A stretch of DNA of 64,000 nt, from positions 62,001-126,000 of the forward strand of contig JAKJXP020000084.1 of NCBI GenBank assembly GCA_022225965.2, in the 5' to 3' direction. Positions 1 through 64,000 of the stretch are shown piece by piece; within the stretch, counting starts at the first letter, position 1, and every line of letters begins with the position of its first letter. The position numbers and the translations under genes were made by a program. The stretch comes from Diatrype stigma (lineage: Eukaryota > Ascomycota > Sordariomycetes > Xylariales > Diatrypaceae). The notes under the pieces are model-generated. The model made no database searches, was not told the origin of the DNA, and was given only the letters and a program-made list of their open reading frames with translations.

Positions 1-3000
1 TTTTGGCTTGCAAGACAAGATCGTTCGTGTGCATTACGACCCTATCGACCTGCTGGAGATCATCGTTCCGCGCGCCAGGATTGCATGGAAAGTCGAGCAT
101 GATCTGAATATGAAGAACGACATCTTCACCCAGTCGCAGGACCGATGGAATCGTTTTACCTCGTCCGTCCGAGCCCGGCTGAAGACCATTAAACTCGAGA
201 ATATTCTCCCTGACAAGGCTGAGGGGTGCAAGGCGGAAATGGATCGACTAAGCAAAAAGATTCAAGAAGAGTACTCGCTACTTATTCGAAAGCTGCAGGA
301 TGCGTACATGAACTCCAAATATTACGAGGTCATTCCGCTGAACGTCGTCCTGCGCGAGATGCTCGAAAAGGTCACCGAATGGGACGCAGCTTTTGCGCAA
401 TTCGAAGCGGACTTCTTGCCTTCCGACAAGGATATTAGGAAATTGACAATGTTGCATTTACGCAAGATGTTTACAGACGAATCAAAAGAATCACTTGCCA
501 GCAACGAACCCATAGCCGAGTTGCCAGAGGGTACCGAAAAGACGGCGCTATCTGAAAATACAGAAACCGAATCACAGTTTCCTTCACAGCCGACCGAAGG
601 TAGCCTTGATATTCTACAGTCGGGCGATAATACAAACCCGCCTTCAGAGGAAACCTCTCAAGAACAAACGCAAACTCCCATGACGACTGAGTCCCTAGGG
701 CGGATGGACCCCTTGGATTTAGCAACGCCGATGTCCCCTACGCTGAGCAAGTCAAGCGTGAATCAGGCACAGGTTCCCATGATCCCTCCAGAGCTGCCGG
801 AACTTACAGAAGCTCCTCAGGAGTCGCTCGCGAGCCCACCGCCATCCCCTGAAGTGCCACGTGTGTCTAGTCCCCCAGCCTCGGTGACAGATCAAATAGA
901 GCAGCTCCGACGTCGCCAGCAATCGGTCGTTCTTGAAGAAGCTAGATCGTCTAATGCTGGCGGAAAGAGGACACAGAATCCGCCACCGATTGTCGAGCCT
1001 AGGAATACTCCAGAACGCGGTACATCCCGTAGGGCGGGATTGAACGTTTCACCTCCTATGGTTCGCGCAGTCACACAACCAGTGAACTCTATGCCATCCT
1101 TGCCTCGCATGCATTCTGCGACAGGAAAAAGGTTCCTTGGGATTACTAAGGATAAAGACCGATTGACGCCGACCGAGGGGGCTTCAGGTTTGGACATGCG
1201 TAAGACGCCAACTAATGAGTCGGTCAAAGGAGATAAGAAACTCTTCGGCCTCCGATCTAGTAGAAAGGGAAATTCATCGTCCATTCCACGTTTTGTGGGC
1301 AAGAAGGATTCTTCAAGGGTATCTACGATCCGCCGCCACTTCGAGCAGCTGAGTCGAGAATTTGAAAAAGAGCGTGAAAAGGATCGAAAGAAACGCGCAT
1401 CGCAAATGTCTCACTCTAGGCCGTTCCTCCAGCATTCTACGACCAAGGCGATAGTTGAAGTATATGAAGATGTGGATGAAGCTGTGCAAGAACCGGGCTC
1501 GACCGAAGATGATCAGCCGACAGAGGAGAAAGCACCGGACGAGCCTAGAACCGATGCCGACCTTGCTATTGCCTCTGCGGTTCCTGAATGGCAAGCCCAA
1601 CCTTCTCAAGAGACGACGCAAAGTTCAGATCCTCCAACCGAGGGCATCGTTCGCGTGAACGATACAGCCATTGAAGCTGAGACGGATGATCTGACACTGA
1701 ATACTGCTAGTCATGTACCTACGGATGACGAACAAGGGGAAAGTGACGGCGAACAGTCAATACTTGAAGGCACCACACTTGAAGAAATCGCCGAGTCACT
1801 TGACTCGAGTGCGGAAATTCCATTGGAGCTGCCGAAACATGACAAGATGAACTTTATGAAAGTACTCACCAACTTTTGGAATGAGCGCTCCGCTAGTGAT
1901 TGGCCTCCGTTGGACTATCCAGTCAATATTACGGATCACATCTTTGTCGACTCGGATATCATTGTGCGAGAAGACGAGCCCAGCTCTCTGATTGCGTTTG
2001 CTCTGAGCTCTGAAGACTATAAGCAGAAGCGACAAAGATTCCATCGTAGGAAACGTGGCGAAGATGGAGAACCCGTGTCAGATCCTGACGATGATGCCCC
2101 CCTGGAAATGTCTCCGGACACGGAAGGAGTCATAAGTGAAGACCGCCTCGAAACGAGCCTCCTACACACGACGAGCAGTCATTACAAATATCAATTCACG
2201 GAAGGATCTGCTAAAATGCTTGTCAAAATCTTCTATGCTGAGCAGTTTGACGCCCTGCGGCGCAAATGTGGCGTAGAAGACCGTATTGTTGAGTCGCTCT
2301 CTCGCTGTCTTAAGTGGGATTCGAAGGGAGGGAAGACCAAGTCAGTTTTCTTGAAAACACAGGACGACCGTCTTATTATGAAGGTTTGTGGAGCACCCTC
2401 GTTTTCGTGCTCTGTTGTTTGTGATTGCTAACACATTGAACCAGTCCCTCTCCCAGGTTGAGACCAGCGCGTTCCTTAAGTTTGCACCGGCCTACTTCAA
2501 CATCATGGCGATGACGCTCTTCCACGACCTCCCCAGCGTGATCGCCAAGATGCTGGGGTTCTTCCAGGTGGTGATCAAGAACCCGGTGACGAGCACGGAG
2601 ATCAAGCTGGACCTGCTGATTATGGAGAACCTATTCTACGACCGGGCGCCGACGCGGATCTTCGACCTGAAGGGGTCGATGCGGAACCGCAAGATCCAGT
2701 CGACGGGCGAGCAGAACGAGGTGCTCCTGGACGAGAACATGGTCGAGTACATCTACGAGTCCCCGCTGTTCGCGCGCGAGCACGCCAAGAAGCTGCTGCG
2801 CGCCAGCGTCTGGAACGACACGCTGTTCCTGGCGCGCCAGAACGTCATGGACTACAGTCTGATGATCGCCGTCGACGAGGCCCGCAAGGAGATCGTCGTC
2901 GGCATCATCGACTGCATCCGCACCTACACCTGGGACAAGAAGCTCGAGTCCTGGATCAAGGACCGCGGCTTCGCCGGCGGCAACCGCAACCGCCCTACCG

Positions 3001-3234
3001 TCACGAGCCCCAAGGAGTACAAGTCGCGCTTCCGTGAGGCTATGGCGAGGTACGTGCTGTCTATCTAGTCTCGCACCTCCTCTCACTAACCCGTTTACTC
3101 TCGTGTGCAGGTATATCCTCCAGGCGCCGAATTGTTGGCACCAGTTCGGGGCCCCGGTAGCCCCGTCTCGAGCCCGATATGAGCCCAGCATCGCGGGTGA
3201 CGAAACCACCGTCGCCGAGGCCAGTCTCGGCTGA
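1..3234 (+). CDS. FAB1: 1-phosphatidylinositol-3-phosphate 5-kinase FAB1, 3' part
   Basis: This is the C-terminal ~1035 residues of Fab1/PIKfyve, which makes PI(3,5)P2 from PI3P on the vacuole/endosome membrane and controls vacuole size and acidification. The frame is open to the left edge, so the FYVE and CCT regions lie outside the window. Exons end at 2383 and 3049; introns are 2384-2444 and 3050-3110 (GT..AG); the stop is at 3232-3234. The first ~150 residues are the conserved region before the kinase. A long Ser/Pro/Glu-rich linker follows. The PIPK kinase starts near the end of the first exon (VFLKT, DRLIMK) and continues through MDYSL and the activation region IIDCIRTYTWDKKLE. The kinase exons use almost only G/C third positions, unlike the linker exon. 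Identity is very secure. Confidence 0.95.
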
Positions 3235-4244
3235 ACGTGAGGATGAATTAGGCCGTGATGTGCCTTTTCCTTTCGGTGAATGTCAATAGTAAATCACAGG
3301 GCATTGGGCATTATGTTATCATGCTTGTTTTGAGGGGTTCATCAGATCGTTTCTCCCATAGTGGTAGCGTGCATACATTATTTTGGGGCATTTTACTTGA
3401 GAACGAGGGCGAGGGTGAGGGTGAGAGTGAGAAAAGGCATGGCATATATTTTGCATGGTTGTTTATGAGGCCGTACTTAACTCGACTTGCTTTGCTTATC
3501 TGGACCAACCCTAGATTGATTACTTCGTTGGTTGTTCTGACGGTGAGAAGGAAGCAAGGTGGTTTCGGTTCGCTTTTGGTTTGTTGGAAGACATGGCATG
3601 ACAGGACAGGACAACACAGATACCCACGCCGTAATTAGCATGTATGACATGAATGAACGATACCTTAATAGCTTTTCTATACGAGCTTGCGATGTGTCAC
3701 TGTTATGCGAGAAGTCTCTCGGTATATATAGTGGAAGGTCACTAGGTACCAGGAGTGTGGAATCTGTGGATCAAGTACCTGTGACAGCTGCTGTGGGCCC
3801 CTTCTGTTCTATTAGTCGACCACCGCAGCTTGCTAAGTTTAGCACCAAGAATCCACTAAAAACCCGGTGGTGCCCAATTTTCAACCACCTGTGACGTGCC
3901 GGTAACTCACTTCCAGTTACCTCTAAACACCTGCACTGCAGCTCCAAGTAAAGCATTTCAGCTTTTCAGCTAAACATCCGCAATCACATGTGCATCGAAC
4001 TTGAAGCCCACCAAGACAAAAGGCAGAAGGACTGAATGCAGAAAGACTAAATGCAAACCTTCACCGTAGCCACACCCGGATCCTCGGGAAATAGACAATC
4101 TCCTCTTCTTCTGACGCTTAGGCTTAGGAGGGGTATTCCGTAGTCACACTTGGTTACTTATTACTTTCTTTAACTTCCCCGGCGAGCTGCGTGAGGGGGC
4201 ACAGGCAGCAAGCACGGCGGTCAGCTAGCTACTAGGTAGTAGCT
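3235..4244. other. Intergenic FAB1-MDM12
   Basis: About 1 kb between two tandem genes. It must hold the FAB1 3' UTR and the MDM12 promoter. A GAGGGC/GAGGGT-type short repeat lies near 3403-3432. I see no further gene. Confidence 0.6.
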
Positions 4245-6449
4245 ATGTCCATCGAGCTGAACTGGGAGACGCTGACGGGCGGGCCCGACGGCTCCGCCCT
4301 CGCCGAGTCCATCCGCGACTTCATACACGCCAAGTTCCAGACCGTGCCGCTGCCGCGCTTCATCAAGTCGGTCCGCGTCCACGAGTTCGCCTTCGGTGCC
4401 ATCCCGCCTGACGTCGTCCTTAAGGACATATGCGACCCGCTTCCCGATTTCTACGAGCAGGATGACGGCGATGAGGACGATGATGATGACGACGAGGATG
4501 AGGATGGGGATGGGGATGGTCATGGGTCAGCGGATGGGGAGGGAGGAAGTCGGGGAGAGAGTGATGATGCCAACGCCCACGCCAGCGCAGGTGCAGGCTC
4601 CGGTGCTGGGTACGGCGCCGCCGAGGAGTTCATCCCGGATTCTATCAGGGCAGCCGAGCGGCGCCGACGGGCCGAGCAGAGCAGGAGGTTCGGCGTTGGC
4701 GGGAGTGCACCATCTACTACTAAGACTACTACCAATAACACATCATCTCCCAGATCCAAGTACTCCCACCACTCTCACCACCACAATTCCCACCACTACG
4801 GAGGAGCTGGCGCCGTACCGCCGCCGAACATGACCGGCACGGAATTCCCGTTCCCGCCACAGCCGCACATCCACGCGGCGGGTCTGCGGAGCGGGCTCGC
4901 GACGCCGGCCGAGTTCGGCAGCGCGCCCTTCATCGGGCTAGCGTCGGCCTCGGCATCGGCGGCCGCGGCGGCCGTGACACCCGGGGTACCCGGCGGCACC
5001 TCCAACATGCACTACCTGCAGCTGCAGTCGAAGCTGGTGGGACCGGGGCCGGGGGGCTGGTCCGGCGCGCAAACGCCGCTCGCGGCCATGGCCGGCGGCG
5101 CACAACACCACCTCAGCGGGTGGCTCGACGCCGGGCATCACCTCAACCATCCCCATAACAACTATCACAATCAACCTCATAATGTCCATCACCTCAGAAA
5201 TAATAGTTACAACAACAACAACGGCTACAACAGCAACTACAATAGCTCTAACGACCGTCGCCGGAACCACAATCACGGCCAGCCCCAGAATCAGAACCAG
5301 AACCTACACCCGTCGTGGCCGCCTCCGAAACCCCGGGGCGGCAACACCACCACGACGGCGGGCCAGCACGGAGGAGGCGGAAGGGGGGTTCATAACAGGG
5401 ACTCGTCACAGGGCTCCCTCTCCGGCGCCGACTTCCCCGCCTCGACCTCGCCGTCCTCCCTCGCGCCGCCGGGACAACCACCACATGGCTACCCACCCCT
5501 TCGGGAGAAGCACAGCGTCTCGACACTAGCGCCGACATCGACCAGCGCGTCACGGCCGCCGACTCGGGACAGGGCAAGCGGCCCCCTTCTGGGGATGGCA
5601 GGATCGAAGGCGGCGATCGACGCGAATGCGGCGGCCGCCGCCGCCGCTAGCGCGGAGCGAACCAAGAACCGGTCCAGGGCCAAGGCCAACAACACCACCA
5701 CCCGGGGGGGCGGCCGACGGGGGGAGGAGGAGTACTACTACGTGGAGGGCGAGGAGGAGTACCGAGAGGGAGAGGAGGAGGAGGAAGAAGAAGAACCGCC
5801 GCGGCGGTACCGCGAGCCGCGGCCCGAGGACCTGCAGGCGGTGTTCCGGATCCGGTACGCGGGCGACGTGCGGCTGATGCTGACGGCGGAGATCCTGCTC
5901 GACTACCCGATGCCCAGCTTCGTCGGCATCCCCGTCAAGCTCAACATCACGGGCCTGACCTTTGACGGCGTCGGCGTCGTCGCCTACATCCGCAAGCGCG
6001 TGCACTTCTGCTTCCTCAGCCCCGAGGACGCCGTCACGGCCCTGGGGGGCGTGGATGGCGATAGCGATGATGATGATGATGATGGTGGGGATGGTGGGGG
6101 TGGGGGCGGGGGTAGGGATGGGGATCGGGGACGTACGAGGCGCCGCCGCGGGGATCAGCATGGTGATGATGCTGGTCATGGTGGTAACAGTAACAATAAC
6201 AATAACAACAAGGGGGCAGGCGGAAAGGGGGCAGCAGCCGAGACGCCGCGGGCGAAGAAGGAGACGAAGAAGGGCCGCATGGGCGGGCTGCTCCAGGAGA
6301 TCCGGGTCGAGAGCGAGATCGGGCAGCGGGAGGGCTCGAAGCAGAGCCTGAAGAACGTCGGCAAGGTCGAGCGCTTCGTCCTCGAGCAGGTCCGCCGCAT
6401 CTTCGAGGAGGAGTTCGTTTATCCGAGCTTCTGGACGTTCTTGGTCTGA
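4245..6449 (+). CDS. MDM12: ERMES subunit MDM12 (SMP domain lipid-transfer protein)
   Basis: Mdm12 links ER and mitochondria in the ERMES complex (Mmm1-Mdm10-Mdm12-Mdm34) and carries phospholipids through its SMP domain. The single exon begins MSIELNWETLTGG, the typical family start. Residues 1-73 form the first SMP part (FIKSVRVHEFAFG, PPDVVLKDICDPLPDFY). Residues ~524-595 hold the second conserved part (VFRIRYAGDVRLML, GIPVKLNITG, HFCFLSPEDA). Residues ~677-734 give the closing block (LLQEIRVESEIG, VERFVLEQVRRIFEEEFVYPSFWTFLV-type end). Between them lie poly-Asp, His/Asn-rich, poly-Ala and Glu-rich stretches, so the protein is 734 aa where most filamentous-fungal Mdm12 proteins are roughly 430-460. 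No frame break is seen, so it is probably functional with disordered inserts. Confidence 0.94.
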   Translation: MSIELNWETLTGGPDGSALAESIRDFIHAKFQTVPLPRFIKSVRVHEFAFGAIPPDVVLKDICDPLPDFYEQDDGDEDDDDDDEDEDGDGDGHGSADGEGGSRGESDDANAHASAGAGSGAGYGAAEEFIPDSIRAAERRRRAEQSRRFGVGGSAPSTTKTTTNNTSSPRSKYSHHSHHHNSHHYGGAGAVPPPNMTGTEFPFPPQPHIHAAGLRSGLATPAEFGSAPFIGLASASASAAAAAVTPGVPGGTSNMHYLQLQSKLVGPGPGGWSGAQTPLAAMAGGAQHHLSGWLDAGHHLNHPHNNYHNQPHNVHHLRNNSYNNNNGYNSNYNSSNDRRRNHNHGQPQNQNQNLHPSWPPPKPRGGNTTTTAGQHGGGGRGVHNRDSSQGSLSGADFPASTSPSSLAPPGQPPHGYPPLREKHSVSTLAPTSTSASRPPTRDRASGPLLGMAGSKAAIDANAAAAAAASAERTKNRSRAKANNTTTRGGGRRGEEEYYYVEGEEEYREGEEEEEEEEPPRRYREPRPEDLQAVFRIRYAGDVRLMLTAEILLDYPMPSFVGIPVKLNITGLTFDGVGVVAYIRKRVHFCFLSPEDAVTALGGVDGDSDDDDDDGGDGGGGGGGRDGDRGRTRRRRGDQHGDDAGHGGNSNNNNNNKGAGGKGAAAETPRAKKETKKGRMGGLLQEIRVESEIGQREGSKQSLKNVGKVERFVLEQVRRIFEEEFVYPSFWTFLV

Positions 6450-7811
6450 TGCGATGTGATGTGTTTTACCTCATTAAACTAGTTGAACGATGAATGTTTA
6501 TGAGTTGAGGAGATGAAATGTGTGTGTATATGTGTATTTTGGATGCCGCTACGTACTAAGTCTACTAGGTCGGCAACAGGGTTGAGGTTGAGGTTAAGGT
6601 TGGGATTGGGGCGGTAGACGGATGGATCATCACCATTATATGGAATGTATATGCCTATATGTATCTGTGCATGGAAGCATACCATCCTGGTTATGTCGGG
6701 TCATTCTATCTGTAGTTTGGAGACCCGATTGTTGACAGCTTGCCATGTTACTGCCCGATTCAATGGCCGTTCTTAGTCCACCCTGTTTCTTGCTATGCCG
6801 TACTCTTCCCCCTTTATTCCTGACTCGCTAAACCTGGTGCACTCTCTTAGATTCCTTACAATTCTTGATATTCAACTTTAGTCAATTAACGAGAGTACGT
6901 TTTATGCCCTTACTGTTATCCATTCCTTGTATGAAGCAATATGCTAACAATGAATCCAAACCGCGGAAATGAGAATCTGTTTTCACCCCGGGTCATCGCT
7001 CTTGCTAACTACAATGGATAATGCACACGCCTACTATTCAAGACTTGCCCCAATCAGGTTTCCGCTCTTGGTATTGATACGAAATTAAAGTCGACCGAGT
7101 CCGAGATACAGGGTGGACCAGTTTTCCCGGGAGTTGTCTATATAAAGGAGGGCTAGGTCCCCAGGACCTATCCACCAGCTGCAGCTTACCAGGCTTTATA
7201 CGACACACTCTCTTGCCCCTGAACATATTCCTGCATCCGCTTTCAAAATCTACAGCTTTTCTGGATAAATATCTCGTTCCAGATGGTCGGTATTGATAGA
7301 GCTACATCGCCAACTTCATAACATCATGGCTCGAGGCCAGCGGGCTTCTTGGGAACTACATCAACACGGCGAAATATGTATTTGACGCTTCAGGAAGGCT
7401 AGGGCCCAGAAATAACACTAAGACCACAATCATGCGATGTGCCTAACCCTAGGACTTGGTAAGGAAAATGTAGTATATACTCATTCGGCGTGTACAATAA
7501 TAACGCACCCCTTTATTTATCGGTGCCATGAAACATATACCCCCTTAGTATATAAAACAAGTACGTCAACTTCCTTAACCCTGAGTTCATTGACATAATG
7601 CTGTATCAAATATACCATGCTGTTCATTGATTACAGCCCACCGCCCCCTGGGACGCTTCACTGTTCATGTGAATATAACGACAATCTCGTAACTTGGACT
7701 TAACCATAGGTATTCACAACTTGATCATTCTTGAACACAACGTCTTACAATTTGCCTTGAACTCACCCGAAGTCCTTACCCTATTGGTAGCGGTCACCAG
7801 CACAAGTCCAT
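6450..7811. other. Intergenic, no gene recognised
   Basis: About 1.4 kb. A G/T-rich degenerate hexamer stretch (GTTGAG/GTTAAG/GTTGGG) occupies about 6578-6612. A TATATAAA box is seen at 7140-7147, but no convincing ORF follows it. Confidence 0.5.
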
Positions 7812-7899
7812 ATGAGTGAACAATACGGTCCTATCGGTCACCTCATTATTAACCTTGTCCTTGAGACAGGCTCCGCGTCAGCACCTTCCCCGACAGTGG

Positions 7900-8475
7900 C
7901 GCCCCAGCAGCCCCTTTCCGGCACCCCTATTCCGGTAGTCCCACTCCCGCCGCACTGCTCCCGCCTCACGGTACCCGCAGCACCGCACCCGCCTCACGGC
8001 ACCCGTAGCACCACACCCGCCTTGCGGTACCAACAGCACCGCACCCGCCTTACGGAGCCAACAGCACCGCACCCGCCTCACGGAACCAACAGCACCGCAC
8101 CCGCAGCACCGCACCCGCCTTGCGGTACCAATAGCACCGCACCCGCCTTACGGAACCAACAGCACCGCACCCGCCTTACGGAGCCAACAGCACCGCACCC
8201 GCCTCACGGAACCAACAGCACCGCACCCGCCTCACGGAACCAACAGCACCGCACCCGCAGCACCGCACCCGCAGCACCACTTCCGCCTCACCACTTCCGC
8301 AGCACCACTCCCGCAGCACCACTCCCGCAGCACCACTCCCGCAGCATCACTCCCGCAGCACCACTCCCGCAGCACCACTCCGGGAGCACTACCCCCGAGG
8401 CATCACCCTCAGGGCATCACCCTCAAGGCATCACCCTCAAGGCGTCACCCTCAAGGCGTCACCCCCGTTTCTAGG
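7900..8475. repeat. 14-bp minisatellite with 28-bp higher-order units
   Basis: The stretch is built on a 14-bp period. In the centre two diverged 14-mers, GCACCGCACCCGCC and TCACGGAACCAACA, alternate as a 28-bp unit. Towards the right the unit becomes CGCAGCACCACTCC and then CATCACCCTCAAGG, still 14 bp. A 220-codon open frame runs through it (7812-8474). Because 28 is not a multiple of three, the peptide repeats every 28 residues and passes through all three frames of the unit. This favours a non-coding array over a gene. Confidence 0.85.
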
Positions 8476-8834
8476 CACCATCTCCCCAACATCACCCCCC
8501 GAATATCACCTCGTGGGCACCTCTCCGGCACTATATCCGGGCACTGACCCCCGTAAACCACCTCCGCGGCACCACAAGCTTAGTGATGACCTTCTGGTTA
8601 CATCAGTGAACCTAGGAATTACCTACTACATTACTTTACTTCTAGTCACTGACAAATTTGGTCGGACTGCAAAATTCCTATTCAAGCAGAGGTAGCAACC
8701 AAGTTCAGAGTTTTCTCTCTTCTTCCCCCAACATCCCATCATCCGTTTCTATTCCTTGAACTTGATCAACATCCACGACTACCTTTCAACTCTCAATCTT
8801 CATATTCGAAACCATCATTTTCAAGTAAAGCAAG

Positions 8835-9164
8835 ATGTCGCAGCGAGACATGTATCCCGGCCACTTCGTACTGGTCAACGGCGTGGAAGGTTGGAAGTGC
8901 GACGTCGCCGGTTGTGACACAATCGTCGGGCCGAAGCCCGGCGACATCGCTTCGCACCGCAAGGTGCACCAAGCCCACTCGGCGTATTCGAGAGACGCCG
9001 AGAAGTTCTCCCAGCCTGTCCTTTGCACGGAGGACAGAGATGGGCAAGGTGTACCTTGCGGTGCATCGATGGACAGCAGGAACAACATGCTGTCCCATTA
9101 CCGACGACACCACGGACACAAGGGAAATAAGAACATCGTGTTCGAAAAATACCCCGGCATCTAG
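8835..9164 (+). CDS. Small C2H2-like zinc-finger protein
   Basis: A 109-aa protein with ATG in good context (CAAGATGTC). Two finger-like sets of ligands are visible: C22-x4-C27-x13-H41-x3-H45, near the classical C2H2 spacing, and a looser C64-x10-C75-x12-H88-x3-H92. Small fungal proteins with such fingers may bind nucleic acid or mediate protein contacts; I cannot name a family. The TAG stop is followed immediately by GTATGT, and a good branch point (GCTAAC) and CCAG lie at 9205-9224. A 60-nt intron in the 3' UTR (9165-9224) is therefore likely. After it comes a TACCGC repeat. The gene stands alone beside the minisatellite. Confidence 0.65.
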   Translation: MSQRDMYPGHFVLVNGVEGWKCDVAGCDTIVGPKPGDIASHRKVHQAHSAYSRDAEKFSQPVLCTEDRDGQGVPCGASMDSRNNMLSHYRRHHGHKGNKNIVFEKYPGI

Positions 9165-9224
9165 GTATGTAACCTAGCAATATGAAAAATTATACGTCAC
9201 GATCCGCTAACGAAAGATGTCCAG
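9165..9224 (+). other. Probable 3'-UTR intron
   Basis: GTATGT donor directly after the TAG stop, CTAAC branch point and CAG acceptor; 60 nt. The exon's last AG is part of the stop codon. Confidence 0.5.
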
Positions 9225-11256
9225 GCCATCATGTCGTCCAGGCCTCCCGCTGTCGCCGCTGTCGCCGCTGCCGCGAACATCTACCGCTACTGCTACCGCT
9301 ACCGCTACCGCTACCGTCCTCGTCCTCGTCTCGGCGTTTCACTACGACTACGAATAAAGAAACATGGCAACTCTAAGGGATGGGTCGATTGGTCTACTTT
9401 CGGAAGAGATGAACACTGAAGTTGGAAGGGGGAGTAATGGATCATAGGAGGCAGGAAGAAGAGGTACGAATAGGAAATTTGGCAGTTGGACTGCCCACGA
9501 ACATCATCACAAGAGCTCTCAGAAACGCCAGGCATTGATCAACTTCTTTCCTCGCGTTAGAAATGCAAACCTGAAGTTCCAGCACCCCCATAAATCGTTC
9601 CATAATTGCCAACGTGAAGCCTGACCCATGCCAGACTGATAATACATGACGTAATATTCAGCAGTAAATTCCGCCCTGGCCGCTGAGTCCACCGTAGCTT
9701 ATTGACCTCTCTGATCACTATCCTATCATGGACAGAAAACACTGGCATTGAATGACGAGTACCTCCGATAGACTCGGTCCAAACGCAACAATTTGCCGTT
9801 GAGGTAACAATGACATTGATCGGGTGTTCGAGAACTACAATATCGATGTACGTTGTACTTGATATAGCAGACTGGGCATGTACCTATGGAGCCCATTGCT
9901 ATCCCCGTATATTTTCCGGGCAAGTGCCCATATGACCTTCAAGAAAAGTACTCGAGCCGGGTGCCGCTGGGGTCTCTGATATGGCAAGAGACAATGATAA
10001 GGTATCGAATAACAAAGCACCAGGGCAATTACCTAGCTGAGACTGGCTGGCGAAGAATAACTACCTGCTACCTGGACTGGAACTTCATAACGAAATATCT
10101 GTCTAGCTGTAAACGCACAGATAACGGGAATGTTAAGGAAAGAGGAAAGTTCGATCATCTACATATATTGTAGGCCATAACGTCTTTGTACGTGGTCGAA
10201 AGACATCTCTGGTAGTACCCTCTGGTGAAAGGGCTATGGCGAAACTTGATAGTAGACAGTAGAAGCTACCAGAGAACTGTCTCTGGCCCGTTAAGATTCA
10301 CATAGGATTTTCCTAACGCCAGGTATGTTGTGACAAACTGGCGCAGTATCGCAAGGCTCGGAAATAAACATGGTTATTAGCTGCCCCTTAATCCCCGGTC
10401 CAACAAAGAGCTGTTAACAATGTACGCAACGTTTTGCGAAGATATCATTATCTACCTAGGTACCTAGACAGTACCGAGGAACTCAAGTATAGGTTACAAG
10501 GGAAAGAGCTGGATGAGTCATTCGCCACATTGATAATGGGCCCCTGCCAATTTGAATCAGAACCGGAGCTTGCTAAAGGGCATAACACCTTCTGGAGCAC
10601 TGTTTTGTATATATCGGGCAGATTAGGTGAATGTACCGTACCGGATATATCGTTTTCCCTTTGAGGAAAGCTCCGTTGTTACAGTGGTCAATTTTCTTGG
10701 CATTCGGCAATAGCCCCTGCGGTTTCTCCATCCCCTCCGGCAAGGCCCTTGAAAGAGACCCCCATACTCACCCAGCATACAAGATGATTACTGAACATCA
10801 TATCCCCATCAGCCAATGGCACCAGAGTTTGAATATTCATTATCATAACACCGAGGCGTTACTGACACAACGCCGAGGCCGGCTACTAATCATGAGCCCG
10901 AGGTCTGATCGATAGCGACGAATATCATCAAGCCCACCATATAACCGCCATGCAGCTGTGGATAATTAAGGGTGGTTCTACACTGGGTGGAAAATTCTTC
11001 GCGTTATCTACCTGGCCTGGCCCCTCAGGGACATGGAGTCATAGGCGGTATACCTTTCGTGACGACGAAGTGCCGAGGGGCTTTCGGCGATGTGGTAGAG
11101 GATTAGCAATCGCTAGGATATAGGACATCCTGAGATGAAGAATCGGAGTTAATAGAACAATAGACGCCCTTATAAGCCACTGATGGCAGCCGCTCCCCTA
11201 GTTTCTTTCATATGCAGCATTGCCATCTTCATCGCACTGCAAGCAAGAACGGCAGC
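9225..11256. other. Intergenic, no gene recognised
   Basis: About 2 kb. A (TACCGC)n microsatellite lies at about 9284-9320. The remaining open frames are short, without family signatures or splice logic that I could recognise. Confidence 0.5.
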
Positions 11257-12502
11257 ATGTCGAAGCTCTTTGAACCTATCCGCGTCGGAAGAGTAAACCT
11301 TCGCCATCGCGTAGCGTTGGCGCCGCTAACAAGGTTCCGAGCTGACGACGAGTGGGTTCCACTTCCCATCGCAAAGGGTACGTAACGGCATCTCCTTCCT
11401 ACATGGCACTGTTCGGTATTGCCCGACCAGATGCTAACGGGGCAGTATAACAGAGTACTATGAGCAGCGCGCCTCGGAACCGGGAACTCTGCTGATCACG
11501 GAAGGAACCCTCATCTCGAAGAACGCCGCTGGCAGGAGAAACGTGCCGGGGATCTGGTCCGAGGCCCAAATCGCCGCCTGGAAAGACGTGGTCGATGCGG
11601 TGCATGGGAAGGGTTCCTACATCTACTGCCAGCTATGGGCTACGGGACGCGCAGGGGCGCCCGAGACGCACAAAGAGCTGGGCACCAGGCTCCTGTCCTC
11701 CAGCGCCGTCGCTATGGACGAGGGGGGCGTGCTCAGGGTCAACAGGAGCAGCAGCGATAGCAGCGCCGCCGACGACCACGAGCTAAGCAGCGTGCCGGAA
11801 GAGATGACCGAGGACGACATCCACGCGACTATCCGGGACTATGCGACAGCGGCGAAGAACGCCATCCGAGCCGGCTTCGACGGCGTCGAGATCCACGCCG
11901 CGAACGGCTACCTCGTGGACCAGTTCACCCAGGACACCTGCAACCGGCGGACGGACGGCTGGGGCGGCAGCGTCGAGAACCGAGCGCGGTTCGGCATCGA
12001 GGTGGCCAAGGCCGTCGTCGAAGCCGTAGGGGCCGACAGGACGGCCGTGCGACTGAGCCCGTTCAGCACGTTCCAGGGCATGCTGATGGAGGACCCGCAC
12101 CCGCAGTTCGCCCACCTGATCCGGGCGCTGAGGGCGCTGGGCCTCGCGTACCTGCACCTGGTGGAGCCGCGCGTGTCGGGCGTGTTCGACGCCGACGAGG
12201 TCGGGCCGGGCCAGGACCTGGCGCCCTTCGTCCGGCTCTGGGACAACCGCAGCCCGGTCGTGGTGGCGGGCGGGTTCGCCTCGGGCGGCGCGGCGGCCGA
12301 GGCCGCCGACGACAAGTACGCGGGCTACGACGTGCTCGTCGCGTTCGGCCGGCGGTTCATCTCGAACCCGGACCTCGTCTTCCGGCTCAGGGCCGGCGTC
12401 GGCCTCGCCCCGTACGATCGCGACACGTTCTACACGCCGAAATCGCCCGTGGGGTACGTGGACTACCCGTTCAGTCCCGAATACCTACGTACTATGCAAT
12501 AG
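11257..12502 (+). CDS. NADH:flavin oxidoreductase, old yellow enzyme family
   Basis: An FMN-dependent ene-reductase of 389 aa that reduces activated C=C bonds with NAD(P)H. Exon 1 is 11257-11377 and begins MSKLFEPIRVG, with the family hallmark VALAPLTRFRAD. The intron 11378-11453 is GTACGT..CTAAC..CAG. Exon 2 runs to 12502 and starts YYEQRASEPGTLLITEGT. Further marks are FDGVEIHAANGYLVDQF (FMN/substrate pocket), DGWGGSVENRARF and the C-terminal phosphate-binding part VAFGRRFISNPDLVFRLR. No frame break is seen. Fungal homologues occur both in stress defence and as tailoring enzymes in metabolite clusters. The neighbouring monooxygenase, exporter and regulator favour a pathway role, but the substrate cannot be inferred. 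Confidence 0.92.
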
Positions 12503-14870
12503 ATAGGTGGCCAAGGCGGCGTAAGCACCGGATGGCGGAGATCACGTGTTCGGTGATTGGATACGGGGGGAGAGAGATTCGGGGTAGATCTTGATAATTC
12601 TATGTACTCAAATGAATAGAATAGAATTACTCATGAACTTATATCATTACATAAACCCAAACCGTCCGCTTACTATATGCAGGTATGTACTTGTGAAATT
12701 GTCAGATTACTTGTGACGCGGTAACAAGCATAGCCAGGGGTTGTTGTGGCGGTTGAAAGAGCGAAGCCACATCTGCCTTTCTCTCCCTTAAGTACCTTAT
12801 TTTCTGACTGGCAGCAGCGGACATCGGGCGACGATCGCCTGTGGGGAATCGGATCGATGCGGTGCTTGTTGGTTTAGTTTATTTCACTAGGTCTTACAGT
12901 ACATAGTACGTACAATAGCTTCTGTGCAAGGCGAGGCCAGCTGAGATCCGATCGTTGGTGACGATGACATAACTACCTAACCTTGAATATTCCAGTCAGA
13001 TCAATCGAGAGATGTGATATGATGGGTGCGATAGAAATAGAAACAGATTGTCGCTAGCTCGCTCCACTGCTGGATGCTTCCGTATATATTTTGTTACTGG
13101 TCTCGTGAAGCATCGCATTCCACATGCCGCATTCCACATTCTCTATTCGGCCAACTGCGTGCCGGGCCCCGGCACAATGAAGGATCGATGTCTTTGGTGC
13201 TAGTAGCTGCTTCTGTAGGTATGGACTTACATACAGTACTCCGGACCGGAGCCAACGCAGCAAGTGGAATGTCCTACGGGGCTTCCCCTCACTATATGTA
13301 CCGACCAAGGCATGGTCAGCTTGTCGTCTTGTGCAGCTTGCTCAAAGAAGGCAGCTTGCTCAAAGAAGGCAGCTTGCTGACCCTGGTACGTATACTTTGC
13401 CGTTGAGCAGCTCCACGCGACCACCACGTGGGATATTTCGTTTCTAACTTTAACTGAAACTGAAACATAGCCTGTGTAGATCTCGCAATCGGAAGTGGCA
13501 GCCGTTGTTATTCGGGTCCGATGCTAGTTATACTATTCTAGTATATTAGTATGCCAGTATGATCACGTTGAACTTACATGGTGTAAGACGAAAGCTGTTA
13601 ATAGGTATCTACATGTACCTCCATACCTATCTGCCCATACGTACCTGATGACGAGACGGAAATCGGCGCGTGGCACGCAAAAGACACCGACGACCCCAAA
13701 GGATGTATTCCATGGATGTAAGCTGGCGAGGCAGCCACAAGCACACCTGGAATGAGGCGCATAACCTTGCCGAGGCTTGTACAACGTCGTACGAACTACG
13801 AACTACGAAGTAGGTGGTAAGTTGCCACAACAAGTTTACAGCAGCAGTATTACACAGGCATGGCTTGTCTTCACGTGCCAATAATTTGGTTTCGTGGTTC
13901 TGGCTGTGACTATGCTTTTAGATGTTGAATATATTGGCTGTATACGACATGCGTATCTCGCTACATCGGCCCTCATCTCATGACGCTCTTGACGAGAAGC
14001 GAGTAGGCTAAAGCGAAGGACAATCCGGATACCGGCTGTACTGACATCCATGTACTTTGTATATCTACGGAAAGAGTGCTGTACCGATTTCAACATTTTC
14101 GGGTTCCCGTCGTTTATACTGCCGATGTATCAGCTAGACACGACGTAGTTCGGTTACCTATGATGCTGCTTGGAGACATTTCAAGGTAGTAAGTAGGTGA
14201 CGATCTATCAAAGCTCCGTACGCCGTCTTGGCCCGTATGAGCTGAATCGCCTTACCAGCTTACTGGGCCTAGGGAGCTGGGCTTGGCTTTTACCGGGCTG
14301 CAGGGATAATGGCTAAGACTTTGCTCGCTGACATGGGTGCCCCTGTAAGCTTAGCCGTTACTGCCGCCGGGGCTGCAGCTGCTGCATGTCACCTTTCCTA
14401 AATCTTCCTAGCGAGCTGGTGTATCTAGGTAGCATGTGGTTACTGTCTGTACTGTTTACTACAAAGGGGAAGGGGGCGAGGAGCAGAGACGCGGAACTAA
14501 ACACTGGAGAATACCAAATAAATAGGTATAAATAATAAATTCCAACCAAGGTATGTAAGTACTTACCCAAGTATACCTAAATACATACGACACGCGAACA
14601 CCGACCGACCGGACTCAGCAGAAGCCTCCCGAGGAACCCGTAACGTCACTCCTACACAGTAATACCTGATACCAACCAATACGGCAATATCCGCGTCATA
14701 TGTTACTTGTAACTCCCAACAGCGAAGTCAATATAGCGGGGCATCAGCCGGATCGGGTGCGACAAGAACCTTAGTCCGAGAAGCATCGGCGCGCCGAATC
14801 GGGATCATTTTTGTAACGAGGCTGCCTCTGATTGGACCAATACATCTGGTTACGAGCTAATCCCTGAATA
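12503..14870. other. Intergenic, no gene recognised
   Basis: About 2.4 kb between tandem OYE and monooxygenase genes. An 18-bp direct repeat (GCAGCTTGCTCAAAGAAG) occurs as two full copies and a partial third at about 13333-13378. No gene found. Confidence 0.5.
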
Positions 14871-16376
14871 ATGGAAGAGTACGACTTCGTGATCATCGGT
14901 GCCGGCCTCAGCGGCATAGATGCGGCCTATCGCCTGAAGACGATGCTGCCGGGCTGCACCTACACTGTCCTGGAAGCCCGCGACCGCCTGGGAGGAACCT
15001 GGGGCTTCTTCCGCTACCCCGGCATCCGGTCGGACTCGTCCCTGACCGTGTTCGGGCTGCCCTGGCGGCCCTGGGTGGAGGACAAGGATGTCGCCGAAGG
15101 GGCGGAGATCCTGCAGTATATCGAGAGCGCGGCGCGCGACGAGGGCATCGATGGGAAGATCCAGCTCAACCACAAGGTCACCGCGGCCCACTGGCGGTCA
15201 GACGAGCAGCGGTGGACTCTGCACGTGGATCATGATGCAAGGGGTGGTGGTGGTGGTAATGGTGTTGTTGGCGGTGTTGCCAAGAAGCAGTACCGCGCCC
15301 ACTGGGTCATCTCCTGCGCTGGATACTACGCCTACGACAAGGCGCTCGCGGCGGACATTCCAGGGATTAGTAATTTCAAGGGCACGCTGGTGCACCCGCA
15401 GTTCTGGCCCGCCGATCTGGATTGGGCCGACAAGAAGGTGGTCATCGTAGGATCGGGAGCTACTGCAGTCACCCTGCTGCCCAAGATAGCCAAGACGGCG
15501 GGCCATGTTACTATGCTGCAGCGGAGCCCGTCCTACGTGCTCGCCATCCCCTCGGTCGACCCCCTGGGCGTCTGGCTGCGGCGCCACCTCCCCGCATGGC
15601 TGGCGAACCCCATCGTCTGGTGGGTGGCCTTCTTCACGGAGGCGGTCTTTATAGGGACCGGCCTCGCGTTCCCGAATCTGGTGAGGAGGCTCCTCCTGCA
15701 CCTGATGCGGGGGCAGCTGCCCAACAATGTGCCCGTCGACGTCCACTTCAACCCGTCGTACCCGCCGTTCGAGCAGCGGCTGTGCATATGTCCCGACGGC
15801 GACTTCTTCAAGGCCCTGCACCGCGACAACTGCGACATCGTGACGTCGCGCATCCAGACCGTCGAGGCCGACGGCATCGTGACCGAGGCTGGCGACAGGC
15901 TGGACGCGGACATCATCATCACCGCCACGGGCCTCCATGTCCAGCTCCTCGGGGGCGTGGTCCCCACCGTCGACGGGAAGCCGGTGGACGTCGGGAATTC
16001 CCTCGCTTGGCGGGGGATGATGATCTCGGGGGCGCCCAACATAGGGACCATCATTGGCTCCACGACCACTTCGTGGACCCCGGCAGCCGATGTCTCTATC
16101 AAGATGCTCATCCGTGTATACAAGCACATGAAAAAGGTCGGTGCCACCTCGGTCATGCCCTTCCACGATAAGCTGGACCTGGCACTGGAACGGTCCAAGC
16201 CGGTTGTTGGCCATAGCTCTACGTACTTTGTTCAGGCGGAGAAGAGGCTTCCTCGGGTGACGGGGAAGTCGCCTTGGTACGAGAGGACCAGCACCATCTA
16301 TGACAATTTTGTCTTATGGTTTGGCAGCGTCACCAGTGGGATGATCTACGTTGTGCCTGAAAAGAAAATCCAGTAA
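14871..16376 (+). CDS. FAD-dependent monooxygenase with Baeyer-Villiger signature
   Basis: A single-exon, 501-aa class B flavoprotein monooxygenase that would insert one oxygen atom from O2 using NADPH. The N-terminal FAD site is IIGAGLSGIDAAYRL (residues ~8-22), followed by GGTWGFFRYPGIRSDS. The Baeyer-Villiger fingerprint F-x-G-x3-H-x3-W-P is present as FKGTLVHPQFWP (~residues 169-180). The NADPH site VIVGSGATAVTLLP and the DIIITATG motif follow. The length suits the family, and no frame break is seen. A hydrophobic segment near residues 245-270 may contact membrane. It lies tail-to-tail with the MFS gene, 316 bp away. Oxidation of a ketone or aldehyde intermediate, or detoxification, are both possible. 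Confidence 0.92.
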   Translation: MEEYDFVIIGAGLSGIDAAYRLKTMLPGCTYTVLEARDRLGGTWGFFRYPGIRSDSSLTVFGLPWRPWVEDKDVAEGAEILQYIESAARDEGIDGKIQLNHKVTAAHWRSDEQRWTLHVDHDARGGGGGNGVVGGVAKKQYRAHWVISCAGYYAYDKALAADIPGISNFKGTLVHPQFWPADLDWADKKVVIVGSGATAVTLLPKIAKTAGHVTMLQRSPSYVLAIPSVDPLGVWLRRHLPAWLANPIVWWVAFFTEAVFIGTGLAFPNLVRRLLLHLMRGQLPNNVPVDVHFNPSYPPFEQRLCICPDGDFFKALHRDNCDIVTSRIQTVEADGIVTEAGDRLDADIIITATGLHVQLLGGVVPTVDGKPVDVGNSLAWRGMMISGAPNIGTIIGSTTTSWTPAADVSIKMLIRVYKHMKKVGATSVMPFHDKLDLALERSKPVVGHSSTYFVQAEKRLPRVTGKSPWYERTSTIYDNFVLWFGSVTSGMIYVVPEKKIQ

Positions 16377-16692
16377 TAGTTCGTCAAAGCTCGCGAGTAA
16401 TTTCTTCCGAGTTTTGTCTTGATTGAATGAAGATTGTACCACATGGACGACATACTTCACAGTAAATTTGCACATATTCCTATTTTTTAATACAGTATTT
16501 ATAAGATTGTGCGCCGTTTTCCACTTGCGCTTTCTTCCCTCGCAGGGTATCGTTTGTGTCTTCTAATGTTTCCAAATATCTAAATGCAGTTCTTCTAGCT
16601 GAGCCCAGCCTCCCAACGCCCGCTCCCAAAAATGCATCATGAAGTTATCATTACAAATACGCTAGTGTACACTGATCCTTTCAAAAGGATCA
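16377..16692. other. Convergent 3' spacer
   Basis: 316 bp between the converging monooxygenase and MFS genes, AT-rich, holding both 3' UTRs. Nothing else seen. Confidence 0.5.
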
Positions 16693-18831
16693 TCATATGC
16701 TCATTGGTCGGGGCCGTTTGTTAGGGGTATCGTCGATGCTGGTGATGCCTTCCTCGATGGCCTGGGTTTCGATGGTGTGGTTCTTGAGGACAGCGCTAGC
16801 ATGGTCTTCGACATCGATGCCAACAGGGATGGTGCTGTCTTCGCTGACAGTTCTATTCTCAGTGCTGTTGGTCGCGGCGTTGCTGTCTGTCAAGCGCTCT
16901 TGCCTCATCGTCTTCAGGTTCTTCCATCCCATACCCCAGCCGGTGCAGAAGGCACCCAGGGCGGCTCCGAGTTGTAGATACTGGACGAGGGTTAGAATCG
17001 AGGGGTTTAAGTAAGAAAGGAGAGGAGAGGGAAAACACTTACGAATACGTTGACGATGGCTGCATTGTAAGCATCAGTGACACCATCGAGCTGCGGCCCT
17101 CGGAAATGCTCGGGGAGTTCCGTTGCTCCCATCTGGATAAGGAAGTTGGGGTCCTTCAGGAACGGGGCGTACTCGGCAACCGCGGGCGGGATCGAACTCG
17201 TGAAGATGGTCTTCGCCAAACTAGAGAAGAAAGCCGACCCGAGGAACTGCGAGAACATGCAATAGGCCGATGCGATGGAGGCATCCTCTCTCGGGACGTT
17301 GGCTTGCATAGCGGTAACAAGCAGTTGCAGGACTAGGCCTCGCCCAGCACCTAGCAGGACCTGGAAGCCGACCTCTTCGCCAAGAGGAGTTCCACGGGTG
17401 AATGTCGAGGTCAGACCCGCACCCATGGCCACTAGGACATTTCCACCAATAACTTCTGGGAGATAATACCCTGTCCTCTGAACAAGCACGCCGCAGAGGA
17501 TTGAGAAGACGAGCTGAGAAACGATCATGGGGAGAATGAGGACACCGGACTCGAAAGGAGAAGCCCGCTTGATCGACTGGAACCAAATGGGAAGCCAGTA
17601 GAGCGAGGTGACAGTGGCACCGCTCTGCACGAACGACGTGACGGTAATCATGACGTTGATGCGGCTGTTGAGGAGACGCGGGGGGATCAGCGCCTTCTCT
17701 CCTCTCCACCAAAACCACGTGCCGAGGATGCAGAACCCGACCAGACCTAGAACCATGGGGGCGATGACACGGGCATCGTTCCAGTTGTATTCGGTACCAC
17801 CCCACTGCAGACCTAGGAGGAACAAGGTGACGGCGATGCAGAAGATGAAGAAGCCGACCAGGTCGATGCGCCAGATCTTCTGCGCGAAAGTTAATTTCTC
17901 CTTGCACAGAGAGTCGACCGGCAGCTTGATGAAAAACGCGAAAGCGGCGATGACGGCACCACCCAGCGGGAAGTTGCTGGTATAGTAGTTAGTATTATCG
18001 ATACAGTGGGCAACACGCGCCGCCGGGACGGAGGACGGAGCACTTACAAATAGAAGCACCACCTCCACGAAGCGTTTTCAGTCAAGGCACCGCCAAGCAA
18101 AGGGCCGACAGCTTGGCCCAGGGCGAAAGTGCCAAGCACGATTCCGTTGAACGACGACCGCCTGGAGATGGGCACCACTGCCGCGATAATCGTCTGCCCG
18201 CCGTTCATAATACCAGAGCCTCCAATACCAGCTACCATACGGGCGATGATGAGAGTGTCGGAGCTACCCGCCTGAGCCGCGACAAGCGATCCAACGAGGA
18301 AGATAGACATCATGATGATGAAGAGGAGCTTCAGGCGGAACAGCTTGAAGAGTTTGCCAACGAAGGGCGACATGGCACAGCTGTTTTGCGACCTGCGTTA
18401 GCCACTTGCCGTACAATATCACACCACGAAGCTGGGCTGGTCCACAAACGAACGAACTACTTGTTCCATTTCACTTACTTTGCAATCAAGTACGCCGAGG
18501 CATACCAACCGATATCGTCTACTGTCTTGAACTCGGCCGTTATTGCGGGCAGCGCCGTTCCCAGGATCGTTCCGTTCATCGCCATCGCAAACGCCGCCAG
18601 CAGGATCGCACCCATCAGAACGTAGAGCTGCGCTCCCTGGACTTCCAGCTGGTCGAGCCGGACGTTTTCGGCAGCATCTTGCCTCCCCTTCTCTCCCTGG
18701 CCCTTCTCGGCGTCGCTGTCGCTCGCTAGGACCGTCGAGTCTGTTGTGAATCCGGGGTCGATCTCGTGTATGGCCATGCTAGGGTCCGGGTCCTGGGGCC
18801 CCTTCGTGTCGGTCTTCTGATCCACCGCCAT
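16693..18831 (-). CDS. MFS drug/metabolite exporter (DHA2, 14-TM type)
   Basis: A proton-coupled exporter of 635 aa in the plasma membrane. I assemble four exons on the minus strand: 18831-18479, 18380-18048, 17976-17043 and 16980-16693. All three introns are GT..AG, have CTAAC-like branch points and keep frame. Residues 1-70 are a charged cytosolic tail. The first helix is YVLMGAILLAAFAMAMNGTI. The junction gives WYASAYLIANCAMSPFVGK. The drug:H+ antiporter motif C is VLGTFALGQAVGPLLGGAL, followed by WRWCFYFNFPLGG. More helices follow to about residue 550, then a polar tail. The family includes toxin and metabolite exporters such as Tri12-type pumps. Divergence from the adjacent Zn2Cys6 gene suggests shared control. 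Confidence 0.92.
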
Positions 18832-20271
18832 GGCTGGCTAGGTCTCTCGCTATAAGCTGTTGCGATCAATGTCGGTATAGTTAAGCACTTCTCACGGTTC
18901 AAACACACAAGGGGTGGGTGTGTTCGTGACTGGCGGGGTTTGCGTCAATGGTTTGTGCTTGTTTCGTTTGCTAGTTGACCAGATATGACTAGGTAGATAT
19001 AAAGAGGTTTCCGGATTAAGGTTGCATATTGGCTACCATGGATACTTTAAAGAAATCGGCCATCGTGTCCCAGGCCCGGCTCCATATGGCCCAACACGCT
19101 GACCTGACCACTGTGATTCGGCGGGCATGTGAAGGAAGGAATCTTTTTTCCTGCCTATGGGAGCAGCCACGGAATTCGGACTCGAACGACCGGCCTCAAC
19201 GTGGTGTCCATACAGAATACAGAAGGAACCTGGGAAGGGTAGCATCCAAGATCCATCCGTCAATCCACTCCTGCACGGCCTGGGATCAGCTTACAATGGG
19301 CTCAAGGGCTGTCAGTCTGCCATAGACCAGGCCCTAGGCGAGACCTGACTAGCCCTGGCTGCTCCCCCCTGCACTCGCTGTTCTCGCTGTTCCCCCCTGC
19401 ACTCCCTTTGCTCCCCCCTGTCCACGGCAAACACCCCCTGCTCCGTGCTGATCACCCGGCATTTAGCATAAAGTCCGCCTCTTGTGCTCCTGTGGAACCC
19501 GTTAGATCTGTGGAGTGGAGCCCGTGGAACCCCTCAGCGATCTTGATGATGTACATACATACAGTACATACATACAACGAGCACTTCGTACTTCGTACCT
19601 CGCACCTCCATTCGGTTCCCTCGCCCGCTCAGCCTTACCTTACAGGTTGCTTACAGCACACCTTGGCATACATACGTACATAGCGTACATAGTAGGTATG
19701 TATGTACAGACCCAGGTAGGTAGAAGTTGGGACGCGGAGACGCAGAGCTGACCGGGTCACAGAATTCCACTGTGGCTGGTGCGTTACCGACGAATGGCAG
19801 CCCAGCGCTGGGGCAGGGAGCCCTACCAAGCCTTCGGCCGGATACGCGTCTTTCGGAGACGGAGAATAGGGCAAAACTCCGTCTTCCCCATTCCGTAGAA
19901 TTCGCGTGGTATCAATACCTGCGCTCGTCCCGCCCAGGTCTAGTTCTCGACGGCTTTGCGGTCCAGATCCTGAAAGTCCGCCGGCCGCCGGAGAGAATCG
20001 ATGATTGCATTCACTGGCAGTCGGAATTTTTTTTTGCAGACAGACAGACAGACAGTCAGAGCGTAGAGGCGAGAGCGAGCAAGCGAGAGAAATCAGTTCC
20101 AGCAGTTCCAGCGCCAGCTGAGATCCCTTGCTTTTTGGTTTTGGATTATTCGTTTAGTGCTTTTGTTCACCTTCCACGGAGCCGAAACCCACCAACCTGA
20201 ATAGGCAGAATCCTAAGCAAGCAGGCAAGCAAGCAAGCAGCCGAGTGCCGCGCCGTGCAGCGCCAGTGCAA
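18832..20271. promoter_or_regulatory. Divergent promoter region, MFS / Zn2Cys6 gene
   Basis: 1.44 kb between the two head-to-head genes. It carries ACATACAT-type repeats near 19548-19710, a polypyrimidine repeat (GCTCCCCCCTGCACTC-like) at about 19357-19440, a CAGA run near 20038-20056 and a CAAG run near 20216-20240. I cannot point to a specific operator. Confidence 0.4.
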
Positions 20272-23200
20272 ATGGACAAGCCCAAAAGCGTCAGCATTGC
20301 GAAATGGGGTGCTGCATGCTCTCCCTGCGCACTTGCAAAGGCGAAATGTTTGCGGTCCAACGACACACCGGGTTCTAAGTGTGATAGGTGAGGCATTCCC
20401 CCCTATACTGGCTGTGCTAGGTTCGCTATTAGGTTCGCTATAGTTGTTTGGTCCTAGTGGCTCCCGGTAGCTCTCCTGGTAGCCCTCCTGGTAGCCCTCC
20501 TGGTAGTGCCACGTCTATACTTGCCGAAAAAGCAAATCAAGCATACCTACATACCTACATACAGACCCTCCCCCACTTCCCACTTCCCACCTGTATAGCT
20601 GTACCTACCTACCTGGTAAGTATAGCAGGTATAGACGGCATCCCGTCCATCCGTCCTAGGCCCGGGATTTTGGTTACACTGCCTATCGGGACCCCCTACG
20701 CCCGAACCCCTAAGACGCCCTCCCCTGGGCACCCATTGATAGCATCCATCACCGGTGGTAACACCCACATGCAGAGAATATTCTACTGACGGTTATTCGG
20801 CTTCCTTGGCTTCAGATGTGAGCGCCTGGAGAAGGACTGCGTGAACCAGGTCCACAAGCCAAGAAAAAAGAGACAGAGTAAACCTTCGTAAGTCTCACTC
20901 TCACTTTCACAGTCACCTTACCCAACCCAAGCCCCACCTATCACGGGTTAGATAGAAAAGGCAGGCGTTCGTTGTGGTCTTTAATTAGGTAGTGTCTCCC
21001 ACTTCCTTCACCACCACCTGGAGTGTTTCTATTTTTGAGGCGTGAGGGTCGAGAGGGACTGCAGGATCTCCCTAGGGCTGATTGCCCGTTTCGGCAAGAG
21101 GGAGCTGGAGATTTGGCCATCAACAAATACTCCGATGCCCGTAGCGAGAAAGGGGAGGGGAGAGGAGAGGAATGAAGGAAGGAGTTGGGGCTTTTTCAAA
21201 GTCGCCGGTTTGCCCGCCTGCCTGTCACAGCTGAATCACAAGTCGGGCTAACATAACAACCCTCTGTCCAGAAAGACAGCGCAGCTTGAGGAAAGGCTGA
21301 ACAGTCTCGTGGATTTGTTGAAGGCGACCAACTCGGGGGAAGTGCCGACGTCGGCCCGGGCCTCGCCTGATATATTAAGAGCGGACACACTAGGTGTCCC
21401 CACAGAGGCCGGCCCCGGCGCCGCGTCAACCCGGCACAAACGGGCCTCAGTAGGGGGTGACGGTATCAAAGCGTCGTTGGACGCATTACCGGAACAGCTA
21501 CGCGTCATACCGCGGTCGTACAACGAATATGCCCCGCCGGCGTGCATATGCCGGGCCCAGGTCGGCGAGGTGCCGATCCCGCTGGAGTCGGACGAGGCGC
21601 TCCTGTCGACGTTCGTGAGCCAGCTGGTGCCCGAGTACCCGTTCGTGGCGCTGCGGCCGGGCATCACGGTGGCGGAGCTGGCGTCGACGCGGCCGTTCCT
21701 GTTCGCGACGATCAAGATGGTGGCGTCGTACCGCAACCTGCGGTCGATGCGGGCGCAGAACTACCTCATCACCCGGCACCTGGCCGAGCAGATGCTGATC
21801 CGCTCCGAGCGGTCGCTCGAGATGCTGCAGTCCGTCCTGCTCGTGCTAGGCTACTACCACTACCACTGCATGATGCACGCGCAGATGAACAACTTCGCCG
21901 TGCTGGCCAATAGCCTGGCCGCGGACCTCGGCATCAACCGAGCACCCGAGCTGCAGGAGCGGACAAAGCTGCTGCTGCCCCATCCCGAGGCACCGCAGCC
22001 GAGGACAAACGAGGAGAGGCGAGCGCTGTGCGGCGTGTGGTATATGAATTCATGGTAAGTGGATCGATCTATCAAGCAATCAATCAACCCTATCTATCTT
22101 TCTATCTATCTGTCTATCACCGACTTCACATCGCCTTTGTCTTACATGGTATGGTCACACACAGCGTTTCCCTCGCTTTCCAAAGGCTCGATCCCATACG
22201 GTATTCACCGTACCTGGAGCAATGTCTCCGAGAGTTGGAAATTAAGAAGGAGTATGACTCCGACCTGTATCTTGTAAACCTCGTCCGGATCCAGCACTTG
22301 ACAGAGCGTATATCTCGCCTACACGCCAAAGATCACGTGGAGGATGACTTGCCCCCTGGAGTAGCACGAGCCCCTACGAACGTTTACCTCAATGCTTTTC
22401 AGAGCGAACTAGACAGGTATAAGAATGCGTTACCACTGCATCTCAGAGCAAACAGTAAGTCTAAGCCTCTATTCCATACATAACCTTGTGTGTGCACTTG
22501 GATTGCGTCGTCGTCAATTAGTGGCGCCGTATCTCTGATTTTCGAACCGCTTACACCCACGCAGAGCTCATCATATGCCACGTCAATAGCGCGACGCTGC
22601 GGCTGTGGGAGCCGCCGATCATCGACGCGGGCCTGCTGGAGAAGATCTCGAACTCGTTCCAGACCATGACGCTGGGGTCCAACTACGCGTCGCAGCTCGA
22701 CATCTTCTACCGCTCCAACGCCGCCCTCAAGACCTGGTTCAATTTCTGGCTGTCCATCGACACGGCCGACTACTTCGTCATGCCCCTGCCGGCCTGCGCC
22801 CAGCTCATCAACGCCGTCACCATGCTGTCCCGCTGGGCCAAGCTCTCGAGCCCCGACGTCGGAGGCGGCGGCGGCGGCAGTAGCGGGTACGGCCAACCAC
22901 TCCCCGGCGGCATGGGCATGGGTATGGGCATGATGACGGGATCTAGCTCGACCGACGCAAACCAGAGCATCATGGACCCATCAAGCGGCGTCTCGAGCGC
23001 CGTCCCCAGCGCGGCCGGCAGCCCCACGCAGACGCACGGGCACGGGCACGCCCAGCAGCCCATGCCCACGCCGTCCATGATGTACCGGCCGCACCCGGAC
23101 CCGACGATCCCGGCGGCCGTCAGCGCCATCAAGGCGCACTTCCTCGCGCAGCCGGAGCTGCAGATCGACATTCTAGGCATCCTGCAGGCCATGGTGACGC

Positions 23201-23790
23201 GGTTCGAGGGGGCGCGCCGCGACGTGGCCGAGCGACAGCAGCAGAAGAGAGAAGGGCAAGGGCAGGGTGGAAAAGCTGCTGCTGTCGTTCCGTGGGAGAA
23301 CAACATGTGGGACCTCGCGGCCAAGAAGATCAGCCTGACCCGCCTCAAGCTCGAGCGCTGGGCCGACATCGTCGCCTCCATGGGCGGCGAGGCCCTGCTG
23401 ATGGGGCGGAGGTACGGCGGCGACAACAGCGCCGCTACTACTACGGCTGCTAGCGAGGGGAGCTCCGAGAGCGACTCGGACATGGCGGACCCGCCGCCGA
23501 GTAGTGGCAGCAACGGCAACGGTGTCGACAAGGCGTCGTCGTCGTACCCGGTCGAGGGTCTCGAGGCCCATCAGAACCACCAGCCGCAGCAGGGGTTCCT
23601 GCCGACGGCGATGATGGTCCCTGCGCCGCACCAGCAGCAGGAAGGAGGGGTGGGAGGGTGGCAGCCGACCCAGAGCTGGGCCAATGACTTGTTCGAGGGC
23701 CTCGGGCTCGACCAGAACTTCTTCTTCGACGGGCCCGGCGACTACGGCACGGTGGTGCTGAATAGTCTGGGGCCGAACAACGGCACGTGA
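20272..23790 (+). CDS. Zn(II)2Cys6 transcription factor
   Basis: A fungal-specific regulator of 828 aa. I assemble five exons: 20272-20387, 20816-20887, 21272-22054, 22165-22454 and 22565-23790. Frame is kept at every junction. The binuclear zinc cluster is split by the first intron: C16-x2-C19-x6-C26-x10-C37-x2-C40-x6-C47. A basic linker (KPRKKRQSK) and a short coiled coil (TAQLEERLNSLVDLL) follow. The middle region, with EQMLIRSERSLEMLQS, WYMNSCVSLAFQRLDP and SPYLEQCLRELEIK, matches the family's helical domain. The C-terminal ~250 residues are Gly/Met/Ser/Gln-rich and probably activating. The first two introns are long (428 and 384 bp) for a fungus and contain microsatellites, so those exon borders are the least certain. 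It may control the neighbouring exporter and oxidoreductases. Confidence 0.85.
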
Positions 23791-26700
23791 GAAGGACGAA
23801 AGGGGGGTCAGGGGGGGGGTTGCTTCTNNNNNNNNNNGGTCGGGGGGGGGTTCCTTCTCCCCCCCCCCCCCCCTTTGGTGAGCTCATGGGTTTATTGGTT
23901 TCTGCTGTTCATCCTGTTATCATGGCTATTATACCACTTGATTGGGTACCATTTTACCTTTGTAATTTTTCCATTCTTTCTTCCTCGGGCCCCAAATTTA
24001 CGGTGGGGAAAAAGCGAAAAGGCAATGGGAGAACAATGTACACATAGGACATTCTTTAAGTTTGGGTGTGTGCCATCACAGCGGAATGTTGGGGTTTTTT
24101 GTGCGAGGTGCGGAGTTCTTATACGGGATTGGGTACGGAATCGTTTTACCAGCTTGTTGCTTCGCTGCACCCTTCGGCGAGCGAGGCCCAAATGCTACTC
24201 TACATATATATGTATGTCCGTGGGTATGGGCCGATGTGCGCTGAACTATACTCCCCTCGGCATTGCACGCACGCACGCAGGATGGCTTTTCAACGGGCAT
24301 ATCAGGCAAACCAAGATAAGCATCGCTCTCGCTACTACGTGCTACCCGGGTACACCCTGCCTCATCCATGCGTGCGCCACATGTGCTGTCTCTCTCAAAG
24401 CTATGATGCAGCGTCTTTTCTCCGGACTGGTAACAGTGGATAGGGCTATAGTCCGGGCCTTATGTTACCCGCCTTGTCTCCGGCCTCGAATGGGCCGTCC
24501 GTGTCTTCGTTGTGTGGCGTTGAGTAAGTAGGTACTCAAGTATGTAGGTGCGAGAGGGAGGCCGCGGCTCGCGTCCCAGTCCGAGTTGGGATTGACCAAG
24601 TACCTAGTAGTCAAGCCGCAAGACTAGACAGGCTTTTCTTGTACGTACATCGCCAAAGAGGCATTCTTGCAAATTACAAATGCGAGCCTAGATTCGATAG
24701 GTAAGGTTGGCTGCGTGGCGTTTCCCGTCTCTTGGAATATGTGTGGGTGGTGGTGACCCTATATGGCATGCGCATATGCTGGATTGAAGGATCGTGTAGA
24801 CCATTTTGCTGTCCGGGGTGCATCAGCCAATCCAGAGCTCGAGAATCATGGCTCCGGGATTGAAGGATCATTTAAGTACCTGGTTATAGCTAGGCCCCGG
24901 ACGGCGCACGTGGATGGTGGGGGCGGCATGGCAAGTCTTTGCGGCTATTTCCACCCCTTTAACTCGGGAGCTGTGTACTTGGCCAACTACTGCCGGGCGT
25001 ACATTACTACTCGCTACTCGCCTATACTAGGTCCTGCGCAGATACGCAGGCGTATAAGGTCCGATAGGGTTCAATACGCGTTTCCAGTCTGTAAGTGAGG
25101 TAGTATCCAGAAGTTCGTGCGAACCATATTCTTCTGTCGTACCTATAGAAAAGTTCCCATGGTTACGTAAATACCAGCCAAGCATCACCGATCCATTATC
25201 AAGATCTACGCAGTTGAGTGACAAGCCTCCATTGGTTCTAGAAGGAAGCGAAAACAAGAGATCCTTCGCTAATTATGCCTCATGACTTCGTCTGATGATG
25301 CAGGAATGCTCAATTGAACATACTGACTGACGCCACCTCTTATTCTACGAGCAACGCCGAGCACCTTTGGCAGCAGCAGCAGCAGCAGAAGCCACAGCGG
25401 TGACCTTACGCTTCGCTGCGATGCAGACTCTGGTAGCGATCAGCCATGCAGCCAATGTTCCATTGGCTCCGTCGTTGTTGGAATATTCCTCTCCTATCAT
25501 GAAGTCTCCGCTTTCTCTGCGCCAAGCAGCCCGTCTATGTGGATGCTACGGCTCGGCTTGCTCGCTTATGTATCCCATCGGCGACCTACATGGGCCGGGT
25601 CAGATAGGCGATGATTTGGAGTCTGCCTACTTGCGGGCATGCATATGCGTAGAAGACGAAAAGCAACGGCAGTGATGTGATAATACGTAACCTCGAAAGC
25701 CGAATCTCGCTAGACTTTCCGCTCCGCTCTAACTGAACTCATACTGCGGACGGATGTCGATGGACCCGAGGGGCATTCAATAGGCATTGAAAGTAAGGCT
25801 ACATGTTATCCTAACCCGTGCACTTAATGCTCCTGACATGTATAGACGTCGTATTATCTTAGTCGTCTTGATCTTTCGACGGGTATCATGATAGCCTAGA
25901 CGAGCAGCTCTAGCCCAGGCAACTGCTGTTTCTACCATTGTCCACGATGCGAACTTAGTGTCGGTAGTGGGTACCTAAGTTTGAGGCTTTGTAAATAATG
26001 GAAATAACTCATGGACTTGATTTCGTACACTTCGTGGGTGCCGTGGAATGGATCGACGCCTTAGAAATTAGATGATGTCCGCAAAGTGTGATATGTGCTT
26101 CTTACAGACCGAATCTCGTCAAAGGGCCTCAACAAGATCCGACCTAGATATCTGGGGAAACCTGACTTCGTAAATCCACTTTGGCCTAGAAGTTTTTCTT
26201 TAACAAGCGGGTTGTGTTGCTCAGTGCAACGATAACCGAGAGTCTACTATCACGTATATCATACGATCGATCGTTCGCACATGGTAACGGTAAAGACTTA
26301 TATCAGACTCTTGTTCCTCCTTGTTGTTCCCAGGACCATCGAACATCACCAGGCTAATGATCTCTAGGTGAAAGTCCTAACCCATAGACATTCAGTCTCA
26401 GCATCGAGAGATCTAGCAGAACCTCGGTATAATGAGAAGTTCGAAATTCGAAATTCGACTTCTCCGCCCTTCTCCGTCAGCCGGGGGAAGGCATATTGAC
26501 ACCACATCTACTCCAACTGAACTCATCGACGATCTTGCAAATTTGACTAGAAGTATGACTACGGCTCGAAAGGTCCCACTGTTGCCATAGTATCCGTAGT
26601 ACTCAGTTAGAAGCTCCGCTAATACTGCTAGCCCACGACGTATCACGTAAAATAGAGTCTGAAATCATCAAGAGATGCAAAAATAAAAACGTACAACACC

Positions 26701-26983
26701 AGGGATTCGCTGGTCGTCACCGACCCAACTACTGATCTGGCCCTATGTGGTTTATCTAGGGGAGAGCGGACGGGATCCCGAGTTTTCCACATGGTATGGT
26801 CGTACGTGGAAGATTTTGCCTCTAGTTGGGCTTAAGTACCGACTATAGAGACTACCCAGCTAACCATACTCCACCCATCCCCATCTGTCCCACCAAGGCC
26901 TGCCTCGCCTCTCTCTCTGCATCCGCCTCCGGTGTTCCGTACACGTCAGAGACCAAAAAGGCTCGAAGCATCGACGAACCAAA
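23791..26983. other. Intergenic with assembly gap
   Basis: About 3.2 kb. Just after the regulator are G- and C-homopolymers around a run of N. No gene is recognisable in the rest. A GCA/CAG run near 25371-25388 and short open frames without signatures are all that I see. Confidence 0.5.
23828..23837. other. Assembly gap (10 N)
   Basis: Ten undetermined bases flanked by a G run on the left and G and C runs on the right. The true gap length is unknown, and a difficult G/C homopolymer is the likely cause. Confidence 0.98.
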
Positions 26984-28261
26984 TTACAGCTTCTCCTCAT
27001 CCTTCAGGGGCTCGACAAGCACAGCCGGCCCGCGCGGGACGATGCGGTCCGCCTGGCCGGGATTGATGCGCTGCTTGGAGCCGGCGTAGCCGGCGGCGTA
27101 CAGGCCGATCCAGGGGGCGGTGGTGTTGTAGAAGGCGCCGCCGCTGGTGAGCTCCTCGGAGCGGTCCCAGTACAGGCGGCGCAGCCACAGGTGCAGGCGC
27201 GGGTAGTCGTGGCGGATGCTCTTGAGGTTGCACAGGAAGACGGTGTGGTAGGCGGCGTCGAAGCGCACCAGCGTCGTGTACAGCCGCACGTCGGCCTCGG
27301 TCAGGTGGTCGCCGAACAGGAACGGCTTGCCGTGCGAGAGGTGCGCCTCGAGCCGGTCGAGCCCCGCGAACAGCGCGACGACGTTCTCGTCGTACGCTTC
27401 CTGCGAGCCGGCGAACCCGGACTTGTACACCCCGTTGTTGACGTCGCGGTACACCCACTCGTTCAGCGCGTCGATGTCGGCCCGGAGGTGCTCCGGGTAC
27501 ACTGCGACACGTGGAGTTAGACAGCCACCGGGAAGGGGTGTGCGAGGAAAGAAGGAAATACGGGAGGGAGATTTTTTTTTTTTTTTTTTTTTTTTTTTCA
27601 CTTACGGCCACCGCCGGGACGGTTCTCCTCGCGGTACTTGGGATCGGGGACGAAGTCGTCGAACTCAGTCGCCAGCATGCGGATGATCTCGCTCGACTCG
27701 TTGTTCACGAGCGTGCCCGTCTTCTTGTCCCAGAGGACGGGCACGGTGACGCGCCCCGTGTAGTCCGGGTCGGCCTTGAGGTACAGCTGACGCGCGTACT
27801 GGAAGCCGTACAGCGGGTCCACCGCGTCGGTGCCGTGCGCGCCGTCGAAGAACCAGCCCTCGGGCCCCAGGAAGGGGTTCAGCACGTACAGGTCGATCAC
27901 GTCCTCGAGCTTCTTCAGGGCGCGCACGATGAGGGTGCGGTGGGCCTTTTTGGGGGGTACTCTGGTTAGAGATACGCCTAAATATTGACAGGTTGTGTGA
28001 AAGGGGGTATGGGAGTAGACATACCCACGGACAGCCTGGCGCTACATATAGAGCATAACGACCCTTCTCGGCTGGATATTTCGAGTTGGGATCCCTCGAC
28101 ACAAAATTCCGGAAGGTGCTGTCCGGCCGTGTGAATTTGCCATCCTTCTGGTACTCTAACTTAGGCGCCTATTATTCGCTGTTAGTGATGCTCCAATCGT
28201 CATTATGGGATGGGCTGCGGATGCGCATGGCACGGCACGGGGTGCTCACGGTTTGAGCCAT
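26984..28261 (-). CDS. Glutathione transferase, ECM4/omega type (glutathionyl-hydroquinone reductase-like)
   Basis: A 337-aa enzyme of the Ecm4/Gto (xi/omega-like) class, which uses a catalytic Cys to deglutathionylate or reduce quinone adducts. I assemble four exons on the minus strand: 28261-28250 (only MAQT), 28168-28025, 27945-27606 and 27501-26984. The second exon gives [21 protein letters not shown], and the active site C50-P-W-A-H-R spans the next junction. [19 protein letters not shown] and [23 protein letters not shown] belong to the thioredoxin-like domain. The helical domain has [27 protein letters not shown] and [16 protein letters not shown]. The third intron contains 27 consecutive T on the plus strand (27572-27598). 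It may serve detoxification together with the oxidoreductases nearby. Confidence 0.93.
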
Positions 28262-30089
28262 CTCGGTACATGTATAATGTATAGGTCGAGACTCGTGCGT
28301 ATACTATATATACGGTATACTGTATATTATGAATTCGTTGAAGCTTGAAGCGTCCAGCATATCAATACCTACCTACTTACGCAAGTGATCGATATATACT
28401 TGACGGCTCTCACCTTGACACCTTGTGCGGGGGGGGGGGGGGGGCACTGCTAGCTAAGCTTTGTGAGTATTGGGTTTGATGCTTTCAATCAAGTACATGA
28501 TTCGTCAGCATATCAGCTCGCGTCTTGCGCAATTACTAATTGTCTAGCTAATCAGGATCCAGGGCGGGTCTTCATATACGTTCGCCCTTTCGTGTGCAAT
28601 TCCCGCCGGGCTGATCATGTCTTTTGCGATCGTCCGAGTACTGCAGTTATCTGACAAGCTTTTACGAATGAAACTCACAAGCGTAGCTGTTGCGTGTCTC
28701 GAGAACTCTCCTGAGTAATGTTTTCCTTGGTGATTAGTCAGACATGGGGTTAGGTACTTCGTGAACAGGGGGTAGACAGGGGGTAAACAGGGGTTGACGA
28801 CGGTAGATAATAGAGCCGCAAGCACGCAAGATGATGTCTTTCGGTGTTTCGGGGTTACGGAGTTAAGACATTGCAGCATAGGCCCCGACAAGAAGCGCCG
28901 ATCACCAGTTTACCGACTACACTGTATCATCAGCTGGAGAAGATATAACAAGTCTTCCAACTCCGACTGCGATGATAATAGAGTACTTAACTTCTTCTCA
29001 ACACTGCGGAGCATCGTCGTAACTCATCAGGTCCTCTCCCCAGGACGCCCACTCAGGGGCTTTCATAAGAACTCTCTTATCAGAAAGGGGTCCTATACTC
29101 CCTGAGCATTCGTGTTTCGAGTGAAGGCTCATACATAAGGATCGAACCATCTGGGGTGCTTCCTGTGAACCATTCCGTGATGGGAATCGTTTCCCTGGTC
29201 GAGTTACTCCTTAGATCGACCCGCCTAATATTAGATTCAGATATATAGACGGAACTCTGCCTGCCACTAAATCCAGGGCTGGGAGGGAAGAGCGGACGGC
29301 GTTATCCGGCTAGTGATAGGGCGTCCGTCGCCTGATGTCCACCCCAAGCTCTGGTCAAAAAGCATTCCTGGGAGCCCACACAAGAAACCGCCGACAAAGG
29401 TACGACTCAGAACGGAGTTGATACAGGAGTGGCCGCCTGAGTGAACCAAGCTTTTTATTTATCTTCGGAGAAGACCGCAGGTTCTGTCATCCACGTCGTC
29501 CACCACGACGACCGTGGACAATCCATCCAGCCGGTCGCGGGCACGAAGCTGGGCATATTCGATACGTCTCGTCATCCGGTATATGTCACTGGGCTTTACG
29601 ACAACGCGCCTTCTCAGAGTAACGACAGCAACATACTGCAGCAGCTGACGATGGGTTCCTCCTTGCTGAGTGGCGGGGGCGCCGTCAAGCCCGTGACGAT
29701 GACTCTAGTCGACGGCGTGCTGTCCGGCTTTCGGGCGGTGCCAAACCCATCATAGTCTGTGATTCGAATCAATAGTCACAATATCAAGCGAGACGGGCTT
29801 CGTAAGCGAGGCCAATATGGGGTATAAGTATGCAACGTCTCAAGTATTAATGCTATAAGAGTTGACACTACCGACGGCGTCCACGTCCAGTCATCCCCGC
29901 GCTCTCATCCACCCTCGTCTCAGTCCAGTCGTAACCGTAGAACCTGCTGTCCACCATACCATGCTCCATCACCAAAATACAACGATCACCGCCGCCGCCG
30001 CCGCCGCTGCTACTAACATCCTGAGACTCCAGCAAGGTCGGGTAGATCTAGCTACCTAGCCTAGGCACTAGATCAAGACGACCTCCCGC
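28262..30089. other. Intergenic, one doubtful coding fragment
   Basis: About 1.8 kb with a run of 16 G at 28429-28444. Only the frame at 29441-29755 looks coding. A GCC repeat lies near 29990-30010. Confidence 0.45.
29441..29755 (+). CDS. Doubtful coding fragment, unknown
   Basis: A 104-codon frame with coding-like composition (many GC-ending codons) that ends in TAG. It opens with GTG rather than ATG, and the only in-frame ATG is late. A possible acceptor (ACCGCAG) at about 29478 hints that the frame is the last exon of a gene whose upstream part I cannot find, or a relic. I recognise no family. Confidence 0.25.
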   Translation: MNQAFYLSSEKTAGSVIHVVHHDDRGQSIQPVAGTKLGIFDTSRHPVYVTGLYDNAPSQSNDSNILQQLTMGSSLLSGGGAVKPVTMTLVDGVLSGFRAVPNPS

Positions 30090-30629
30090 CTACTTGCGGC
30101 TGCTGTAGCCAGACTGATGCTTGGAGCCCGAGGGCGCAGTGTAGGTCGAGCCTCCCTGGCCGTTGTTGTGGTACGTACTGCCGTTGGGGTTGGAGTAGTA
30201 GTAGGAGCCGTCACTTTAATTTCATCCACAGCCACCATGGGGTAGACAGACATCAGTCAGTATGGGGTACAACACACTAGGTAAACTTACTTCAGAGCAT
30301 GAGGCCTGACTAGGTGGGTGAGAGGCGGGGGGCGGGGAGGGTCAAATGCTTCCATGCCATCAGATACGAAGCCAAAACAACGAAAGCGACTCACCGGTTG
30401 GAGTAGTGATAGCTGTTGCTGTTGGAGGCGCTGCTGCCGTAGTCGCGGGCGCAGTAGTGGTTGCCCTGGTAGCTGTTGTCAGCACATCCAACGTGTTCTG
30501 GCCTTTGCAACAGATGATAGGTATTGTAGTGACAAGCGATAGCTTTCATAGGAATAACTGGAACCAGCGAGTGCTTACATCGTTGTTGACGCCGTGGCTC
30601 TTGTACGAGTAACCCTTGTCGGAAGGCAT
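30090..30629 (-). CDS. Small Gly/Tyr/Ser/Asn-rich protein, three exons
   Basis: An 81-aa protein that no single frame shows. The exons on the minus strand are 30629-30579 (MPSDKGYSYKSHGVNND), 30465-30395 (GNHYCARDYGSSAS, then NSYHYSN) and 30213-30090 (DGSYYYSNPNGSTYHNNG, then APSG and a basic end). All introns have GT..AG ends and keep frame, and the Y-Y-S-N pattern continues across both junctions, which supports the model. I recall similar short proteins across filamentous ascomycetes annotated only as hypothetical. No signal peptide or membrane helix is visible. The composition suggests a disordered or structural role, but function is unknown. The acceptor before GGC in exon 2 is chosen by frame. 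Confidence 0.72.
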
Positions 30630-31652
30630 CTTGGGCGAGTTCGCTTGTTCAGAAAAGGAAGATCTGAGACTTGGTGGGGCGAAGAGATAGATGCGAGATG
30701 TAGGTTACAACCGGGAGTGAAAGTAGAAGTGGTGATTTGCTGTTTTGTTTATGGACCAACAAAGCCGAAGCCGAAGCTGAAGAGGTTCCGAAGCCTTGAG
30801 GCAGGAAAAGAAGGGAGGGGAGAAGAAGTGAGGGTGCTTCGTGCCTTTATATGTAGTTTCAAGGTTGTAACTGTTAGATTAGCCCGCACGGATGTCCACC
30901 CGGCTTCTGCTTCCCGCCATCGTCATAAAACGAGGCAAAGGCAAGCATAGTCCGCTTCGTACCTGACTGTGTAATTGTATCTACGCTTAGCGCGCCAACC
31001 GGTTGCAAAAGCTAGTGGCATGGTAATCAAACTTGGAAGTGAATATCTACGTACTTGATGCTGCCTGGTCTAGCAGCGACGATTGGCACCATCAGGTGAA
31101 GCCAGAGGCATCTCCTTCCCCCGCCCTGCCTGCTTAGTTGGGAGGGGTAAGGCACGATATGCAGGAGGCCCTCCAGCAGGGCCACTTGCGTGCAGCTTCG
31201 AGGATGCAACATCCTCAATCGCTCACTTGAAGTCGGTGAGCTAAGGGGAGGGGGAGGAGGAAGAGTAGGGGCTCAATGCTGTGGTTGAATCTCATGTGGT
31301 TACTTGCGCATGGCTATTGGCCGTCACCTATTGATGCAACGCTGCAAAGAACTCAATCTGGTCAAAACCAACGTACCTACCTGGTAAAATGGATTGCTTT
31401 TGATGAATGTAAGATTTCGACCTCCGAGCAAGGCGAGCTTTCACCGGCGGTGGGGCACATATGAAATGTGTCACGAGAACAAAGGAGTTCGGCCTCAGCG
31501 TTGCGTTATATGGTTTCTTATTCTATGGTGTATCAGATGTCGCCTGTCTATATGTCTGTCCTGTCTATGAGCGGCGTAATCATCCTCATTATACTATAAA
31601 AAGCAGCGAAAACAAAAACGCTTCGAGCGAAGTGGACTGGACTGGACTTGGT
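30630..31652. other. Intergenic, no gene recognised
   Basis: About 1 kb between the 5' end of the small gene and the 3' end of thioredoxin reductase. No gene signature seen. Confidence 0.5.
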
Positions 31653-34240
<2,588 letters not shown>

Positions 34241-34625
34241 ATGCCCCCTAGAGAGAAAACACCTCTTCTTGAGGATGGAAATCAACCTGAGGAAATTACT
34301 GGTACTAGATCTGCTCTCGCAAAGACTTCTCTCCTACACGAGTAAACTGCTGATACTACTTGCAGATTCTCCAGAGCAACAGAGACCGAACGACCCTACG
34401 AGACCGGAGGACGAAAGAGATCTGAGAGGCTATAGACTTGTATTGTTGGTTTCTGCACATAACATATGGATAGGGCTTAGGTCTTATTTCGAATTCGGGA
34501 AATGGGCACAGGCATCCTTTTACGGCAAGTGGACGATCGTAGTTGGCGCCACTGCGGTGTTTTACTTCATCGGGGCGGGATTTTACATGATTCGGCTTTA
34601 CCTTCGTTTAAGACGCAGAAGATGA
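34241..34625 (+). CDS. Small membrane protein, two exons, unknown
   Basis: Splicing joins 34241-34301 and 34366-34625 through a 64-nt intron (GTACTA..CTGAT..TTGCAG) and gives 106 aa starting MPPREKTPLLEDGNQPEE. The N-terminal half is polar and Pro/Glu/Arg-rich. YRLVLLVSAHNIWIGL may be amphipathic or a short helix. WTIVVGATAVFYFIGAGFYM is a clear transmembrane segment, ending in the basic LRLRRRR, which suggests a cytosolic C-terminus. The unspliced frame would start later at an ATG inside exon 1. The spliced form is preferred because its N-terminus is more protein-like. I recognise no family, and it could be an orphan. Confidence 0.5.
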
Positions 34626-35422
34626 GTTGATCTCATACCCATATGCCTAGATGTATAGTACGACCATAACTTCCAAACTCGCCACGAAAAGTAATGTCCG
34701 GGCCAGGAGCCCTTGCATCTCCCTTTCTTTCTAATAGACCAGGTAGAGCGTACGTTTTTCAATACAGCATGCTTTTCAGCCTAAATGCTCGGGAAGTCCC
34801 ATGATATATCTCCGATCTAGGACCACCACCTGTCTACATCTCTGGATAGAGAGGCTGCAAATATCTTCTTCCACTTCGTTCAATAACCCATTTCTACTAC
34901 GTAACGTGAGATACGAGAATATCCTTGAAACTAGGCTATACCGCAAGCCTATTACCTAGACGACAACTGGCCGAGGGATGTATTCAACTGTGCAATCCAC
35001 GGAGGTCTGATTTGACGCATACTAAGGCTATCTCAATACTAACATCACCTGAAAGCTGAGTCAAACTACGGCTCGTGATAAGTCATGAAGGATGTAGCGA
35101 TGACTCAGGAAATAGGATACGAACCAACACAACACCATCATTACTTTGTAGTCACTTCTGCCGATAGCCGAGAAGCCAACATTTTAGAAAATGTGATATC
35201 CAACAGCGAAAGATCGACGAACTGTTGTCAAGCTGTTAGGTATATATATCCATATCAAGGTTTTCTTGGCAGTCCTTCTGTTGATCACATCGACGACTTA
35301 GGGGTCTTTCGAAGGATTTGCCCTACGGGACTCCCTACCATTAGGTATCAACACCGAAGTCCTATAACGCCCTCGAACCCACCGCTTCGTCCCTCCACAT
35401 TCTCTTTACCAGTAAATACACG
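34626..35422. other. Intergenic, no gene recognised
   Basis: About 0.8 kb. A 117-codon open frame (35085-35438) has no signature and overlaps the start of the next candidate; I take it as chance. Confidence 0.45.
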
Positions 35423-35812
35423 ATGCTCACTTCCATGAACCTCTTCCTGGCAACAGGGCCCCTCCTAGCCAGGGCCATGCCCAACAATTTCCCCCTCGAG
35501 ACGGGCCAGGGGCTCGTGCACTATCTACATGGCGACGACGCCGACTACCGAACGGCCGCGCTCTTCGACAATAATTGCGCTCTCCAACAGGCTGCTATAC
35601 ACCGATAGGTCCAATCCGAAGATCACGTTCCGGGGTCACCCGCCCCACTACGTCGACTTGCAGGTCGACGACTCGACGACTTCTACCGCCCCCGCGACTG
35701 GCTCTCGTACGTCGGTTCAGACGCGCCGCTCGGCGAAACCATGACCTGCTATAAGTATCCCGGGACCGCCGGGGTTAGGTATAGGAAGGCGTTCGATTGC
35801 AGTAAGATATAA
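35423..35812 (+). pseudogene. Broken small secreted-protein-like gene beside LTR
   Basis: The GC-rich stretch has coding-like segments in two frames. The first starts MLTSMNLFLATGPLLARAMP (possible signal peptide) and runs to DNNCAL. The second, in another frame, has NPKITFRGHPPHYVDLQ. The third, back in the first frame, has DDFYRPRDWLSYVGSD and MTCYKYPG, and ends CSKI at a TAA (35810-35812). In the first frame a TAG interrupts at 35606-35608. So either two compensating frameshifts or a C-to-T stop disrupts it. It ends 34 bp before the LTR. Cys content suggests a small secreted protein. An unrecognised intron structure is an alternative. Confidence 0.38.
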
Positions 35813-35841
35813 AACGTAGGCGTACGAATAGGGTAAGTATG

Positions 35842-35846
35842 GATAA
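35842..35846. repeat. Target-site duplication GATAA (left)
   Basis: Five bases flanking the left LTR, identical to 43427-43431. The length is typical for copia integration. Confidence 0.85.
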
Positions 35847-36004
35847 TGTTAAATATAAACGTAGGTTATAAGGTATTATATTATATTAGGTTATATTAAT
35901 ATTTTAGGAGTATTCTTTATAAACAGGTAAGGGCATTCCATATATATAGCCACAGGTATGGGGCGTTCCTAGCTACCTGGATTTCTAGCTATCTTATTCC
36001 AATA
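35847..36004 (-). repeat. 158-bp LTR (left; 3' LTR of minus-strand element)
   Basis: It matches 43269-43426 over its full length, differing by transitions. It starts TG; its end reads TA where the other copy has CA, as RIP would give. A purine stretch lies directly inside on the minus strand, as expected of a polypurine tract. Confidence 0.9.
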
Positions 36005-39000
36005 TTCCCATTCGAATTATATCAGTAACTTATATAACCTGTTTCGAAGTTATTATTACTTTAGCCCCTATGCTGCTAGAATCCTAGAATTTAAGTTTAA
36101 TACATCCCTGAAAACGGGGGTCTTTAGGGCCTTAGTAGCTGAAGTCTTTTAGGTTAACTTATTCCCATATTTTACGTAATAAAAATATTAAATATTCGTT
36201 TTTTTTACTGTTTAAATCGTCGACGTTATATTATATTTCGGCCTTTAATAAGTAACGTTTATTGCGTAAATATTCGACGAAAAAGCGTTACTTTTTAAAT
36301 AACACATTTCTTTAACATTTTGCTTTAATAATATACGGCATTAAATCGTAATTCCAAATTAAGATTCGTTTTTTGCGAGGTCCGTTTATAATAGCTATAA
36401 TATAAGCATATTATTTTCGAGTTTTTTATTAATTATTAATTAAGGGTTTATTAAATATGCTAAATAGGCCTATTCAGGTTTTTTTGCCGTATTTTGGTAA
36501 GGGGCCGGCGAAGTTTTCGAAGGTATCGCAAGTTATAACGTTAAATATGTATTGCTATTAATTAATTTTATTTTGTTCGTTATGGAATAAAATGGCTTTA
36601 AAATAAACGTAAGGGCCGTTATTATTAATTATTAAATTATGGAATTGCTATAAAAAGGCTTTTAAGTTAAGACTTAAAATATTAGGATTCGACGGAAATA
36701 AGCCGAAAGCAATAAGTAATGTTATAAATAATATCGTAACGTAATTATAAAAAAGGAAAAGAATTTTAGTTAAAAGAAACGGGCCAGATATGTATATATA
36801 TATATAAGGCTTAATTTTTTATTTCCATTATATAAGCCAAGAAATATGCTTTATAAGATAGAATTAAGTTTATATATCTCGGGAAAAATAATGAATATAT
36901 TAATAAATATTTTGAAATTATGGTATTATTATAATCCTAATGTGGTATATAATAAGGGATAAATAATAAAAGAAATATTAATATAAACGTTAGTAAAAAT
37001 ATAAGGAAAAAAAGTAATATCTTGGCAATAAAATGCCCTTATAAGCCTTATATATTTTTCCATTTACTTTATGGCAAGATATTTAGGGCTTTTTTAAAGC
37101 TTATGAATTTATTCTTAAGTAACGGCTTTATAAAACTATCGGCGATTTAATTAAAAATATAAATATATTTAAAGTTAATTTTATTATTAACTTGTTTTTT
37201 GCGATTAAAGTAATATTAAATTTCGATGTACTTAATATAAGCGTAAAACTGTAGATTTCTTAAAAAAGCAAGTACGCCTTAATTATTTCCATATATTACC
37301 GTAGCAATTATTTCGTTTTTAACGGCATTAAGTTTTAATAGAAGCTTACGTAATCAGATCGCCTTTTTTATCGCTTGGATTTATTTTATATATTTAGCTT
37401 TATATAAGAATAAAGCCATTATGGGTTATTTTTTGGACGATTAATTAATAGCGCCGCTTTCGATATTAAAAATATAACCGGTAATTAAATAGCGGCTTTA
37501 TTAATAATCGGCCCAATCGGAATCGGTTTAATCGATTAAGTTCTGTAGTTTTTTTTAATATACGAACTTATAATTAAGCGTATTTTTAAGGTATCGAAAT
37601 ATTCGTTTAACGGCGGCGAAATAAGCGGTAATAGGATTTTTTATGTAGCGGTTTAAATAGGAAATAATATAAGCAATATTCGGACGGATATTTATTATAG
37701 CGTATATTAAGTATCTTATAATTTTGGCATATTATTTAATGTTTGCTGTATTGGTTTCGTAATCGTTTAAGGGCTCGTCGATTTTAGACGTTACTATAAA
37801 TATAGCGTTAAGTATCGCCTTTTATTAATCCAATTTTTTAATAATTTTTTTAAGGTAAGCTTTTTAATTAAGATATATCTTTTTATTAATACGATTACGA
37901 ATAATGCTTATGCTTAAATAATAATTATAAGGCCCTAGGTTTAATATTTCGAACCTATTAAATAAGACCTTTTTTAATTTAACGATTTCTTTTTTGTCGG
38001 GTCCGGCAATTAAAAGGTTATTTATATAAATTGTAATATATAAATGCCCCTTAAAGAATATTTTTATGTCCGAATTTAATGGGCTAAACCTTAATCCCTT
38101 AAAAAACGTGGCTAGCGTATAATATTAAATTCGAGGCGCTTGTTTTAGGCCGTAAAGTGCCTTATTTAATTTGCATACCTTTGTCGTGCCGTCGTTAAAT
38201 TCCGGAGGTTATTCGACGTAGATTTTTTTAATAACAGGTCCGTAAAGAAAAATTATTTTGACGTTTATTTGTTCGAATTCGAGATTTAGCGCTGCGGCTA
38301 GGGCGAAAATTGCTTTATAATTTATGGGTTTTATTATTAAAACAAAGGTATTTATATAGTTTAGGCCCTTTATTTGTTTAAAGCCGCAGACGACTTAGCG
38401 GGCCTTATAACGGATAATCTTTCCGTTGGGTCCTTTTTTAAGCTTATATACCTATTTGCTTAATAAAGGCTTTCGGTCGATTAGTAAATCGTAAAGCATT
38501 TAGGTATTATTATTTATTAAAAACTAATGCTCGCTTTTTATGGCCTTATATTATTTAAACCAATATATATTTTATTTTGTATGCTTATAATTATGGGATT
38601 TAATAGTTATGGCCATTAATATAATTCTTAATGTAACTATAGCCAAATAAAAAGCGAAATTGGCTTTAAATTAAAAGCGACTGGTTTAGGTATGCTTTAT
38701 TTACGAACGAAGATTATAACCATATGGAACTTTCGGTAATGAATTGCCTTTATAATATATTATATTCCTAACTTGCTTATTGGATTAAGCAATAACGTTA
38801 TCGGGATTACGTAACGTATTAGGCTAAGTTATATCGTTATTAATATTACGTAATTCGCCGGGCTATTTTGAAACGTTGTAATTACGTAAACGTTTATAAA
38901 GCTAAATAAAATCGTTTTTAAAGCTATGCAATTCTTTTATAAACTTATTTAATAAAAATAAGCTTATAACGGGCTATTCGTTAATTCGTTTCCGAATAAT

Positions 39001-41719
39001 TATAAGATAAATATCGGATAAGCTATTATTTTTAATGATAGCCGGAAATAATTCGAGGCTTAAGCGTTTAATGCTTCGTTTAATCGGAGCCGGATTTAAT
39101 TATCGGCCCGGAATTAAATCGGATGGCATATCGGAATAACTTGGCATATTATTTAATTGTTTGCATTTATATGCAAAATCCGATAATTCGAATAACGGTA
39201 ATTTTATTTTTTTATAATTATAGCATTAAGAATATACGTAATATTCTTTTTTAAAAACGACGTTATTAACGTTAATGGATTGCCCATTATCGAACCAAAG
39301 AACGATATAATTTGTTATGCTTTCGCCGTTATATCCTAGCATTTTATAAGGAACGTTAATTGGATTTAAAATGCTTGCTTTTTTGGTAAGCTTATAATAA
39401 TTAGGGGCGCCGACGTATACTAAGTAATATAAATTAGGCTTTTTGCCGTATTAAGCTTTATAGGGAATAATAATAAAAGCGAAATATGAATTTTAATTTT
39501 TAAAATAATAAGCGGTTTTAGTAATAATAAGCCAAAAATATTTTAATACGCCGTTTTTTAAAGTTATTATTATGATTAATCGGATATTATTTTTTAAATG
39601 GCCAATAATGCTTTCGGAAATACCGTTTTGTTCGTATTAATTAATGGCTATATAACGAATGTTTATGCTTTTTATTATGCAAAAATTATGGAAATTAATG
39701 TTATTATGGCTGCCTATTTTATCGATAATAATTATATAGCAGCGCCGTTTCGGTTTTTCCTAAAGTGCCAAGAAATCCTTAAGGGCTTATAGCTAATTTC
39801 TTGGTTATTTAATAAAAACTATCCAATTTATTTGTATATAGTTACATACGATAGCCAGCCAGCTAATAGAATAATCGTAACTTACGGTACCTTTCGGCAT
39901 GCTAGCTTCGTCGAGGTATAATAATTCTAGGCCATAAATACCTTTTTTAAGCTTGCCTTTATAAGGTTTTTTTCGTTAATAACCTTAAACGCAGTTTTTA
40001 TAAAAATAATGCTGTTTTATAGGTTTTATACCGATAAATATAATTTATAGCTTATAAATATTAATTTCGTTAAAATATTCCAGCTTTTTGTATTAAATTA
40101 TTATATTAAAATCGAAAACGAAATATGCTTATAGGGCGATATTAACGGAATAAAAATAAAAAGCCATAATAAGGCCGGCTATATTAATTATGTTACCAAA
40201 TTAATTAATTATATATAAGCTTAATAATATAATCGCAATCAAAAAAATATGTTCCTTTTTAATACCGTAAGCGGAATTAAGGCGAAACAGAAATTTTGTT
40301 TCCTTTTTAATTAATTAGGTAACCGAAACGAAATTCGCTCCGAGTTTTAAATAATAAATTGCGTCCTAAATTTTCATGCGTTTTATTTTGCCGTCGATTA
40401 AAATATCGAAAATAATGGTTTCTTTTTTTTTTGGTATTAGCACCTTGTTTTCGATGCTATAAATTTATGGACTTTTATAAGGTCGGAGCTTTTTAAATAA
40501 TTTACGTTTGCAATATGTTATTTAATTACAGCTATTATTTAAGACCAGAATTTCTTGGAGTTTTTTAGCCAGCTTTATGGCTTTATTTTAAGGTAATAAT
40601 ATAAGCTTTAATTTTATTAGGCGTTATCTTGTATTAAAGGTTTTTGGAACGCTTTATAATAAATGTTTTAATATTACCGAAATTATAGCCGAGTTTTTTT
40701 TAAAGGGTAGGCTTATAACGGGCTGCTTATCGGCCCGTTTCCGGGTAATTATAAGGTAAATTCCGAATAAAATGCCCTTAAAAATCCGGAATAATATGCT
40801 GGGTTACGGCGGAACTTTCGGTAATTTATCGGCATCGTTTCGTATTATCAAGAAAATATTAATAATAAAGGATCCAATATTATTTTCGTCCGTATTTCCG
40901 TATATTAATTTAGCAGGAATAACCTATACGTCGTTGGGCTTTTGTTTTTTTAATTAAGGCTTATCGCTTTGCTAATATGCGGGGGCCTTTTTTGGGTATT
41001 CCCAAAAGCATTCGTTAAGTAAGTAATTCGTAATTCGTCGTTTAATTGTTTTATAATAATGGCATTAGGATCCGTTTGGGGCTTTTTTTTTGCCTTTACC
41101 TTTTTATATTTTATTATTCGAACGGTAGGCTTAAAAAAGTCCCGTTTATAATCCGTTATCGTTTTTAAGGCGTAATGTTTATTCTTTTTATAGGATAAGC
41201 TGTAATATTTTTTCGAATGTTACTGCATTCGTCGTAACCTTATTTTTTTCGTTTTTATTAAGGATAATGTTATAGGTTTAATAAAAGATAATAAAAAAAT
41301 GAAATAATTGGGTCCGAATGCTAAAAAGAACTTATTAATAAAATGTGGAATAAAAATAATGTATATTTCATTTAATTTAACGAAGTCCGTTTTGATTTGA
41401 CGTAACTTAAAGGCCAAAGCGGCGACGGTATGTTTCGTAATTAACGTAATATTATTTCATTAATAAAAAAGATACTAAAAGACGGTATTGCCCTTAGGTT
41501 GGTAATTTTTAATTAAATAAATCCAAATCTTAAATAAAGTAATTAGGTTATTTTTGTTAATTTCCGCCTTAGGGTTTTCGCTTAACTTATAGCGGATTAT
41601 TTTTAGGGCTTTGTTTTATTTGTCCTTTTAAATCCTGGTTTCTTTAGTTTTTTCGCTAGCCGTTATATTCGCGATTTTTTCGGCATGGTCGGCTTCGTTT
41701 TTTCCGGAAAGCATCCGTT

Positions 41720-41735
41720 CGTATTTCTAAATATA
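41720..41735. repeat. 16-bp target-site duplication (left copy)
   Basis: CGTATTTCTAAATATA, repeated exactly at 42464-42479 on the other side of the inserted GC-richer segment. Confidence 0.85.
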
Positions 41736-42463
41736 GATAGATTATATTACGCGGTCGACGGCCCATTAAGGCCATGCCGGATTTGTCTACGTATTACTTG
41801 ACAGGAAAACCTCGAAGGTGCCAAACCTGCCGCCACTCCAGATCCCTCCGGTTCCATACTAAGTGATATCCCGATGTTATTCCTCGATTTGTCATAAGTA
41901 TCGTCGTTCGGCGTCTTCCGCCCTTGGCTTGACAAGGCCCTGCCCGTCCAGGATGTGCTACTTTGTTTCGACGTGCGGTATAAGCGCGCTTGGCTCGAGG
42001 TGGCCCATGGGTCGGCGCAATGCCGGAGCGATATCGTCAAGTCGTCTTTTCTTTAGCGCACCTTGCCCCGCCGCTTGCGGGATTAGACGAATGTCGGTCG
42101 TCGACCGGTCGGTTACTTGTGGGCGCTACCGGCTAGCGCGCTCAAACCGTTGTCGCACGGTATACGGAGGCTTTGATTCTGCGTTATAAGACTCGAAAAA
42201 ACGCCTTGTTTCGGAAGGGCTTCCCAGTAACCCTGGTCGTCGTTCCACCCAACCCCGATCGAGTTGCCACCGGGTCGATGGCGCAGCGGTGCGTCGTCTC
42301 CCTTTTTGCCAAAGGCATGCCAAGGTGCGGCAGGTCGCGGTTGCCCAAGCTGCCAAGCACAGCAATTACGGACAAACCTGCGGTCGCAATAGGATTCGAA
42401 CCTATCCAGCGGCGCTTCGTCGACTTACGCTATGCCAGGCTCTTAACCATTGAGCCATGCGGC
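41736..42463 (-). mobile_element. Candidate tRNA-derived SINE nested in the copia relic
   Basis: A 728-bp segment with normal GC content that interrupts the AT-rich relic and is bounded by a perfect 16-bp direct repeat. Its minus strand begins with a tRNA-like head. This has A-box TGGCTCAATGG and B-box GGTTCGAATCC, an ATAGG/CCTAT T-stem and a near-complete acceptor pairing (GGCCGCA with TGCGACC, one mismatch). The anticodon arm does not fold, so it is not a working tRNA. The body has no long ORF, and the 3' end is a short AT-rich tail (about 41736-41750). Variable-length duplications fit LINE-assisted insertion. Known fungal SINEs such as Foxy are of similar size. The lack of RIP shows that it entered after the host element was mutated, or escaped by being low copy. 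Confidence 0.72.
42381..42463 (-). promoter_or_regulatory. tRNA-like Pol III promoter (A and B boxes) of the SINE
   Basis: B-box at 42392-42402 and A-box at 42447-42457, with 44 nt between them, on the minus strand. A tRNA finder might report a tRNA here, but the anticodon stem fails to pair. Confidence 0.65.
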
Positions 42464-42479
42464 CGTATTTCTAAATATA
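42464..42479. repeat. 16-bp target-site duplication (right copy)
   Basis: Exact copy of 41720-41735. Confidence 0.85.
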
Positions 42480-43268
42480 AAGATAATCCGTTATGTCCCT
42501 TTTAAAGCTGATTTATTTTGTTGGTAATTCCAGTTTCATTATGTTATCGAGCGTATTGTTTTTTATTTCGGTCGATATCGTATGGCTATAGGCGGAACTA
42601 AATGAATAATTAGTATTTGCATATTTTGTTAAATTTTATAACCGGTTTTATGCTAGGTTATTAACGTATTAATGGTTTAAATAAAGGCATTCGGCTATAA
42701 GTAACGTTATATATAGAAATAACGAAAGAAGCAATAGCAATAAAGATAAGTTTAGTTTTAAGAATAAGGTTATATTATCGTTTGGTAAATTTATCGTGGC
42801 TTTATTGTTTTATTCGTTACCTTAATAACGAATAAGAATAAAAATAAAGCGGATAAATTTATATTCTCGTTTTATTGCTTTTAAACAGAATAATTTCGAT
42901 AAATTCTTTAATTCCGACGTTATTATTTAAAATAAGAAAGCAATAACAATAATATAATATATGCTTAATGGATTTTTATAATAAGATTTTGATTTAAGTG
43001 GGGTAATTCATTATTACCGTGCGAATAGGATTTTAAAATAAGCACGAATAAAATACGAATAACGGCGTTTCCGATAAATACAATGTATATTCGTAAAATG
43101 CCGTATATTATTTAATTTCTAATTAGGTTATATTAGGAATTCTTCGTTTGTAACAAAAAACGCAGCAAGCCGGTTTATTAACGTCTATATAATATAAGCA
43201 AATCGAATAAGTAATAAGTAAATAAGTTTAATAAGAAATCCTTTATAAGCTTTGCCGGGCTTATAACT

Positions 43269-43426
43269 TATTAAATATAAACGTAAATTATGAGATATTA
43301 TATTGTATTAGGTTACATTAATATTTTAGGAATATTCTCTATAAGCAGGTAAGGGCATTCCATATATATAGCCACAGGTATGGGGCGTTCCCAGCCACCT
43401 GGATTTCCAGCCACCTTATTCCAACA
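43269..43426 (-). repeat. 158-bp LTR (right; 5' LTR of minus-strand element)
   Basis: Direct repeat of 35847-36004. On the minus strand it begins TGTTGGAATAAGG, a common copia LTR start. The outer end keeps CA. This copy has more C (less RIP) than the left copy in its outer part. Confidence 0.9.
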
Positions 43427-43431
43427 GATAA
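43427..43431. repeat. Target-site duplication GATAA (right)
   Basis: Identical to 35842-35846. Confidence 0.85.
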
Positions 43432-43893
43432 TATCAGGGTATCAAGCAACGCAACGCAACTACTGCAACACCGTTGCCACGGTTTGGTTGCCACAAACCT
43501 CTGCAACGCAATCTACGACAGTTTTCCTATTGGAAATAAGGGGTCTGGCAAGTAAAAGAAATACGCATATAACTTGAGTAAATATAGCAAATAAAAAGGT
43601 AGTGTATAATGCATGTATTGCCCGTTATAATTTCTATGATCGAACAGGGGTAGAAGCGATGAGTTTCGATAAATAAAAGAGCCAATGCCGTCTTGGGGAT
43701 TTTTGCCTCTGGCGAGTTTTCGGGCCAAATGTAGCAAAAAATGACGCGTATTTTCAATGAGTGAAAGTTGAGACCTAAAGCGATGAAGGGGAAAAATTTG
43801 TTATATGTAGATAAATTAGAAGGTTGTCAAAACAGTGCGGCGAGGGGGAGAGGGAGAGGGGGAGAGAGGGAGAATGGACCAAGGGGAAAGAAA
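43432..43893. other. Spacer between LTR and motif-pair gene
   Basis: About 460 bp with normal base composition and a GAGAGG-rich purine run at 43841-43872. Nothing else seen. Confidence 0.5.
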
Positions 43894-44724
43894 TCAGTCC
43901 CGTCTTCGAGTCACCCAGGCTTCTCTTGCACTCTGTTGATTCTCGGGAGAGGCCAGTCCCCGTCGGTCTGCGAAACTATTTCGCTGTTGCTGTTCGGCCT
44001 CGTCGGTCCCTGCATTTGATGCCTCACGCCCCGCCCCCATCCCCGTGTCATTGTGACTACCAAATGCAAAATCTGCATGCCCGTCTACCGCGTTGCCGTT
44101 AGCAGACATATCGGGGACGTTTGTGTTCGTGTCCATCGTTCGGTTCCAGCTGCCAAAAGTGAACTTTGCGTTTTTTCCCACTGTGTTGTTGTCCGCACGC
44201 ATCTTTAATGTAGTTTTAGCTCTGAAGATGACGTTTTATGAATGAGGTATGCTTACTTTCCCCAACATGGCACCCATTTTATCGCCAGACATGTGACTAT
44301 CTTGAAGTTGAGTGGTAATATTTGACAGCAAACAGTGGTTGTTATGTGCGAGATGTAAGAGGATGACGTCTCTCCTCAGAGAGAGGGCGTCGAAAAGTTC
44401 CACAAGTGCCGACTTTTGCTTTGAGACGTGAAAGAAGCTTATGAGTACTGGGGGTCGGCTACTCAAAAAAGACCGCGCCTTGCATGCCAGCGAAGACACC
44501 TCGATTGTGACTGAGAGGATGAAATCTCTCAACTCAACTGATGTAATGTCTTGTTCCGATATGTCGCGGAATAGTCCCAGCAGAAGCTCAATAGTAAGGA
44601 TTCGATCTCGGTAAGCGGCATGGCCGTTGTTTATATCCTTGAGAAGTTGGTACAGGACTTTACTGGCACAGCTGCAATAGCCTAGAATCTGGCTTATACT
44701 GGCAATGCCGCTAATGACATCCAT
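43894..44724 (-). CDS. Helical-domain protein with two C-terminal amyloid-like repeats (HET-S-like effector candidate)
   Basis: Two exons on the minus strand, 44724-44257 and 44202-43894, join in frame through a 54-nt intron to give 258 aa. Residues 1-156 are helical, starting MDVISGIASISQILGYC; this hydrophobic N-terminus and the later KSALVELFDALSLRRDVILL resemble Helo-like/SesA N-terminal domains of fungal STAND and HET proteins. Residues ~160-178 (DNNTVGKNAKFTFGSWNRT) and ~191-209 (NGNAVDGHADFAFGSHNDT) are two copies of one motif, 31 residues apart. The tail is Gln/Arg-rich and disordered. The layout matches HET-S: death-inducing helical domain, then two beta-solenoid repeats. The divergent neighbour carries a third copy. 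An in-frame extension upstream (to 44877) exists, but the chosen ATG fits the domain family. Family placement is by pattern only. Confidence 0.72.
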
Positions 44725-45694
44725 TGCGTGGTCGTACCAGGATCTTTGAAACAGGCTGGATTTTACGAGGAGGGGTATTATGGTGGTATACATACCATAC
44801 ATCCTGTTTATAAAATCCTTTGTAACAGAAGGTTCCGGAAGGTGGTTCATGATAGTACCTGTTTGGGCAGCCTGCATCTATGTGGCGCTTTACTTCGGTG
44901 TGTGTGCGCGCGTTTACCTGATATTGCCACTCACTCCAAGGACGGGCGCAAGGTATATGGTGAGGAGGTCCATGGGGTAGGATTTCTGCTGATACTCTAG
45001 TGGTGGAATGCCCAAAAGTGCAAAAAGGTCAGGACCACGTAGCCTCTCGACAGCGACTCATATTGACCGACGCGACGCCACAATATTCTGAATGATGATA
45101 TTGGGGTGGTATACACCGAGCCCTCCACGGGCCATCCACAGTCATCCTACATTGGCCCCTGTATAGAATTTGCCTCCTATACAAGATATCTTCACAAATC
45201 TAACCCGTGGGCATTCTTGCTATTAAACCGGCATCGTTGGCTCCTCCAATCTAGTTCGAGTTCGGTGATATACGGATTAGCCAAGTTCTAACAAAGAAGC
45301 AAACCAAGATCCCGAGGAAAACACAAATAGAGAGCCGTGAATGGAGCGGCTCTATCGATGAGTTGGTCCCGCGGAGATTCAAGTCGTGAGGCAGCAGCCA
45401 GGTTTGGGGGCTAAGAGCCTCGACCGAATGTAGGAGTAAAAGGCGTTCAAATGAGGCGTGGATGGGACTTGGAAGGGCAGTGTTCGCCCGGCTGATAAGG
45501 GGGCGGGGGGCAGATCTCAAACTGGCTTACCAAGTCATTTGCCTTGCATGTCGAGTATTTGGAACTGGTATTTTGAGCGTTCGGTGTGTTGCAAGGTTAC
45601 ATACAATATACTAAAGTCACCTGCTGGCATTTTGGTCCAGTCGCTGGGTGGAGGAGGCTACACTTGTGTCTTCTCATCCGGTCTGCTTCCAGCA
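44725..45694. promoter_or_regulatory. Divergent intergenic region of the motif pair
   Basis: 970 bp between the two head-to-head start codons, probably a shared regulatory region. A frame open from 45458 continues in phase into the right-hand gene, but the ATG at 45695 is preferred. No other gene seen. Confidence 0.45.
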
Positions 45695-46501
45695 ATGCCA
45701 TCCAGGACGGAGGCAAATCACAATGCGGTAAGGGGTGACGCAGATTTTACTCTTAATAGTCATAATAGGTCACACCCTACAAAGATCACACTATTCAAAG
45801 AACAATGGAAGACACCAGGAATCGTTGCATTTATCGTCGTGGCAATCGCACTGATAGGATTCGGCATCTTCAAGTCTCGAGAGAACCACACAGGAGAGGG
45901 ATATACGGTGAGTTGCAAAGCCAAAAATGTTGTCTTATATCAAATTCTAATAATGAAGTTTCTCCAGAACACAGCATCACCAGCAACCCTATCAGCAACC
46001 ATCTCTCCTACAACCACTTCCAAGGCATCATCACCAACCATCTCTCCTACAGCCAGTTCCAAAGCATCATCCACACATTCGACGACGTCTACACCAACTG
46101 AGCCTCAGGGCATTACCTCTTCTATAACATCGAGTTCTGGTTTATCAAGTACGTCGGTTGTTACGACTCCGAGCAGCACCATTGCTCAACCAATGCTTTC
46201 AACCCCGTCGACCCTAAACCCTATGACCACAACACTAGCGCCTGATACCGGATTGGTGAGTGGTCTACGCGCTGGAGAAACATGTACAGCCGATAGCCAG
46301 TGTATGCAACCGAATATCTGTTACACGGACACAGGCGACAGCATTACGACTTGCTGTGGCACGAATATTCCCGGCTGTCCTGGGTCGCCTTGCACCGACA
46401 GTAACGACTGCAGTGATCCATATGCTTGCGCAACAGAGGTCGGCACATGCTGTGGATATCCCCCTTACACGAGCTGGGCACAAGGAACTTGCTACACTTG
46501 A
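45695..46501 (+). CDS. Membrane protein: N-terminal amyloid-like motif, TM, Ser/Thr stalk, 12-Cys ectodomain (receptor candidate)
   Basis: Exons 45695-45907 and 45968-46501 (60-nt intron GTGAGT..CTAAT..CAG) give 248 aa. Residues 8-26 (NHNAVRGDADFTLNSHNRS) match the motif in the divergent neighbour; 11 of 19 positions equal its second copy. A transmembrane helix follows at ~42-59 (GIVAFIVVAIALIGFGIF), with more Lys/Arg before it, so the N-terminus is probably cytosolic. Residues ~72-160 are a Ser/Thr/Pro stalk likely to be O-glycosylated. The C-terminal ~75 residues carry 12 Cys in two related units, C-x5-C-x5-C..CC. The intron is a multiple of three with no stop, so a retained form would also be open. 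I know no named family with this architecture. Sensing at the cell surface is an inference. Confidence 0.72.
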   Translation: MPSRTEANHNAVRGDADFTLNSHNRSHPTKITLFKEQWKTPGIVAFIVVAIALIGFGIFKSRENHTGEGYTVSCKAKNVVLYQILIMKFLQNTASPATLSATISPTTTSKASSPTISPTASSKASSTHSTTSTPTEPQGITSSITSSSGLSSTSVVTTPSSTIAQPMLSTPSTLNPMTTTLAPDTGLVSGLRAGETCTADSQCMQPNICYTDTGDSITTCCGTNIPGCPGSPCTDSNDCSDPYACATEVGTCCGYPPYTSWAQGTCYT

Positions 46502-47339
46502 CACTTGATAAGATAATTAGATAGCTCATGTACCAAACTTTTCTTTTCATTGTATTGTAATTTTTCCCCCTCTCCCTTTTTGTCTTTTTGTTTTTCTTCC
46601 CCGAAAAGGTCACGCACCAATAGGAACGGAGATGTGTCGGATACGTACCATGCCGTCGAATTATACGCATTACAGAGTATATAGACCAGGGTTTGTGACA
46701 ACACAGAGCAGAACACAGAACATAGAAAATAGATACCATCATTATGGTTCATAGCTGCTACAAAATAGCATGATGATTCTTACTCCTGTCTGGGAAACCA
46801 GAGGGAGGAGCCTCCAATATAAGGGGATGCCGGGTGGATCACCGCTCGTCTAGTGCTAGCGTTACATAACCCCACGACATTATAGGGGCTTCATATCTTC
46901 CTTCAATTAGGCCATCGAGGCCTTGGTGCCTAGACAGCTAGCTATCACGGCATGTTACCAGATCACTACATCACTGGACTACCAATCCCGTATCAGAAGG
47001 TACTCAGAGTTCCAAACAAGGAAAAAGAGAGGGGAGGCTCGAGCATCTAACCATATAAGAAGTCGGTGACGAGCTGCTACACGGCGGAAGTGCAGGAGGA
47101 ATAGACTTCGCATTATGCCCCTGGCCCCCAGTAGCACATTTTGATCGCAGTATATAAACAGATAGTCAGACACCACAGATACGCAAGCACACAGGCAGGC
47201 AGGCAGGCAGAGACAGACATGCAGACCGACACACAAGTACCCAGACACGCACAAAAGTAGTAGGCAATCTACGCATTTAATTCTATCATCACCCCCCACC
47301 CAATCCTCTCTCCCCTTTCTCCCCACCACACCCTCATCA
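46502..47339. other. Intergenic, convergent 3' spacer
   Basis: 838 bp between the 3' ends of the receptor-like gene and VPS53. A (GGCA)n run lies near 47191-47210. No gene seen. Confidence 0.5.
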
Positions 47340-50268
47340 TCATCGACCATCCGCACTCCCATCCCTCTTCCCAAAGCGCGCGCCAAGCCCAAAGTTATCC
47401 CTGCGGAAGAAGTTTCCCATCTTCTTGAGGTTGTCGTTGATAGAGGCGTTCTGCCCACCAGCACCACCACCTACGCCGCCCGCTTGCTCGCCCCCATTGC
47501 CGGCACCACCAGCACCGCCGCCACCGCCCTGCGCGGCGCTGGCCGTGGCGGCGGCGGCGGCAGGCGTGCCGATGCGCTCGACGCCGTCCCTCGCGGCGTT
47601 GAGCAGCTTCTCGCCGAAGGTAGCGGCGTCGAATCTGGTCGTCGCAGCCGAGGCGTTGGCGCCTGATCCCTGTCCCTGCTGCCCAGTCACGGCGGAGCTG
47701 CCAATGCCAAGACCTGCGATGCCGAGGCCGAGACCGGCGATACCACCGCCGCCGCCGCCGGTATTACCACTACTACTGCCAATGCTACCCAGCCCGCCCA
47801 GGCCCGCGGAGTGGTTCAGCAGGGGCGTGAGCAGGGCGTTCTGGGCGACGAGGCGGCCCTCGTTGCCGGGCCCGTCGCGGTGGATGGCGAACAGCTCGAG
47901 CAGGTGGGCCTGCTCGGCGCGGCGGCTGACGCCCTTGAGGTCGAGGACGCGGCGGAAGTTGGTGTCGGATCGGTCGGCGACGTGGATCAGATAGGCCTGA
48001 ACGAGGGCCTCGGGCGGCGAGGCGCGCACCTGCAGGGTCTTGAGGAGCGGGTCGATGCGCGTCATGGCCGCGTTGACGCGCTTGACGAATCCGGCGGGGG
48101 GAGGCGGGTTGTTGTTGTTAGCGCTGCTGTTCCCGCCGATGGATGGCGACCCGGGTGCGCTAGCACCTCCGGCCGCACTCGACGAAGCGGCGGAGGGCTT
48201 GGCATTGTTGATATTCTGGCCGCTGTGGCTGTGGTGGTACGAGAGCAGGTTCTCGAAGGCCTTGGTGAGGACGTACTTGTCGAGCAGCATCTGCTCGGCA
48301 CCGACCTCGGAGACGGGCTTGCATTGGACGATGTTGGCCATGTAGGTGGTGGCCAGGTGCTCGATGAGCTTGTCGGCGAAGGCGCGGGCGTACTGGGGCT
48401 TGGCCACGACGGCCATGATCTCCTCGGCCTGGGAGTTGACGTGGCGCAGCAGCTCGCCCACGTACGAGCTCTGGTCGCCGACGCTCTCCATCTTGCTCCA
48501 GTTGGTGTTCCGCATCTCGCGCCAGGCGCCCTCGCACCCGGCCTCGACCCGCCCCACCAGCGCGATGATGGCCGCGCTCGCCACCCCCAGGAACGTGTCC
48601 GCCTGCGACGACAGATCCACCCGGGCTGCGAGGTCCGGGTCGATCCGCTTCTTGATGCTGGCCTCCAGCTGCTCCGTGTTGGTGTGCCAGAAGTCCGCCG
48701 TGTTCATGACGAGGATGATGTCGTGCAACGAAGGCCCCGACGGGCCGGACTTCTGCAATATCGCGAGCAACACTTGCTGTGCATATTCGTCCAAGTACTT
48801 TGCCAGCGTCTTCGAAAGATCTAGCAGGCGCTCACTTGTAGATAGCTTGGCGCACTGTGACAAAGTAAGTTTGTAGAAATGGAAGAGCTCGATCGCGGAG
48901 CTGATGACGGCCTGCGGGGCGAACTCTTCGTCGGGCGGTATGAGGGGCTGTGATTTGTATTTAGGGATCATAGCAGCCAATGTCTTGTCCTGCGACTCGA
49001 CCCATAAGCTGAGGTACGGTTCGAATGCCACCGATATCGACCCGTTAAAGCTCTGCGTCCTCTCGTCAGCGGAACTTAGGGTGTCGATGCTAGCCCTAGG
49101 CTCGCTAGCGAATCTCCTTTCCAGTGTTTGCTCAAAGTCCATCGTTTCCTGCAAACAGCTCAGCAGGAGGTTCACGTCGATCCGAGCGTTGTCCACCCTC
49201 CGCATGCTCTTCTCCAAAATACCCTTGTAATCGTCCCGCGTGCCGTCGCAGAAGGCCATGGCCAGGGTCTCGCCGACGCGCCAGTGCGGCGGGAAGATGG
49301 CGGCGTGCTGCTCCTCGTGGGTCTTCATCATGCGCTTGAACCAGGCGTAGCGGCGGCCGATGTTATCGAGGTTGCCAGCCTCGTCGTTGCCGCGGAAGAC
49401 CTGGCGGTACTCGCGCAGCTCGGTGTTGACGTACCATGCGACGAGGCGGGCCTTGGCGTTCTCGCCGAGCGCGTCCATGACGTGGCAGGCCTCGACGAGG
49501 ACGGCGCGGCGGGCGGCGACCTCGCCCTTGGCGAAGGCGATCTCGAAGTCCTCGCACACCTGCTCGAGCAGCTCGCGCTGCAGGTCGCCGACGCCGCGGC
49601 TCAGCGCGGCGATCTGGTCGATGCTGCGGTAGCTGTTGAAGTGGCGCATGAGCTGGAGCACGGCCTGCAGCAAGCCGGCGCACTCGCGGTACTGGCGGGC
49701 GCGGGCGAGCCCCCGCAGCTGCTCGTACGCCGTCGTCAGCATCTGCAGGCGCTTGAGGGCGGTCATGGACAGCGTCAGGTTACGCTTGGTGCCGTCGAGG
49801 CGCTTGATGTCGGCCGTCATGGATGTGATGTTCTGCTCGGTCTCGATGGCGCGCGACCGCACCGTCTCGATCTTGCGGAACAGGCCGGCCAGCTCGGCCT
49901 GGGCGGCCTGCATGCGCTCGAGCGACGAGTCGGGCCCGTAGGCCTGGGCGGTCTCGAGCCGGGCGATCTCGGCCGAGAGCTCATTGTGGTGCGAGGTCAG
50001 GTTCGTGGATACGTGGCTGATGGAAGTAACGGTAGACGGGTGGGAGAAGAGGAGGTTCAGATGTTGAATCGGGTCATATTCCACTGTTCGCTCGCTTACG
50101 TGTTAGTTGGTAGGGTCAGTTGGGATAGGCACATGGGCAGGGTAGTCAGTCAATAGGCGAGGGGGGAGAACGAAGCATAAGGCTGAGAACGTGGACGAGG
50201 GGTAAGGGTGAGAGGCAACGTGTCTAACCTGCATCTAGAGACAGCGGTTCCGCAGAACTGGTGCTCAT
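47340..50268 (-). CDS. VPS53: GARP complex subunit VPS53
   Basis: Vps53 is part of the GARP tether (Vps51-54) that docks endosome-derived vesicles at the trans-Golgi. The exons on the minus strand are 50268-50229 (MSTSSAEPLSLDA) and 50083-47340, joined to give 927 aa with the family start VEYDPIQHLNLLFSHPSTV. The N-terminal ~400 residues are coiled-coil rich (HNELSAEIARLE, DIKRLDGTKRNLTLSMTALKRL, RQYRECAGLLQAV, HFNSYRSIDQIAAL), as in the Vps53 N-domain. RIDPLLKTLQVRASPPEALVQAYL lies in the C-terminal part. The last ~150 residues are Gly/Ala/Ser-rich, low complexity. The donor GTTAGA is unusual, but the junction reproduces the conserved start. Long open frames on the opposite strand are shadows of its GC-rich codons. 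Confidence 0.95.
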
Positions 50269-52682
50269 GTTTTCATATAGAACTTGGTCACATTTGGTGG
50301 TCTCCAGAGACGAGGCCTACGATTGCTAGGCAGGCAGGCAGGTATCGATCGATCGTATGATTTCTACCTAAGTACTCAGCTAGTCTCAATGCTTTCGAGC
50401 TTAAGCTTGAGCTCGTACTTGGAACTCGGGTGAACAGAGGCAATGAAGTTCGTCGGTCAGTCAGTCATTCATTCAGCTGAGCTACCAGGCCCAGGCTCAT
50501 GCGTAGTTGTCGTTGTAAGGGGAAAGGATGGACAGGTGTCGTAGCTATCAGCTGAGGCTTGAGCGGCTGCTAGGTAGCCGGGTAGTTACTCAACTCCGAG
50601 CTATGATTGGCTGGCATTCGCACCTACAGGCCGTGAGGGTGTAGGTATGTATGTAGGTACAATCGGGGGATCTGAGGTCTAACTACTGCGTACAACGACG
50701 GGAACATTCAAGGAACCTACATAATGTGTTAATTATACATGCATCCATATCTTGTACCACCTATGACTATGCATACTTATACATGCACGCACGCACTATT
50801 CCGATCTCCCCAAATGTACACCTAGGCACGCGGGTATAAGAGGTGTCTGATAATTACTACCTATGTATAGCTAGCTCGGTATATGTATGTAGTATGATAC
50901 CTACATATGTAGCATGATATGTAGCACGATATATAGCACGATATGTAACATGATGTGAAGCATGTACATACAATACTTCGGGTACCTCGTCCCTGCCAAG
51001 CCCCGTTTTGCGGACCGACATCTGGTCCTTAGCTTAGGTACCTACATACAACCTACCTACGTGCATGTGGCTGGGACGTGTACAACTGGACAACGGGACT
51101 CTCTCAGTGGAGGTCTCCTCAGTGGATGCCAGTGAGGCGAGTGGACTGGCAAGGACTGACTGGGGGGTGCCGGTGGACGGGACCTGCCCTGGTCAGTTGG
51201 TTCGGTACCTAAAGTCACCTAGCCGAATGCCCGGACCAGGTACCAATCACGTGCCCAGATCGGCCCCAGCCCTCTCTCACCTTAATTAGCGGGAACGATG
51301 GGGTCCAATCACGACCGGCCATCGTCGACCTCACAAAAACCAGAAAGCCGCGCGAAGCTCGCCTTATTCGCTTCCAAGGTTTCTCGCTCGCCCTGTTCAC
51401 CTCAGGTGGGTTGTGTGGGTGTGCGCGCGCGCGTGAGTGTGAACAGATTGGATGGATGCATGTCAAGGCTCGGTCAGGCCAAGGTTTCGAACTCGGGCTG
51501 CGCTGCTTTCATTCATACTTACAGTAACTTACCTGCATTGGTATCTTCTTCAACCTAAGCATCCGACTTCATTGGCCAACTAGTTATCATCTGCTCCATC
51601 TCCATCTTCATTAACCTTGGTGCTGGGTGTTTCTGTTACTTGTTACCCATTACCCATTACCCATTACCCGTCAGCTGCCCTGCCCGTGGACCTACAGACG
51701 GATATAATCCACGCGCAGTTCTTGCATACATACCTGCATACGTACATCGTGCATACACGAAACACACCTACCCTACATAAGCCACATGGTCTCATACTCG
51801 TTCCGTTCAAGATTGAAACATCGTGATAGGTACTTCATACATGCAGGAACTATGTAGCCAAGCTGCTTGCTAGCTGCCAAGATGCGTGCCTAGGTACGTA
51901 CATCGATCCATCGATCCAACCAACCAACCCATTCATCCCAAGACACTGCGGATCATCACCTAATGCTAGTGTTCATGTGAATCCTTCCATGGCTTCCTTC
52001 CACTATGAGGTAGTTTCTGTATTGTATGCATGGTCAGGATGGTACGCCTGGTGCGCCGCTCTGGTATCTGTATGCAGTACGAAGTAGGTGGGCATGGATG
52101 GAATGCTGTGCTGTGCTGTGCCGGTAGGTTGTAGGTAGGGTTCATCATAACTTGGAACAATGCTAGGTCCGCTCTAACAGTCGCCGCTTATGTAAAATGC
52201 AATATGCTGTGCTGCTTATCTATGGTAATGCTAGGTACGTAGGTAGGTAGTGCTGGGTACGAGTGCGATACGACGATGGGGTGTGGTAACTCCGAACAAA
52301 GCTGGCGGCAACCGCGCTTCTTTTTTTAATTCTTCTGGCGGTGATGTGACTTCGTCTCTCTTGGGCTCTCACCCCCCACGATCGATCGCTTAGGTCGAGA
52401 AAAACAAGGGGACGAATAAGATGGGGTATAGCGAAGACAATGCGTGTGGTCGGCTAAGCGGGCGAGCCGAAGGGAAAATCAAAATCAAAAATAAGGGAAG
52501 CAAGAGGTCGGCCCGTCACTTTGGTCTTGTCTTAGACCACCCCCCCTCCCTAACAGTGCAGTTGCGTAGCGTTGCGCGGCGTTGCGTTGCGGGGAGCGAG
52601 GAGGGGAACAAGTTTCGACCAAAATTTCCCGGCTTTTCTGGAGGGTTTATGTGTCCTTCCAAGCCAGTTCCGTCCCTGCTGT
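50269..52682. other. Intergenic, repeat-rich, no gene recognised
   Basis: About 2.4 kb. It has GTATGTAGGTAC-type stretches near 50640-50660, an imperfect tandem array at about 50900-50965 (ATGTAGCACGATAT-like unit) and a TTACCCA/CCATTAC run at 51638-51668. No open frame has a signature. Confidence 0.5.
50900..50965. repeat. Imperfect 14-bp tandem repeat
   Basis: Four to five degenerate copies of an ATGTAGCACGATAT-like unit in the VPS53 upstream region. Confidence 0.5.
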
Positions 52683-54064
52683 TCATGAACTGTGTAGGGC
52701 TTTGAATCCGGCCGCGATGAGACTTCTGCCTTTCTCCTGAGAGTCGGCCGGTCCCGTCCAGTAAAATAACCCCTGGATTTTACCCGCGTTAGCCGTGTCA
52801 GAAACCTACAGTGTCTGCCTAGTGGCGAAAACCAGGAAAAATACCAAGGCAATTCCTGCAGAAAGAAAGACGAGAGAGAAAACTTACACCCAGTCCTTTC
52901 TGTTTGCAAAACGCGGCTTTCATCTTCACCGTCTCTGGGTTATCGTAGCTCACGAATCCGCCATCGCCACCTACGCAGCTCGCCGCTCCGATCCGCCTGT
53001 CCACCGTCTCCCTGGCGTGCCTCCTCGGCAGCTCGTGGTACTCGAACGCGCCGTCCTGTCCACCCCCGCCCCGGTGCCGATGGCCGGGGCCGCTCACGCC
53101 GAGGAAGCTTCGCCCGTAGACGGGGATGCCCAGTAAGATCTTCTTCGGCGGGCAGCCGCTTGCGATCAGGTAGGAGACGCCCGACGAAGCGGATACCTCG
53201 TCCTTGCTGAGCGAATACAACCGTGCGTGGTGCCCGCTCCGGCTGTCCCAGTGCCCGCAGAAGTCGTACGTCATCAGGTTGATGTAGTCAAGGTAGGAGG
53301 CCGCCTGCGCGATGGGGATGTACTGGAGCACCGAGGTTCCCGCCGGCAGCGCTGCCGTGACGAAAAACTGTTCTTCCGGGAGGTGGAGGCGGACGGCGGC
53401 GAGAAGTGCAACGAAGTCAGCGCCTTGCTGAGGGTCCGAGGGATATTCCCAGCTGACTGGTTGCATCCGTTATGTTAATCTTCTTTCTACCTGTCGGTCT
53501 CTCCCAAGGGGGCTGCTGGGGGGGCAAAGGGGGGAGGGGGGGAGAAGGGGATGTCCCACTATCAATACCATCCAAGCCAGATGCTTCTACAAGCCCCCGA
53601 GCCGACCTTCCAAAGTTATCCCGCAGCACCGTGCTGGAAGCAACTATCGGGAAAATTTCGCTAGAGTTCCCGCCGCCGATCGACAAGACAACCGAGAGAT
53701 GCGGGTGGGCTTGTTTGAGATGCATCAGGGAACCAATACCACCGTTCACACCATCACATATGTACTGCGTATCTGCGACCTCATCACTCAGCTTACTTGG
53801 GAGTCAGTCTTGGGGCTAACAGGGATCGATAGATCGTAGAAACACCGCTGTCAGACTTAAAGTCGAACTTACGAGCACGGAACCGTCCGCCGAAACATTC
53901 GCATAGGCATAATAAACATGGTTGATGCAACTATAGTTCATCATGCCTGGCGTGAAGTTGTTATATATCTTCTGGTTGGGGAAGTAGACGGCGTTCGTAT
54001 ACATGACATTCGACGCACTCGTCCTGATACGCCTGCGCGCTGACGATGAAGAGGAAGAGCTCAT
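52683..54064 (-). CDS. GH18 chitinase-like protein with altered DxDxE motif
   Basis: I assemble four exons on the minus strand: 54064-53873, 53791-53560, 53456-52888 and 52772-52683, giving 360 aa with frame kept throughout. Marks of GH18 in order: VMYTNAVYFPNQKIYNNF, INHVYYAYANVSADGSVL, HLSVVLSIGGGN (SxGG), GLDGID + ISWEYP (catalytic strand), YLDYINLMTYDFCGHWD, ILLGIPVYGRSF, FVSYDNPETVKMKA and the closing GLGGLFYWTG. There is no clear signal peptide after the first ATG, as in intracellular or non-classical fungal chitinases. The catalytic Glu is present, but the Asp two residues before it (DxDxE) is Ser, encoded AGC next to TGG GAA, so no splice choice restores it. The donor at 53559 (GTGGGA) is weak. 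Reduced activity or a lectin-like role are possible. Confidence 0.85.
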
Positions 54065-57000
54065 TGTAACGACCAGCGATACCGAGAGGCATAAGGAACG
54101 AGTAAGACAGCTCGACGACGACAGCGATGAAGCGTCCGATAAAGAAACAGGGCTAGCCTTGGTTGGAGATGCTCTTTTATGAGAGATTTTCTTCCTCTTC
54201 TTATTCTTTTTCAAAGGGCCGTCGTCGAGACGCTATATGGACAGACAGGTAGGCTCAATACGCTGCCCAAGCCAAGGCATGGTGGAACTACACCGCTTGG
54301 GTTTAAAGTTTTGAGAGGATCGTCGGGAACAGGCGGAGGACGGGGCTTGCCTCTGTCTCAAACAACGAGCCCGAAGCGGCCTGCCCGTCGGCCTCTTAGG
54401 ATATCGGGTTTGACGAGAGTGAGTACGGGCCAGTGGAGAAAGGCAGATGTCTCCAGACCTCAATCTCCTACTACCTCCCAGAAGCGGGCCATCCACAGCG
54501 GTATATGGACGTCCTCACTGGTGGTCGCTTCTCGGAATCATCATGCATGACATGACATAATTGCGACTGGGGTTCAAAAGGGACGAGGACTTGCAAATGG
54601 ACCACTTGGTCATGGAGACGTGCCGGCAAGCGCATACTAGTCAAGGCCTAGTCTGGAAGGAGAAGCGGGCGAGGAGGGTGTTTGTCAGCTCTGGCTCAGG
54701 TCATTGTAGTCGAGAGGAGACGGCAGTACTTGCTTGCATTGTGGACCGCCAGTCAGTCCTATAGTTCCGCCCGGAGGGGAGAGGAATAAGGGAGTCAGAC
54801 ATGTTCTGCTAGGGTCGACTTCAGCAAAAGCCAACAGCAACAGCCCCTCTTGCATTCTTGACAGTTATACCTGCCTGGAAGGGGAGCGAGTGGTCCGTCT
54901 TGTTTATTTTTTCCCACAATGGATGGCCATCTGAGGTGGGGTTCTGCGAGCATCATGGTCTTCGATAGAAACCCCATCTGCCTCGGGCCAGCCTGCCACA
55001 TGTTTTCCGCATCGTTAGTGGTACCAGCAGGCTCTGTCGGTGGCTATTCCTTGGCGGGACTTGGCTGATCGTCCGTATATTCCTCGGTAGAAAGATGGCT
55101 GCGTAAGAAAAATAAAAAATAATAAGCTTTAGAAACAAGGGGGGCTTAGCAACGATGACAGCAGTCGTTGGCTGCGTCTCTGCAACCCAATCTCTATCTC
55201 TTTTCTCTTTTTTTCGTGAGCTGGACTCTGTGGCCCCTAACCCAACAAATCAGGCTTTCTTTACTCTAGTCCTTCCCCTCCCCGCATGTTCCCTAAATTC
55301 CTTAAATCAGCCTTGTTTGAGTACTTCCAAGCAGACGTGAAATGTGGAACGTGAGTACCCACGAGTTGGAGATTTTAGGCAATCAGAGCGGACTTTTTCA
55401 TTATTATCATACGACGCTGAAGAGTGAGATTCTGTAGCGAACGACCTTGCTGCAGTGGTATTGGCCCTTGGAACGAATAGAAGGATACCAGTTCTTTAAC
55501 CTGCTGCACGGCTAAGGCTTCTCGCATACGTTGGAGACAACTCGCGTGGCTCGCCGCATCTGAATACATTCGGATGAACATGGGAACCAGAACGACGGGC
55601 TTATCAACTTGTTTTTATTTTTATTTTTTCTTTCCTTTTCTTTCTTTTCAGCCCGACGTATGCCATTCCCTGACTAGGCAGGGCCATGCTAGGGTGTACT
55701 CTTTTCTAATAATCATAGTACGCGTCCGTACAGCCCCATCCGCCCGCTGCGGGAAGGCGTTATTAGTTTGAGGTTTGTTAGTGACGGCGACCAGGCGGCT
55801 AAGTAGCCAGGCCTAGATGATCGATAATGACAACTCAGTTGGATCTGGTTCTAATCGCGGCAGGGTATAGTTAGATGTGGTTAGATATAGTAGCTGGGCA
55901 AGTATATGCGTCTGTGTGTAGGAGTGTACGAGGAATAGACGCCGTGTGTAACACGAACAACGGGGGGGTCTTGAAAACCTGTCAGTTGGCCTTCTGGCAT
56001 AGGTTAGGAATGGGGGATTCCAAAGTGGTCCCAACAGGGTATGGCTAGCCACCGGCTAAGTAGCTAATTTGTTAGCGTTAAGGGTTCAAGTCCCTAATCT
56101 AGAGCCAGAGGCTAGGATGGCTCGCGAAAGTTCGAGTCTGTCTCACAGAATGGCGCCTCGGACTTCTAGAGCAGCGCCCAGCAGATGTCGTCTGTGGAAA
56201 GACCGCGTTTATTTTCAAGGGGCTGTGCCTGGGTAATATGTAATCTATAATCTGTAATATGGAGGCAGTACCATCCGCTTCTGACCGGATATCCCGCCTT
56301 TCCTTTCTTTTCTTCTGTGCTGGAAAATAAAAAGAAAGGCAAAAGAGACAGGTAGCATCTGGTGTAGATTCGAACGTGAGACTGAACAGTGAAGATTAAC
56401 AGTGAAGAATCAGATCGGCCAATGCGAAGGAGGACCCAAGACTTTCTCGGCAGGACCCTACGACCCTACTGGGAGCATAGCATGTACATACTGTACAACG
56501 TCTGAACCCGTCTGAACAGACGCCTAACTCACTGCCATTAGCCTATAGGCACTGTTAGGCTAGGTAGGTACCTACTACCTACTTAGTGTTCAAGCACTTG
56601 CAGGTGTATCAAAAGCTTCCAGAAAGACGCCCCACTCCTTCTATCCTCTATCTAGCTTGATCTACCCCTTAGCTATAAACTAACGGGCACTTACGGGCAC
56701 TTGGCTATACTAACATCTGTATGCTACCAAGTGTCCTGCCAAGTGGTCTCCTGCCAAGTATCCTACGAAGGTGAAGGAGCCAATACGCAAGCACATTAGC
56801 AAATTAGGTAGTAATGCTCATCAACGCCAGCAATGTCCCATTTCACATTAGGTATAGACATTCCCGTCGGGTCCTATTTTGTGGACAAGTCGACTTCTGC
56901 GTCTGTGTGTCTTGCGGCGCAGCCGAGGGGCCGGATTTAGGGCTCAAGAACATGTGTGTGCTTTTGGTATATTATGCTGTGGACTCGGAGGAAGGAAATG

Positions 57001-60000
57001 TGTTAGATGGGGCCTCCTTGGTCGATGGACACGACATACGACTATCTACGGCCAGCCTAGTGGAAGCTAGCCACGATATAATAGTGATACCCTAATACCT
57101 CCATGTAGGGAGGTTGGGCGCGTGGCAGTCAGGTAGGTCTCGGAAGCTTGTTGGTGATGAGTGACATGAACTGATAAGACAGGCACTGCCAGCCCATTCA
57201 CCAATCCACCTATATAATACCTAGGTACCTAACATGAACGTCCGAAGCAGCTTGCCCAATAAGCCGGTTGAAGCCACGTGCAAAAGTACCTGAAGCCCCG
57301 ACCTGAGCTCAAACCTCGTTGAAATGATGTCCCCATTGCATCATCCGCGGCGGGTTTAGCCCCGAAAGGTACTACGTATGTAGTCGTATATCTACAGGTA
57401 GGCAAGGATGAATCGGGGTCGCGGTCGGAGTCGCTCTGGACCGGGTTATCAACCATGTATCGTGGTGTATTTTATGGTTTGATGATTATGGCCAAATCAT
57501 TCATCACGGTGTCTATCGTATGTGGTAATAGGCCCTTTGAGTAGACTGACTGCCTTGCCTGACCTAGTAGGTATGCCGGTATGCCGGCATGCCGTGAAAT
57601 TTTTAACACTGACTTCGTAGTCTACGTCCGTTCCTCAAATGCCAAGAGCTGCCCTAGTATTTAAGCTCTCGACCTACTGTAGCTAACAGATGAGTCCAAA
57701 AAGAGTCATCTCAAAAGGATCTCCTTCCAAGAAGTCTCAGCTGAGAATGTCTTGTTGGTAAAGAATCTGCCGCAACGCCATATATGTAAGCCACCAATAT
57801 GTACACCAATATTGTTTGCATATGTAGCTTCCGATGTCAGACTTTCTGTTCATCTTATGTTTATCCGTTCTTCGAGCCTTTTATCAAATACTTTTACTAA
57901 TTATGATGCCATTGTTCACTTACCCCCAAACCAAACCGAACCAACGCACACTATATAAGACAGCATATATGTTAGTCAGTAGGTAACGTAGGATCGGGAC
58001 ATGGGCAAGACGATGATTTGCGATGATGGCAGATTATATCTCATGATCTTACCCCCTAGTGCCCAGTATGTACATGGAGATGGCAGGCACAACAGCGGCG
58101 TATGCCAGTACCCCTAACATTGGGTGCATGTACAGACTCGAGCGGTTTGAGTAGCGGCAGAAGTAACTTCCACCAAGGTTGGAACCAAGGTTGGAGATCT
58201 GCTGTCCGCTGGGGACTTACTAGGGGACCTGCTTTGGGAAGGGATTCAACTGACGTGCAGGCGTTGTATGTATGTAGTACGTAGTACATGGTAAAGCGGA
58301 GCCGTTTGGCCAGGATTCCCTGCTGGGTCTCGAAGAAGGCGACCCATGATAAAGGCGCTAATGTGAGCAATTAAGCATATCATGGGCTCGGAGATTCAGA
58401 AGTCCCAAACACAGACACGGACCTCGTCCAAGCAAGGGCCGCCAAGTTCTGCAGGTAACTGCATGCCTCCATATAATTGCGTACACAGACAAACGTAGGC
58501 AACTGACGACGTATGTACATACTTACCTACCTCCCTCCACCTCCCTATCCTCCTCAACTACTTACATACTAACTACATACTACCTCTACCTTAGGTATGC
58601 TATACCGATACTTAGCACCTAGCCTGCCAACTGGTAGGTGCCTAGGTAGGCTGTAGGTATATACCACCTAACTACTACCCCCTTCTACCACTACTACATC
58701 CTACTACCACCACTACCACCACCAACACCACCACCAACACTACCACCACCACCACCACCACTACCACCTCCCGCTTCCCGCTTCCCGCCTGCTACCCTAC
58801 TACCTCCAACTACCACTCTTAACTACTACCCTACCTGCTGCTGCTGCCACCAGTTATTTACCTACGAACTGCATACTGGAACGTTCCAACTCTTAGGTAG
58901 TAAGTAGCGCGATGCGATTCGGTGACTTGTCACTCACTCAAACGTCTGGTTAGAGCGTACTGTGTAGCAGATTTTCCAGCCCGATCGAAATCCTTCTTTG
59001 CTTTGACCCCTTGAGGTACCTATCTATCTCCCGGAGGTATGCTCTCCCACATCCCACTCCCACTTCCCCCCCGCTTGCATGTCCGTCGTGCCAGTTTTTC
59101 TGCCTCTTACTCCATTCGAGCAACGTGGTCTGCCAAGCCAGGCGGACGACCGGCGGAGCGGAGGAGGGCAGGAAGATCTTGTGTCACCTGTGCCTATCTG
59201 ACTTGCTCTATAAACAAGAGCAGAGAATCCTGCGACCTAACTGCTGCGGTTGCTAGCAGTTCAAGTCTCTACATAGGTCGGCTATGCTCGTGCCGTTGTC
59301 ATCAGACTGGGCGCGTGACTGGACTGGACTGGACTGACTGGACTCGGTTGGACTGAAATGGATCAGACTTGGACACTGGAGGACACGACATCGTGGTCAG
59401 GTATGTAAGTCGGAAATTTGATTTCTTTTCCTTGTGTTTTTTCTTGTCTTTTCCAGCTTCAGCTCGGCTGTTGCCGTTATCATAAGCCGTGGTCCCTGGA
59501 GGGATGAACCACTCTTCTTCGCCAGCATTCCACCATCCAGCCAGCCAGCGAGCCAGCCGCCATGCCCTAGTTATCACTAGCCCACCGCCCACGCAGCCCC
59601 TTCTCTTGTCTAAGCTTTTTGTGTAACGCGGGGCCTTGCAGAGGGATGCGTCAGAGGCGGAAGGGGGTCAGAGACAGACCCTCTCCATTGGGTCGGGTCA
59701 CTCGCTCTAGGAGGTGGGATTGCCGACGGACGGTGGTCCTGACATGTCTTGAGTTGCTCATTGGTATACTTACCTAATTAATCAACGAAAAATATCCACT
59801 GGTGCCACCCACCGCTCCTCCCCTCTGCAGCTGGCCCCATCCATAAACTACCCTTATGGGCTTTCATGTCATTATGGAATTATGGACTCATGGGTTTATG
59901 AAACCGTTTATCATGTATCGTACATATGTGCAAATCCTTATTCGTACGTAAGTGTTGGACCCCTATGACTTCAACAGCACCGGCGTATATTGGTAGTATT

Positions 60001-62379
60001 TAGCTTGGTACACTGGAAAACGGGAACACTATATCTGCCCTATCTGCTTGCTCTCTCTCGCCGAAGACTTAGGTCAGAATATCTAACGAGGTATTGGCAT
60101 CGCGGGTGGAGCTGCTACTGGAGCTGCTACTACTGCATGCCACCTGTCCGAATTACAGTGACCGCCGGCAAAGGACATCATCGAAGGATGCCTACAGCAG
60201 CCAGTGTTCACGTGTTCAAGGACGGACGAAGCGGCAGCTTGCCCATCTACGTGATCTGGATTCTCCCCAAATCGTCTAATCCGCCCTAACTAGCGAAAGG
60301 TCGTAATGGACAGCTGATTGTAAGCTAATAAGCATATCCCCCAACAACCGAAGATACTCCAGCTGTGCTTCGACGACAGGACCCTTAGCAAGCAGAGAAA
60401 ACGGCAATAATATGCAACGTACGGAGTTAATGAAGCGCTATTCTTCGAATCCTGCCCGGACCCCTCACCGAATGAGTATTTAGCTGAAAACTAGCCAACT
60501 AAAACAGCCTATCGGTGACCTCCCTGATATTAAGGGAACAACTAGGTAGGTATGTTGTTTGCTATTCGGCCTTACGCTCTTTGCTATACGTAGGCGAGTA
60601 TCTCTGTGTCGGAGGGATGCCGAAAGAAGATTTTGGACGTCTCTCGACATCAGTTCATGCCGTGATCGCTGTCGGCCTAAATAGGGGCGGGGGGTGACGA
60701 GTACCACCGCTTTTTTGCTGGATGAGGTAGACGTTTGATGTCACTTTGGCGAAGAGTTTTCTCATAATGAAGTATTGATTCGTCTTTTAGAGCTCCATAT
60801 TGTGCGGCAGATCTGTTGATGAAAGGAAAACGGCTCGCTAATCTGATGTCCTCTCGAGCCTTGGCAGTGGAGGCGCCCCTTCCTCTTCCCTCTCACCCCC
60901 CTCTCACTCCCTGAGTTTTACGCTCTTTCGAATATGCTTCTCCGCAACCCGCGAATGATCGGCGGTACGCAAGGGATACCGACGTTCGTTCGTTGGTAGC
61001 GACGAGGATGTGTGGAAAGGGGACGTTCAGGCAACCGGCCCTCGCTAGTACCGTAGCAATTGGGCGGCAGAACGACGCGAGCGCGGGTTGGGCTCGTATA
61101 CGAAGAAGAAGGTATCATCCCTGCCGGACGAGAGGATGCCCTCGTTATCTGCTCGGCTAGGAGCGCCAGAGTGTTCTCGCCCTCGGCAGCCAGAGGACGC
61201 GGGCATGTTACTTTTTGACAAACCTCTCCTCTAGGCGGCAGTGGCGGCGGGAATACGAACTACTCACGCACCTCGCTATACCACTTGCCAGAAAGCCTTC
61301 TAGCTCGATGGGGGCAGGGGGGCGATGACTCTAGGAGAGGAGTTGCAAGTCCGTGATTAACAGCACGGGTATGGCATGAAGTAATATGTGGTATAGGAAG
61401 GCCGGACCGTCCGAGAGGAGTCAGTCAGTTAGTCACCCTATCAACTCACGTGCACCTCTGACCTAAGACCACCTACCTACTTCGACTATACTTTTCGGTT
61501 AGCAAATGCGGTAGGTCGGTTTGCTAGAGCAAAGCGGGGAGTAATGTCTACAATGCAAACTGGAGAAATCGATAGTGCGCTTGGTATGGAGACATAAGCC
61601 CCTGAGATGGCATGATAATCGATGGCTTATGAACATTTTCTCCTGATGTTCGATTCAGGATTGCGTCTGCTTCTGATTGGTGGCATGGATATATACACAA
61701 TGATATGGATAGGGGCTACGAAGGATCAGCGCCCAGGGACTTCACCACATCACTAATAGAGCATATAATATATGTGGATCTCAACTGATAATCTCCCTTC
61801 TGGGTCAACAAGGTATCAGCAGTCAGTTTATCTGTAAGATGACGCAGCAATTGTTAAAAAAAGCGGTAGGCCATTTTGAACGCGGCGGGTACCAATGTGC
61901 TCCCCCCTATCCCAATATTAGCGAGTGTGTAACGGGCCTATTTACGGCAAATGATGCGTCAAAGCGAAGCTTCGTTCGAGAACCAACGACTCTATTCGTA
62001 CAGCCTATTACTTATCCCGAGTTGGGCCGTGCTCATGGCGAGTACAAGCGTGCGCGTGCAGCGTATCCAAGATGTCATTGCCTTTACCGGAACGACAAGG
62101 CAGTGTTAGTATTACGCGTCTACCTGGGTAGAGAGGCCAGATTTCAAGCTCAGATAGATCGAGGTAATGTTTTTGTTATGACTTGTATAGTTTTGGTACA
62201 CGGAAAGACATCAGTAGCCATCCGATATTCAATCATGCTTCATCACCCACGATGAAACTCACGCAGGGGTCACAGCTTCGTACAATGTTCCTCCATTGCG
62301 ATTCTACCCTCTTCCGCCCTGACCTCTCCCCGTCTCTCCCTCCCGCCTCCCTCTCTCCTACTCCATTACCCCAGTCGGT
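54065..62379. other. 8.3-kb gene-poor region
   Basis: No gene could be supported. The first 150 bp (to 54214) extend the chitinase frame without an ATG. Noted content: A/T homopolymers near 55090-55125 and 55610-55655; a tRNA-like T-loop at about 56089-56099; (TAC/TACC)n-rich stretches around 56560-56585 and 58520-58690; an ACC/CAA microsatellite at about 58675-58770; GGACT repeats at about 59316-59345. A 138-codon frame at 61839-62255 has an ATG but no family signature or supporting context; I leave it unassigned. Confidence 0.45.
58675..58770. repeat. ACC/CCA microsatellite
   Basis: Imperfect trinucleotide array (ACCACC, CACTAC, CAACAC mixes), followed by a CGCTTCC direct repeat. Confidence 0.75.
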
Positions 62380-63197
62380 CTAAGCTTTCCACACCCTCTT
62401 GATCGTCTCGGTAACGCCAACATCGTTCGTTTCGAACTCGTACAGGCCGATGGCGACCAGCACGGTAGCAGCGTTCAGCGTCCACATGGAGAACTTGCGG
62501 AGCCCGGGGTAGCGGCTGTTCGGGACGTAGTCGATGACGATCTGCTGGAGGCCGGTGTGGCTGTGGACGAGCATGAAGGCGCAGAAGATGGCGTCCATGC
62601 CGGGGTTCAAGGAGCCGGCAGCGAAGGGGGCGAGCGTCAGAGGGACCAGCCCGAGGGCGACGGCCCTCTCGAAGGTCCAGTGGTAGGAGCCGTGTATGGG
62701 CGAGGGGTCGGGTACGGGGACCGGGTCGTTCACTGGATCCATGTGAGCTATGACAGCCTTACTTGCAGGGGGTGGAGGGGAAGCAATGGCTTGGCAGAGC
62801 ATAACCAACCAAGCTCCCTTGTTCACGCCTTTGTCCGGGGACAGGGACAATGACTGCGACCATGGAGTGCCGGAATAGACAGTAACATACCGGTTCCCTT
62901 GATAACCTCTGTAGATAAAAATCGTTAGTCGCCAGGGGGGCAATTGGCTTATGATCGACGTGCACGGGACTTACGCGGGCCCGGAGGTAGCAGGCTCCTC
63001 CGGCTCGAAGCATGGAAGGCGGCGACGCGCACGGCGTCTTTTGTCGCGGCGCTTCGGACCGGCAGCTGTCTGGAGAGCAGGGTGGATGTGAGACCAGCGG
63101 CGCGAGCGGGAGCGGCGGCAGCGGCGGCGTGCCGGGTCGATGCGCCGCCGAGGAGGGCAGTCTGCCGCAACAGATTCGGTCGAAGAATAGAAGCCAT
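62380..63197 (-). CDS. SDH4: Succinate dehydrogenase membrane anchor, small subunit (CybS)
   Basis: This subunit anchors complex II in the inner mitochondrial membrane and helps bind ubiquinone and haem b. Three exons on the minus strand (63197-62975, 62908-62891, 62732-62380) give 197 aa. Residues 1-70 form an Arg/Ala/Ser-rich mitochondrial presequence (MASILRPNLLRQTALLGG). The 18-nt middle exon encodes VIKGT with shared codons at both ends. It joins PPGPQ to VNDPVPVPDPSP. HGSYHWTFERAVALGLVPLT opens the membrane domain. LVHSHTGLQQIVIDYVP carries the haem-ligand type His and the quinone-site Asp-Tyr. The second intron is 158 nt. No frame break is seen. Length suits the family. Confidence 0.94.
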
Positions 63198-63945
63198 CTC
63201 GCTCGATCGATCAGCTTAGTGGGAGGAGGAGGAGGAGTCGTCAACGGTTCGTCAGTCGATAGCCGGGAACGGGAACGGAAGGGATGAGCGATGAGCGATG
63301 GCTCAGGCGCGCTGCTGGATGGGTTATGGGTTAGGTTAAGTTAGGTAGATTAAAGATAAAGATGATGCATGGCGGGATGGATGATGCATTGACCAGAACT
63401 TCCGCCTTCAAGGTTCAGGTTCATCAGAAGCGATTGCCGAGGATCGAAAATAGGAGACCTGTGATTGGCCACTTGTTTCCGCACGAACGGACGGTTATAG
63501 CAATAATCCATTTAACTCCTTGTCGCTTGTCCACTAGTGTAATACTGCTTTACAGCATAGTTATGCTATGTACGAAGTAGTACTATAGGAAATGGTGGGC
63601 TTGTCTCAACTATCTTATCGCTCTATCTTATCTCCCAATATTTTGGATCTCGAGCTTCGAAATTTCTAAGTCTGCCAATGTCAGTAGCTGAGGCCTGGAC
63701 TGGAGAATTGGCTTGAGGAAAATTGTCTCTCCACCGGACAGTTCTCGCGATACGATCTTTACAATACTACAATTGCGATACTACGGTACGGCGCACACGG
63801 CATAAGGCGACATTGTACCAAGGCCTAGCCTCACCCGCGTCCTACCTTTCAAGTCCTCAGAATTCGCCCATATGCTCCGGTAATCGGCTTTGAAGGAGCC
63901 GTTGCGCTCTTCGTCACATAATACTAAACGTCCACATCTGTCAAC
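63198..63945. other. Divergent promoter region of SDH4 and the right-edge gene
   Basis: 748 bp between head-to-head starts. A GGTTAGGTTAAGTTAGG-type stretch is at about 63328-63346. Nothing else seen. Confidence 0.45.
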
Positions 63946-64000
63946 ATGGCTTCACAAGGCCTCTTAGCGGGCGCTTCCGGAAACTCTCCTCTCAGACTAT
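63946..64000 (+). CDS. 5' end of an unidentified gene (cut by window edge)
   Basis: ATG in good context (TCAACATGG) opens MASQGLLAGASGNSPLRL and stays open to the edge. Too short to assign. Its start faces away from SDH4. Confidence 0.5.
   Translation, partial: MASQGLLAGASGNSPLRL

Follow-up and report, generated by a model that had tools for sequence, protein, structure and literature searches.

Two divergent genes of the ascomycete Diatrype stigma share a β-strand motif beyond chance, carried twice in the C-terminal tail of a helical protein (here called the effector) and once near the N terminus of a predicted membrane protein (the receptor). On balance, with confidence a little better than even, we read the two genes as a unit in which a membrane receptor would signal to a HeLo-like executioner via an amyloid-type motif, combining the logic of NWD2/HET-S with the topology of PGRP-LC. 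Both genes lie within a 64,000-nt stretch of contig JAKJXP020000084.1, referred to below as the window, and coordinates are those of the window unless another contig is named.

Results

Locus organization and gene models

For the region 43894–46501, two head-to-head gene models of two exons each could be reproduced from the sequence, with the splice sites of both placed by eye, without RNA. The effector model runs on the minus strand from an ATG at 44724 to a stop at 43894 and encodes 258 aa. Exon 1 (44257–44724) encodes a helical, HeLo-like domain (aa 1–156), which was delimited using the gene model, an AF2 model, a profile match to PF17111 domains of the same genome, and relatives. A 54-nt, phase 0 GT..AG intron (44203–44256) separates this domain exon from the motif exon (43894–44202), which encodes a polar tail with motif copies r1 (aa 157–178; 44137–44202) and r2 (aa 188–209; 44044–44109), followed by the stop codon; r2 starts 31 residues past the start of r1. 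From its sequence, the effector relative on contig C15 (see below) is inferred to have an intron at the corresponding place.

The divergent start codons are separated by 970 bp (44725–45694). The receptor model, on the plus strand, extends from an ATG at 45695 to a stop at 46501 (248 aa). Exon 1 (45695–45907) encodes an N-terminal tail with motif copy r0 (aa 5–26; 45707–45772) and a transmembrane segment (aa 41–59; 45815–45871; Kyte–Doolittle mean of 2.63 over 19 aa). A 60-nt, phase 0 intron (45908–45967) precedes a Ser/Thr-rich stalk (aa 72–165; 45968–46249), with Ser or Thr at 51 of 95 positions across aa 71–165, and a Cys-rich tail (46283–46492), the predicted ectodomain, with 12 Cys and two CC pairs. 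Copies r0, r1 and r2 were assigned from the motif alignment, profile scanning and a check against published motif rules, together with a codon test for r0. On the receptor side, the neighbouring gene (47340–50102) encodes the GARP complex protein Vps53 (E = 4.6e-102). Two 154-nt direct repeats (35849–36002 and 43271–43424; 91% identical at a spacing of 7,422 bp) flank a block of 26–40% GC; the whole resembles a RIP-mutated transposon and ends ~470 bp past the effector stop codon.

A motif common to both genes

The original prediction had placed a 19-residue motif at residues 160–178 and 191–209 of the effector and 8–26 of the receptor, with six invariant residues (N3, V5, A9, F11, S15 and N17). 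When checked against the gene models, these ranges were correct, and all six residues are identical in the three copies. A further invariant residue, an Ala three residues ahead of the first Asn, was also found, and r0, r1 and r2 are taken here as 22 aa each. In their alignment, alternate positions are conserved (N6, V8, G10, A12, F14, F16, S18 and N20) with polar variable residues in between, the exceptions being Lys at position 10 of r1 and Leu at position 16 of r0. Such alternation of conserved and polar residues is the signature of a β strand with one buried face. In addition, Lys13 of r1 faces Asp13 of both r2 and r0, an arrangement that fits the description of HET-s-type motifs, in which repeats that stack on each other are complementary in charge (PMC4518210). 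Copy r0 is 55% identical to r2, compared with 41% to r1.

A profile made from the two effector copies was employed to scan all six frames of the window (58,276 segments). The receptor copy ranked third, behind only r1 and r2, with a score of 48.5 versus 25.0 for the next segment (mean −20.9, S.D. 8.3). That next segment (34449–34514) lies just ahead of a hydrophobic stretch in a short ORF and is probably a chance match, because its score drops to 15.3 once the receptor copy joins the profile. Smith–Waterman alignment of the effector tail with the receptor N terminus gave a score of 59, which was reached by 0 of 20,000 shuffles (maximum 50). The scan was also carried out with a three-copy profile on the window plus 73 loci, some of which overlap the window or one another (276,093 segments); r0, r1 and r2 scored 70.0–75.3, and all other segments 18.7 or lower. 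Peptide queries for further motif carriers in the D. stigma genome returned self-matches only, at a sensitivity too low to recover r0 from r1 and r2.

Codon usage in the motif copies

The age of the copies was assessed from the codons of their identical residues. The same codon is used at 2 of 9 identical residues between r0 and r1, 4 of 10 between r1 and r2, and 7 of 12 between r0 and r2. Expectations at saturation for these three pairs, respectively, are 4.66, 5.36 and 7.04 under the codon usage of the neighbouring Vps53, 3.15, 3.73 and 4.82 under the usage of the two genes themselves, and 2.83, 3.42 and 4.42 under uniform usage. Between copy pairs, second codon positions are equal at 16–17 of 22 codons and third positions at 6–11 of 22. 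Codon saturation together with the retention of second positions suggests that r1 is old relative to r0 and r2 and has been kept at the protein level. All these counts are small. For r0 and r2, a modest excess of shared codons is seen under two of the three usage models; the two added models thus weaken this part of the argument, and some shared later or recent history of r0 and r2 is possible. As the synonymous codons of r1 look saturated, and those of r0 and r2 partly so, while the protein pattern persists, the sharing does not have the appearance of a fresh duplication, and conservation of the motif at the protein level among r0, r1 and r2 is supported. On the profile scores and the codon test, we rejected chance as well as the idea that all three copies arose by recent duplication, with a reservation for r0 and r2.

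Comparison with HET-s-type motif rules

In PMC4518210, proteins with HET-s-type motifs (HRAM) are described as carrying two C-terminal copies with linkers of 6–18 aa (154 of 155), a conserved Gly19, and hydrophobic residues at positions 5, 8, 10, 16 and 18; in canonical HET-s motifs the NLR-side copy is closer to the second effector copy. The layout of the window pair is the same, with two copies in the effector tail and one in the partner, a spacing of 31 and a linker of ~9. The best register is identical in r0, r1, r2 and the copy on contig C139 described below, and in it four of the five hydrophobic positions are occupied (Ala at 5 counted), with Asn at position 8. Gly19 is found in r1 and r2 and is absent from r0 and the C139 copy. 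Strict HRAM membership was rejected because of Asn at position 8 and the lack of Gly19 in the receptor copies. Resemblance to the rules is by itself a weak indicator, since 236 of 60,269 window segments (0.4%) also have at least four of five hydrophobics plus Gly19. No Pfam family, PF11558 included, matched effector exon 2 at E ≤ 10 (HMMER filters on), nor did PF11558 match in the D. stigma genome, where the control was equally silent; among the published HRAM members, only 38 of 155 match PF11558 (PMC4518210). The HET-S/NWD2 logic originally proposed for this pair therefore stands as regards layout, adjacency, linker and the closeness of r0 to r2, and falls as regards strict HRAM membership and PF11558.

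The effector domain and its relatives

Single-sequence searches of the protein database with the effector returned nothing at E ≤ 10, and no relative was found in viral contigs. At the sensitivity used, the D. stigma genome contains only one relative (C15:597027–597467; 31% over aa 1–149). A profile search of the protein database yielded four more (P0001–P0004), all predicted proteins without DNA context. P0002–P0004 begin at the same Met as the window effector and P0001 begins 13 residues earlier; the start codon of the C15 relative was chosen at the Met shared with P0002–P0004. A first AF2 model from two sequences was poor (pLDDT 58.1) and was replaced by one with four helices (residues 2–32, 39–56, 63–89 and 106–154; pLDDT 77.0, pTM 0.68). 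Among the matches listed in the fold search of the PDB there were generic helical bundles only, and the structure and fold searches yielded no informative hit, with no HET-S or MLKL entry among the matches listed.

By hhalign, a two-member profile of the effector domain scored 28.9 against four PF17111 domains from the same genome (maximum of 19.6 in 150 column shuffles), and a six-member profile scored 25.2 (shuffle maximum 16.6). Likeness by profile to known members of the HeLo, HeLo-like and SesA class is present (p = 5.6e-4 and 3.7e-3), and the match is weak in that the hhalign probabilities are only 29.8 and 9.0. Two PF17111 domains of the genome, at loci L018 and L019, lie ahead of same-strand NPHP3_N-type NTPase frames, as in ordinary NLR layouts. 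No Pfam match, whether to PF17111, PF17107 and PF14479 or to another family, was obtained for the window effector. At E ≤ 10 the C15 domain matches PigL_N (E = 0.0041) and SesA only; SesA also matches P0001–P0003 (best E = 0.0026, P0001), the best match of P0002 is to another family, and P0004 has none, all matches of these relatives being below the curated cut-offs. The most hydrophobic 19-mer of the effector, residues 3–21, has a mean of only 1.32; in HeLo domains, a membrane-seeking helix sits at the matching N-terminal place. The profile match to the genome's own PF17111 domains weakly suggests that the effector domain is a remote HeLo-like relative, in keeping with the HET-S-like helical effector originally predicted.

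In the tail of the C15 effector, the motif could not be detected at significance (1,777 of 5,000 shuffles reach the score). MAFFT had placed a stretch of this tail against r1, and that alignment was dropped as not significant in the shuffles. Toward the end predicted for P0004, the most separate relative, is an Asn-Asn-Ser ... Ala-Ser stretch that may be a motif remnant or intron read-through.

The receptor and its relative

The receptor consists, in order, of the N-terminal motif tail, one hydrophobic segment (aa 41–59), the Ser/Thr stalk and the 12-Cys tail. Hydropathy and the Ser/Thr and Cys counts bear out the anticipated membrane partner with a Ser/Thr stalk and a Cys-rich ectodomain. Given the hydrophilic N terminus, the single hydrophobic segment and the disulphide-type tail, the N terminus is predicted to be cytosolic, with the stalk and Cys-rich domain outside. 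A Pfam scan of the 248-aa protein revealed no NACHT or NB-ARC domain with repeats and no PGRP family. Matches of the Cys-rich tail to Dickkopf-4 (E = 3.9 and 3.4) were not significant and were discarded. No relative was found in the protein database by single-sequence search at E ≤ 10.

In the D. stigma genome (49 Mb, 224 contigs), one further receptor relative was found at the sensitivity used (C139:92806–93144; 52% over aa 137–248); renewed searches with the C15 and C139 relatives led to the same places only. The short introns, NLR-type genes and an AT-rich block of this genome are in keeping with a filamentous fungus. In our splice model, the C139 relative is laid out like the window receptor and has an intron right after the membrane segment; 12 of 12 Cys align. 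At its N terminus is a TEA..N...G.A box that resembles a diverged motif, with the first in-frame Met 9 residues ahead of the TEA box (4 in the window receptor). When the box was compared with r0, receptor tail against receptor tail, the score was reached by 494 of 20,000 shuffles, a modest result; compared with the window effector tail, it was at chance level (8,592 of 20,000). With the three-copy profile the box ranked ninth of 276,093 segments, tied with two others, and five unrelated segments outscored it, three of them in NLR-type loci.

Pairing of the second copies

The C15 relative is found 282 bp and the C139 relative 1,085 bp from the end of its contig, each with its 5′ side toward that end. 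Although this orientation would fit a broken head-to-head pair, the joining is unsupported and the idea was rejected: the last 107 bp of C15 (L007 4144–4250) recur without any difference in the Gln-rich coding part of a gene on contig C21, and the C139 end is a run of C. The C21 gene is read as a Zn2Cys6 regulator, and the identity reflects either overlap in the assembly or a fragment that was recently duplicated upstream of the second effector. A check for the motif and its pairing, run inside this genome, had a mixed outcome, with a weakly similar box in the second receptor and no detectable motif in the second effector; because C15 shows no significant motif and the C139 box is modest, matched pairing is seen at one locus only.

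Discussion

In the proposed mechanism, the membrane protein would reside in the plasma membrane, the N terminus being cytosolic and the Ser/Thr stalk and Cys-rich domain facing outward, and its N-terminal motif would provide one β-strand-type rung. A ligand or a cell-wall disturbance would cause receptor clustering, whereby the clustered rungs would nucleate a cross-β (amyloid-type) stack. This stack would template the two-rung C-terminal tail of the neighbouring effector, and conversion of the tail would release the helical bundle for membrane attack. Membrane attack by the freed helical domain has been reported for HET-S, HELLF and HELLP. For the window pair, we infer that the motif is amyloid in nature, that the signal passes from receptor to effector, and that membrane attack and cell death follow.

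The same motif could act by ordinary, non-amyloid β-strand pairing, with the membrane protein docking or recruiting the effector at the membrane without templating. The alternating pattern is compatible with any β pairing, and key HRAM positions and a PF11558 match are missing; however, the two-versus-one copies, the linker length and the closeness of r0 to r2 reproduce the published HET-s-type amyloid layout, and we consider simple docking rather unlikely. Somewhat less probable still is a membrane protein that serves as an anchor or inhibitor, restraining or confining the effector with no ligand-sensing trigger. A single rung could conceivably cap a two-rung stack, and divergent neighbours may be co-expressed, but the conserved 12-Cys tail points to a function outside, and in NWD2/HET-S, FNT1/HELLF and PNT1/HELLP it is the bearer of the N-terminal motif that activates the executioner (PMC7889193).

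It is improbable that the effector is in truth triggered by an NLR encoded elsewhere in the genome and carrying this motif, with the membrane protein as a second input or an exapted copy. The genome does have 52 NPHP3_N and 22 NACHT matches, which overlap and include fragments, and clustering of HRAM effectors with NLR gene neighbours, though common, is not universal (98 of 155; PMC4518210). Against this, the best score within ~1.5 kb of the best 30 of the 52 NPHP3_N matches and of all 22 NACHT matches was 18.7, compared with at least 70.0 for the three copies; as diverged copies merge with noise near NLR loci and the peptide queries were insensitive, an unseen NLR could still exist. Chance, or a functionless local duplication or conversion between neighbours, is the least credible of these explanations and very improbable. 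It would account for a matched trio at one locus only, a second effector without the motif, and the 7 of 12 codons shared by r0 and r2 (4.82 expected under the codon usage of the gene pair), yet among 58,276 segments the receptor copy stands at 48.5 and the one ranked after it at 25.0, and r1 is at codon saturation relative to r0 and r2 with second codon positions kept.

Should the favoured two-gene receptor–executioner unit be correct, fungi would be able to link perception outside the cell to an executioner in a single step, in parallel to insect PGRP-LC/IMD. The trigger could then be applied externally, which would open ligand and activation to direct tests. More tentatively, and at somewhat short of an even chance, there may be a fungal class of cell-surface receptors by which HeLo-like executioners are set off directly through amyloid templating. 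Such a class would be the outward-facing equivalent of the NLR signalosome, and motif divergence between receptor paralogues (r0 versus the C139 copy) would insulate parallel pathways. In the parts of the papers considered here, fungal amyloid signalling starts from NLRs, or from the HET-s prion form in heterokaryon incompatibility, and triggering ligands are termed hypothetical (PMC7889193). Podospora is described as reacting to bacteria before contact (PMC4835503), a response that leads one to expect detection outside the cell. Among the open-access papers listed in literature searches, no title or opening abstract describes a membrane receptor of fungi that bears a motif for amyloid signalling.

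Of the systems described so far, the Podospora anserina pairs NWD2/HET-S and FNT1/HELLF resemble the window pair in having a helical executioner with two C-terminal copies and an adjacent gene with one N-terminal copy, in the closer match of that copy to the second effector copy, and in a similar linker. The window pair differs in that its sensor is a predicted single-pass membrane protein rather than an NLR, its motif departs from two HRAM rules, and its domain is only remotely HeLo-like. In PNT1/HELLP, a HeLo-like executioner is likewise triggered via an amyloid motif, the RHIM-like PP motif, which has an alternating core as seen here; as described in the part of the literature consulted, PP is single-copy in the effector with the core NxGxQxGxN, whereas the window motif has no Gln and is joined to another sensor class. 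Bacterial BASS motifs and BELL-domain proteins also involve an amyloid motif common to adjacent receptor and helical effector genes (PMC7889193); those sensors are NLRs, and the likeness is one of description rather than of motif comparison. Drosophila PGRP-LC and PGRP-LE have, in their cytosolic parts, amyloid-forming cRHIM motifs by which IMD is recruited (PMC9496462, PMC9531809), the cRHIM core [VI]-x-[VI]-G (PMC9531809) being absent from the window copies by inspection. The PGRP-LC/IMD system is animal and leads to NF-κB instead of a HeLo-like executioner, but like the window pair it has a receptor with a sensor domain and a cytosolic N-terminal motif (in the window, a putative amyloid one) shared with a cytosolic partner. 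PGRP-LC is a type II membrane protein, and by analogy PGRP-LC/IMD is the nearest functional precedent for the receptor topology proposed here.
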